Source: Arabidopsis thaliana (taxonomy: Eukaryota > Streptophyta > Magnoliopsida > Brassicales > Brassicaceae). From it: a stretch of DNA of 64,000 bases. A program made the position numbers and the translations under genes. Of this stretch, positions 1-64,000 are shown piece by piece. Position 1 is the first letter of the stretch; every line of letters begins with the position of its first letter. The notes beneath the pieces are model-generated. The model saw nothing but the letters and a program-made list of their open reading frames with translations, did no database searches and had not been told where the DNA came from. The stretch lies in NCBI RefSeq assembly GCF_000001735.4, contig NC_003074.8, positions 11,966,101-12,030,100 of the forward strand, in the 5' to 3' direction.

Positions 1-94
1 CGTGGGGAAATAGACCGTTTTTCCAGAAAAACATGAAAAGAATAGAGAAAAACAGAGAGTGTAAGAGGACACCTCGATATATTGCTTTCTCCAT
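1..94 (-). CDS. Possible N-terminus of a gene running off the left edge
   Basis: Reading the minus strand from an ATG at 94, the frame stays open for 31 codons to the window edge. It starts MEKAIYRGVLL and continues with a hydrophobic Leu/Phe-rich stretch like a signal peptide or membrane anchor. A TATA-like TTATAAATA lies at about 204-212 on the same strand, a sensible distance upstream. No family can be named from so few residues. A chance open frame in AT-rich DNA is quite possible. Confidence 0.25.
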   Translation of the reverse strand, partial: MEKAIYRGVLLHSLFFSILFMFFWKNGLFPH

Positions 95-215
95 GGTCTC
101 ATCGATCCACAACCTCAGTTTTCTTCTGGTAGAATAAAAAAAAAAGCGGAAGAGTAAAAGAAAATAGGAACTGATGAGTGAGTTCTTGAAATGAGACGTA
201 CAGTATTTATAAGGT

Positions 216-2056
216 ATAAATTTTTAGGTAAAAAATATGCATAAAATATTAAATCGTGAAAGTCAAGTTTAATGATTATGATGAATCCCATAATTATAGG
301 AGAATGTTTAGCAATTATCTTATAAGTTGTTATTTAATTAGGAAAATTGTTCGGAAACTTTATGTTAATTCAAAAATGAATATCCAACTAAATATTTGAT
401 TACCTATAATTATGGAGAAGTGATATTCAAATTTAAGAAAGGAATATACGCATTGAATATTTTAAATTAATATGATTCAGTTGCTGAAAAAGGAATTCAC
501 TTAATATAACTAACAAAAATTAATATAAACCAAAAATGTAATTAATCTTATTTTTAAATGTTTAAACATATTTTTTCTATTTTAAATATCAAACATAAAA
601 AATAATTTAGTTAAAATTATTTTTCCAGTTATTTAAATAAATTTAGAATATTTAACACAATTTCGAATTCAAACATATTAATTCGATATTTATAATGTTA
701 TATCTATAAATAAAGCAGATTTGATTAGAAAATGTTTTTAAAAAATTAATTGGATTAGTAATATATGGGTATAATTAGTTTTCCAATTTTAAACCCACAT
801 AATTATGAATAGTATTGAATAAGAGAATATATTAATTGGAAATAAATAAAAATTATCTCTCCAAAAATTTTGCTGTAGGATTTATTGAAAAAAAATCAAT
901 GGCTACAATTAATTCAATCGAATGGCCAAGATTATAACGTATGACCCAAAAGTTTAAATCCGGGTCAAAAGGATCCGCGTATTTTTTAAGTGAAGGCAAG
1001 AGATCGAACGGACACAAACAATTCAATCGAATGACAAAAATTATAACGTAAATTAAATGATTCTCAGTAAAAGGTAATTTTTTCCATGACATTAACATTT
1101 TAAACATATGATTTTAAAATAAAAAAAATTTTAACTGAGAATCAGTTAACGTATATCTCAAATAATAGTATAGATATTGCATGTAGATATATATGATAGA
1201 TTGATCATCATGCATAATAGGATTTAAAAAATTATATCCTAAATATCCATGATGATAACGTAGCAACGACCAAAACAAAAATAATATTTTTATTAGAAAT
1301 AAGTTAATGTAAGAAAAAAAGTTAAAGTGAACTGTATAAGACAACACATATTTCAAGGCGGAACTTGATTTAAGTTAAATAAATAACGAGATACAAGCTA
1401 AATATTTAACGTTTGATCAATAATATGGACAAAATGATATGAAATTATTATTTTGAAACATTAGCAAAAATTTATGAATACTGTAATTAGAAAAATTATT
1501 ATTTTCCAAAATTATGATATTATTTATGAAATTTTGTTGATAGAACATATGCATCTTACTATATTATTTCGGAAGTACATTTTAAATATAACTTTAATTT
1601 TTGTAATTAATTACATGGTAATGCCATTAGAAAAAATTAATCAAAAACAAAATTCTTTGATAACGTCATTAAGGTTAACAAAATCATTTAACGACAATAT
1701 TCATCTCTTAATTATAAGGCTTATTGGACCTATAGACGGGTCATAAAAGATTTCCTAAACTGAAGCAAAATATACTGAATATTCAAATATCTATCTGTTA
1801 CCAAATTATAAACAAATAAGTTCGTAAAATAATTTAATATTTTACATACAAAATCAATTAAATCTTAATCACATAAAAATTAGCACAAAAAAATATTCAA
1901 CAATTAAAAAATTATCAAATCTCGGTGTTATATAAATTTTGATACTATATTCGAATAAAGTGTAATATACCTTTTCAATTTGTATTCTTTAACTAATTTA
2001 TGCTAACTAATATATTTGCTAATCGTATACCTATCAAAACCGACTATCGTTTCTTA
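216..2056. other. AT-rich intergenic DNA, no gene seen
   Basis: Very AT-rich sequence with only short open frames of low-complexity composition on both strands. I recognise no protein family, RNA gene or clear transposon end here. Confidence 0.6.
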
Positions 2057-2516
2057 TCTCTATAGTATTTTTGCAAGACTTTTTTGGTGGATTTGGGTAA
2101 AAGTGCATTCGGGTCATATGGTACATTCTCCTATTAAATAAATATGGTGCACTCCTATGTTATTAGCTAAAATGTTTAGATTATCATTTAGAGTCATGTC
2201 ATAAATAAAATTAATATTAATAAAATAAATGGTAAAACAATTACAGAACGGGTTTTATTTTGGAATTGGGTTATATGGTGGATGTATTTGAATCAATATC
2301 TATAAAATTTTAAAATATTATTAATATGTTGTTTTAATAGGGGTTAAAACTTCAGTCTTTTAACAATTGTCTCATGGATTCGTGGTATAGCGTTACTTAA
2401 TAATAATTATAAACTGTGAAATATAAATATTTTATAAAAATAAAATTTGCAAGTTTAAATATATATTACTTTTAGAAAATAAATCGTCCTGCGGTATATC
2501 GCGGGTTAAAATCTAG
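2057..2516 (+). mobile_element. Small non-autonomous Helitron (AtREP-like)
   Basis: The left end TCTCTATAGTA follows an A, and the right end is CTAG followed by T, as expected for insertion between A and T without target duplication. About ten bases before the CTAG there is a GC-rich hairpin (CCTGCGG, loop TATAT, CGCGGG), the usual Helitron 3' stop signal. The element is 460 bp with no coding capacity, like the short AtREP Helitrons of Arabidopsis. The 3' end is clear; the 5' end is chosen by its resemblance to AtREP starts and is less certain. Confidence 0.6.
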
Positions 2517-3471
2517 TTAGTTTTATGTTTTATTACTAGATGATGATGACAAAAAGAAAATGTGAAAAAGGCACAAGAAGTGCATCAAATGAAGTGCATG
2601 GGTTGGGAACATGAACATGTAAATTTGTCTTTGCATGGATTTACGAAAAAGTTACGAAGACTTTACTAAACAAATCAAATCATTAGTTAACTAAAATAAA
2701 CTTAGGATTCCTAAATATATTTATCGTTGGAAACTTGAACTAACCGCGTGTTGCCCGAGCTGGTCCCTCTCTGCCTAACCTATTACTAATATATTTCTTT
2801 TAACCGAGTCACCAGAACCAATCCCTAAAATATTTGATGCCACATATCAGATAGAACATGAGAGTGATTTTTTTCAAGAATAATATCGATTAAGTTTGAA
2901 ACTTTGTGTTCACTCTTCACCACAAGCATATGGTGGTCATCGTGTACTTGAGTATTTGTTGGATATGGGCTGCCGATAATGACAAAGCCTGGCCTAAATT
3001 GTTTTGTTTAGCAAAGGGAAAATGGGTCCAGCTAGCCCATCTGCTCGGCTAGGCCCAATTAGACTTCCAACTGAAGAAAGATACAAAACAAAATCTGTAA
3101 TCTGCAACCGTTAGGTCTTGTTTCCGACTACTAAAAACAGATTCAAAACTTACGAGTGTGGTAACAAAATTCTGGTGGAGGTGGAGTACAAATGGTCAAT
3201 CGAGAGAAATGCATTTGTTGGCTTGAACTATTTTTATAATCTGAATCAAGACATAACAAAAGGTTAACTTATTTTATTCAATGGCAGATTATGATTTACA
3301 CCCTCTTTTTGTAATTTATGATAATCTGCTACCTAATAAATCTTATAATAATTTATTATTGATGATAAAATTTCTATATCGGTTTGAGTTTTAAAAAAAA
3401 TTAAGATTTAATACAATGTTATAATTATAAACCAAATTATATATCGATTTGTGTTTATAAAAAAAGAATAG
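2517..3471. other. Intergenic DNA, no gene seen
   Basis: No open frame of note and no recognisable family. The stretch 2720-3200 is less AT-rich than its surroundings and could be an old degraded element, but I see no ends. Confidence 0.5.
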
Positions 3472-4698
3472 GGCTCCGTTTGTTTCTCCATCCAGATGGA
3501 TCATCTAGATGCAGATGAAAAATGATGTTTGTTTTTGACAAATTAATAGATCATTTGGATGTTCCATCTGAATGACTTTGTAAATTTAAGCTAATTTGTG
3601 AAACTCATTTGGATGGACTTGGTAGAACCATTCGGATGGAGATGATCTAGTCCAAAAAACAAATGACAAATATACCTTCTTTTAATAATGTTAATTTTCA
3701 ATAGATTTCTTATTTAATATTTTTTTTAAATTACCTATTGTACCAAAAACTCTAAAAATTGTGAAATCACTGACTATTATTTTACGTCATTCGTTTTTCC
3801 CGCCAAAACCGCAAAATCATATTTTCTCGCCAACACCGCAAAATCATATTTTCCTGTCAAAACGTTAAAATTATATTTTCCTACAAAACCGCAAAATCAT
3901 AATTTACCGCCAAAACCGTAAAATCATATTTTCCCGCCAAAACCGTAAAATTGTATTTTCCCATCAAAACCGTAAAATTATATTTTCCCACAAAACCGCA
4001 AAATCATATTTTCTCGTCAAAACCGTAAAATTGTATTTTCCCGCCAAAACTGCAAAATCATATTTTCCCGCCAAAACCCTAAAATCGTATTTTCCCGCCA
4101 AAACCGTAAAATCATGTTTTCCCGCCAAAACGTTAAAATCATATTTTCTTACCAAAACCGTATTATCATATTTTCCCGCCAAAACCCTAAAATCGTATTT
4201 TCCCGCCAAAACCGTAAAATCGTATTTTCCCGCCAAAACCACAAAATCATGTTTTCCAGCCAAAACGTTAAAATCATATTTTCCTACCAAAACCGTATTA
4301 TCATATTTTCCCGCCAAAACCGTAAAATCATATTTTCCCGCAAAAACCACAAAATCATATTTTCTCGCCAAAACCGTAAAATCATATTTTCCACCAAAAC
4401 TGCAAAATCACATTTCCCGCCAAAACTGTAAAATCATTTGTTCATTAAAATTATATTTGGTAATGATGTTAAATAATTGTCATTCGTTAAAATTATAGCA
4501 TGGGTATTTTAGTCATTTTTATTAGAATGAGAATGTTGATGAATTACAAAATGATCAAACAAAGAAATATTTATTTAAATACATCATTTATGTAAAATAC
4601 TAAATAATCAAACAAACATCATTCAAATGCATCATCCAAATAGATCATGTAAATGGATTATTTGGATGAAAATGCCAAATGATCAAACAAACAGGGCC
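3472..4698. mobile_element. MITE with 3-bp TSD carrying an E2F-site repeat array
   Basis: The ends are inverted repeats: GGCTCCGTTTGTTT on the left and, read inward from the right, GGCCCTGTTTGTTTGATC. Both sides are flanked by TAG (3469-3471 and 4699-4701), a 3-bp target duplication as in PIF/Harbinger elements, although those prefer TTA/TAA. The subterminal arms repeat ATCATTTGGATG-type words in inverted order. The interior (about 3796-4440) is a tandem repeat with a period near 27 bp. There is no transposase, so it is non-autonomous. The superfamily is inferred from the ends only. Confidence 0.65.
3796..4440. repeat. ~27-bp tandem array with E2F-type TTCCCGCCAA boxes
   Basis: The unit reads roughly ATTTTCCCGCCAAAACCGTAAAATC, about 24 copies with drift. 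By eye about eleven contain the exact decamer TTCCCGCCAA, which matches the plant E2F consensus TTSSCGSSAA; the others differ by one or two bases. Because the period is a multiple of three, long frames stay open on both strands (for example 3964-4371 minus and 4031-4498 plus). They are by-products of the repeat, not genes. Confidence 0.8.
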
Positions 4699-4701
4699 TA
4701 G

Positions 4702-6030
4702 ATAAAAAAATATTTGGACAACTTGAGAGACATGGTTTAAATTTTACAATTAAACAACTCTCAATGCTCATCCTTGGACATCCTAATAACCAACCTAAAA
4801 CCAAATCATTTGTGTCTATTAATAACTTTATCATAAACAATATGCAACGAGGAACAATGAAAACAACTAGAACAATCTTCATATTTAGAGATGAACCGAC
4901 TTATTCAAACAATTGTAATTAACTTAATCTATACTTAAAATTTTGAAACAATCTGAGAGGATCATCTAAAATACTTGAGATGAACCGACTTATTCATCAC
5001 TCACTAAGCCTGAATTTAATTTTTAAACTTTTTTTGGTGTGAAGCATGAATTTAATTATGGACCAAAGTAGTTGTTTAACCAAAACAAGACAACATTATG
5101 AAATCAACAAGATGTCAAGATCCAAGACAAGAAGTCACACAATACACAATTATAAACAAATCAATAAAACCAACCATTCATACTAATTATTTTACCACAT
5201 ATATAAATTGATATACAGAAAATGGATCATCTCGGCCCATGTGCAAGCCTAGGGCCATTATGGCTAAGTTTATAGTCTAAATAGTGTATTGGACGGTTTC
5301 AAGCAATTATTTTTAATGACAGGTGTAAGCACTTATTTTTAATAAAATGGTTTTAATTGATTTTTATATTTAAATAAAGGGTTCAATTAATAAATTAAAG
5401 AGGAAATACATTTTTTTAAAACTATTAATCTAACTACATTTTTAACCACTCTTAAAAATCATTTTCAGATCATTATTGGTTATATATTAAGTTTCGTTGG
5501 GACGAACACAAAAAGACAATTAATAAAAGAAGACATAAACATTATCTAAAGATGTGTCTTATCATTTCTGTTAGTTGAACAAATAAAAAATAACAAAGAC
5601 CAAAGAGATTTTTATTTTTGAATTTGTTGGTATTCTCCTTCTTGCAAAGATCTAAAATAGCACAGCTCCTCGAGTAACACGTGTCATAATTTCACGACTT
5701 CATCGTATCTATTCTCATCTAAATTTATGGAAACATCACTTTCACACTTCCACAACAAGCCACACATTCCAAATAACCAAACCAAGCTACTAATTATTCT
5801 TCCAATAAGAAAATATTTACATCTAAATCCTTAATTTATAAGAGCATTTAACCTAAATAAACTATTTTGTAACTATTAATATATATGCACCCTACCAAAA
5901 AAATCTAATATCTATGCATATTTCTATTTATAGAACAGTTAAATAAAAAAATGTTTAGGGCTTGTTCTATGCAAACTGAAAGTCTTTTTTTATGTTATGA
6001 TAAGTTCCCGTTTCTTCTTTCTTTTTTGGG
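4702..6030. other. Intergenic DNA, no gene seen
   Basis: AT-rich sequence with short unrelated open frames. No gene, RNA or clear repeat boundary was recognised. Confidence 0.55.
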
Positions 6031-6950
6031 TAATATTAGAAAGTAACCATAGAATTGAAAAGAATGTAGTAACTAACCATTGTCAGTTTATATGTGAGTA
6101 AATAACCTTATGACGGCATAAGAAAATACAAAAATATCCTTGCAAGTTGAACCAAAAGCAAGAGTATGAAAATAGCATGATATTTATAAAAAAGGTGACA
6201 TTTTATAATGTGTTATAAGAATAAATAATATGTTATATGAAAAAGTAGCATGTTGACAGAGAAAGATTTCCAGTTATAACGTGTAATTCGAAAAAGTAGC
6301 ATGGTACAAAAGAAAATAACATACAATTTAAAAAGAAAACATAACGACGATGATTCCAAGAAAGAATCAAAATCGAACAAAATAAATAGCACGATATTTA
6401 TCAAAAAAGTGACATTTTATAATGTGCTATTAGAATAAATAATTTGTTATATGGAAAAATAGCATGTTGTTTGAGAGAGATTTTCAATTATAACGTGTAA
6501 TTCGAGAAAGTAGCATGGTAAAAAAGAAAATAACATACAATTTAAAAAGAAAACATAACGACGGAGATTCCAAGAAAGAATCAAAATCGAACAAAATAAA
6601 ATGAGAAATCTTCTGCAAATTGAGGGAAAGATGATCCGTCAATATAAATAACGTTTAGCAGCCTAAATTTATCGAAAAAGAGACTTGGTGGTTGTGATGG
6701 TGGAAGATGTGGTGGTTGTGGTGGTGGAAGAAAGAGAGATGAGTGGTGGTTTGTTCGGATTCATCAAAAGTTTTTCGCCATATAATCATCTAAGTGTTCT
6801 GTGTGATTTTGTAAAATAGCATGTAATACATATAAAATTCGACAATGGGTATAAAAGTAATTGCAAATGATGAAAGAGAGTGTATTCTGACACCATAGTT
6901 ACTTTGTTAATTCTTTTACAATTCATAGTCATTTTGTGCATATTCTCTTC
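6030..6950. mobile_element. Non-autonomous inverted-repeat element with two internal ~213-bp repeats
   Basis: Imperfect inverted repeats of about 50 bp bound the segment. On the left is AAAGTAACCATAGAATTG followed by AAAAGAATGTAGTAAC; on the right, reading inward, AAATGACTATGAATTG followed by AAAAGAATTAACAAAG, then TATGGTGTCAG. Inside, 6174-6388 and 6388-6600 are a direct repeat (for example AAAGTAGCATGGTA and GAAAACATAACGACG occur in both). It has no transposase. Exact ends and target duplication could not be set, so the class is open; a MULE-type MITE is one option. Confidence 0.4.
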
Positions 6951-7185
6951 TTTTTTTTAGGTAAGAATATGACTTTCTATTTCAATTCAAAAGTTCTTGT
7001 TATCCAACAAAATAGTTACCATGGATTTGTATTTATACTATACTCTAATGTTATTGAAATAAGATTTAGAACATCTTTAAATCGTAATACAGTGACAATG
7101 ATTATGTCATTTAAATTAACAAAATTTGATCTATACCAAAAAGTTTGATAACACAAGATAACTTGATTGTTTAGATTCAAACTCA

Positions 7186-7580
7186 AGCATCAAATGTCCT
7201 TAAAGTAGAACTTAGGAAAAATGATTAGCAACTGCATAAAAAGACTCCATCATATAATCAAACTTTAAAAATATCTTATTAGCTATACACAATATTGTCA
7301 TTATATAAGCACATCTCTAAACAAACATAAATCATATTGTAAACACCATAACCATTATACTTACCATTTTTTTTGTGTCAAAATCCATTATACTTACTAT
7401 GTATCTACAGAAAAAGACGCCATCACATATGGAAACTTGAAAAATATCTTATTAGCTATACAAAATATTGTCATCGTATATGCACATTTCTAAACAAATA
7501 TAAGTTATGTTACAAAACACCATAATCATTATATTTACTTCTTTTTTTTTTCTCGAAACCTATTAAACTTACTATTTATG
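7186..7580. repeat. Tandem duplication of ~176 bp
   Basis: Two adjacent diverged copies (about 7230-7405 and 7406-7580) share AATATCTTATTAGCTATAC, ATATTGTCAT and CACCATAA.CATTATA.TTAC. No coding function is visible. The copies lie upstream of the hydrolase gene, beyond its likely promoter. Confidence 0.6.
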
Positions 7581-7899
7581 TGTAATGGTTGCCAAAATTC
7601 AGAATTAACCGAGATTGACTAGTGCTGATAAAAAACTATATTATTTATTTTTAAACACATAATTAAATACATTTCTCCAACACAAATATTTTATATACTA
7701 TTGAAAATGTTTTAACCAAATAAAAATAATATTTACTCTCTTTTAAATATTCAAAACTCTAGCTATTTTAACATATCATTTTGTAAGAAAATTATATGAA
7801 ACTCAAAAATCACAATAACTCAGTGAATAAAATTAAATTAAAAGAGCTACTCACTTATGACTATGAAGAGTCATGCTCATGAACAAAAGAATTAAAAAA

Positions 7900-8323
7900 A
7901 GAAAACACGTGCTAATGCTTCTCCTCCTCCTCCTCCACATCGCCGGGTTTTCCTCTTCCTCCCCCGTGAAAACTGCATTTATATCAATTCTTCAGATTCC
8001 CCAAACCCTAAATTCTCTCTCTCTCCCAATTTTTCTCCGTCGTTTTCCCCCAAATTTCCTCTCTTTTTTATGTCTTCAAACTTCAAATCCAATCTTCTTC
8101 TCTCTCCAGCTCATTGACTCAACCAAATCTAGATCAAAGTTTGAATTTTTAAAACCTTTCTTTTTTTTGTTGCTTCCTTCCAAAAAAAAAAACGTTTCTT
8201 TTTTTTTTCTTCTTCTTCTTCCTTCTGCATCTGAAAGTTTGTATTTTTCCTGGGTTTTTACCTTTCTTGGTTTGAATAGACAAAAGGGTTTTCAAAATTC
8301 TGTAGATTTCATTGTTACAAAAA
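7900..8323 (+). promoter_or_regulatory. Promoter/5' leader of the hydrolase gene
   Basis: A CACGTG (G-box) lies at about 7906-7911 and a telo-box (AAACCCTA) at about 8002-8010. From about 8010 to 8300 the sequence is a long C/T-rich stretch (repeated TCTTC and CTCTC), typical of Arabidopsis 5' leaders. An open frame begins at 7873 and crosses the leader, but it is out of frame with the real start codon at 8324 and has no family features. Confidence 0.5.
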
Positions 8324-10471
8324 ATGGGAGCGGTGACGTCATCAATGGCGGCGAAGTTTGCGTTTTTCCCGCCAAATCCGCCGTCGTACGGCGTAGAAGT
8401 GGTGGAAGGAAAGCTGAGGCTGATTGGTGTAGAGAACGTGAAGGAGAATGTTGAAGTATTGAAGCTGAAGACGAAGAGAGGTAATCAGGTGGTTGCGGCG
8501 TATATTAAGAATCCTACAGCTTCACTTACGCTTCTTTATTCTCATGGTAACGCCGCGGATCTTGGTCAGATGTTCGAGCTTTTCTCCGAGCTTAGCCTCC
8601 ATCTTCGTGTTAACTTAATTGGGTAATTAGTTTGTTAACTCTTCTTGCTTGGAGTTTGATTGATTTTAAGACAAGATTTGAAAGTTGTTTTTCATGGATT
8701 AGGACAAGTTGGTTTTGTTTTGTCGGAAATGTTCTAAAAAGTAGAAAGTAAAACATTTGATTGTCTAGAATCAAACTGTTGGATCTGTTGTGGTTTTGGT
8801 GAACTTGTAGAGCTTAAAGAACCAAATATTGGAGCTGAATTGCCTCAAAAACCGACACTTCTAGGAATCGAGATTCTATATATTTTGTCTTTGGTGCATA
8901 GCGTTGGATTGATATAAGTGAGATCCATTGGATTGATCTCAGCAAGATTTGGTAGATAATGGATCTGTTGTGGTTTTTTTGAATTTTGATGAACTTGTGG
9001 AGCTTAAAGAACCGATATTGGAGCTGAATCGCCTCGAAAACCGACACAAATATGAATTGACATATTCGATATGTATCGCCTTTAGTCAGTAGCATAGGAT
9101 TGATATAAAGTGAGATCCATTGGATTGATTTCTGCAATTTTTGGTAGATAAAATTTCGAGCAATCTTGAAGCTGTTCTCATTAGGGCAAGTTTTTGTTTT
9201 ATCGGTTAGTGTCGGCTCATCTTGAGGTTGTAGATAGTTAGAAACAAAGGAGAATCATGTGAATGGATCTTGGTTTTTAGATCAGACATAAGTGAGATCC
9301 ATTGTATGAATATTGATTTGTTTATGTGACTGTGTTGTGTAATGATTCAGGTATGATTATTCGGGTTATGGGAGATCTTCAGGGAAGGTATGATCCATTG
9401 TTTTTGATTTTTAGTCAATCAAATTTCTCAAGAATGATGTTTTTTTTTCCAACAGCCTAGTGAGCAGAACACGTATAGCGATATAGAAGCAGTGTATAGA
9501 TGCTTGGAAGAGAAGTATGGTGTGAAGGAACAAGATGTTATCTTATATGGACAATCTGTAGGAAGCGGCCCGACTTTAGAATTGGCTTCTCGGTTACCTA
9601 ACCTACGAGCCGTGGTTCTTCATAGCGCTATTGCTTCCGGACTTAGAGTCATGTACCCTGTTAAACGAACTTACTGGTTCGACATTTACAAGGTTCTTGT
9701 ACAAACTTTTCTTTTTTCCACATTCCCTACTTTACTTATGTGCTAAATTTTAATTGTTGTGATTGCAGAATGTCGAGAAGATATCGTTTGTCAAATGTCC
9801 GGTTTTAGTAATACACGTGAGTATTATCTCACGTTTATTCGGTTTTTAATGTCGTTTAGTTATTGATCCGAGGATATCGAATGTTTGTGCAGGGAACATC
9901 AGATGATGTTGTTAATTGGTCTCATGGGAAGCAATTATTTGAGCTATGTAAAGAAAAATATGAACCGCTTTGGATCAAAGGAGGGAACCATTGTGATTTA
10001 GAGTTATATCCGCAATACATAAAGCATCTAAGAAAATTTGTATCGGCGATTGAAAAGTCGCCGATACTTAGAAATGGACCGGTGCCACTAACAGAGAAGG
10101 CAAGGAGTAGTACGGATATTAGAGAACCTGCAAGACCAAGCACAGATCAGAGAGATAAATCAAGAACAAGCACGGATCAAAGAGAGATGCCGAAGCTGAG
10201 TACAGATATAGCGAGAGCAAGCGTTGATAAGAGGGAGAGAACGAGAAGAAGCGTTGATGGGACTGAGAAACCGAGTAATTCCGCGGAACAGCAACTAGTA
10301 CAACCAGAGAAAGGAAGGAATAGCATTGACAGGTACATTTCTCAGAGTTTCTATGATGTGTTGATGATCATGTTGTTGATGATCATGTATGATAACAGGT
10401 TTGGGGAGATGATAAGATCAGTAGGATTTTGCAACATAGATTGTTTCAAGCCTACAGCAACAGCTAAGTGA
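8324..10471 (+). CDS. ABHD17-like alpha/beta hydrolase (putative protein depalmitoylase)
   Basis: Six exons: 8324-8622, 9351-9387, 9456-9692, 9769-9816, 9893-10332, 10399-10471; all introns are GT-AG and the product is 377 aa. Visible serine-hydrolase features are an oxyanion-loop HGNAADLG at 74-81, nucleophile elbow GQSVGSG with Ser146, Asp211 in GTSDD and His240 in GGNHCD. ABHD17 proteins remove palmitate from membrane-bound proteins; that role is known for the family and inferred here. The start MGAVTSS fits an N-myristoylation signal (Gly2, Ser6) and could supply membrane attachment. The C-terminal ~110 residues are a hydrophilic tail with repeated STD-R/STDQRE words and many R-x-x-S sites. 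It closely resembles Arabidopsis At3g30380 as I remember it. The start is chosen because conserved sequence begins there. Confidence 0.93.
8779..9150 (+). repeat. ~180-bp tandem duplication inside hydrolase intron 1
   Basis: Two copies (about 8779-8957 and 8959-9150) share GGATCTGTTGTGGTTTT, AGAGCTTAAAGAACC, TTGGAGCTGAAT, AACCGACAC and GTGAGATCCATTGGATTGAT. The duplication lies wholly within intron 1 (8623-9350) and leaves the splice sites intact. Confidence 0.75.
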
Positions 10472-11011
10472 GGTAAAAGAGAAGAAACATAAACACACTC
10501 ACAGACAATACACATGGATCCAAGACATCTAACTTTAGTTGTTTGATTTTGGTTTGTTATCTCTTTCTCCACTTACTTCCTCTTATGCTATGGAATTTAA
10601 CAAGTCACACATCAATGTTTGATTCAAAAGCTTGGTTTGGTTATTTTAAACTATGAATGATACAACAGATTAGAATATGTTTACGCCTAGTACATCGATC
10701 TTTCTATTGCTTAAGGTGGCTTTGTGCCTAGGCATGCTCTTAAAACCAAATATGTATATAGATATGAAGCAATAGCTAAGAGTCATGAAAAGGCAAAATA
10801 TGTATCTGCATTACAATTTTTATACAGAGTTTTTTTACAAACAACACTCATGGTGGTATATAACACCGAAGCAAAAGTCCGCTTAGAACACTCAACGACA
10901 AAAGTACAAACATATAAGAGAAGAGAAGTCTTGTCTTCTTCATTATTTGATTTCACATAGAAGAAAAAGCAAAAGCTAAACACCAAACTGCACATTTTCT
11001 CATACCGGGAT
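10472..11011. other. Short convergent 3' intergenic region
   Basis: The 540 bp between the stop codons of the hydrolase (plus strand) and the amino-acid transporter (minus strand) must hold both 3' UTRs and polyadenylation signals. The transcripts could overlap tail to tail. Open frames in this stretch have no support. Confidence 0.6.
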
Positions 11012-12727
11012 TTACTCACGAGGAGCGTTCTTCTTGAATAGCGCATAAGCATCGCTGTAAATGGCGATTGCATTGGACAATACCGCAAGAACAATCATGA
11101 AAATAGCTAAGGTTGTGTCCCTGTTTGTTGCTTTGTCATGACGATCCCTGCGAGAACATACAAAAATCGAAATAAATTTACCAAATCTGCCAAGGATTGT
11201 GTGGAGGTTTATATAAACAATCTACTTACTTTAGTATGATAGAAGCTGGGAAGATGAAGCCGAGACAAACAGCGGCGGTTGCTCCAGTGAATTGGAAAGC
11301 ATCCCAAATGCTTGGGATGAAGTTTGCACCCAAGAAGATTACAGAGATGAGACCGGCAGTGAGGCAACCGAACCTCACATTTGAGGTAGATAATGATCGA
11401 GCGGAAGGGAACAAGAGCCCGTCAATGTTAATCCGAAGAGGGTAGAAAACAATCGGGAACACGAGCATCAAATGAAGCGCGTAGCTAACTCGAACCGCAT
11501 CATTAAGGATAGAACCAAAAGGGATTCCAAGATCAGTGTCAAAGTTTGCAAGGACATCATCAAGAGTATCATCACCAAACAAGAGGAACCCGAAAATACT
11601 TGTCATTATGTAAACAGATGAGCAGAGCATAAGTGCTGATCGAACAACAGGTCTTATCTGAGAGGGGTCTTCGAGCTCGTTCTGTATACTGTGAACTGCA
11701 ACAAGTCAAACAAAACCAAGAACCATGAGATTATTTTCCATTTTTTAAAGCTATGCTTCCAAATTAAGAACTAAGCACATACATACCATTGTAATGGCAA
11801 ATGAATGCTGTGACAAGAACAGGTACGACTGTGAAGAGATTCCAGAAAGATGTTAAGTCAGTAACATCTGGTAACAATCTTGGCATCGCCACACCGCCAC
11901 TGATCAACTTCATAATTGAAATTCCCGCAGTAATAATGAGAAACACAACCGCCAGAGCCACGGATAAGGCCGATGTAAATTTCAAAGAATCTGCAAAGAA
12001 CAGCATAATCATATATTCAGTACCAAACATAGAAATATCTACGACAAGGAACGAATCAGACACTAACCGATTCGCTTGAAGCAAGCCAATGGAGCAAACA
12101 CACCAAGAGTAGTAATCAGAAGAATAGCAGCTCTTCCATTCCACCAATGGTGACCAAACCATCCTTCGAGAACACCGAAATGATGGATACCATCTTCCGT
12201 CTTTCCAGCCAACACATCACCTTCAAACACAAACACAAGATTCAACAACACAGTGGCAACATAATATCGAAAAACTCGAAAGACGAGGATAACATAACAA
12301 TACCTATAATGATCATGTATACAATCAAAACACCGATGTTATTAACTAAAACCGCGACTTGAAGCAAAATCCTTCCAGGATTACCAAAAGAACCACCCAT
12401 TAAACCACCGTAAGATCGATTCTTCCCAGCTTTACTAAACCTAAGCAAGAACTCAATCGACGCATCAGTCAAGAAAGCCATAACAACAATCATCGTGATT
12501 CCAAGTCCAAGTCCAAGAATCTTCATTGTAGCAGGCAAAGCCATGATACCAGCACCAATTATAGTCGTGGCGAGGTTAAAAACCGCGCCACTAAAAGAAG
12601 CTCCATTGAATTCATCATGAGCAACTTCATCTCCATGACACTCTGGTAATAACGGAGCAGCGATATCATTAGAGCAAGTAGAACTGTTCCTCCTTGGAAT
12701 TGGAGCAACATCTCCAACAACTGTCAT
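11012..12727 (-). CDS. AVT6-type amino-acid transporter (AAAP family)
   Basis: Five exons on the minus strand: 12727-12304, 12220-12068, 11990-11787, 11695-11230, 11147-11012, all with GT-AG introns, giving 460 aa. After a hydrophilic N-terminus, residues from about 45 carry SGAVFNLATTIIGAGIMALP, the signature of the AAAP (SLC38/AVT) amino-acid transporter family. About eleven hydrophobic segments follow, including VAVLVNNIGVLIVYMIIIGD and the NFIPSIWDAFQFTGATAA region. Plant AVT6 members export amino acids across the vacuolar or ER membrane; this role comes from the family. It looks like the Arabidopsis At3g30390 product in length and order, recalled and not searched. No breaks are seen. It converges with the hydrolase gene and has a leader intron described separately. 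Confidence 0.93.
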
Positions 12728-12747
12728 CTTTGAAATTGCAAGCTGTC

Positions 12748-13520
12748 AAAATTCATTTAGAGAACAAAAATAACATAAGACATCGTACAAAAATAAATCT
12801 TTATACGTATTATTGAAGCAACGAACCTTAAAAGAGACGAACTTTGATTCAACTGATTAGACAAGTAGGAATCGAAAAACCTAAAATTGATTCAAGCCCA
12901 GTTGATTTTGATCGAAAGTTGACCCAGAAATTGGATTCTGATGAAATTGATTAAAAAACGAAATTTTACTGTTTGAAAAAAAGACTTTGAACTTTGATTC
13001 AAAAATTACAAGATTATACACAAGTAGGAATCAAAAAGCTCTAAAATTGATCCAAACCCAATTGATTTTATTACAAAAACCAATTTTATTACAACCTTAA
13101 AAAGAGACAAAACTTGGATTCAAGTGATTAAGACAAGTAGGAATCAAAAGATCTAAAATTGATTCAAAACCAATTGATTTTGATCGAAATTGGTTTGACC
13201 CAGAAAATGGATTCTGATTGAAGAAATGAAATTTGACTGTTTTGATTCAGAACTTACACGATTAGACAAGTAGGAATCAAAAGACCTAAAATTGATCGAA
13301 ACCCAGATTTTGGTAGGAGAAAATGGTTTGGTGCTAGAATCAGACACCAAGGTAGAAGAATTAGGAAAATATTTATGAAAGAGTGGAGAGATTAGAGAGA
13401 AGATTTTTAATCTTCTAAAGAAGAAATTTGAGGAGAAATGATTTTGGAGATGAAGGGAAATTATAGGCCTCACGATTTTGGTTTTGCTGACGATGGAAAT
13501 TGTGATTGTGTACGACACTA
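12748..13520 (-). promoter_or_regulatory. 5' leader with repeat-filled leader intron of the transporter gene
   Basis: Upstream of the ATG there is an acceptor-like TTTTGACAG near 12745. The best donor (CGT followed by GTAAGTTC) is near 13255, so a leader intron of about 0.5 kb is likely. Within it are diverged tandem copies sharing ACAAGTAGGAATC at about 12862, 13022, 13134 and 13268; the last copy lies at the end of the first leader exon. Only that copy keeps a good GTAAGT donor. The antisense frame at 13153-13518 has no support as protein. Confidence 0.5.
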
Positions 13521-13929
13521 TAATCTTTTAAAAATGGATTTTGTTTGTTTATTGGATAATGAGGTACGTGTGTATCCAGGAAAGGTGAATTAAATGAGAT
13601 TAGATTAAATTAAATTGTCAAATTTACTGTATTATGTTGACTATTTATTTGATCTTAGGTGGTGCTGATTGGATTTTGGAGAAAATCGACGCAGTGTTTA
13701 GGATTTTCTGAATTGTATATAATATGCTTGAAAGTTTATAAAATAGAAGAGAATTATGGTCTCAAAAAGATACTATATATAAAGGTAAAAACATTATGTA
13801 ATTGGTTTAACTAAACATATGATATTTTATTTTATTTTGTATGTTATGTAGTATTGGTAAATTTACTTATGTTGCATGATTAACAGTTTTCTAATTCTGG
13901 TTTCTTAAAAAACGTAAATTGTAAAAGGA
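13521..13929. other. Intergenic DNA upstream of the transporter gene
   Basis: AT-rich sequence, presumably including the transporter promoter in its first few hundred bases. No TATA box can be assigned with confidence and no other feature is seen. Confidence 0.5.
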
Positions 13930-15005
13930 AAAAATATAGTTTGATACGCGAACTTATAAAAACTGGTTATTTAGTACGTGAATTTCGTATATTGTAATTT
14001 AATATAAGTATAATTCATTGACCACTCATTTATATTACGTAAAAATCGTTGACCAAGTTAAAATTTATACGATGTTATTTGGTGTTAACAGACATGATAA
14101 CAACCGTTAACTAGTTTTTGTTAGTTTTCAATACAATGTTGTTTCACCACAATCGAAATGGGAAAAAATGTCGTTTGATTGTTCAACTTTTAAATTGTAG
14201 ATATTTTATACATCAAATTCACATGTGATCATTTTATACATGAACTAAACGTTGATCAGCCATTTTAAATATAAGAATATGTGACCAGACTAAAAAGACA
14301 TATCACTGTCTAGGCCTAGATATTCAGATTTCGGTTTGGATTTTGTTCGGATTTAATCGGATTCAGATAATTCATGTAGGAGAGTGTATTATCCATTTGG
14401 ATTTTATAACTATTCAGTTTTGATAGGTGTTAGATTTGGATCCAAAACTGATATGAATCTAACATCTATCTGAAGTGAATAGTTATAAAATCCTAACATA
14501 TAATAAACTCTCCTATCTGAATTAACTGAATTAGAATAAATCCAAACCGAATCTGACCCAAATCTTAATGTTTAGGCTTAGATAGTGGTATATCTTTTTG
14601 GCATGGTCAACACATTCTCATGTCTTAAACGGCTTGTCAACATTTAGTTCATGTATAAAATTGTCACATGTGAAGTTAGTGTATAAAACTGCCATGTTTT
14701 AAAAGTTAGTGTATTAAATGACGTTTTTCCCGTTTCGATTATGGTAAAACGACGTCAGTATTGGGTACTAACGGAGATTAGTTAACGACTGTTATCAGAA
14801 TTTGTTAATGTTAGATAACGTCGTGTAGATTTTGGTCTGGTCAATGATTTTTATATGTATTAAATGGCCGGTCAACAATTTTTACATGTATTAAATGGCC
14901 GGTCAACAATTTTTACATGTATTAAATGGGCATATTTGAAGTTAACGTATTAAATGACCACCTTTTAAAAGTTTGCGTATTAAACAACATCTTCCCCAAT
15001 TGTAA
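13930..15005. mobile_element. ~1.07-kb fold-back element with a nested palindrome
   Basis: The left arm (GTTTGATACGCGAACTTATAAA and on) returns as its reverse complement at the right end (GTTTAATACGCAAACTTTTAAAAG read inward from about 15000). Further inward both arms share words such as TTAACG.CTGTTATC, CACATGTGA and GTTCATGTATAAAA. The centre (about 14310-14590) is a second palindrome flanked by TAGGC words, with GGTTTGGATTT facing AAATCCAAACC. A 31-bp word (TATTAAATGGCCGGTCAAC and on) is tandemly repeated near 14857-14920. There is no protein. It is a fold-back or MITE-type element whose transcript would form a long hairpin. Confidence 0.6.
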
Positions 15006-16044
15006 AAGTGAAAAGATAACTTTTTATCATTTAAAATTCCGCCAAAAGCAAGATCCAATCTGTTGAGCGGTCATAGAGTACCTAGCAAATCCAATTTTAA
15101 TGCACTGAACTATGCATTGTTGCCTACGAAAGTTGAGTAACAGATTATAGGGAGATTTGTCGGTGAGACCTATATCCTAGGCTAATTTGTTTATTTGCCT
15201 TTCGTAGTTATGAACTAGAACGAAAATATAGAAACTTAAATAGATCTAAACCTTAGTTAGTCGAGAACCATGATACCCGGAGAAACCCTAAAACACCCAA
15301 CGCCTTAGTCTCATACTTTACAACTGATATCCATTCTGCTTTCATACCTTTACTTTGGTTTCATTCATAGTTTTCATTTTCTTTCATTGCATTAGTTATA
15401 GGAAACACAAAACCAAAACCTCCAAGTTTAGTTTTGTGTTAGATAGATCTTCTTCTCTGAATTCAATACTCTGTAGCTACACTCTATGTGGGATCAATCC
15501 TAAAATACTATTACTGATTACTGTGCACTTGCAGTTAAGGTGTGGTTTTTAGGTAAAATTTTTGAAGTAAAAACCATGACGCATCACTACACTTAACTCT
15601 ATATGGGATTTCTGGTTTTAAAATTGAAATAATTTGAAAATCATGTTCATCGCCATCTTCGTCTTTAGCTTTTGAAGCAGTCTTCTCAAGCAAACCTTTT
15701 CTTTTATCACCTGATTTATAGGCAATTCAAGTAAGGCGAATCATAGGTTCTTTTTGTTGAATAGTTATGCCATGGAACATAGCACACTCTGATTGTTTCT
15801 TTTTCTATATTGATTACTTGTTTTGGGATTGTTGCGTCTATCGCAAGTTCCTCATCAAATGCAAAATCATGTCATTCAGTTTTGTGTTATCCTCAAAAGA
15901 GACTCTAACATAGTAACATTGTTTGTTGAAACAAAGTGCAACCAATGCTTCTCTCTCCTCTGCGGTTGAATCTCACGTGCTGTTATTTTCTTAATCACAT
16001 TGACGCAGAAGTTCACCTCTTCGATGAAAATTTATACGTCGTGA
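15006..16044. other. Degraded sequence, possibly remnants of a MULE
   Basis: No intact gene. On the minus strand around 15890-16040 a block reads IFIEEVNFCVNVIKK and then REIQPQRREKHWL, with stops on either side. It might be the continuation of the 16760-16954 relic across the MITE. The plus-strand frame at 15355-15552 has no family features. Confidence 0.3.
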
Positions 16045-16793
16045 TTAGAGATGTTAATGATGGGTTAAAATCCACTGGGTACCCAAAACCCATATAAAAT
16101 TTTAAGCCCATAGATCTACTTTTTCTGAAAAAAAAATACATGTTTAAAATGGGCTGGGTGTCCAAATAAATAAAACTCATATGGGTTTATCTCATTGGGT
16201 TATGGGTACCCATGGGTTTTATTAAGTCCTTTTTCAAGTGAATCAACATTTCTCGTAAAAAACAAATTCACATTTTTTCGCCAAAACCGCGATTTAACAG
16301 TTTACCGCAAAAAAGACATTCAACATTTTCCCGCCAAAAAAGACATTCAACATTTTCCGCCAAAAACGACAATCAACATTTTTCCGCCAAAACGCAATTC
16401 AACATTTTCCCGCCAAAAACGACATTCAACATTTTCCCGCCAAAACGCAATTTAACATCTTCCCGTCAAATAACGCGATTCAAAATTTTCCGTCAACAAA
16501 TGATTTCACATTTTTCCGCCAAAAACGACATTCAACATTTTCTCGCCAAAAAGGATTTCACATTTTCCGGTCAAAAATGCAATTTAACATTTTCCCGCCA
16601 AAAATGATATTCAATATTTTTTCGCCAAAAACGCAATTTAACATTTTCCCATCAAATATATATGTAATACATAAAATAAATACAATTTAAAATATATTTA
16701 TGAGGGATTTTTCTGCCAAACACGACTTGTGATCTTCACAAATAGTAGATTGGATCCATCTATGAGGGATTTTTATTGGACATCTCTAAAACA
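16045..16793. mobile_element. hAT-like MITE with a second E2F-type array
   Basis: The ends read TAGAGATGTTAATG on the left and, inward from the right, TAGAGATGTCCAAT, resembling hAT ends in plants; I find no matching 8-bp target duplication. After the left end is a region of TGGGTTT/AACCCAT words. From 16255 to 16660 the unit ACATTTTCCCGCCAAAAACG (period about 25-27 bp) repeats roughly fifteen times with drift, and about four copies hold exact TTCCCGCCAA. The frame 16195-16455 is a by-product of the repeat. Confidence 0.5.
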
Positions 16794-16954
16794 ACGTCTT
16801 CGGCTCGTACTCCAAGCTTCTCTTTAACTTTACTTGCAAACTCTTTGTACATCATTGAATCTCGCAGGCAAACTAATCGATTTTCCTCCATAGTTTCAGA
16901 TTCTAAATTCCAAACCAACGGATCGACCTTCACCCATTCTCTTATAACGAGCAT
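16760..16954 (-). pseudogene. Possible MULE transposase N-terminal fragment
   Basis: A minus-strand frame of 64 residues contains LVIREWVKVDPLVW and, further on, YKEFASKVKEKLGV followed by VVLEMS. The spacing and the end-motif resemble the N-terminal (PB1-like) part of plant MuDR-type transposases. The frame stops where the MITE begins, and a possible continuation lies beyond the MITE at about 16040-15890. The resemblance is faint; a chance frame is not excluded. Confidence 0.25.
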
Positions 16955-17049
16955 AACATGCTCTTAAGCAGTCATTTATGCAGCGTTTACGGTTGGTAGG
17001 AGGAGAATCAATCAAGTCCTGATTTTTTGGTTATTTCAATAATAAACAC

Positions 17050-17525
17050 TAGGCCTGGGCAAAATACCCGAATCCAAAGAACTGAACTGAACCCGACCCG
17101 AAAAGCCCGATCCGAACCCGAACCCAAAATTTTAAAATATCCGAACGAATCCTAAACTTTAAAACCCAAAAACCCGAACCCAAATCTGATTGAACTTGAA
17201 CCTGATCAAGTACCCGAACATATCTAAAATATATATACATAGAAATAATTTAATAGTAACAATCATATTTACAACAACTTAATTGCCTAAATGTTTTTGG
17301 ATTTTAACCTATTTTGTATATTTTTGGGTAATTTAATTATTTTTGATTGATTCGGATAAAAAATACTCAAATTCTTTTAGAAGTTGTGTATTTTCAAGTA
17401 ATTTGAATATATTTTGATACAAAATTTTGAGTTTTGGATACTCCGGGTAAACCCGAATCCGAACCCAAAAAACTCGATCCCAACCAGACCCATACCTAAA
17501 GTCTTAAAATACCCGAACAGCTCTT
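17050..17525 (+). mobile_element. hAT-like non-autonomous element, right end missing
   Basis: Starts TAGGCCTGGGCAAAATACCC and is rich in ACCCGAA words at both ends. It aligns along its length to the copy at 28883-29460 (shared ATATATATACATAGAAATAA, then AATTTTGAGTTTTGGATACT) but stops about 85 bp before the expected right terminus. The gene array begins at the break. Its outer flank is ATAAACAC. Confidence 0.75.
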
Positions 17526-17571
17526 AAATTTTTTCTAGTCATGATAGTTGTATCTTTAACATAAATCTTAT

Positions 17572-17924
17572 AGCAAAACTATACTTTTTTTTTTTTTTTT
17601 TTTTTTTTTGATAAACCCTATCGGCTAATCCGGTCAACCCCGGTAGAAACGCACCGAAGTACTTCAGAGTGGACTTTTTCCCGAAGGACCACCACACTGT
17701 CTGTCCCGAGTTTGGATGCTTTCCGACTAATGCCAGGGGGTAGTCAGGCCGCCTGCATTTCTGACTACCAGGTAAATCAATTGGGCCAAAGCCCAACTGA
17801 CAGACTTCCCAAACAAATGTGATTTTTGTTTCCAGGAGCATCGAACCCAGGTCTGAAAGTTTCACCCTTCCCCAAATCTTCTCCTACCACTGGACCACAG
17901 ATGCTTGGACAGCAAAACTATACT
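17572..17924 (-). mobile_element. tRNA-derived SINE with 14-bp TSD
   Basis: The 325-bp insert 17586-17910 is bounded by the direct repeat AGCAAAACTATACT (17572-17585 and 17911-17924). Read on the minus strand it opens with an A-box-like TGGTCCAGTGGTAGGAG and a B-box-like GGTTCGATGC, and it ends in a run of A. This is the layout of a tRNA-derived Brassicaceae SINE transcribed by RNA polymerase III. The other five units keep the empty site with one copy of the 14-mer. Confidence 0.9.
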
Positions 17925-18439
17925 TGATATTCTAAATTTATCAATTTGCTCTTGTGAACCTCATATTAGCCTAGAGAAACTTTGAAATTCTTTCAAGAAG
18001 TTCTATGTAGAATACAGTTTTAGTAACATTTATTAGCCATTTCGATTAAGATTATTGTTAGCAAAAAGTTTTTTTTTTTATATATATAAGAAAAACTATG
18101 TTTTAGATACAATGTGAGTTAGGCTTCTTAAATTTTAAAAGTTAAATACATTTATACTTAAAAATAGTTAGAAATTCAAATTTATACATAAATATGTCAA
18201 TTTGAACCTTATACCCATTAAATATTTGGTGTTAGATATCAAAATAAAAGAAAATTAACCATTTGTTACTTATATTGAATTGGATATTGTTACATGTATT
18301 TATGTTTTTTTTTGTTTAATTTTGAAACGTTGATAAAAACCATTAAATTTAAGTTTTGTACTATATTTATTTGTCGAAAATATAATTGTCATTAAATATA
18401 ACGTTAACTTTATTTTTAAAATACGTTGTTATTTTTATT

Positions 18440-18470
18440 TCGTATATAGAGGTAAGGTAACTTCATTTTT
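18440..18470 (+). promoter_or_regulatory. Conserved TATA region and GTAACTT motif before the first array gene
   Basis: A TATA-like TATATAGAGG sits about 105-110 bp before the start codon; other copies have TTTATAAAGG or CTATATAAAGG. GTAACTT follows at 18457-18463 and is kept in all six units. It fits the published MYB98 binding word GTAACNT of synergid-expressed genes, but a 7-bp match so close to the TATA box is weak evidence. Confidence 0.4.
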
Positions 18471-18554
18471 TAAATAACAAATACAAATCATTCTTTATTA
18501 CGATTTGTTTAGTTAAACAAAAATATTTCTTGTATATTTCAATCATAAGTAGAT

Positions 18555-18902
18555 ATGTCTAAATTTAACTCTCAGATTACTATGCTATTCATTGTTTTAG
18601 CTTTGGTGTGTGCGTTTGTTCCGGCTTTCTCAATCGAAGAAGCGGAAGCAAATTTATTATGGAAAACTTGTCTTGTTAAAATTACTCCTAAGTGTGCGTT
18701 GGATATAATCGCTGCTGTCTTTGAAAATGGAACAATGCATGATCCTTGTTACAACGATCTCGTCAAAGAAGGAAAAGTGTGTCACGATACGCTTATTAAA
18801 TATATTGCTGATAAACCCATGTTAATTGCCCACGAAACTGAATACTTGAAGAAAAGTGATGACTTATGGAAACATTGTGTCTCAATATCCAAAAGTGCTT
18901 GA
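18555..18902 (+). CDS. Small secreted Cys-rich protein, ECA1/prolamin-like, copy 1
   Basis: Intronless, 115 aa. Residues 1-26 form a signal peptide ending VPAFS. The mature part carries a helical Cys-rich domain. The consensus of the array has six cysteines at 39, 47, 65, 66, 76 and 108 (C-x7-C-x17-CC-x9-C-x31-C), fitting the plant ECA1/prolamin-like secreted proteins expressed mainly in female gametophytes. In this copy position 66 is Tyr and position 62 is His, so one cysteine of the CC pair is gone and one disulphide may be lost. A polyadenylation-like AATAAA lies about 30 bp after the stop. Expression and role are family inferences. Confidence 0.8.
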   Translation: MSKFNSQITMLFIVLALVCAFVPAFSIEEAEANLLWKTCLVKITPKCALDIIAAVFENGTMHDPCYNDLVKEGKVCHDTLIKYIADKPMLIAHETEYLKKSDDLWKHCVSISKSA

Positions 18903-20416
18903 AATATGTAATATTTTTTACTGTTTTGATCAATAAATTGGTATTTTCTGTTATTGAAGTTTTCTTCACTCAAACATTTATATTTTCACTTTACTACAAT
19001 TTCAATCAAAGCGAATTTCGTTCTAAAAAAATGTAACATAAATTTATGATTTTCTATTATCACTTAAAACAAAGTTTCTTATGAATAGCGAAATAATAAT
19101 AATTCAATATTTAATTATTAAGAGGCGCTCTAAACATTATTTTTAGAGAATTGTTTTTTTGTATTTTCTTTTTAATGAGATTAATATCTTTTTCATAATT
19201 TAACGAAGTTTAACTTTTTTCAAAGCATTTGGAGAACTTATTTCTTTAAATTCCGGAAAAAAAGAATTTAAAATCTTTATCATTATTCTATAATTCAGTG
19301 ACCTTAGCCAAAAACCTCAAACAAATAAGCAAATCATTTTCAAGCAGATTTACAAATTTTAAATTTGAATTTCAATGCACAAAACGAAAAACTTGATGGA
19401 TGAGACAAGTTTGAATATAATATCTATTAAACACTATAATTTTATAAATTTAGCAAAAATTATATTTCCTAATGGATCTGTTAGTTCATACGTATCTTAA
19501 TTAGTGTCAAATCATATCTAATGATTAGTGATCAAACTAGTTTGATATCTTTAAGTGTCTTTTACCTTTTATTAATTGAATTTAACTTGAATCCTTCTTC
19601 TTTTTTTTTATATACAAACAACTTTAATCCTTCGTTAAAGTATAAATTTAAAATATTTTGCTTTGATTCTAGTTATCGGTTTATATTTACTAAGTTTTAG
19701 TTCATGTGCAATTTCAAATGATATGCTTTTAAATTTTTTCTAGTCATGATAGTTATATGTTTAACATAAATCTTATAGCAAAACTATATTTGATATTCTA
19801 AATTTATCAATTTGCTCTTGTGAACCTCATATTAGCCTAGAGAAACTTTAAAATCCTTTCAAGAAGTTCTATGTCGAATACAATTTTACTAACATTTATT
19901 AGCCATTTCGATTAAGATTATTGTTACCAAAAAGTTTTGTTTTTTTTAATAAAAAAACTATGTTTTAGATACAATGTGAGTTAGGCTTCTTAAATTTTAA
20001 AAGTTAAATACATTTATACTTCAAAATAGTTGGAAATTCAAATTTATACATAAATATGTCAATTTGAACCTTATACCCATTAAATATTTGGTGTTAGATA
20101 TCAAAATAAAAGAAAATTAACCATTTGTTACTTATATTAAATTGGATATTGTTACATGTATTTATGTTTTTTTTGGTTTAATTTTGAAACGTTGATAGAA
20201 ACCATTAAATTTAAGTTTTGTAATATATTTATTTGTCAAAAATATAATTGTCATTAAATATAACGTTAACTTTATTTTTAAAATACGTTGTTATTTTTAT
20301 TTCCTTTATAAAGGTAAGGTAACTTCATTTTTTAAATAACAAATATAAATCATTCTTTACTACGATTTGTTTAGTAAAACAAGAATATTTCTTGTATATT
20401 TCAATCATAAGTAGAT

Positions 20417-20766
20417 ATGTCTAAATTTAACTCTCAGATTACTATGCTATTCATTGTTTTAGCTTTGGTGTGTGCGTTTGTTCCGGCTTTCTCAGTCGAA
20501 GAAGCAGAAGCAAATTTTTATTATGGAAAACTTGTCTTGTTAAAATTACTCCTAAATGTGCGTTGGATATAATCGCTGCTGTCTTTGAAAATGGAACAAT
20601 GCCTGATCCTTGTTGCAACGATCTCGTCAACGAAGGAAAAGTGTGTCACGATACGCTTATTAAATATATTGCTGATAAACCCATGTTAATTGCCCACGAA
20701 ACTGAATACTTGAAGAAGAGTGATAACTTGTGGAAACATTGTGTCTCAATATCCGAAAGTGCTTGA
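20417..20766 (+). pseudogene. ECA1/prolamin-like copy 2, frameshifted
   Basis: The copy is two bases longer than its sisters because a run of three T after GAAGCAAA has become five (about 20514-20518, near codon 33). The frame shifts just after the signal peptide, so the mature domain is not made from the normal start. The rest is well kept, including all six cysteine codons, so the break is recent. An internal frame from 20470 joins the shifted leader to the domain but loses the signal peptide. Confidence 0.85.
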
Positions 20767-22280
20767 AATATGTAATATTTTTTAATGTTTTGATCAATAA
20801 ATTGGTATTTTCTGTTATTGAAGTTTTCTTCACTCAAACATTTATATTTTCACTTTACTACAATTTCAATCAAAGCGAATTTCGTTCTAAAAAAATATAA
20901 CATAAATTTATGATTTTCTATTTTCACTTAAAACAAAGTTTCTTATGAATAGCGAAATAATAATAATTCAATATTTAATTATTAAGAGGCGCTCTAAACA
21001 TTATTTTTAGAGAATTGTTTTTTTGTATTTTCTTGTTAATGAGATTAATATGTTTTTCATAATTCAACGAAGTTTAACTTTTTTCAAAGCATTTGGAGAA
21101 CTTATTTCTTTAAATTCCGGAAAAAAAGAATTTAAAATCTTTATCATTATTCTATAATTTAGTAACCTTAGCCAAAAACCTCAAACAAATAAGCAAATCA
21201 TTTTCAAGCAGATTTACAAATTTTAAATTTGAATTTCAATGCACAAAACGAAAAACTTGATGGATGAGAGAAGTTTGAATATAATATCTATTAAATACTA
21301 TAATTTTATAAATTTAGCAAAAATTATATTTTCTAATGGATCTGTTAATTCATACGTATCTTAATTAGTGTCAAATCATATCTAATGATTAGTGATCAAA
21401 CTAGTTTGATATCTATAAGTGTCATTTACCATTTATTAATTGAATTTAACTTGAATCCTTCTTTTTTTTTTATATACAAACAACTTTAATCCTTCGTTAA
21501 AGTATAAATTTAAAATATTTTGCTTTGATTCTAGTTATCGGTTTATATTTACTAAGTTTTAGTTCATGTGCAATTTTAAATGATATGCTTTTAAATTTTT
21601 TCTAGTCATGATAGTTATATCTTTAACATAAATCTTATAGCAAAACTATACTTGATATTCTAAATTTATCAATTTGCTCTTGTGAACCTCATATTAGCCT
21701 AGAGAAACTTTAAAATCCTTTCAAGAAGTTCTATGTCGAATACAGTTTTACTAACATTTATTAGCCATTTCGATTAAGATTATTGTTACCAAAAAGTTTT
21801 TTTTTTTCTTAATAAAAAAACTATGTTTTAGATACAATGTGAGTTAGTCTTCTTAAATTTTAAAAGTTAAATACATTTATACTTAAAAATAGTTGAAAAT
21901 TCAAATTTATACATAAATATGTCAATTTGAACCTTATACCCATTAAATATTTGGTGTTAGATATCAAAATAAAAGAAAATTAACCATTTGTTACTTATAT
22001 TAAATTGGATATTGTTACATGTATTTATCTTTTTTTTTGTTTAATTTTGAAACGTTGATAGAAACCATTAAATTTAAGTTTTGTGCTATATTTATTTGTC
22101 GAAAATATAATTGTCATTAAATATAACGTTAACTTTATTCTTAAAATACGTTGTTATTTTTATTTCCTTTATAAAGGTAAGGTAACTTCATTTTTTAAAT
22201 AACAAACTACAAATCATTCTTTATTACGATTTGTTTAGTAAAACAAGAATATTTCTTGTATATTTCAATCATAAGTAGAT

Positions 22281-22628
22281 ATGTCTAAATTTAACTCTCA
22301 GATTACTATGCTATTCATTGTTTTAGCTTTGGTGTGTGCGTTTGTTCCGGCTTTCTCAGCCGAAGAAGCGGAAGCAAATTTATTATGGAAAACTTGTCTT
22401 GTTAAAATTACTCCTAAGTGTGCGTTAGATATAATCGCTGCTGTCTTTGAAAATGGAACAATGCCTGATCCTTGTTGCAACGATCTCGTCAAAGAAGGAA
22501 AAGTGTGTCACGATACGCTTATTAAATATATTGCTGATAAACCCATGTTAATTGCCCACGAAACTGAATACTTGAAGAAGAGTGATGACTTGTGGAAACA
22601 TTGTTTCTCAATATCCGAAAGTGCTTGA
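22281..22628 (+). CDS. ECA1/prolamin-like secreted protein, copy 3
   Basis: Intact 115-aa frame with signal peptide (1-26, then AEEAEAN) and all six cysteines (39, 47, 65, 66, 76, 108). The protein is identical to copy 5 at 26005. Compared with copy 1 it has Pro62, Cys66 and Phe109. It belongs to the 3.72-kb duplicated pair of units, so a functional product could come from either or both copies. Confidence 0.85.
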   Translation: MSKFNSQITMLFIVLALVCAFVPAFSAEEAEANLLWKTCLVKITPKCALDIIAAVFENGTMPDPCCNDLVKEGKVCHDTLIKYIADKPMLIAHETEYLKKSDDLWKHCFSISESA

Positions 22629-24140
22629 AATATGTAATATTTTTTAATGTTTTGATCAATAAATTGGTATTTTCTGTTATTGAAGTTTTCTTCACTCAAA
22701 CATTTATATTTTCACTTTACTACAATTTCAATCAAAGCGAATTTTGTTCTAAAAAAATATAACATAAATTTATGATTTTCTATTTTCACTTAAAACAAAG
22801 TTTCTTATGAATAGTGAAATAATAATAATTCAATATTTAATTATTAAGAGGCGCTCTAAACATTATTTTTAGAGAATTGTTTTTTTGTATTTTCTTTTTA
22901 ATGAGATTAATATGTTTTTCATAATTCAACGAAGTTTAACTTTTTTCAAAGCATTTGGAGAACTTATTTCTTAAAATTCCGGAAAAAAAGAATTTAAAGT
23001 CTTTCTCATTATTATATAATTCAGTGACCTTAGCCAAAAACCTCAAACAAATAAGCAAATCATTTTTAAGCAGATTTACAAATTTTAAATTTGAATTTCA
23101 ATGCACAAAACGAAAAACTTGATGGATGAGAGAAGTTTGAATATAATATCTATTAAATACTATAATTTTATAAATTTAGCAAAAATTATATTTTTTTAAT
23201 GGATCTGTTAGTTCATACGTATCTTAATTAGTGTCAAATCATATCAAATGATTAGTGATCAAACTAGTTTGATATCTATAAGTGTCTTTTATCATTTATT
23301 AATTGAATTTAACTTGAATCCTTCTTTTTTTTTTATATACAAACAACTTTAATCCTTCGTTAAAGTATAAATTTAAAATAGTTTGCTTTGATTCTAGTTA
23401 TCGGTTTATATTTACTAAGTTTTGGTTCATGTGCAATTTCAAATGATATGCTTTTAAATTTTTTCTAGTCATGATAGTTATATCTTTAACATAAATCTTA
23501 TAGCAAAACTATACTTGATATTCTAAATTTATCAATTTGCTCTTGTGAACCTCATATTAGCCTAGAGAAACTTTGAAATCCTTTCAAGAAGTTCTATGTC
23601 GAATACTGTTTTACTAACATTTATTAGCCACTTCGATTAAGATTATTGTTAGCAAAAAGTTTTTTTTTTTTTTATAGAAAAAACTATGTTTTAGATACAA
23701 TGTGAGTTAGGCTCCTTAAATTTTAAAAGTTAAATACATTTATACTTAAAAATAGTTGGAAATTCAAATTTATACATAAATATGTCAATTTGAACCTTAT
23801 ACCCATTAAATATTTGGTGTTAGATATCAAAATAAAAGAAAATTAACCATTTGTTACTTATATTGAATTGGATATTGTTACATGTATTTATGTTTTTTTT
23901 TTTAATTTTGAAACTTTGATAGAAACCATTAAATTTAAGTTTTGTACTATATTTATTTGTCGAAAATATAATTGTCATTAAATATAACATTAACTTTATT
24001 CTTAAGTTACGTTGTTATTTTGATTTCCTATATAAAGGTAAGGTAACTTCATTTTTTAAATAACAAATACAAATCATTCTTTATTACGATTTGTTTAGTA
24101 AAACAAGAATATTTCTTGTATATTTCAATCATAAGTAGAT

Positions 24141-24488
24141 ATGTCTAAATTTAACTCTCAGATTACTATGCTATTCATTGTTTTAGCTTTGGTGTGTGCG
24201 TTTGTTCCGGCTTTCTAAGTCGAAGAAGCGGAAGCAAATTTACTATGGAAAACTTGTCTTGTTAAAATTACTCCTAAGTGTGCGTTGGATATAATCGCTG
24301 CTGTCTTTGAAAATGAAACAATGCCTGATCCTTGTTGCAACGATCTCGTCAAAGAAGGAAAAGTGTGTCACGATACGCTTATTAAATATATTGCAAATAA
24401 ACCCATGTTAATTGCCCAGGAAACTGAATACTTGAAGAAGAGTGATGACTTGTGGACACATTGTATCTCAATATCCAAAAGTGCTTGA
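24141..24488 (+). pseudogene. ECA1/prolamin-like copy 4, early stop
   Basis: Codon 26, the last of the signal peptide, is TAA (24216-24218) where the intact copies have TCA. The downstream frame is otherwise open and keeps the six cysteines, with changes such as Asp86Asn, His93Gln and Lys106Thr. Translation would stop after the secretion signal. The nonsense change is shared with copy 6. Confidence 0.9.
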
Positions 24489-26004
24489 AATATGTAATGT
24501 TTTTTTACTGTTTTGATCAATAAATTGTTATTTTCTGTTATTGAAGTTTTCTTCACTCAAACATTTATATTTTCACTTTACTACAATTTCAACCAAAGCG
24601 AATTTAGTTCTCAAAAAATATAACATAAATTTATGATTTTCTATTTTCACTTAAAACAAAGTTTCTTATGAATAGCGAAATAATAATAATTCAATATTTA
24701 ATTATTAAGAGGCGCTCTAAACATTATTTTTAGAGAATTATTTTTTTGTATTTTCTTTTTTAATTAGATTAATATGTTTTTCAAAATTCAACGAAGTTTA
24801 ACTTTTTTTCAAAGCATTTAGAGAAATTAAATGTTGGAAATTTTTTATTTAAAATCTGATTTATTTATCATTATTCTATAATTCAATGACCTTAGACCAA
24901 AACCTGACACAAATAAGCAAAACATTTTCAAGCAGATTTACAAATTTTGAATTTGAATTTCAATGCAAAAAACGAAAAGCTTGATGGATGAGACAAATTT
25001 GAATATAATATCTATTAAATCCTCTAATTTTATAAATTTAGCAAAAATTATATTTTCTAATGGATCTGTTAATTCATACGTATCTTAATTAGTGTCAAAT
25101 CATATCTAATGATTAGTGATCAAACTAGTTTGATATCTATAAGTGTCATTTACCATTTATTAATTGAATTTAACTTGAATCCTTCTTTTTTTTTTATATA
25201 CAAACAACTTTAATCCTTCGTTAAAGTATAAATTTAAAATATTTTGCTTTGATTCTAGTTATCGGTTTATATTTACTAAGTTTTAGTTCATGTGCAATTT
25301 TAAATGATATGCTTTTAAATTTTTTCTAGTCATGATAGTTATATCTTTAACATAAATCTTATAGCAAAACTATACTTGATATTCTAAATTTATCAATTTG
25401 CTCTTGTGAACCTCATATTAGCCTAGAGAAACTTTAAAATCCTTTCAAGAAGTTCTATGTCGAATACAGTTTTACTAACATTTATTAGCCATTTCGATTA
25501 AGATTATTGTTACCAAAAAGTTTTTTTTTTTCTTAATAAAAAAACTATGTTTTAGATACAATGTGAGTTAGTCTTCTTAAATTTTAAAAGTTAAATACAT
25601 TTATACTTAAAAATAGTTGAAAATTCAAATTTATACATAAATATGTCAATTTGAACCTTATACCCATTAAATATTTGGTGTTAGATATCAAAATAAAAGA
25701 AAATTAACCATTTGTTACTTATATTAAATTGGATATTGTTACATGTATTTATCTTTTTTTTTGTTTAATTTTGAAACGTTGATAGAAACCATTAAATTTA
25801 AGTTTTGTGCTATATTTATTTGTCGAAAATATAATTGTCATTAAATATAACGTTAACTTTATTCTTAAAATACGTTGTTATTTTTATTTCCTTTATAAAG
25901 GTAAGGTAACTTCATTTTTTAAATAACAAACTACAAATCATTCTTTATTACGATTTGTTTAGTAAAACAAGAATATTTCTTGTATATTTCAATCATAAGT
26001 AGAT

Positions 26005-26352
26005 ATGTCTAAATTTAACTCTCAGATTACTATGCTATTCATTGTTTTAGCTTTGGTGTGTGCGTTTGTTCCGGCTTTCTCAGCCGAAGAAGCGGAAGCA
26101 AATTTATTATGGAAAACTTGTCTTGTTAAAATTACTCCTAAGTGTGCGTTAGATATAATCGCTGCTGTCTTTGAAAATGGAACAATGCCTGATCCTTGTT
26201 GCAACGATCTCGTCAAAGAAGGAAAAGTGTGTCACGATACGCTTATTAAATATATTGCTGATAAACCCATGTTAATTGCCCACGAAACTGAATACTTGAA
26301 GAAGAGTGATGACTTGTGGAAACATTGTTTCTCAATATCCGAAAGTGCTTGA
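26005..26352 (+). CDS. ECA1/prolamin-like secreted protein, copy 5
   Basis: Intact 115-aa frame identical in protein to copy 3, with signal peptide and six cysteines. It lies in the second member of the 3.72-kb duplication. Flanks including the TATA region and GTAACTT word match those of copy 3. Confidence 0.85.
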   Translation: MSKFNSQITMLFIVLALVCAFVPAFSAEEAEANLLWKTCLVKITPKCALDIIAAVFENGTMPDPCCNDLVKEGKVCHDTLIKYIADKPMLIAHETEYLKKSDDLWKHCFSISESA

Positions 26353-27863
26353 AATATGTAATATTTTTTAATGTTTTGATCAATAAATTGGTATTTTCTG
26401 TTATTGAAGTTTTCTTCACTCAAACATTTATATTTTCACTTTACTACAATTTCAATCAAAGCGAATTTTGTTCTAAAAAAATATAACATAAATTTATGAT
26501 TTTCTATTTTCACTTAAAACAAAGTTTCTTATGAATAGTGAAATAATAATAATTCAATATTTAATTATTAAGAGGCGCTCTAAACATTATTTTTAGAGAA
26601 TTGTTTTTTTGTATTTTCTTTTTAATGAGATTAATATGTTTTTCATAATTCAACGAAGTTTAACTTTTTTCAAAGCATTTGGAGAACTTATTTCTTAAAA
26701 TTCCGGAAAAAAAGAATTTAAAGTCTTTCTCATTATTATATAATTCAGTGACCTTAGCCAAAAACCTCAAACAAATAAGCAAATCATTTTTAAGCAGATT
26801 TACAAATTTTAAATTTGAATTTCAATGCACAAAACGAAAAACTTGATGGATGAGAGAAGTTTGAATATAATATCTATTAAATACTATAATTTTATAAATT
26901 TAGCAAAAATTATATTTTTTTAATGGATCTGTTAGTTCATACGTATCTTAATTAGTGTCAAATCATATCAAATGATTAGTGATCAAACTAGTTTGATATC
27001 TATAAGTGTCTTTTATCATTTATTAATTGAATTTAACTTGAATCCTTCTTTTTTTTTTATATACAAACAACTTTAATCCTTCGTTAAAGTATAAATTTAA
27101 AATAGTTTGCTTTGATTCTAGTTATCGGTTTATATTTACTAAGTTTTGGTTCATGTGCAATTTCAAATGATATGCTTTTAAATTTTTTCTAGTCATGATA
27201 GTTATATCTTTAACATAAATCTTATAGCAAAACTATACTTGATATTCTAAATTTATCAATTTGCTCTTGTGAACCTCATATTAGCCTAGAGAAACTTTGA
27301 AATCCTTTCAAGAAGTTCTATGTCGAATACTGTTTTACTAACATTTATTAGCCACTTCGATTAAGATTATTGTTAGCAAAAAGTTTTTTTTTTTTTATAG
27401 AAAAAACTATGTTTTAGATACAATGTGAGTTAGGCTCCTTAAATTTTAAAAGTTAAATACATTTATACTTAAAAATAGTTGGAAATTCAAATTTATACAT
27501 AAATATGTCAATTTGAACCTTATACCCATTAAATATTTGGTGTTAGATATCAAAATAAAAGAAAATTAACCATTTGTTACTTATATTGAATTGGATATTG
27601 TTACATGTATTTATGTTTTTTTTTTTAATTTTGAAACTTTGATAGAAACCATTAAATTTAAGTTTTGTACTATATTTATTTGTCGAAAATATAATTGTCA
27701 TTAAATATAACATTAACTTTATTCTTAAGTTACGTTGTTATTTTGATTTCCTATATAAAGGTAAGGTAACTTCATTTTTTAAATAACAAATACAAATCAT
27801 TCTTTATTACGATTTGTTTAGTAAAACAAGAATATTTCTTGTATATTTCAATCATAAGTAGAT

Positions 27864-28211
27864 ATGTCTAAATTTAACTCTCAGATTACTATGCTATTCA
27901 TTGTTTTAGCTTTGGTGTGTGCGTTTGTTCCGGCTTTCTAAGTCGAAGAAGCGGAAGCAAATTTACTATGGAAAACTTGTCTTGTTAAAATTACTCCTAA
28001 GTGTGCGTTGGATATAATCGCTGCTGTCTTTGAAAATGAAACAATGCCTGATCCTTGTTGCAACGATCTCGTCAAAGAAGGAAAAGTGTGTCACGATACG
28101 CTTATTAAATATATTGCAAATAAACCCATGTTAATTGCCCAGGAAACTGAATACTTGAAGAAGAGTGATGACTTGTGGACACATTGTATCTCAATATCCA
28201 AAAGTGCTTGA
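27864..28211 (+). pseudogene. ECA1/prolamin-like copy 6, early stop
   Basis: Carries the same TAA at codon 26 (27939-27941) and the same amino-acid changes as copy 4, so it descends from the duplication of an already broken copy. The rest of the frame is open. Confidence 0.9.
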
Positions 28212-28882
28212 AATATGTAATGTTTTTTTACTGTTTTGATCAATAAATTGTTATTTTCTGTTATTGAAGTTTTCTTCACTCAAACATTTATATTTTCACT
28301 TTACTACAATTTCAACCAAAGCGAATTTAGTTCTCAAAAAATATAACATAAATTTATGATTTTCTATTTTCACTTAAAACAAAGTTTCTTATGAATAGCG
28401 AAATAATAATAATTCAATATTTAATTATTAAGAGGCGCTCTAAACATTATTTTTAGAGAATTATTTTTTTGTATTTTCTTTTTTAATTAGATTAATATGT
28501 TTTTCAAAATTCAACGAAGTTTAACTTTTTTTCAAAGCATTTAGAGAAATTAAATGTTGGAAATTTTTTATTTAAAATCTGATTTATTTATCATTATTCT
28601 ATAATTCAATGACCTTAGACCAAAACCTGACACAAATAAGCAAAACATTTTCAAGCAGATTTACAAATTTTGAATTTGAATTTCAATGCAAAAAACGAAA
28701 AGCTTGATGGATGAGACAAATTTGAATATAATATCTATTAAATCCTCTAATTTTATAAATTTAGCAAAAATTATATTTTCTAATGGATCTGTTAGTTCAC
28801 ACGTATCTTGATTAGTATCAAATCATATCTAATGATTAGTGAGAATACTAGTTGGATATCTATATGTGTCTTTACAATTTAA

Positions 28883-29460
28883 TAGGCATGGGCAAAATAC
28901 CTGAACCCGAAGAACCGAACTGAACCCAACTAGAAAACCCAATCCGAACCCGAATCCAAAATTTTAAAATACCCGAACGGATTCTTAACTTCAAATGCCG
29001 AAAACCCGAACCCGAACCGGATCCCAACCAAAATTCGATCAAGTACCTGAACATATCTGAAATATATATACATAGAAATAATTTAATAGTAACAATCCTA
29101 TTTACAATTTTTTTTTTTTGAACAAAGGCTCATATTTACAACTTAAGTGCCTAAATGTTTTAGATTTTAAGATATTTAGTATATTTTTGGGTACTTTACT
29201 TATTTTTCAATAGATTCAGATAGATAATAATCAGATTTTTAGAAGTTTTTGTGTATTTTCAATAATTTGAATATATTTTGATACAAAATTTTGAGTTTTG
29301 GATACTCCGGGTAAACCTGAATCCAAACCCAAAAAAAAACTCGATCCCAACCTGACCCGTAGTTTAAAAGTACCGAACGGATCTTAGATTTCTAAATCCA
29401 AAAAGCGAAACCCGAAAAACCAATCCGAACCCGATCCGAATATCCAAACATCCAGGCCTA
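28883..29460 (+). mobile_element. hAT-like non-autonomous element, full copy at the right of the array
   Basis: 578 bp from TAGGCATGGGCAAAATACC to CATCCAGGCCTA, with ACCCGAA-rich ends. It aligns to 17050-17525 with visible divergence, roughly 10-15% by eye, plus a short T-rich insert near 29108-29135. It has no coding capacity. ATAAACAC follows immediately at 29461-29468; the inner side lacks that octamer. Confidence 0.8.
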
Positions 29461-29468
29461 ATAAACAC

Positions 29469-31335
29469 GAATAATTTCGTCAAATTCCACACTAAACCAC
29501 ATACAACTATCATCATTGAGATCTTAAATTTCCCTTGTTTAGTTTTATGCTTGTAATCTTTCCTAACCTTTGATATTTAATTGAACATACATGAATATCT
29601 CTTAAAAGTAATATTCATATATAAATAAATTGAACTATCATCTTGTTTATGTAGTATTTTAATTTATGATCAATCAAGAAATATATATATAATTAGTTGC
29701 AGAACATTAGAAGTAATCAAAAGACAACTTAATTTATTATTTTATTTCAAAATAATATGTGGACATGAAAGCTGATAAGAACGAACTCCTAAGTAATTAT
29801 GGCCACGCACCTCTGATTATAAATATAGTAATAAGGCTGGATGATAATTAATCATCTACTATATCACTATATAATTACCAAGTTTTGGCTCTAAGTGGGA
29901 ATCAAAGCGTCAAATCTTAATCAATATTTTATTAAATTATGTAAAGTACTAATTCGATTAATCATCACGAGTCACCCTCATGGCCGTAATTTAATCGTAT
30001 ATCCAGTCAGATATATATTGACAGTAAGGCAAATCAGAGCCATGTATTAATATATTAAAAAAGTATTAATGTGTAGGTCTTGAGTTGCATTGCATCATGT
30101 ATTAACATTTCAGAGCAACATATTTACTTGAACGGGTTTCCACATCCACAATTTTAAATGTAAATTCGACTATTCAAAAGTATTATTAACAAATAATTTA
30201 AAAATGGTTGTGTTTTTCTTTATTTCCATGAAAGTTTTTTTTTTTATTATCATTATTAACAAATAATTTGTACTTATTATAAGATCTAAAACCAAATACA
30301 AGAGCAAATGGAAATTCATGCCATCTATGTAAACATGTAATAACAAGAAACAAATTTGAGTGATTTTAGTAAAGAACGTAACATATTTTTTTCAGGTCGA
30401 AGACATGTGAAGTATTCTGAAGCCAAAAGAAAAATTCACAAGTAAAATAATGTGGTTATTATCTTGGTCATTTTGTTTTCACATTTTTTTTGTTCTCCTC
30501 GTCATTAAAGTCGAAGACACACCTTTATTTTGGGCAATTCTTACTAGTATTCACACTTTTCATTGCACATTTGCACTACAATTTACTTTTTAACAAAAAT
30601 AAAATGTTTTGATAAGATTAAAATATGGCACTTTACTTTTTCTTTAATTTTTTTGGGACAACAAGTGAAAAAAAAAGAAGAGGGAGATGAAATCTTGATA
30701 TTTCAGTTTTAAACTAATATTATTTATTAAAAAGTTAATTATATGTAACTGAAATTCCGAATTTTTCAAACACATTGTCTTTCATCGTATCATTAAGCAC
30801 ATACTTCATACCCTCATAATCAGAGAAAAATACAAACATATTATATCACCAAAATGGATTTTAGTGCATGTATTTGAGTATATATAGCCTAGTCAAGTTT
30901 ATACGCTTAGCCTAGTCAAGTTTACACGCTTAATTATTAAATCCGACTGATTGGATTGTTTCTTCTTCTCCTTCCTTGTTCATGTTATATAACAGTAGAC
31001 TCAAAGGGTGATCCGAAAGCTGAGAAGGTAAAGAGATAGGTAAATTAATTATAAGCACTCTTTTGACTATTTGCTTTAAAATGACATATATATAACCATT
31101 TTCATCCTCCCTCTCTTATATTTCAGACTCAAATACAAAAGTTCGTTGCAGAAATTCTGAAAATAAGGGGATCCAAAACCTACCCCTCATAGTTTTTTTT
31201 GTTTGTTTGAACTATACGTCTCTCAACTATAATAATATAATAATAATACTTTGTTGTTTGAGTTGAAAAACTCTCTTCAACAGAGACTATATCGTCATAT
31301 CTTTTTGTTTGTAAACCATCAAACCTTAAATCTTA
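29469..31335. other. Intergenic DNA, no gene seen
   Basis: AT-rich, with only short open frames. A 21-bp word (CTTAGCCTAGTCAAGTTTA and nearby) is doubled near 30885-30930. No transposon ends or gene family recognised. Confidence 0.55.
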
Positions 31336-32312
31336 TGATTGTTCGAGTAATTGCTCGATACACTTAACCAAAAGGTAATATAGCAAGGTTGATCCATAAG
31401 GACCAAAGATACTTTAAGGATTTCTGAAAGTCGTTCTTAGCTAAAGTAGAAAGGTTGTTTGTTTGGTTTTTTCGATTGTAAATTAAAATACAAGAAAATA
31501 AACGATTAAAGTTATATAATAAAAAGCATTGAGCCATACGGTATTTCAGAGATCAATGATTAATGGAAATATTAGACAAGGAATTCAGCACAAAGAACCG
31601 TTCTCGAACATGAACACACGTTTAGACTAATTCTCTCTCAAGACATTAATCACTAAATTTGACTACTTGACTACTAAACTTTCATTTGTAATTTCCTAGT
31701 CAAATTCGCATTAGAATTAGGTTCATTAGGTTCACAATGCATTCTAACATGCACTAATTTGGCTAGAAATACATTGCTCAATTCACATTGGTTCATCCAT
31801 CCTATCAAACACTTTTAATGCGTAAAAAAACCTAGAATCTAAAACAGGGTGATCAATCCTATTCCAGCATTAAGAACATGTGAATCAAAGAATTAAAAGA
31901 TAAAAAACTCCAAACAACAATCAAACCATGATCAATTCATTGAATCCCCTACTTAGAACCCTAAAACCCAATTAAGAGACTGTTGACTTATAATAAAATA
32001 AACAACACAAAGAGTTGAAGAAGACATAAAAGATTAATTAAATATAAAGAATAGGGATTAGAAATCTTCTCCAAAGTGTCAAAGAGGATGGATCCTTCTC
32101 CCAAAGTTACTTACAAAGAAAAGCTCTAAAAAAGTTGCCGAAAAAGAAGCTTCGAGAATGAAATTAGGTTTCTGGGGGTTTTATACCCAGGTATAGAAAA
32201 TAGAAAATAAATCCGGTTAATGAAAACCAAAACCGGCGGTCGAGCAACAAATGGAGGTAAACCAATGGTAGTAGACCTCCATAATCTTTGGTAACACTAC
32301 AAGAAAACAGGT

Positions 32313-32715
32313 AAACGACGACTACAATCAGCGACAGTAAACGTAGTCGTAAAGTTAAACGACGTTTTGGCGATGGATTTACGACTAGCGTGCTACAACT
32401 CGAAAAATTGTAGTTACATAGTCGTTGTTTTACGACTATTTTATGGAGTCGGCAGATAGTCGGCAAGTAACGACTATTTGACGCTTATATTATTGAAGGG
32501 ATAATGTTGTCGTTACTTAGTCGCTAATTAACGACTATTCTACCGTCTATTTTATTTAGTCGCTAATTTGGCGACTACAGGACGACTAGTTGTCTTAGTC
32601 GTCCTGTAGTCGTAGAAACGTCGCACAAGAGTCGTATAAAGTAGTTGGAAAACGTGTTTCGCATTGGTAAGTAGGTACACCTAATTATTTAGTTGTAGTC
32701 GTAAATTAGTCACAA
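32313..32715. repeat. CACTA 5' subterminal repeat region
   Basis: ACGACTA/TAGTCGT and GCGACTA words occur more than ten times in both orientations. In En/Spm elements such subterminal repeats are bound by the TNPA-type protein and are needed for transposition; that function is inferred here. Confidence 0.75.
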
Positions 32716-32819
32716 AAACTGGCCTATATAATAAACGTTCACGAAACTCTTCTTTCACCAACAAATCAAAACAACAACAACATCAAAGAAAAAAAAAATA
32801 TTAGTTAGTTTATTGTATA

Positions 32820-35800
32820 ATGGCGAGAAACTACAATTATGGTGGTACTGGCGGTTTCTATCGAGATTGGATGTACAAGAGATTTGATGAAGTGACGGGG
32901 AATTTGTCAGCCGAATACGTCGCAGGAGTTGAGCAATTCATGACATTCGCTAATAGTCAGCCAATAGTACAGAGTAGTCGAGGTAAATTTCATTGTCCTT
33001 GTAGTGTATGCAAGAATGAAAAACACATCATCTCGGGTAGAAGAGTTAGTAGTCATTTGTTTAGTTAAGGATTTATGTCTGATTATTATGTTTGGTATAA
33101 GCATGGAGAAGAAATGAATATGGATATAGGAACGAGTTACACCGATAGGACGTATTTTAGTGAGAATCATGAAGAAGTGGGTAATGTTGTAGAAGATCCA
33201 TATGTGGATATGGTGAACGATGCATTTAATTTTAACGTGGGGTATGATGATAACTATCATCATGATGATAGTTAGCCCTGTAACGGAGCCGGATATCCGG
33301 CTTTTTCAGCGTATCCGGATCCGTATCCGGCTCCGTTGGATCCGTAATTTTGTTATCCGTATCCGTATCCGTCAATACCGGATATTCGGATTTCGAATAT
33401 CCGTAAAAAAAATAGAATATCCGTGGATATCCGGATCCGGATCCGGATTCATATTAAAAGTTGAATTGTCCTATAATTCGTGTTAAAAGTTTGATAAAGT
33501 AACAAAACGTTGATCAAACATCACAAGTATTACAAAACATAAAAAAACAAGCAAAAAGTTTAATAAAAGTAGCAAAAGACTCAAATGATGCATCTTCTTA
33601 TCTTCTTCTCCACTTCCTTCATTCCTCTTCATATTCTCCATATAATCTGGAGAAAAAAAACTTTTGAAATAGGAATTTTAAATCAAATGAAATTAAACAA
33701 ACAAATCAATAAGCAATACCTAGTTCAAAGCTGAATACTTAGAGTTTGTCACACATGTTCGTGGGCTTAATTGTTTTAAAACCAACATGGGCTTAATTGT
33801 TTTAAAACATGGCTGTGGGCTAATTGTTTGGTCGTGGGGTAATTGTTTTGACTTTGAGACAAGCTGATTTAGAGTATGACACATGTTCGTGGGCTTTATT
33901 ATAAGTCACGTAAACTTTGGACTTTATATTTTTTTGGAAGTAACATATTTTGTCCTAACAAATATCAAAGCCCAACAAATATCAAAGCCTAATAAAGATC
34001 TATATACGGATCCGGATATCCGTTACTGTTTTTTTATTATTATCCGCATCCGGATCCGGATCCGTCGGATCCGTAATTTCGTTATCCGTATCTGGATCCG
34101 GAAATCTCGGATAATCGTTTTTTCGGATCGGTTCCGGATACGGATAACGGATTTTAATTACAGGGCTAATGATAGTTATCAGAATATGGAAGAACCGGTC
34201 TGTAACCATTCAAATAAGTTCTACGATTTGTTAGAAGGTGCAAATAATCCTTTGTACGATGGTTGTCGTGAAGGGCAGTCGCAATTATCCTTAGCATCTT
34301 GATTCATGCACAACAAAGCGAAGTATAATATGAGTGAAAAGTTGGTGGACTCCGTTTGCGAAATGTTTACAGATTTTTTACCAGAAGGAAACCAGGCTAC
34401 CACTTCACATTACCAGACCGAGAAGTTAATGCGCAATTTAGTGACTTCCATATCATACGATTGATGTTTGTCAGAACAATTGTATGCTATTTTGGAAAGA
34501 AGACGAAAAAGAAGATCAATGTCGATTTTGTGGCGCGAAAAGATGGAAGCCTGAGGACGACCGTCGAAGAACCAAAGTACCATATAGTCGTATGTGGTAT
34601 CTACCTATTGGGGACCGGTTGAAGAGAATGTTTCAGAGCCATAAGACAGCTGCGGCAATGCGATTGGCATGCTGAGCACCAATCAAAGGAGGGAGAAATG
34701 AATCATCCTTCAGATGCAGCAGAGTGGAGATATTTCCAAGAGTTACATCCCCAGTTTTCCGAAGAACCCCGTAACGTTTATCTCGGGTTGTGTACTGATG
34801 GGTTCAATCCATTTGGCATGTCTCGTAATCATTCGTTGTGGCCTGTGATCCTAACTCCTTATAATTTACCCCCTGGTATGTGCATGAATACAGAGTACTT
34901 ATTTCTTACCATTCTGAATTCTAGTCCAAATCATTCTCGAGCTAGTCTTGATGTCTTCCTCCAACCTCTTATTGAGGAGTTAAAAGAGTTGTGGTCTACT
35001 GGAGTCGATCCGTACGATGTTTCATTGAGTCAGAATTTTAATCTAAAAGCAGTACTACTGTGGACGATTAGCGACTTTCCGGCGTATAGCATGTTATCAG
35101 GATGGACTACTCATGGTAAATTGTCTTGTCCTGTTTGCATGGAAAGTACAAAGTCTTTTTATCTACTCAATGGACGGAAGACATGCTGGTTTGATTGTCA
35201 CCGTAGATTTCTTCCTCATGGTCATCCATCCCATAGGAACAGAAAAGACTTTCTGAAAGGAAGAGATGCTTCTAGCGAGTATCCACCTGAGTCTTTGACA
35301 GGGAAGCAAGTTTATTACGAGAGGTTGGCTAGTGTAAATCCACCAAAAACGAAGGATGTTGGTGGGAACGGTCATGAAAAGAAGATGCGAGGCTATGGGA
35401 AGGAACATAATTGGCACAAGGAAAGCATCTTGTGGGAGTTGTCTTACTGGAAAGACCTCAATCTTCGACATAATATTGATATGATGCATACAAAGAAGAA
35501 TTTTCTTGACAACATCATGAACACTCTCATGAGTGTTAAGGGTAAATCAAAAGATAATATCATGTCAAGATTGGATATTGAGAAATTTTGTTCACGCCCA
35601 GGCTTACATATTGATAGTAATGGCAAAGCTCCATTTCCAGCGTATACATTGACAGAAGAAGCTAAACAGAGTTTATTACAATGTGTGAAACATGATATTA
35701 GATTTCCAGATGGTTATTCTTCAGATTTGGCTAGTTGTGTAGATCTGGATAATGGAAAGTTTTCAGGCATGAAAAGTCATAATTGTCATGTATTTATGGA

Positions 35801-37571
35801 GCGATTACTTCCATTTATCTTTGCTGAACTCCTTGACCGGAATGTCCACCTTGCACTATCAGGTACAATATATACTTACTATTTTTTATTCCAACATTTT
35901 TTTAATCTAATCATTTAACTTGCACATATATTTTAGGAATTGGAGCATTTTTCCGAGATCTATGTTCGAAATTTTACAGACAAGTCGCGTCCAAATTCTC
36001 AAACAGAACATAGTTTTAATCATCTGTAACTTGGAAAAGATCTTTCCACCATCATTTTTTGATGTTATGGAACACTTACCTATCCATCTCCCATACGAAG
36101 CTGAATTGGGTGGCCCAGTCCAATATAGGTGGATGTACCCATTCGAGAGGTTTTTCAAAAAGTTGAAAGGAAAAGCAAAGAACAAAAGATATGCTGCAGG
36201 TTCAATTGTTGAGTCATATATCAATTACGAGATTGCTTATTTTTCAGACCACTACTTTGCCGATCATATTCAAACAAAATCAAGGTAAATATATTTAATT
36301 ATTTAACGATTAGATATTCTTCGATATTAATTCACTTACATGGATCAGGTTAACAAGATTCAATGAAGGTGAAGTTCCTGTATATCATGTCCCTGGAGTA
36401 CCTTATATATTTATGCACGTCGGCCGTCTAAGTGGTGAAATGCATGTAGATTGGCTTTCAGAGAAAGACTACCAAAGCGCACATGCATATGTTTTAAGAA
36501 ATTGTGACTATTTTAAACCATTTGAGAGGTATTTTTAATCACTCGTTGTTTGTAAATTTTCACTAAGATCACTTTGATAAATTTTTCTTCGTTTGTAAAT
36601 GTAGTATGTTCGAAGATTATCTTTCTGCCAAATATCCATGCTTGCGCGAAAAAGAACTCTACGCGAGAAGAGCGGAAGAATATCATCTATGGGTTAAAGA
36701 ATATGTAAGTCTACCTCAATTTTGGTTCATTCGAAAGGTGATCATTTAATATATACTAATTGATATTGTTTATCTATTATGTAGGTAACATACTGGAACA
36801 CTACTTCTCCATTTCCTACTTGGGTTCAAGAGATTGTGCAAGGACCTTTGAACAAGGTTAAAACTTGGCCAATGTATTTCACAAGAGGATATTTGTTTCA
36901 TACGCAAAATCACGGCGCTGGACGAAAGACATGTAACTATGGGGTCTGTGTTAAAGGTGAAAATTACGCTGATTCATCTGATGAACCGGATTTCTAAGGT
37001 ACCTTAACTGATATTATAGAACTCGAGTATGAGGGTATCGTCAATTTGAGGATCACACTTTTTAAGTGTAAGTGGTATGACCCAAAGATCGGGAGAGGCA
37101 CTCGACGAAGCCATGGTGGCGTTGTAGACGTTCTATCTACGAGGAAATACAATAAATACGAGCCATTTATTCTTGGTACGTAATTATTCTGAAGTCCAAA
37201 ATACGTTTCTTTGTTAATTATTAATAATTTGTCTTTGAGATATGTGTACAGGATCTCAAGCAGATCAAGTTTGTTATATTCTGTATCCATATACGAAGAA
37301 ACCAAAGAACATTTGGCTCAATGTTCTAAAAGTCAATCCGAGGGGAAACATTTCTGGAGAATATGAAAACAATGATCCAACTCTTTTGCAAACAGAAAAT
37401 GATGATGATGTTTTGCTCACTACAATTGAAGATCTTGTACTTGAAACTCCGGTAGCCAACTTAAACCCAATAATCCTTGATTACGATGTCGGGGATGCTG
37501 AACCAGAAGACGAATTCCGATGTAATTTATCGTCCTCGGACGAAGATGAAGTAGAAGATGAAGATGTATAA
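32820..37571 (+). pseudogene. CACTA transposase (TNPD-like, Transposase_21), decayed
   Basis: The reading starts at 32820 (MARNYNYGGTGGFYRDWM) but meets TAA at 33065 within SSHLFS-GFMSDYYVWY. After the hAT MITE it resumes (EEPVCNHSNKFYDLLEGA) and is broken again near 34300-34690. The long frame 34698-35863 holds the core Transposase_21 region (LCTDGFNPFGMSRNHSLWP, then CPVCMES with zinc-ligand-like Cys pairs, and HNIDMMHTKKNFLDN). After an intron (about 35864-35935) a DUF4218-type block follows with a one-base frameshift near 35985 (FPPSFFDVMEHLPIHLPYEAE). Further exons around 36350-36990 lead to a DUF4216-type block (36994-37200) and an acidic C-terminus ending at 37571. The order is normal for plant CACTA transposases; the breaks make it non-functional. 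Confidence 0.9.
33265..34176. mobile_element. hAT MITE with 8-bp TSD inside the CACTA transposase gene
   Basis: Perfect 11-bp inverted ends TAGCCCTGTAA (33273-33283 and 34158-34168) flanked by ATGATAGT on both sides (33265-33272 and 34169-34176). The element is 896 bp. Both ends are dense in GGATCCGG/TATCCGGAT words, which give long imperfect palindromes. Frames such as 33220-33486 and 34000-34209 are by-products of these repeats. It interrupts the 5' part of the transposase reading. Confidence 0.93.
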
Positions 37572-37674
37572 CTGTGTGAATATATGTATAATTATTTGAA
37601 TAAATATTAGAATGAATTTTGTTTCATAATATCATTGCACTTTTTTATGATATACAAATATTTCATAAAAATTT

Positions 37675-38060
37675 GGGGCTTTTAAATTTCGAGGCCCAAA
37701 CCCATTAGTATAGGCGTCTATACTGCGACTAAATACCGAGACAAGTTTGTTTTGTGGGCTTCTAAATTTCGGGGCCCAAACCCATTATTATCGGCGACAA
37801 TATTGCGACTATTGGCCGACAAATGTTTGGTATTTTGGGCTTCTAAATGTTGAAGCCTAAACCCAGTAATAATTTATGACCAAGATGCGACTATGTTCCG
37901 ACTAGTTTTGATTTGTTGGGCTTTGAAATTTTGAAGCCCAAACCCAGTATAATTGGCGACAAAATTGCGACTATTCAACGATACTTATTTGATTAGTTGG
38001 GCTTCAAAATTTCGAGGCCCAAACCCAAATGAATATGCGACAATTATGCGACTATTATGC
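37675..38060 (+). promoter_or_regulatory. Five ~81-bp repeats upstream of the CACTA TNPA-like gene
   Basis: Repeats begin at about 37675, 37756, 37836, 37917 and 37999. Each has a TGGGCTTC...GAGGCCCAAACCCA block able to form a short hairpin, then a GCGACTA word like those of the element's subterminal regions. They fill the space between the end of the transposase gene and the start of the second gene, so they are probably that gene's promoter region. Confidence 0.6.
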
Positions 38061-38486
38061 GACTTCTATTGTGTTGAAAACCCTAAATCGAGTCATTTCT
38101 CTTCGAGCCAAACACTTAGCCATTTCTTCGATCCAACTTCCTCTTCTTCTTCTTCTTCGTCTCGAAAACCCTAATACCCAATTCTCTTTGTTCTTCATCT
38201 CTCAAACCCTAATCCCTAGTTCTTATTCTCGCTCTTCTTCATTCCTCAAAACCCTAATCCCAATTCTCGATCTGCTTCCTCTCTCAAACCCTAATCCCAA
38301 TTCTCTTTGTTCTTCATCTCTCAAACCCTAATCCCCAAAATCTCGATCCTTTCTCCTTCTAAGATCGATCTTCTTCTTCTTCTGCTAAGATCGATCGATC
38401 TTCTTCGATCTCTCACCTTCAACCTCTTCGATCTGCTTCGTCGTCTTCTTCTTCTTCTCTTCAATCTTTTCATTTGGCTCACTATC

Positions 38487-40967
38487 ATGCCTATCGCCGG
38501 TCGAGGTGGCTCCCGAAAGCGTAAGACGACGCCGAACGTCACTCAGAGAGCCGGCACCGTCGGATCAAGACCTGCAAATCTTCCTCCCCAATACAACTTC
38601 ACTCCGGCGCCGGCGGTTCAAGTTCCTGCGACGGAGCCGGCTCAACCACAGCATCAAGCTCCTCCGCCTCTATCTGAAGAGGTCCACTACACTCCGCCGC
38701 CAACAGCGCCACCTCAGCAAACTCCTCCTCAGTCGAGAGATTCAGACGCTCCAGCAAACAGCCACCCTTCGTCTCAAGGGAACAACTTCCAAGAGGAAGT
38801 TCCTGGGACATTGCCGGAGCTACAAGAAGACTCGGCGGTGGCTCTGCAAGCGACACTCTCCGTGCCAAACAGGGAGCAGTGGTGTTGTGTCTTGTCTCCG
38901 ATTCCCAAACCTAAAACCGAGTGGTATGTTCTCTTCCTCTATTTTATTCTAGTGTTCTTAGCCTGTGTAGTGTAACTCGTGTTATGGTCTGTAGAATGGC
39001 TTGTTGTGGAACATAGTTGTGAATGATGGTTGTTGGAATTGGATGTTTGTTAGGGTTTGTGTAACATAGTAGAATCTGCCTTTGTTCTAAACTCGTGTGT
39101 GATCTTGTTAAGTTCTTTACTGTGTCTATAATCTTGTTAAGTTATTTATTGTGTTCTGTTGTGAATCATGAACATAATTGTGGAACATTTGTTGATTGTT
39201 GAACTTAGCATGTTTTCGGCTTTGAGATTAAGGATCTGTCTTTGTTCTATACTTGTCTATAATCTTGTTAAGTTATTTATTGTGTTCTGTTGTGAATCAT
39301 GAACATAATTGTGGAACATTTGTTGATTGTTGAACTTAGCATGTTTTCGGCTTTGACATTGAGGATCTGTCTTTGTTCTATACTTGTCTATAATCTTGTT
39401 AAGTTATTTATTGTGTTCTATTGTGAATCATGAACATAATTGTGGAACATTTGTTGATTGTTGAACTTAGCATGTTTTCGGCTTTGATATTGAGGATCTG
39501 TCTTTGTTCTATACTTGTCTAGAATCGTGTTAAGTTATTTACTGTGTGTGATCTTGTTATGTTGACTATTGTGTTCTCTGTGTGATCTTGTCGGCTTATA
39601 CTTGTCTAGAATCTTGTAGAATCTGCCTTTGTTCAATTATATAGTCTGCTGTAGTTGTAGTGTTTTGGATTTTAAACATGTTTACTTTCTGTCTGTGTTG
39701 CATGTGTTTGGAGGTTTACTCGCGACAGAGGATCTAAATTGGTTAGAAAGATCACACGGATTTTTACTCAAAAGTTCAATGCTCCCTACTATAATTGGTC
39801 CTGTGTGCCATTGGATAAAAGAGAAAGATTGTTTTTAGAGTTTGCGGTAAGCTTCTTGTATTTCTCCAACTTTCATTAGACTGTACTATTTAATCTGTCA
39901 TTTGTTCACTAACTTCACACTTTTTTTTGTAGAAAACTCACCACTGGGATCCCTTAATAACAGGGACAGTCCAATACTACTTCAATGAGATCGTTAAGAG
40001 GCGCTTGAAGGACATGGTTAGCACCGCAAGGAGAACTCGAGAGCAGCCTCCATGGATTGGAGAAACTCTGTGGAGAACCATGTGCGACTACTGGGACACA
40101 GAAGAGGCACAGAAAAGGAGTAAGACCTATTCCAAAGCTCGTCTCTCTGACCGTAACGGTCTCGGTCCTCACGTCCACTACTCTGGGCCAAAATCTTTCC
40201 AAAAAATCCAAGATGAATTGGTAAGTGTTTCTGCAATCTTCCCATGTGTTTTAGTGATGTTCGTTTAACTGTGTGTGATGTTTAGTCTGTTGATAGTAAT
40301 GAAGCTTGTGATCTGTGTTTGCAGGAAGAAAAAATGGGAAGACCTGTCCCTCTTGGTGAGGTGTTCATCTAGACACACACTAAGTCGGATGGGACTTATG
40401 TTGATCAGAAGGCAGAGAAGATTGCTCTGGTGTATGAGCAGAATGTGAGAGAGAAGCTGTCTGAACTAGAGGCGGCTGCTTTTGCTGTGTCTGATGGCTC
40501 TTCACGTCCTCGGGATCTCACACTAGATGAGTATACAACCATATTTCTTGAGGTAAGATGTTCTTTGTCTTTTTTAGAGTGTTAGAGACATTTAGGATCT
40601 GTCACTAATTATCTTCCTCTTTATTTCTTGTAGTCCACAGAAAGGCTGTCTTAAAGAAACTCTAGGCAGTGCCAACCGCCAACTCCCCGGAGACTCAACC
40701 TTTAAAGCCTTAGAAGAACGGCTGCAGGAAGCTCAGCGGCAAATTGAAGAACAGGCTGCATATAACGAGAAGCGAGATGCTGAGATTGCTGCCCGAGAAG
40801 CCGAGACAGCCCGAGTCACAGCTGAGGAAAAGGACAAGCTCGATCACTTGTCCTTAGTCGAGAAGTATCTTCGCCAAACCGATCCGCAGTTCTTGGACTT
40901 CATTGCCACACACTCTTCCACATCCACAGAGCGTATCCCAATTACTCCCCCATCTAATGATCCATAG
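38487..40967 (+). pseudogene. CACTA second gene (TNPA-like, Transposase_24), decayed
   Basis: Exons fit 38487-38923, 39714-39846, 39933-40220, 40325-40552 and 40634-40967. The start MPIAGRGGSRKRKTTPN leads into a Pro/Gln-rich low-complexity region. The conserved part follows: FTRDRGSKLVRKITRIF, KTHHWDPLITGTVQYYFNE, and a W-rich block (PPWIGETLWRTMCDYW). Then come SDRNGLGPHVHYSGPKSF and THTKSDGTYVDQKAEKI, the usual plant Ptta/En/Spm protein. The end is a coiled-coil-like Glu/Gln/Arg-rich segment. Breaks: in-frame TAG at 40370-40372, and a one-base shift near 40650. TNPA-type proteins bind the subterminal repeats. Confidence 0.85.
39120..39545 (+). repeat. 131-bp tandem repeat in an intron of the TNPA-like gene
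   Basis: GTTAAGTTATTTA recurs at 39136, 39267, 39398 and 39529, exactly 131 bp apart. Copies are nearly identical over words such as GTGAATCATGAACATAATTG. The repeat lies in the 0.8-kb first intron. Confidence 0.9.
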
Positions 40968-41164
40968 AATTTAGGTTTCCAAACACTAGTTGTATCTTTC
41001 AATAAGTTGTATGTTTGAACAAGATAATTTTATGTTTTGAACTTGATTTTCAATATATGAGCAGTGTTTTTTCATATTTTATAGCATATCAATAACAAAC
41101 AAGAACAATCGATGAACAAACAAGAACAACAAGAAACCCAACAATTGATGACCAAATCTTTATT

Positions 41165-41760
41165 CGGACCAAACTATTAGTCGCAAAAAAGTAGTAAATA
41201 AGTAGCAATATAGTCGCAGAATAGTCGTTAATTAGTCACATAACTTTACGACAATCATAAGACTAAACAAATTAGTCATAAAAGAATCGTAAAACAGACG
41301 TCCAATAGTCGTATATACTTATACGACTATGTTATGACAAAAAGTTTCAAATCCTTGGTAAAGTACTTTTAATCGTCAAAGAGTCGCCGAATCGTCGTAA
41401 ACATATTTACGACTATTTTACGACAACTGAAAACATACCCAGGGTTTAGAATATTTAATCGCAACATAATCGTAATGTCGTCGTACACTATTAACGACTA
41501 CTAAACGACTCCATGTTCTCACACGCTCTGTACAGTACAAATAATCGTAGGATGGTCGTCAATTAGTCGCCGACATAGTACGACTACGTAACGACGATCT
41601 TTCACTGTTTAGTCAGTTGTCGTATTATTGTCGTTGACCAACGACTAATTAACGACTACTGTTCTTAGCGACTATGGATTAATGACTACAGTCATTAGTC
41701 GCAAATTAGTCGTATTATCTTTAGTTACGACTACTAAACGACTGACTTGTAGGTCGTCAA
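41165..41760. repeat. CACTA 3' subterminal repeat region
   Basis: Dense ACGACTA/TAGTCGT/TAGTCGC words in both orientations, denser and longer than at the 5' end, leading to the terminal inverted repeat. Confidence 0.75.
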
Positions 41761-42136
41761 TCACCTGTTTTCTTGTAGTGTAAGACTGGCAACAAATGGA
41801 GGTAGATCGATGGAAGTAGACTGCTAGAATCTTCGGTAAAACTAGCAGTCAAGCACATATGAAGGTGGACCGCTGGAAGTAGACTGCCAAATCTTCGGTA
41901 AAATTGGCAGTCAAGCACATATGGAGGTGGACCGCTGGAAGTTGACCGCCAGAATCGCAACATTAACTTCTCTCGCCCGTTTTGACACGAGCAAGCCCAA
42001 AACTATCCAATCCCGTCACAAGTACCTAAAACCTGCAAAAGACTCAAGACACAACCAAAAGACTCAAAAAACGGACTACGACACGATAAATGACTCAAAA
42101 CAAAGGGACCTAAGACACCAAAAACACAACATATCA

Positions 42137-42150
42137 ACTCCCCCCAACTT
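42137..42150 (-). other. Athila polypurine tract
   Basis: Read on the minus strand the sequence is AAGTTGGGGGGAGT, directly before the LTR start TGATATGTTGTG. This is the expected priming site for plus-strand DNA synthesis. Confidence 0.75.
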
Positions 42151-43795
42151 AGATCTTTGCTTGTCCTCAAGGAAAACAAAAAATCTTTATAAGGAAAAGA
42201 GGTTTGAAAACACGAGAATTCATATTTTCTTTGGATCATGCTCTTATCAATTGCTTGCAAACCACCATCACAAAATTCATCAAACCGTTCTAGACTGTAC
42301 TTTGCCAAAGCCGTAGTGACAAAATTAAGTCCCAAGATCTAAAAGAACTTTCAGAATCATATAACTTAACCTGTTAACATTCATTAGCAGAGGCGTGTAC
42401 TCTCACAATGGGGGTATCGAACCTGTTATGGGCTTGGTAGGAAGGCCATTATTTGGTGGCTCAAGTGTTTCGGGTTCTCAAACAGTGTAAAGTGGATGCA
42501 TGTCATTATGCAAAATCACAGTGAGACACAGACCAATTAGGAGGTACATAGCTTCCCTTAAGTTCGAATCAAACCAACCAACACATTATCCCAATCAAAT
42601 CAATGAGTTCCTATGATGCTTATTTATATGAATAATAACAACTCGACATTTTCGGTTCCTTCATTCTCCTTTCCCGTTTTTTTTTCTTTCTAACGTTTTT
42701 TTTTTTTGAAAGACGGAGGAGTGGAACCGATGTCTAACAAAATGTGCATCATGCAGAACTCAAACAGCATAACATCTCATACCCATGAATAAATATAACA
42801 TCTAAACTATAATGGTCAAATCTCATCCCATATGAACAACCAGCAAACTACAACTCACTATCGTAGCAAGAAAGCTATGTTGGTCCGTATACTCCGTAGT
42901 TTTCGCACATGGATGCATATCATAATGAATTTATAAGAGTGCATGAGGTTTCAAACAATGGGTGGGGGAACAAGTGTGGTACTAGACTAAAAATGAGTCT
43001 AGTCATTCAGAATTAGCAAAGAGTGATAAAAATGATGCAAACAAGACTCTGAATGTATGATCCATTACATGATTCTCAAGCCTCTAAGTGAGATAAATTA
43101 AGTCCAGATTAAGGTCAAGTATATAAGATAAAACTCAATTCATCCAAATTTCAAAGAGATAAGGACTACTATAAAGCGATCTAGTGATGGATTTTCCTGA
43201 CCTTTCAAGTTATCGAATAATGCTAAATGGTCTCAAGGCAATGAAATCAAGCATGATGCAATTCCCTAAGAAAAGATCACAGTTCTCATAACATTTTGAC
43301 TCAATAAAAAGACACGGTTTTGACTCGATAAAAAAAAAGGACTAACTCGAACAAAAGCAACAAAACAAACAACCAAAGCAAACTCGATTAGTAGACAAAT
43401 GACATCCTCCCCCCCCCCTCCCCCCTCCCCCAACTTGCTTCACACCGTCTCGATGTGAAAACAATTCGAAAAGAAGTTGCTAGACATACTCAAAAGGAAA
43501 CAAGAAAGAACAAAGATGAAGGTATGTAAAGAGAATACATGGTGGGTTGCCTCCCACTAAGCGCTTGTTTTATGTCACTAGCTTGACCGGATTCTTGTGA
43601 ATCAATGGGCACGAGTGCGGAACTTGCTCCACAACAAGGTCCCCAATCATTCAGCTTCGACTTTAGAACTTTACCAACCACACTTCACAACTTTTCTACC
43701 TTTCTATTTTCACTCCGAATTGAGAATGCTCCTAGCTTTGGTGAAAGGTTTCGAGGTTCCCTTACACTGCACCTTATACTCGATGGTGTCTCCTA
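42151..43795 (-). other. Athila 3' internal non-coding region
   Basis: No protein domain seen. It includes a C/T tract with long C-runs at 43411-43436. The minus-strand phrase AAGCGCTTAGTGGGAGGC near 43550 is one I recall from 3' regions of plant Ty3 elements. RT and integrase, expected between here and the protease, are missing. Confidence 0.55.
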
Positions 43796-43799
43796 CACA

Positions 43800-44420
43800 C
43801 TACAGTGGTATCAAGGTCACATGAGGGTCTTTTGTGTCTCCATCCAGGACTTCCTCAACATCATTCAACTCAATGCAATCCTTTACACATTCAGCACCAG
43901 GCTCATCATTTGTGTCTATAAAGAATGCATGACCTTCAATTGTGAGATTTTTCCTTGTCTTTCTCATGTCAAACTCCAAAGCATAGTCCCCAATTTGCAG
44001 GTTGATCGTGCTTATTCTCACATCAATTATAACTCCTGCAATGTTTAAGAATGGCCTACCAAGAATGAGAGGATCATGTGGTTCCTTATCAAGTTCCAAG
44101 ATAACAAAATCAGTTGGAATGTAGAAATTTCCAACTCTAACATGCACATTCTCCGCCAATCCCACTGGATATCCCACAGAAAGAGGCATCAAATTAATTG
44201 ATGTGATGCCTAGGCGCTTTGACATAGAAAGAGGCATCAAATTAACTCCAGCTCATAAATCAGAAAGAAATCTCTCAAACATAGACTTTCCAATCCGGCA
44301 AGGTAAAACAAAACTTCCTGGATCACCGAGTTCCTCGGGAATAGTAGCTGGAGGGATGGCACTACATGTACTGACCATCTCTTTCCCAGCTAACACCTCT
44401 ACTGCATCAGTGAGCTAAGA
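43800..44420 (-). pseudogene. Athila-type aspartic protease domain
   Basis: Minus strand: SFVLPCRIGKSMFERFLSDL, then a TGA stop where Gly of the catalytic D-L-G-A is expected, then AGVNLMPLSMSKRLG. This is followed by GNFYIPTDFVILELD and DPLILGRPFLNIAGVIIDV, the flap and C-terminal part of Athila retropepsins. The stop inside the active site makes the copy inactive. Confidence 0.8.
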
Positions 44421-44939
44421 TTCCTTCTGTTGTCTCTCAGACTCCTCCAGCTAAGCATACTCTTCTCCTTTGGACATCAACTTAACCCCTTCCTCATTGC
44501 TCCTCTTGTTGGACAAGATATCTTTCAAGTAATTTCTGTAGGTTGGAACATGGAGAACCAATTGTAAGAAAGGGAGTCTGACATACAACTGTTTCATGAT
44601 CTGTCTTCCTCAAAGCGTGCATACTCTTTCTTCTTTTAAATCTGTCTTGCACGGCCTGGAAATGGCAACTTAGGGGGATATAGGGTGGCGGCTCCACAAA
44701 TAAAAGTTCATCATCCTCTGCAATCATTTCCTCCACAATTGTCTCAACAACGACAACATTAGTTTCCACCTGTTTGGCGAAATCAATCTCTCTAGGCTCT
44801 TCCTGGATCATAATAGCATAGCATTGCTCTTTACCCATGGGTTCTACTTTTCCAGAATGAGAACCAGCTGGTCGTAGAGAGGCAGAAACAATCAGAGAGA
44901 CCTGACTCTCAAGAGTCTTGACATGTGAGGTACTTTATA

Positions 44940-46203
44940 CTTGGCAGAATCTCGTATAATTGCTTGAACTAACTCACGAATATTGTGCTATAACCGTTGC
45001 TAACCGCCGAGTTATAGGGGCTTATGGACTAGAATCAAACTTGAACTTAATGCTTTGATCAATATGTCGTTACCATGTTCGGGCTCCTAGCCGTGAGGCA
45101 ACTAGGTAGCGAGGTACAGGGAGATTAGCTGGCTTCCACCTACTAGCCGTTAGGGTTAACCGAACTTGAATGAGTTTCGTATGTCTGAGAATTTGGAAGT
45201 AAACAAACCTAACCATGTTATCACCTGAATTGGAATCTAAACCTTTATTTGAACCATGTTGCCCGGAGAAAACCATGATGACCTAGCGCTTTCGTTTACT
45301 TGTTCTCAATTAGCTCTATAGCCTCATTTTCAGTCTTGGTCATGAAGTCCCCAATGCTAGCATTGTCTCTTGCCATCTTGTAGGCCTTGTCAACTCCCCT
45401 ATATAAAGTGCTAATTAATTTATCTCGTGGAAACCCATGATGAGGACACTCCCTATAGTAGTCCTTAAACCTCTCCCAAGCTTCATGGAATGACTCCTTG
45501 TTGGAAGCTATTGATCTTATTCCTTAGGACATGTGTCCTAAACTGCGTGAAGTACTGTCCCAAAAATGGAGCTTTGTAGTCTTCCCAATTTCTTAGATTT
45601 GTAGAGTCCAGTGACTTCAACTAGAGGTGGGCTTTGTCTGCCAAAGAGAATATAAATAGTCTACATTTGATAAGATCATCTGACACTCAATTTATTCTCG
45701 TTGTCCCACATATATCTTCAAAATTATCTAAATGATAGACCGGATTCTCACAGGAAAGACCATAAAACTGATTATGCTTCACAAGAGTCAACAACCCGAT
45801 CTTGATCTCAAAATCATTCCTGTTGATAGTGAGGTGTTGGTTCCTGTCTCGGAAAAATTCAAGATTGGGAGCATCGTGATCTCCTAGAGTTTGTCGAACA
45901 GGCGCAAGCCTAGCATTTAACGCGGCTAAATGAGCAGCATTAGCAGCAGCTACACGGACAACTCTTTCCACTAGCAGTAGGAGGATTAATGGCTTCAGGA
46001 GGTGGTGGATCCTGAAACTCTCCATGATGTTCTCCTTCAAATTGGAGTCCATCCTCATTCAGGAGATTCTTAGCAGCGGCACGGTCAACCATTTCAGCTT
46101 CTCTCTGCACTGATAACTGCTTCTTTTTCTTATTCTCTCTTTCAAACTTTCCGATATCCTCGTGGTAGTGTACTAGGTGTGATGAGCCTTGGCTATGGGT
46201 CAT
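44940..46203 (-). pseudogene. Athila-type gag
   Basis: The minus-strand frame from 46203 begins MTHSQGSSHLVHY. A shift in frame near 45950 leads to RVVRVAAANAAHLAALNARL and then NDFEIKIGLLTLVKHNQFYG, SCENPVYHLDNFEDICGTTR, the conserved start of Athila gag. Related sequence continues to about 45300 with stops. The regions from 44494 to 44838 probably belong to the gag C-terminus or linker. Confidence 0.75.
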
Positions 46204-46310
46204 ACACCTGAAAACACCAAAGAAAACATGGAAATGATAATCATTAACAGTAAATAAAAATGCTTTAGACTAAAAACTAATCCTAAATCTTTAGGTAACG
46301 CAATTTGTCC

Positions 46311-46328
46311 CCGACAACGGCGCCAACT
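46311..46328 (-). other. Athila primer-binding site
   Basis: On the minus strand TGGCGCCGTTGTCGGGGA follows the LTR end (…AACCAAGT). This matches the tRNA-Asp-type primer site used by Athila-like elements, with one difference from the usual GTTGCCGGGG. Confidence 0.8.
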
Positions 46329-47499
46329 TGGTTACTCGAGTAAATGCTCGATACACTTAACTGAAAGGTAGTATATGCAAGGTCAATCCACAAGGACCAA
46401 AGATACTCTAAAGATTTCCGAGACTCGTTCTTAGCTAAAGCGAAAAGGTTGTTTGTTTGGTTTTCTCGATTATAAATTAAAATGTAAGAAAATAAACGAT
46501 TAAAGTTATATAATAAAAAGCATTGAGCCATACGGTATTTCAGAGATCAATGATTAATGGAAATATTAGACAAGGAATTCAGCACAAAGAACCGTTCTCG
46601 AACATGAACACACGTTTAGACTAATTCTCTCTCAAGACATTAATCACTAAATTTGACTACTTGACTACTAAACTTTCATTTGTAATTTTCTACTCAAATT
46701 CGCATTAGAATTAGGTTCATTATTGTTGGCTAGAAATCCATTGCTCAATTCACATTGGTTCAGGCATTCTATCGAACACTTTTGATGCATAGAAAAGCCT
46801 AGAATCTAAAACAGGGTAATCAATCCTATTCTAGCATTAAGAACATGGGAATCAAAGAACTAAAAGATAAAGAACTCCAAACAACAATCAGACCATCAAT
46901 TTATTGAATCCCCTACTTAGAACCCTAAAACCCAATTAAGAGACTACTGGTTCATAGTAAAATAAACAACACAAAGAGTTGAAGAAGACATAAAAGATTA
47001 ATTAAATATAAAGAATAGGGATTAGAAATCTTCTCCAAAGTGTCAAAGAGGATGGATCCTTCTCCCAAAGTTGCTTACAAAGAAAAGCTCTAGAAAAGTT
47101 GTAGAAAAAGAAGCCTTGACAATGAAATTAGGTTTCTGGGGTTTTATACCCAAATATAGAAAATAGAAAATAAATTCGGTTAAAGAAAACCGAAACCGGC
47201 GGTCGAGCAACAAATGGAGGTAGACCGATGGAAGTAGACCGCCAGAATCTTCGGTAAGATTGGCAGTTGAGCAACAAATGAAGGTAGACCGATGGAAGTA
47301 GATTGCTAGAATCTTCGGTAAAACTGGCAGTCAAGCACATATGGAGGTGGACCGCTGGAAGTAGACCGCCAGAATCGTAAAAATTAACTCCTCTTGCCCG
47401 TTTTGACACGAGGAAGCCCAAAACTATCCAATCCCGTCACAAGTACTTAAAATCGCAAAAGACTTAATACACAACCAAAAACGTGTATATAAAATAAAA

Positions 47500-48790
47500 T
47501 TTATTAATTTATCAATTAATTAATGAAAAATTCTTTTAATGCCCTTTTCATGATGCCCCTTTTCAACTCTACCATTTTTTTTAACCATTTTCATTTTTAT
47601 CCTCTTTAAATTTTTAATGATCATTTTACCCCTATTTGGAAATTGTTTTAGGTTAACAAAATGAAATATTAATATTTTTCGTCTAAAATATTTCAAAATA
47701 AATTTCCCGCAAAAAAATTTTGAAAAAAAAATTCCCGCCAAATGTTTTCGAAAAAACAATTTCCCGCCACATTTTGTTCCCGCAAAAAAAAATTTTTGGC
47801 TGGAAATTGAATAACAAGAGATTTTAAAAGGGATTTAAGAGGGTTTTAAAATATTTACAAAGGATTTTAAAAGGGTTTTAAATGATTTACAAGGGATTTT
47901 AAAAGGGTTTAAAAGATTTAGAAAGGATTTAAAGGGCTTTTAAAGATTTACAAAGGTTTTTTAAAGATTTATAAAGGTTTTTTAAAGATTTTGAAAGGGT
48001 TTAAAATTGTCTTAAAAGAGTTTTAAATTATTTACAAGGGATTTTAAAAGGTTGTAAAAGATTTGCAAGAGATTTTTAAAGGGTTTTAAAATATTTACAA
48101 GAGATTTTAAAGGGGTTTAAAAGATTTACAATGGTTTTTTTAAAACTTTTTAAAGGATTTAATAGTGTTTTAAAATACTTATAAGAGATTTTAAAATGGT
48201 TTTAAAAGATTTACAAGAGATTTTGAAAGGGGTTAAAAGGGTTTTAAAAGATGTACAATGGTTTTTAAAAGATTTTTAAAGAATTTACAAGAAGACACCT
48301 TTTAAAATTCGTGTAAATATTTTTAAAACCATTTAAAATATTTTTTTTAAATCCATTGTAAATATTTTAAAACCTTTTTCAAATTCCTTGTAAATCGTTT
48401 AAACCCTTTTAAAATCTCTTGTAAATCTTTTAAAATCCTTTGTAAATATTTTAAAACCATTTTAAAATTCCTTGTAAATCTTTTAAAACCCTTTTAAAAT
48501 CCCTTGTAAATCTATTTCCCGCAAAAAAATTTTACAAGGATTTTTAAAAGAATTTGTTTGGCTGAGAAAAAATTTGTTACGAATAAAAAATTTGGCGGGA
48601 TATGTTTTTTTGGCGGGAAAAAAGTTTGGCGGAAATTTTTGTTTGGCGGGAAAATTTCAGTTTCCAATTACATATTCCTATTAGATGAGGGTAATTTGGT
48701 CATTGTGTTCAGGGAAAGGGATATTTTTAAAAATGGAAAAGATAAAAGGGTATTGTTGCAAGGGAAATTTGCAAGAATAACTAACAAAAA
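47500..48790. mobile_element. Fold-back element 1 with E2F-type arms and AT-rich hairpin core
   Basis: The left end has CTTTTAATGCCC, CCCCTTTTCAACTCTACC and CATTTTACCCC; the right arm returns GGGTAATTTGGTCATTGTG and AAAAGGGTATTGTTGCA in inverse order. Inside the ends TTCCCGCCAA/TTTCCCGCCA words face TTGGCGGGAA words. The core is a low-complexity series of GATTTACAAGGGATTTTAAAAGG words (to about 48290), then its reverse complement (about 48300-48520), so the strand folds on itself. It is probably MULE-like or a Foldback; no target repeat found. It marks the truncated right end of the Athila LTR. Confidence 0.55.
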
Positions 48791-49840
48791 CTTATAAATT
48801 AAGAAAGTAACACAAGACAAAAAAACTGCTATACTCTCTATATTATATATAATAATAACATATTTATCCTTTTCTCTCCACCTCATTCTAAATCTCTCCT
48901 TCTCTCCTCTCTCTCTCATCTCTTTTTCTTTCTTCTCTCAATCTCTTCTCTTTTTCTTTTTTTCTGTATCACATAACAAACAAATGAAAAGGACGAAGTA
49001 GATTTTTCAGATACCACTTATGTTATCTGGTTGCTTGGGTTGCCAAGGTTGTATCTTAGGGTATAGTTTTTCTATACATCCAAAATAGTATAGTACAACA
49101 TTTTATTTCTATCCAAAATAGTACATGTTTTTACTTACAAACACTATTTACTATTTTATAAATTCAAATCCGATTTTAAAAATTCAAACTATTTTGTATG
49201 TAGAATTTTTTCTAATAAATTTTATAACTGGAATCTATTTTTTAGAAAAAATACTAGCAAAAAAAAACAAATAGGTAAAAACTAAACTAAGTGTTACTAA
49301 ATCATCTCACCTCCAATTCAACACTAAAATTGTCTTTTCCTTATCCTTACATGCTATTTTCTTAATTTCTATACATATAGTGCTATATTCTTAATTTGTT
49401 TATCAAATATGGTTATTCAGCTAAATCACCCTTGTTGCAAAAAGGTAGTAAAAAAAGGGTAGTTTTGCAAATTTCCCATAATTAATACTTCTATAAATTA
49501 AAAGAATTTTACGGTCCCAATTTTGTTAATTCTTATAATATTTAGTTTATTTTTTTAATTTCAAAACTAAATTAAGAGAAGAAACATTTTTTAAGATATG
49601 AAATATTCATAATATTAATAGTTTGGTTTTTAAGAAGTTAATTTTATTATTTGCTAAATATTTTAAATCAATACTTAGTATTAACTTTTTATTTGATTAA
49701 ATATTTACTAAAATTTTGATTTTGAATTTAAAAATTACCGTGCAAAATTTAGACTAAAAAGTTATATACTCAATTGTTTTTCATATTACTTTCTTATGAA
49801 ACTCATATAGTCATGTGTATTGAGTTCTTAATTGTAATGA
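48791..49840. other. Non-genic DNA with another fragment of the fold-back family
   Basis: A C/T-rich stretch at 48850-48960 is followed by AT-rich sequence. At 49430-49480 the words TTGCAAAAAGGTAGTAAAA and GGGTAGTTTTGCAAATTTCCC repeat the right terminus of fold-back element 2, so at least one more partial copy lies here. No gene seen. Confidence 0.5.
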
Positions 49841-49849
49841 TTTTAGAAA

Positions 49850-51895
49850 TTCTTTCTAATACCTTTTTCACACTACCCCTTTTCAATTCTACCATTTTCT
49901 ATTTACCATTTTCATTTATACGCTCTTTAAATTTTTAATGACCATTTTACCCCTATTTGTAAATTAATTTAGGTTAACAAAATAAATATTAATATTTTTC
50001 GCCTAAAATATTCCAAAATAAAATTTCTCGCCAAAAAATTTCGGAAAAAATTTCCCGCCAAAATTTTCAAAAAACAATTTCCCGCCAAAAATTTTCAAAA
50101 AAAAAAATTCCCGCTAAATAAAAATTTTGAAAACATTTTTCCCGTAAATTTTTTTTTTTTTGCGGGAAATAGATTTACAAGGGATTTTTAAAGGGTTTTA
50201 AAATTTTTTAAAAGATTTACAAGAGATTTTAAAAGGGTTTAAAAGATTTACAAGAGATTTTAAAAGGGTTTAAAAGATTTACAAGAGATTTTAAAAGAGT
50301 TTTACAAGATTTACAAGGGATTTTAAAGGGGTTTAAAAGACTTACAAGAGTTTTTTAAAGATTTTTAAAGGGTTTAAAAGTGTTTTAAAATATTTATAAG
50401 ATTTATAAGGGATTTTTAAAGGGTTTTAAAAGATGTACAAGAGTTCTTAAAAGATTTTAAAAGAATTTATAAGAAAACCCTTTAAAAACTTTGGTAAATC
50501 TTTTTAAAACCTTTTGTAAAGGTTCACAAGAGTTTTAAAATGGTTCAAATAAAGTTGTAAATGTTTTAAATACTTACAATTCTCTTTCTAAGAGTTAAAA
50601 AATGCTTGTAAAAACTTTATAAGAGTTTTAAAAGCATTTACAAAGGTTTAAAATCCTTGTAAATCATTTTAAAACACTTTAAAAACTCTTGTAAATCATG
50701 TTTTACCTTTTTATAAGCTTTTAAAATCCTTGTAATCATTCTATACCACTTACTTATCCTTTAAAAACGATTGTAAACCATGCAAACCCTTTTTAAAATC
50801 CCTTGTAAATCATTCTTTGATACTTACTTATGCTTTGAAAACGATTGTAAATCATGTTAACCCCTTTTTAAATCCCTTGTAAATTATTCAATGCCACTTA
50901 CTTATGCTTTAAAACGATTGTAAACCATACAAACACTTTTAAAATCCCTTGTAAATTATTCTATGTCACTTACTTATGCTTTAAAAACGATTGTAAATCA
51001 TGTTTTACCCTTTTATAAGCTTTTAAAATCCCTTGTAAATCATTCCAATGCCACTTACTTATGCTTAAAAAACATTGTAAACCATGCTAACCCTTTTTAA
51101 AAATCCTTGTAAATCATTCTATGCCACTTACCTATGCTTTAAAAACGATTGTAAATCATGTTTTACCCTTTTATAAGCTTTTAAAATCTCTTGTAAATCA
51201 TTCAATGCCACTTACTTATGCTTAAAAAACGATTGTAAACCATGCTAACCCTTTTTAAATCCCTTGTAAATCATTCTATGCCACTTACTTATGCTTTAAA
51301 ACGATTGTAAATCATGTTTCACCATTTTATAAGCTTTTAAAATCCATTGTAATCATTCAATGCCACTTACTTATGCTTAAAAAACAATTGTAAATCTTAT
51401 AAAACTATTATAAAAAGTTTTAAAATGATTTACAAAGGTTTAAAAAGGGGTTTTAAAGTATATACTTATGTTTTTAAAGACTTTATAAAGATTTTAAGAG
51501 GTTTTAAAATGATTTACAAGGGTTTTTAGCAACTACCAAATCTTTTAAAAAACTTTACAAGTTTTTTAAAAGAGTTTTTAAAAAATTTACAAGGATTTTT
51601 AAAAGCATTTTTTTTGGCTGGGAAAAAAATTTAACGAGAAAAAATTTTGGCGGGTTTTTTTTTTTTTGGCGGGAAAAAAAGTTTGGCGGAATTTTTTTTT
51701 TGGCGGGAGAAATAAATTTTGGGGCCAAAAATTTAGCGGAAAACTTTCAGTTTCCAATTACATGTTCTTATTAGATGAGGGTAATTTGGTCATTCTGTTC
51801 AAGGGAAGAGATATTTTTAAAAATGAACAATATAAAAGGGTATTGTTGCAAAAGGGTAGTAAAAAAAGGGTAGTTTTGCAAATCTCCCTATTTTC
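49850..51895. mobile_element. Fold-back element 2, longer, with ~77-bp internal repeats
   Basis: The left end (AATACCTTTTTCACACTACC, CCCTTTTCAATTCTACC) is the approximate inverse of the right end (GGGTAGTAAAAAAAGGG, TTTTGCAAATCTCCC). E2F-type TTTCCCGCCAA words at about 50050-50095 face TTGGCGGG words at 51650-51720. The core starts with GATTTACAAGAGATTTTAAAAG repeats. It then holds about nine copies of a 70-85-bp unit containing CCACTTACTTATGCTTTAAA and ACGATTGTAAA.CATG (50730-51400). There is no protein; the frame 51666-51929 is by-product. Confidence 0.6.
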
Positions 51896-52435
51896 TAATG
51901 AAAAGAAGAAGTTAATATTTTTTAATTGATAATACAAAAAAAAAGAAGATTTTTCTGGTTTTAGTTTAAAATTTTATATCTTAAAACTTTTTAATCATTT
52001 TGTACATTCTTAGTTTAGTTTAGAAATTGAAAAAGCTAACTATTATAAAAATCAATATATTAAATATATATGCAAAATATATTATAGTAGATATAGAGTT
52101 TGTTTTTTATTTTACAACACCAAATAAAACTACATTTTTAATACTAAAAATAAATTAAAAATATAATTTTTGTAAGTCAACGCCGATCGACGTAAGAGTT
52201 AATTGACCGGTTAACCTGAAAAGTATGTTTATGATGTTGACTACATGACTCTATATATTTCGTATATGTGACCATGCAATCCATATACATCAGGTAGCTT
52301 ATTGTCCTTTAGTTTAGTTGGCATGTGTGGCCATGTGTTCAGCTATACTTTAGATAGCTAATAATATTTTTTTTCAAAAAGTAACCAAAAATCCTACAAA
52401 TTAAAAATGTCTCCAACATACATACATGTGCATAT
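51896..52435. other. Intergenic DNA, perhaps the upstream region of the UPM1 relic
   Basis: AT-rich with no gene. From about 52160 the composition becomes more mixed, as in a promoter, ahead of the UPM1-derived leader. Confidence 0.4.
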
Positions 52436-53325
52436 TTGCAAAAGCACACACAAGTTCCTCACTTAAATTCCGACAAAACTCTGTTCGCCGCCACATGTTC
52501 TCCGCATTACAAAACTCTTCTGATCGCACCCTTGACTCTCCCAACGTCTCCTCTCCACTTTTCTAGTGTCTTTTCTGCTTGGAATCATAAATTTCCGGCT
52601 TCTTGTTCCGTGGTGAGTTTGTAATCTATGTTTTGCTCTGTAGACTTTAAAGCCTGTTTCTTTTCTATCTATGAGTTCGTTTTCGAGTTGCGTTTAATTT
52701 TGACTTATTTTTTTCGGAATCTGATGTTGTACTCTTGTTGACATTTCTAAAGCAATGATATCTATGCTCAAATAAGCTTATTAAGAGAAATATAAAACTG
52801 AAATTAGATAGCTCATTAAGAGCTTTATTATTCAAAGAAACTAAAAGAGGAAAGATTACTTTGTTGTCACCAAGAGCACAATGATTCAATTGATACTTTT
52901 ATAAAGATGAGAAGAAGAGTTGTTTTGAGACAATTCTCAAACTTACCATCAAAGTTCTCCTTACATAACTAAATATATGAGTCACTATCTTGCTAACCCT
53001 TGTTACATGGCCCATTTCATGGGCTTTTGGGTTACTCATGAGACACTATATTGGGCTTCATATGGATCCTCTAACATCTATTAGACTTAAGGGCCCAGAC
53101 CATAGTTAGGGTTTTCAATGGAAGGAGTAAATTTTGTCAAAATTGAATCTGGGTTTGGTCCTACTTGTTGCTCTTTTGGTGTTCTTAGTTCCTCCTTGAT
53201 GAATCCTTCTCTTTTACCAATCACATAGTTTCTGAGTATACTTTATGTTGATGACTGTTCTATATGATGATACTAATGATTTGAATCATGTGCAAGTGTG
53301 TGTGTGTGTGTGTGTGTGTTGTTGA
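52436..53325 (+). other. Probable 5' leader of the UPM1 relic
   Basis: 52436-52612 is a C-rich leader-like stretch ending in a donor-like GGTGAGTTTG. A leader intron would then run to just before the ATG at 53326 and would contain the solo LTR at 52725-53076. A (GT)n tract of about 26 bp lies at 53294-53320. The leader assignment is inferred from position; the frame at 52436-52624 has no family features. Confidence 0.4.
52725..53076 (-). mobile_element. Solo LTR, probably Ty1/copia
   Basis: A 352-bp block with ends TGTTGTAC and CTCTAACA (TG..CA; TGTTAGAGGATCC when read on the minus strand). On the minus strand it has TTTATAAAAG and AATAATAAAGCTC words suited to promoter and polyadenylation signals. 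Flanks are TCTGA and TCTAT, an imperfect 5-bp match, so it is old or the ends are slightly off. No internal retrotransposon sequence lies nearby. Confidence 0.6.
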
Positions 53326-53509
53326 ATGGCTCTTGTTCGGCAGATTCCTATTTTCTCATCCAGTATTAGGAATTGGCAACAAGCTAGGACCAATTTGAGT
53401 CCTATTTGTTGTTTACATTACAATACTGCATCTTCTTCTTCACCCTTTGCAGAGAAAGACTCTTTTGAGAGATACTAGAGGGATCAAAGGCGGTTGAACC
53501 TTGATGCAT

Positions 53510-53600
53510 AACCCCACACGTGCGGTTGTCACGTGGGAAATCAAGTAAAATAAAGAAGGAATCAGGAGTTGACACGTGGCGTGTGAGGCTGGCCGATTCA
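53510..53600 (+). promoter_or_regulatory. ACGTG (G-box/ABRE-like) cluster in the chromovirus LTR
   Basis: Within the first 90 bp of the left LTR are CACACGTGCGG, TCACGTGGG and ACACGTGGCG. The right LTR keeps CACACGTGTGG, TCACGTGG and ACACGTGGCG (about 58353-58420). ACGTGG/GC are core ABRE and G-box words bound by plant bZIP/bHLH factors; their use here is inferred. Confidence 0.5.
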
Positions 53601-53867
53601 AGTTTGCCGTTAGAGCAGCTATATGAGCTGACTCTACTTTTCTCTTTCATTATCAAAAAACCATTAGTAAACATTGAATCTTAAAATCTTTGTAAGCTAG
53701 GTTTATCTCATCTTGGGAGCTAGCGATTGTGATTGGGGTGTTTCATGAACATCGATTTGACTGTTTGGTGACAGAATTTGTTAATTAGAAGTATTTTTCA
53801 ATTAAGCGGAGGAATCCATAGTTTCTCTGTATTAAAGGTATCGGAGCTGTGTCGTTTCTCGGAGAAG

Positions 53868-56800
53868 ATGGTTGTTACGAGGTCGCGGGAAGAGGATCTG
53901 AAGGGAAAAGGAGTAGAAATGGAGAATCCGATCGAATCACGCATGACGAGGTTGGAGGAAATGGTCGCTAAGCAACATAAAGCGATGATGATATGTTTGG
54001 TGCGTTGAGTAGATCGACGAGAAAGAAGGTAGCGGATGAACAAGAGAGATTAGATAGGAGTTCGTCGTACTCATCAACTTCAACAGAGGCTCGATCGGGT
54101 TTCTCTGATCATCCAAGGGAACATCGTAACGATACGGTAAGATTTGAGATTAACCACCATTATGGGAGTCTTACTAGGTTGGGGAAGATCGATTTTCCTA
54201 GATTTGATTGAAGTAGAATCAATGAATGGCTGTTTAAGGTGGAAAAATTTTTTGGTAGTGAATTTACTCCAGAGGAGATGAAAGTTAAGATGGCTGCAAT
54301 ACACTTTGATAGTCATGCATCGACATGGCATCATTTGTTTATTCAGTCTTGTACTGGGTTGGATGTGTTGTATAACTGGCCTGAATATGTCAAATTACTA
54401 AAGGATCGTTTTGAGGATGCTTGTGATGATCCAATGGCAGAATTAAAGAAACTTCATGAGACTGATGGTATTGTTGAGTATCATCAGCAGTTTGAGCTGA
54501 TTAAAGTAAGGCTTAACTTGTCTGAGGAGTATTTGGTGAGTGTGTATTTTGGCGGGGTTGAGAACAGATACACAAATGCATGTTAAAATGTTTGAACCAA
54601 AGACGGTGAGAGATTGTTTGCGTTTGGGCATGTATTATGAGAAGGCTCATCCTAAGATTACCTTGGTCACATAAGAGTAATAGTTCAGGAGGCACTTATA
54701 GAACCGTTAAAGATGTAAAGCATAAGAGATCACTTTGGTAATAAAAGTTCTTATAAACCGGTTAGCCAACAACCTAAAAAGATGTTACAGTAGGAGATGA
54801 ATGACAGAAGGGCTAAGGGACTCTATTACTCCTGAGGATTATTTGGTGCATAAGAAGACACAGTTGTTTCAAATGGATGTAGATAAGGAGTTTGAAGATA
54901 ATGTGGAAGTTTTGAGTGATGAAGAGCACGAACAAAGACCAATGCCTCAAATCTCTGTCAATGCGGTTTCTGGCATTTCTGGATACAAACTATGAGGGTG
55001 AAGGGAACATATGATAAGCGTGTCATTTTTATTCTCATTGATTCAGGGTCTACTCATAATTTCATATATTCAAGAGTGGCTGCTAAATTGTGATGTCAAG
55101 TGGAGTTAGCAGGATTGACCAAAGTAGCAGTTGTAGATGGGAGGAAATTGAATGTGGATGGACAAGTCAAGAAGTCTACATGGAAGCTGCAGTCTACTAC
55201 CTTTCAATCAGACATTCTTTTAATTCCTTTGCAAGGGGTTGATATGGTGTTAGGTGTGCAGTGGCTTGAGACGTTAGGCTGTATTTCTTGGGAGTTTAAG
55301 AAGCTGGAAATGCGGTTTACTTATGAGAACGAGAGGGTGTGGTTACATGGTATTAACCAAGATCTGTGCGTGATCTTAAAGCTCATAAGCTTCACAAAAT
55401 GCAGACAGATCAAGTTCAATTAGCGATGGTTTGCGTTAGAGAAGTTGTGAGTGAAGAGGAGAAGGAAATTTGCTCTATTAATGCCTTGACCAATGAAGTA
55501 GAAGAAGAATCAATGGTTCATAACATAGTAGAGGAGTTTCCCGATGTGTTTAAGGAGCCTATAGAATTACCACCCTTTTGAGCTAAACATGATCATAAAA
55601 TCAAACTGTTGGAGGGTGCTAATCCGGTGAACCAAAGGCCTTATCGGTATGCGGTTCATCAGAAGAAGAAGATTGATAAGATTGTAGAAGACATGCTCAG
55701 CAATGGTACTATTTAAGTGAGCTCAAGTCCGTACGCTTCTCCAGTGGTGTTAGTGAAAAAGAAAGATGGTACTTGGCGGTTATGTGTGGATTATAGGGAA
55801 CTGAATGGCATGACGGTGAAGGACAGATTCCCTATACCACTAATTGAAGATCTGATGGATGAGTTAGGTGGTGCTATGGCGTTTTCTAAAATTTACTTAC
55901 GGGCTGGTTATCATCAAGTGTGTATGGATACTGAAGATAAACATAAGACAGCTTTCAAGACTCATAGCGGACATTATGAATATTTGGTAATGCCATTTGG
56001 TCTTACCAATGCTCCTGCAACTTTTCAGAGTCCCATGAATTCAGCCTTTAAAGATTTCTTAAGGAAGTTTGTGCTAGTTTTTTTTGATGACATATTTGTG
56101 TATAGCTCGTCTGTCGAGGAACATAAGAAGCGTTTGCGTATGGTTTTTGAAGTGATGAGGAAGCAGAAGCTGTATGCAAAGATGAGTAACTGTGCGTTTG
56201 CAGTGCCTTAGGTGGAGTACTTGGGTCACTTCATCAGTGGGAACGGTATAGAAACAAGTCCGGCTAAGATAAAAGCGGTGCAAGAATGACCTGTAATAGT
56301 GAATGTTAAACAATTCAGTGGGTTCCTTGGCTTAGCTGGGTATTACAGAAGATTTGTTAAGGGTTTTGGTGTAATAGCAAGACCTTCGCATGCAATAACC
56401 AAAACAAATTCTTTTGTTTGGTCACAGGAATGACAAGAAGCTTTTGTGTTGCTTAAGAAAGCTTTGTGTAATGCTCCGGTGTTAGCATTACCCTTGTTTG
56501 ACAAACCGTTTGTAGTGGAGACAGACGCTTGTGGGCAAGGAATTGGAGCGGTGTTGATGTAAGAGGGTCATCCATTGGCCTATCTTAGGAGGCAGCTGAA
56601 GGGTAAGCAGTTACATTTATCAATAAATGAGAAGGAGTTGTTGGCTGTAATTTTTGCTGTTAACAAGTGGAGACATTAATGTTACCAAATCACTTTGTGA
56701 TTAAAACGGATCAGAGAAGCTTGAAGTACTTGTTGGAGCAAAGATTGAACACACCAATATAGCAACAATGGTTACCAAAACTTTTGGAGTTCGATTATGA

Positions 56801-58302
56801 GATTCAGTATAGGCAGGGCAAAGAAAACTTAGTAGCAGATGCCTTGTCTAGGGTGGAGGGTAAACAGTAGTGGAATGTGACTTGCTTAAAGATATTCAAA
56901 AGGGTTATGATAAAGATGTGGTGTTGAAGGACATTATCGAAGCACTAAAGAAGAATCCTGAAGCTAAGAAGCATTATTCCTAGTGCCAGAATGTGTTAAG
57001 AAGAAAGAGTAAGATCGTTGTACCATCGGATGTGGCTATTAAAAATACCTTGCTGTACTGGCTACATTGTTCAGGAGTAGGTGGTCACTCTAGTAGGGAT
57101 GTTACTCATCAACGAGTAAAAAGACTTTTTTATAGGAAGGGAATGGTAAAGGATATTCAAGCTTATATTCAGAGTTACAGTACTTGTCAGCAGTGCAAGA
57201 GTGATAATGCGGCTTCTCTAGGTTTGTTACAACCTCTACTAGTTCATGATAAACTTTGGAGTGATGTGTCCATAGACTTTATAGATGGCCTACCTTTATC
57301 TGTTGGGAAATCTGTGATCATGGTGGTAGTAGATTGTCTTAGTAAGTCAGTCCATTTTATTGCCTTGGCTCACCCCTATAGTGCTTTATCTGTTGCACAA
57401 GCGTATTTGGACAATGTTTTCAAACTCCATGGGTCTCCTAATTCGATTGTGAGCGATAGAGATAATGTGTTTACAAGTGAGTTTTGGAAGGAGTTTTTGA
57501 CACTTCAGGGAGTTGAGTTGAAGATGACCAGTGCTTATCATCCTCATGGAGACGGTCAAACTGAAGTTGTTAATCGCTGCCTCGAAACTTATTTATGTTG
57601 TATGTGTCATGCAAGGCCAACATTGTGGAGTAAGTGGTTGCCCTTGGCTGAATATTGGTACAATACCAATTATCATACCTCTAGCCGCATGACACCATTT
57701 GAGGTTGTATATGGACAAGCACATCCAATTCATTTGCCTTACTTGCTGGGGGAATCAAAAGTTGCAGTGGTGGCTCGTTCTTTACAAGAAAGGGAGGATA
57801 TGTTGTCGTTTCTTTAAAGTTTCATCTGATGCAATCTCAACATCAAATGAAACAATTTGCAGATCAACACAGGACACAGCATGAGTTTGATATTGGTGAA
57901 TATGTCTATGTGAAGCTGCAGCTTTATAAGCAGCAGTCTGTGGTGATGCGGGTAAATCAGAAGTTGGCTCCAAAGTATTTTGGTCCATATAAGATTATCG
58001 AGAAGTTTGGTGAAGTGGCGTATAAGCTTCAGTTACCTTCATCGTCTCAGGTGCATCCTGTTTTTCATGTTTCTCAGCTGAAGGTTCTAGTGGGCAATGT
58101 ACCTACAACTACTCACTTCTTCTTCAGTGATCCAAGATGTGTTTGTGAAGGCACCTAACATGATTTCGGAGAGGAAGATGGTAAACAGACAAGGTCGAGC
58201 TGTAACTAAGGTTCTGGTGAAATGGATTAATAAACCCTTGGAAGAGGCGACTTGGGAATTTCTTTTTGATCTTCAGACAAAGTTTTCAGACTTTGTTGCT
58301 TG
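53868..58302 (+). pseudogene. Chromovirus gag-pol, multiple stops and shifts
   Basis: Gag: MVVTRSREEDLKGKG at 53868, then RLGKIDFPRFD and EWLFKVEKFFG to about 54590. Protease: LIDSGSTHNF near 55033-55062. RT: 55717-56300 with [33 protein letters not shown] and catalytic FFDD, broken by a stop near 56211. RNase [14 protein letters not shown] near 56520, then heavily broken. Integrase: the open frame 56993-57817 has the HHCC-type zinc region ending CQQCK, and a DDE core (IDFIDGLP, VSDRDNVFTSEFW, YHPHGDGQTEVVNR). Chromodomain: 58160-58300 (VLVKWINKPLEEATWE), the histone-mark reader that directs insertion. No full polyprotein can be made. Confidence 0.9.
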
Positions 58303-59521
58303 AAACCTTGTGGTCAAGGTTCTGCTAAAGGAGGGAGATGTGATGAAGAACCCCACACGTGTGGTTGTCACGTGGAAATCAAGTGGAATAAAGATGGGAT
58401 CAGAAGTCGACACGTGGCGTGTGAAGGCTGGCCGATTCAAGTTTGCCGTTTGACCAACTATATGAGCCGACTCTGCTTTTCTCTTTCATTATCGAAAAAT
58501 CATTTGTAAAACATTGAATCTTAAAATCTTTGCAAGCTAGGTTTCTCTCATCTTGAGAGCTAGGGATTGTCATTTGGGTGTTTCATGAACATTGATTTGA
58601 CTGACTGGTGACGGAGTTTGTTAATTGGAAGTATTTTTCAGTTAATCGGAGGAATCCATAGTTTCTCTGTATTATCCACACGGCCATCAAATCCATCTCC
58701 ATCACCGTTTGAAGATGAAGTCTTTGTTAGAGAAAATGACATTGCATCGCGGCTACCTGAGCTGAAGAAGCTCTTGGTTGTGTTGAGAGAGAAGAGAGTT
58801 AAAGGCTGCAAAGGCGGTGATTGTGGACCCGGAGATGTGTATCTTCTGGGGACAGGACAAGGAGATCCTGAGCTTTTGACTTTTAAAACTGTAAGAGTTA
58901 TTCAAAGTGTCGATCTTTTTCTTTAGGACAGGCTTGTCTCCAATGACGTCTTGGAGTTGGTTGTGACGTAAAAGAATCCTAAGTACTTTGACTAGAACAA
59001 GACCACAACTCCAATAAACACACTTTATTAGAACAATCTTCACACTAATCAATCACAGATAAGTTTGGACAGAGTTACGCAACATCAACTACCTGATTTG
59101 CTCCTGTCAGATCCTAAAGCTACCCAGTTCACAAACACAACAACAGCCGTGTACTCTCTTTGTTCACTCACCAATGAAACCCACAAGACAAGTTCTTCTT
59201 AATTTTTCTAATCTTCCACTTTTCACAAGTAAAGTGACTAACCCTAATAAGAGACCAACGCTTCACTTATATCTTGTCGTGGAAAAGGAGGATGCTTCAC
59301 TTTATCCAACAGGTACAAGAATAGCTCCTCATCATTTTCTAGATACTAGGCCCACGTCCTATACCTAACGACTTCGTCTCCTTTGTCTAAAGTGATACGT
59401 CTTTTCTTCACTCCAACCAACACGTCACGCTGGCAAAAGCAACTACTACTTCCCTCTTCCTCTGTTCTGCTCTATGTTGCTTCAGACATGCCTATTGAAC
59501 TTCAGACACTCTGTTTCTTCA

Positions 59522-59929
59522 ATCTCCCCCTTTTTATCAGAGTGTGACACCTCAAGTAACCTACAAAAGAGTAGAGACAACCACATACAAGCCAAGCAAT
59601 ATTCCATACCAACATAAAATCCAGAAACTCGATTTTAAACAACTACTGCCAAGGGCATAACCATTAAAATCCGAAACACAACTGAGTTCTTGGTTCCATA
59701 CATTAGTCCAACATTAAACACACATAAAATCCGATAAAGAAGCCGATAAAGAAAAAGAGCAAGGAGTTTTCACAAACACAAAAACAATCAGGGACAAACT
59801 CCCCCTATCAGAATGCACATCTAAAGACCGACCAGGACTAAGCAACTAAGCATTGTCATCTAACTCACCACATCGTCCTCTTCCTCCACATTCTCATCTC
59901 CCACATCATCCGGAACAGAGTACGAAACA
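59522..59929 (-). other. Sirevirus 3' internal non-coding region
   Basis: Holds the polypurine tract at its left border and otherwise no gene. It links the env-like ORF to the 3' LTR. Confidence 0.5.
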
Positions 59930-61284
59930 TCAGAATACTCTGCCCCTGCTTGAGTGCACACTCACATAAAAAACCATTCTCAACAAATAACAGAGTGTAA
60001 GGAGTGAAAAAGGTTTACCTGCAAGACATAACCGCATCGTTGTGAGAGACACAATGAGGTTCTCAAGACCTGCATCCAAGGTGGGGCTGTCTGTCTGCAG
60101 CACAAGTATAGGTTTCACTTCCATGGTAAACTTCAACGGTGCAGACGACGTGGTATCTCCTTCACCAGAGCGGACAATGCGCTGAAAGCGCAACATTTGA
60201 TCAATCAGGTTCGGAAGCACCAGATGGAGAGTGGAGGAGGGGTTCGCAACTGCATTCGAACACGCCTAGATCTCATCAAAAATGAGTTTGTCAAAGTTGA
60301 AAGGTAGAGCTTTGGCCATCATGTAAAGTAGAGTGACCCTCTCTGGTTTCAGAACAGATCGGTTCACTGTGGGCATCCAATTGTGACAATAGATCTTGTT
60401 GAGCAGAGCGATCTCAGGAGATAACAACTGAGATGTGAGCATCTTCCAAGAGTTGGCTTTGCTGTTTGAGCGAGCAACATCAACTTCATCCATGGACTCA
60501 GGAACTTTAATCTTAGACATGTTCAGCGGATATGGAGGATTAGGAAGCTGAAAAATTTGATTGATGATAGCCGGGGAGAATTCGTACATGTTGCCTCTAA
60601 CGAACACGAAGTAGGCCAGTTGATCACCTTCTTCACCATCGGGAAGGTTTGCATAAAACTCCATGACAACCTCTTGCACATAAGAGTCGATCTCTGTGAC
60701 AGTAAGGAGCAGACCAGCAGTAGAGAGGAGTTGCAGAGTACTAGCGGTGTTGTTTCCATCAAGAGAAAGAAAACGCATATCGTTGAAGTATCGACCCCCG
60801 ATGAGCTTGTAGCGCCCAAGTCCTTCCGCAGTAAGAAAGCAGTTATTGTAAGAAGTCTCTGAGGAAACTTGAGCTCAGGGTACTTACGGTCACGAGCAGA
60901 GAGAAGCCGACGGTTCTCTTGATACCCGGACAGAAAGAGAGGCGGAGCAATCTGGGTAACATCACCATCTTGCAGATCTGAAGACTCAAAGACATGTTCT
61001 TCAGTCTGTCCAGCAGCAGATGCAGATCGGGTGGACTTCTTGCTAGACAACCGTCGGAGAGCAGGCGCTTTAGATCTTGTCTTTGAAGTAGCAGCAGTAC
61101 ACTGTCTCTTGCTCTGAGACGGTGCAGAGACCTTGGACTTGGTTTTCTTGGACATGTAGATGCCTGGTTCAGTCTTGGGAATGAACATCGGAACAGACGA
61201 AGGCGGTGGAGGGTCAGAAGGAGTCGCAGCGGAAGGCTGACCAGCACCAGAGACTCCTGTCAACGAGGTCGCTTCGTGATTCAT
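59930..61284 (-). pseudogene. ORF downstream of pol (env-like position, plant-transposon domain)
   Basis: The minus-strand reading begins at 61284 (MNHEATSLTGVSGAGQPS) with a basic Ser/Lys-rich region carrying KKTKSKVSAPSQSK and KTRSKAPALRRLSSKK. A frame change near 60850 leads to LSTAGLLLTVTEIDSYVQEV, VFVRGNMYEFSPAIINQIFQ and LPNPPYPLNM. That pattern resembles the 'putative plant transposon protein' domain of retroelement extra ORFs. It continues with shifts to about 59930. No clear signal peptide or transmembrane segment is visible, so an envelope role is only positional. Confidence 0.6.
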
Positions 61285-62355
61285 GATGAATTTGAGTTTA
61301 GAGATAAGGCGACCCTTTAAATTCTGAGGGTTGAGTAGCCGAAAAGGTGAATGAAACTTTTGTGGGAGCTGCTTTGGTTAAATAGCACGAGCACTTTAAG
61401 CAAAACCCTAAAAACAACACGAAAACCAAGACAGGCTGCAAAACACTAAAGCATATCCGTTAAACACTCATAAGGCCTAAAACCAGGCCCAAAACCAACA
61501 AAACAAAATCCAGACACAAAACAAACACCCAACTATACAAACGGATGTGCAACATTAATCTAAGTCTGACCATATAGAACCACAAATTCACCCAAATCAA
61601 CACTTGAATATTAACAACCACTGTCGTTCAAGAGCTGTGATTCAAACTGAATGTGAGATCTCTTCAAGTCATCCTCTAAAACAGAAACACAAAATACCAA
61701 ATACTATATATATATATATATGTATATATATACCTATATATATAATTCAAAAGCATTTGAAGGTACTTCTAAAGAAGTCAAGGAACCCACCTGTTCATAT
61801 CATTAAAGCGAGAAGGACAAATTCCAAAGTACAGAGGTTCATAGCTTACTTTGAATATGGAGAAAATAACATCTTCCTGGCCCAGTGAGATGTGCCATAC
61901 ACACTGAACATAGCAGGTTAGTCTACACTCGTCATACTCTCCATCGAAGTAGCCTCATGATGTGTGTGGTCAAAACGACGAGGGGGATTGGTAGAGCCTG
62001 TAATGAAGAAGGATGATTTGAGGGGGTACTCATAGATACACATATACTCCAAAGATAAGAAAGAATATCAATCCCTTTCTTGCCAACACACATGTTCCCC
62101 TTTTTTTTTTTTCTTTTGAACTTTCATTTGTTCATTCTTTTGGGCTTTTCTTTTTGCCTTTTTTTTTTAAAATTATTACACACCACACTCATCCTTTTTG
62201 GAAATTTTATTGAGGAAGAGCATGAAGAGCAGCTATTTTCCTGAAATGAAGTGCCAGAAAGACAGACACAATATATATATATACATATGAAAATACAAAG
62301 CTGCTGCAACTCTGGACAACGGAACGTGTTGCAATAGCTTTAACACCAAGACACA
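61285..62355 (-). other. Sirevirus spacer between pol and the extra ORF
   Basis: No protein. Contains a (TA)n tract near 61706-61740, poly-T and poly-A runs around 62100-62180, and a second TA tract near 62268-62286. The sequence is probably the leader of the downstream ORF. Confidence 0.5.
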
Positions 62356-64000
62356 TTAGTATTCACTCAGACTAATAGATTTTTTCAGATTCAAGAAACT
62401 GTTTAAATCCAATGGTTTAGTAAATATATCAGCTAATTGTTTTTCAGAGGAAACATGAGAGATCTCAACAATCTTGTTTTCAATAAGCTCACGAATGAAA
62501 TGGTGTCTAATGTCAATGTGCTTCATACGAGAGTGTTGAACATGATTCTTAGATATGTTAATTGCACTCATATTATCACAGTACACAAGCAGGGTGGTAG
62601 ATGTCATACCGTAGTCAAGCAGCATCTGTTTCATCGATAGCAACTGAGTGCAACAGCTCCCTAGAACAATATACTCAACTTCTGCAGTGGACGAAGATAC
62701 ACAGCTTTGTTTCTTGCTATGCCATGAGACTAAGTTGTTTCCCAAAAAGAAACACCCTCCTGTTGTACTTCTTCGATCATCCAGATTTCCTGCCCAATCA
62801 ACATCACAGAATCCAACAAGATTTTGATTAGTTTGTTTAGAATAAAACAATCCAACCTCGATTGTACCTTTCACATATTTGAGAATCCGTTTCACAGCAT
62901 TCAGATGTGACTTCTTTGGATTAGCCTGATATCTGGCACACCCCCCCCCCCCCACTGAAACACAGATCAGGCCTACTTGTTGTCAAGTACAGAAGACTGC
63001 CAATCATCCCACGATACAATTCTCATCAACACTCAGACCAGCTTCATCTGTAGACAGTTTGGCAGTAACACTCATGGGAGTTTTCGAGGTCTTAGCTGTC
63101 TGCATTCCAAATCTCTGAATCAACCCCTTGGCATAAGTAGACTGAGAGATATGAACTCCTTCATCAGTCTGTTTGATCTGTAGACCAAGAAAGTAGTTCA
63201 TCTCTCCAACCATACTCATCTCAAACTTTTTGGTCATGGATTCCACAAAGTCCGTGACAAGCTTCTATTTTGTGCTTCCAAACACAATATCATCCACATA
63301 AATTTGCACAATGAGGATGTCTTTTTCATCTATAAAGATGAACAAAGTTTTGTCCACACTTCCACGTTTGAAACCCTTTTCTATTAAGAACAGAGTGAGA
63401 CGCTCATACCAAGCCCTTGGTGCTTGCTTCGAACCATAAAGAGCCTTTTTAAGCTTGTAAACATGATCCGGAAAAGCAGAATCTTCAAATCCTTTAGGTT
63501 GAGACACAAACACTTCTTCCTGAATAACTCCATTCAGAAACGCACTCTTGACATCCATATGAAACAGTTTACTTTTCAACAAGCACGAGATTCCAAGAAG
63601 AAGACGGATAGATTCCAGACGTGCTACAGGGGCGAATGTCTCATCAAAATCAATTCCTTCAACCTGAGAGTATCCTTGAGCAACAAGTCTTGTTCTGTTA
63701 CGTGTCACATTGCCTTCTTCATCAGTTTTATTCTTAAAGATCCATTTAGTACCAACCACATTGACGTGAACAGGTCTTGGAACTAAATCCCAAACTTCAT
63801 GACGACAGAACTGATTTAGTTCTTCATGGCAAACATGGTACCAGAATTCATCCTCTAAGGCAATTTCAATGTTGGTAGGCTCAATGCTTGACACAAAACA
63901 AGTAAACAGAATCATATCTCTGTAGTTCATCTTTATCCCCCTGGTAGTTCTGTCTCCATCCAACTTTCCAATAACATCAGTCTCTGAATGACTTTTTGGA
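62356..64000 (-). pseudogene. Ty1/copia pol fragment: reverse transcriptase and RNase H
   Basis: The minus-strand reading enters from the right edge. RT: WDLVPRPVHVNVVGTKWIFK, RLVAQGYSQVEGIDFDETFA, SAFLNGVIQEEVFVSQPKGF and the catalytic IYVDDIVFGST (ending near 63265). A TAG follows (about 63260), then MVGEMNYFLGLQIKQ. A frame break lies around 63000, and a 13-base G run (62941-62953 on the other strand as C) causes another shift. RNase H: FCDVDWAGNLDDRRSTTGG, CVSSSTAEVEYIVLGSCC, YCDNMSAINIS and HIDIRHHFIRELI, ending at 62356. Integrase and gag lie beyond the window. Confidence 0.92.

Follow-up and report, generated by a model that had tools for sequence, protein, structure and literature searches.

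Macrotransposons of Ac/Ds, reportedly described by Huang and Dooner in 2008, are one of the closest described systems to a locus on chromosome 3 of Arabidopsis thaliana that we analysed within a window of 64,000 nucleotides (the whole stretch of DNA examined). As far as the available accounts describe them, they resemble this locus in having two same-family copies in direct orientation and matching outer 8-bp octamers. In contrast to macrotransposons, which comprise two complete elements, the left copy here (hAT-L) has no right end, so that one inner end is absent, and the locus is described here from sequence, with no donor found in this genome. Pack-TIR and Pack-TYPE elements are likewise described, in the accessible sections of the reports, as non-transposon DNA within terminal-inverted-repeat ends and a target duplication, found as single copies with microhomology at an internal breakpoint (PMC8277862, PMC8903248). 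Here too the cargo is non-transposon DNA that has a homologue elsewhere and lies within terminal inverted repeats and a target duplication. What sets the locus apart from the Pack elements described in those sections is that it carries an entire tandem array, in which three genes are open, that it comprises two element copies, and that its array has grown by crossover. One of these surveys, in its accessible part, reports that searching A. thaliana with its terminal inverted repeats revealed no new Pack superfamily (PMC8903248). The cargo of the locus is unusually large.

In plants, tandem gene families that encode small secreted peptides occur at dispersed places on the chromosomes, and their mode of movement is debated. 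Composite insertions formed from reversed ends in maize share with the locus 8-bp duplications, a truncated element, a microhomology join, and carried flanking DNA, but no linked donor or adjacent duplication of the kind described in the available maize text was found here (PMC4270019). Direct repeats have also been reported to flank transposed genes in A. thaliana, for which circle insertion was proposed; these genes include 14 ‘ECA1 gametogenesis related’ genes (PMC2869330). The likeness of these to our locus, whose genes may be among the 14, lies in tandem-family genes flanked by direct repeats; in the portion of that report available the repeats are mostly genic, whereas those at our locus are copies of a transposon with a target duplication at their outer ends. 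Finally, CRP3600/DUF1278 genes in SAT5 repeats are similarly small cysteine-rich peptide genes in tandem monomers of ~2 kb, but they represent a different subgroup and repeat from the genes considered here (PF05617, DUF784), and no transposon-bounded insertion is described in the accessible text (PMC3422182). Because our locus is sharply delimited, retains its target duplication intact, has a single microhomology junction, and preserves a readable array history, the orthologous site in relatives could separate transposase-driven from repair-driven gene movement.

Positions 17042–29468 of the window very probably represent one bounded insertion with a six-unit prolamin-like gene array inside, and it is well supported that this is a single insertion event or a nested set bounded by the outer ends of hAT elements. 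The octamer ATAAACAC, presumed to be the target-site duplication, lies exactly outside the start of hAT-L (TAGGCCTGGGC..., position 17050) at 17042–17049 and exactly outside the end of the right copy, hAT-R (...CATCCAGGCCTA, position 29460), at 29461–29468. Two same-family copies in direct orientation therefore have outer ends that share one target duplication. Since ATAAACAC is common in the window (5 occurrences versus a mean of 4.44 in shuffles), its weight lies in its position. The probability that two random window octamers are identical is 8.3e-5, rising to 1.1e-3 when both are restricted to the nTnnnnAn target motif, and when ATAAACAC and CAATTTAA were pooled with the 10 independent octamers of the family, the 12 gave 66 pairs, of which the best agreed at 6 of 8 positions. 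The earlier note had claimed that the outer octamers match, that the copies share an orientation, that a different octamer lies inside hAT-R, and that independent insertions poorly explain the match; the first three are borne out and the fourth is supported, the chance of a match being ~1e-4 (1e-3 within the target motif). An Rfam scan of positions 16001–31000 returned 0 matches, and literature titles and abstract starts, searched in part with guessed locus names, held nothing pointing to the chromosome 3 locus.

Both hAT copies that the earlier note had described are present, although only the right one is complete. When aligned to hAT-R and to 13 copies of the family, hAT-L (17050–17520, plus strand) proves to be a non-autonomous hAT-type element of which the left (5') part remains. 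Its homology stops at ~17520–17530, so that it lacks roughly 75 bp at its right end, the right terminal repeat included, and it passes straight into the first array unit, mid-unit, through a microhomology junction of ~9 bp (17520–17531; TCTTAAATT at 17522–17530). hAT-R (28883–29460, plus strand) is a complete 578-bp non-autonomous element in the same orientation, with terminal repeats TAGGCATGGGC and CATCCAGGCCTA. On its inner side lies CAATTTAA (28875–28882), presumably the left target-site copy from its own insertion into an array unit; the right partner of CAATTTAA and the continuing unit are both absent beyond hAT-R.

The two copies appear to be ordinary, independent family members, with an identity of 83% that ranks 40 of 77 pairs and equals the median family similarity. 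They nonetheless have in common five derived sites that occur in no other aligned copy, the second highest number among the listed pairs. Their similarity is patchy, being the highest of any pair in the segments 176–225 and 361–440 and the lowest in 101–175 (heterogeneity p = 0.004, with lower values in 5 of 65 other pairs, for which fewer simulations were run). A chimera test on hAT-R gave no usable signal. Family copies have short terminal inverted repeats with ends of the TAGGCCTGGGC / GCCCAGGCCTA type, which is typical of hAT elements, and 8-bp target duplications: octamers with 0–1 mismatch at terminal-repeat-like ends were identified in 19 of 40 fetched copies (20 if the doubtful copy L060 is counted), the other 21 having no clear octamer pair. 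These 19 copies represent 10 independent octamers, since nine carry ATAATTAA and two ATTGCAAC, and the count involves some selection, since the candidate ends were ordered according to how well their octamers agreed. Terminal branches of 0.08–0.37 characterize 11 of the 13 aligned copies, the remaining two being a duplicated pair. Dimer_Tnp_hAT has 112 matches in the genome, and the nearest hAT transposase domain to any of the 47 compared family places is 11 kb away, with no autonomous partner identified among these; C2:9643444, which lies outside this comparison, has its nearest Dimer_Tnp_hAT match ~1 Mb off.

Between the hAT copies are the six units that the earlier note had stated, all on the plus strand, but an open 115-aa frame is intact in just three of them (u1, u3, and u5). 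Unit u1 (17520–19722; frame 18555–18902, PF05617) begins mid-unit, ~140 bp downstream of the phase at which hAT-R sits. It carries a dispersed repeat on the minus strand (17587–17910) that is absent from the other units, is flanked by AGCAAAACTATACTT at 17572–17586 and 17911–17925, and has 41 genome matches among the scored candidates, itself included; we take this repeat to be SINE-like on the basis of its features (poly-T on the plus strand). In u2 (19723–21584) the frame is broken, leaving an out-of-frame 98-aa remnant (20470–20766), while u3 (21585–23447; frame 22281–22628) and u5 (25309–27171; frame 26005–26352) are open and identical (0 differences in 1863 bp). Unit u4 (23448–25308; frame 24141–24488) is a hybrid, of u6 type to 25024 and of u2 type from 25072, and has in common with u6 (27172–28882; frame 27864–28211) a stop at codon 26; the last ~410 bp of u6, beside hAT-R, are diverged. 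The PF05617 domain was detected in u1 (E = 8.9e-12), u3 (1.4e-14), and the u2 remnant (2.2e-14), a chromosome 5 relative of these genes is named DUF784, and a hydrophobic N-terminus is visible in the array proteins, which are putatively secreted. A DUF784 gene, AT3G30387, is given as the best match of a tomato gene in the available part of one report (PMC7697755).

The sequence of the array, with its hybrid u4, shows that four units were later enlarged to six through one unequal crossover and that the six-unit state is recent. Movement of six genes, as the earlier note had proposed, is therefore unlikely as stated, the timing of growth relative to the move being our reconstruction. Comparison of u6 with u1 gives 51 differences at 409 sites over the final ~410 bp, against 46 at 1299 sites in the part that precedes it. 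The first 300 bp of u1 differ from u6, u3, and u2 at 13–17 of about 295 sites, and beyond them u1 differs from u2 at 40 of 1565. By this asymmetry the right array edge is old and the left edge younger, and hence the right junction appears to be older than the left. A protein tree places the spread within the A. thaliana lineage.

Searches of this genome revealed no paralogous empty site: they recovered a self match for the right 800-bp flank (1 match) and, for the left 390 bp, self plus seven repeats of 40–45 bp (8 matches). The joined flanks had 0 matches in viral contigs, which is uninformative on an empty site, and the 5-kb sequences on either side of the composite showed no similarity to each other. 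The composite, with both hATs and the array, was found once, and other blocks with the same ends and cargo were not found in this genome. Nor was a donor array: the closest arrays recovered elsewhere are 82% identical to the 411-bp u6 edge, and a full unit matches them at 80–87% in pieces among the matches listed, a list that is incomplete because chromosome 3 units (bar a 50-bp piece) and a chromosome 5 block at 13.20 Mb are missing from it, the latter having been recovered with the u6 edge. No second PF05617-type array on chromosome 3 matched the u6 edge when all 16 candidates were scored, and the flanks of the four arrays tested (three on chromosome 5 and that at 17.13 Mb on chromosome 1) held no direct repeats between them.

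Two mechanisms had been offered in the earlier note, movement by the outer ends of two elements and recombination of a circle into a resident hAT; our evidence leans to recombination or repair at a resident hAT and makes macrotransposition less favoured. We put at close to an even chance that the array arrived by such repair or recombination, as a composite with the resident's old target duplication, and this fits the evidence slightly better than outer-end macrotransposition. At the chromosome 3 site a resident hAT-type element, flanked on each side by ATAAACAC, would have been broken near 86% of its length, and its right stump would have recombined with, or copied from, hAT-R inside a DUF784/prolamin-like tandem array (the copying direction being conjectural), thereby bringing in the 5' part of hAT-R and a stretch of array, the far end of which would have joined the left stump via short microhomology. 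In a variant, a circle with array and hAT would integrate by homology, followed by a ~220-bp deletion. The outcome would be a single composite whose outer ends are those of hATs and whose target duplication is inherited from the resident. At some time, in an order relative to the move that we can only suggest, a single unequal crossover raised the number of units from four to six and the SINE-like repeat inserted into u1. The lean derives from the truncated hAT-L, the mid-unit microhomology join, the younger left edge, the single composite, and the median hAT similarity. The outer octamers, which agree and sit precisely at the termini of a family that duplicates 8 bp, count in favour of repair or recombination, as do the flanking direct repeats and circle insertion put forward for transposed A. 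thaliana genes (PMC2869330). The lone composite copy and the ordinary similarity of hAT-L to hAT-R favour repair, as does the join of a mid-element end to the array at TCTTAAATT, which is the kind of breakpoint described for gap-filled single-copy elements in animals, where the available text counts 190 cases (67.6%) that have microhomology at one breakpoint at least, and a cargo-free resident element in outgroups in 91 of 97 primate cases (PMC8277862). Against repair stand the lack of evidence that hAT-R is chimeric, the five derived sites, which are not predicted for a resident and an unrelated donor, the 82% ceiling at the u6 edge where copying would leave a donor array, and the ~140-bp phase gap between the array edges, which in the copying form is an unexplained 7–8% coincidence. 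Strand invasion is inefficient between copies 16–17% apart, which also counts against repair, as do the mostly genic, rather than transposon, repeats in the accessible part of PMC2869330.

Macrotransposition, in which direct-orientation hATs flanked a donor array and hAT transposase, acting on the outer end of each (left for hAT-L, right for hAT-R), moved the whole block here and made the ATAAACAC pair, is unlikely in our estimation. It suits the outer octamers and orientation; loss of the inner right end of hAT-L, before or after the move, would leave a single right end, so the block would act as one large element. Cut-and-paste would explain the lack of a close donor array, the limitation of five derived sites to hAT-L and hAT-R fits two copies of one subfamily, and Ac-element macrotransposons are cited in the available text of PMC4270019. 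However, it requires that two elements inserted next to the same array in suitable orientation and that a deletion occurred separately, the two hATs are no recent local duplicate pair, no second composite copy was found in this genome, and the terminal branches of the family and the 11-kb distance of its 47 compared places from a transposase domain also weigh against it. It is somewhat doubtful that a complete array of reproductive-type genes for putatively secreted peptides was carried by hAT transposase from one chromosome to another as a single composite, with growth continuing by unequal crossing over, as a natural plant macrotransposon dispersing functional clusters. Reversed-ends transposition with re-replication also suits the locus but is quite improbable: transposase would have taken hAT-R by its right end and hAT-L by its left end, the two facing each other at a donor site, and joined them into the target, and replication would have copied hAT-R, the flanking array, and a portion of hAT-L until both forks broke, the broken ends then being joined by microhomology. 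This would derive the locus anatomy from one single event, and the accessible maize text describes composite insertions that carry 8-bp duplications, among them one in which a Ds is truncated, with joins at microhomologies of 4 bp and 9 bp (PMC4270019), but maize donors lie in cis, whereas the candidates scored yielded no other chromosome 3 array and the two 5-kb flanks are dissimilar. Least probable is that the array was native or otherwise arrived and two hATs inserted independently, with outer octamers matching by chance. In favour of this reading, ATAAACAC is AT-rich and common, and what is seen is the outer match and no empty site; yet such a match has p ~1e-4 to 1e-3 per comparison, and the missing right CAATTTAA, continuing unit, and right end of hAT-L would need extra deletions, one of which must stop exactly at the hAT-R terminus.

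Around a further chromosome 5 array, surveyed outside C5:13197300-13203499 and 13209000-13215999, a hAT piece (C5:13189049-13189354) was considered as a counterpart and rejected, because it lies 6 kb to the left, is not adjacent, and is a distant relative (71.5% identity to hAT-R and 73.7% to hAT-L). We also set aside the possibility that unequal crossing over within the array had duplicated a single hAT locally, given that hAT-L and hAT-R have only median family similarity, although the five derived sites are common to them. Such a duplication would account for their same orientation and nearly equal phase.

The octamer ATAAACAC directly abuts the outer ends of two hAT-type elements in the same orientation, hAT-L (at 17042-17049) and hAT-R (at 29461-29468), as claimed in the earlier note. 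The sequence itself is not unusual (five occurrences in the window versus a mean of 4.44 in shuffles); chance agreement of two given octamers has a probability of 8.3e-5 in this window, or 1.1e-3 with both restricted to nTnnnnAn. This motif is the hAT target preference; T was found at position 2 in 9 and A at position 7 in 7 of the 12 octamers compared. From the genome searched (119.7 Mb, seven contigs; window C3:11966101-12030100), 40 copies of this non-autonomous family were fetched from two match lists of at least 63 and at least 62. Matching octamers (≤1 mismatch, recognisable ends) flanked 19 copies, representing 10 independent octamers, and a clear pair was absent in 21, including the doubtful copy L060. 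The family produces 8-bp duplications and, since the outer octamers match exactly at the element ends, we conclude that a single genuine target duplication encloses the 12,411 bp from 17050 to 29460.

hAT-R (28883-29460) is complete and sits within an array unit, directly after CAATTTAA. Aligned units on chr5 read ACC-ATTTAACTT at this position, so hAT-R appears to have inserted in the usual way into a unit, the continuation of which is absent. hAT-L lacks its right end, about 75 bp in all, and past 17520 runs via TCTTAAATT (17522-17530) into mid-unit array sequence. In unit phase, about 140 bp separates the two array edges (left q1815 versus right q1675, counted from alignments), a gap representing a 7-8% coincidence given random phases. 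Identity between the two elements (0.828) ranked 40th among 77 family-copy pairs (median 0.829; partial copies L058 and L062 left out). The two elements share five derived sites with no other copy, a number exceeded only by a segmental duplicate pair, which hints, at most, at a common subfamily. hAT-R also holds an insert of about 31 bp (29107-29137), poly-T and then GAACAAAGGCT, with a short ATTTACA repeat on either side; it resembles the truncated end of a retroelement.

The array previously described as six genes comprises six units of 1.86 kb (94-100% identity), with frames open in u1, u3, and u5 and broken in u2, u4, and u6. Units u3 and u5 are the same across 1863 bp, whereas u4 is a hybrid: up to 25024 it agrees with u6 at 84 informative sites without gaps, and from 25072 onwards it agrees with u2 at 11 sites, the exception being one gapped column. 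A single unequal crossover of u6 with u2 in a u1-u2-u3-u6 array would yield exactly the present order, so that the earlier block would have held four units and measured about 8.7 kb. A misassembly across u3-u6, where the sequences are almost identical, is possible. Within u1 lies a SINE-like dispersed repeat (17572-17925 including its 15-bp flanking repeats AGCAAAACTATACTT) with 41 matches among scored candidates, itself included, the others at ≤96% identity.

The arrays on chr5 (13.20, 13.22, 17.02, and 17.23 Mb) share 76-82% identity with the 411-bp u6 edge and, among the matches listed, 80-87% with pieces of the whole unit; partial chr5 units reach 0.90. The pericentromeric relatives (C5:13195300-13225300) make up two or more blocks with a period of about 1.95 kb, exceeding what the first unit search listed. 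No hAT of this family was found in three of the four chr5 regions, and the fourth, read in part, has a distant relative 6 kb away. A search with the array protein gave 66 related proteins, several of the close ones being named as Arabidopsis. A tree was built from 19 proteins: u1, three chr5 proteins, and 15 of these 66. The arrays on chr3 and chr5 group with two further sequences and another A. thaliana protein in a nine-member clade (support 100/97); three proteins of A. lyrata fall outside it, as does one protein whose record is labelled A. thaliana x A. arenosa. The array therefore probably spread to chr3 within the A. thaliana lineage, although concerted evolution could mimic the pattern. 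No closer array was found by the u6-edge search (16 of 16 candidates scored) or among the matches listed by the unit search, and therefore no donor was recognised in this genome.

Comparison of u6 with u1 gives 51 differences at 409 sites in the last ~410 bp of u6, adjoining hAT-R, versus 46 at 1299 in the remainder. At the left edge, the opening 300 bp of u1 show differences from u2 at 17/295 sites, from u3 at 15/296, and from u6 at 13/295; further in, u1 and u2 differ at 40/1565. The right edge thus seems to have long been beyond the reach of homogenisation, the left edge less so, an asymmetry compatible with a left junction younger than the right.

Four readings of the mechanism were weighed: repair or recombination at a resident hAT, macrotransposition, a composite with reversed ends, and a chance octamer match (literature consulted: PMC8277862, PMC4270019, PMC2869330, PMC8903248, PMC3422182, PMC5500324, PMC4423477). 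Repair or recombination at a resident element involves the fewest extra steps and requires a later left junction, yet because the donor is missing and there is no chimera signal we give it roughly an even chance. The transposase-driven readings, taken together, are somewhat less probable than that; the reversed-ends model likewise requires the later left junction, whereas macrotransposition merely allows it. Plain filler capture is disfavoured, since filler DNA at rice transposon excision sites is reported to span 1-123 bp (PMC4423477), far below the cargo here. The composite is real and clean and its parts are ordinary; what is unusual is how large and how intact its cargo is.

Elsewhere in the family, L051 and L054 (C2:1898109 and C2:1905610) lie 7.5 kb apart with a common octamer, ATTGCAAC; they were rejected as a composite, their near-identical flanks representing a segmental duplication. 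Nine further copies (L080-L088) each carry ATAATTAA on both sides, and their hAT therefore probably travelled inside another repeat. Left of the composite, the stretch 16215-16704 holds a minisatellite (unit 26-27 bp) and, just to its right, a 45-bp piece (16660-16704) that has seven further matches, either complete or 40 bp long.
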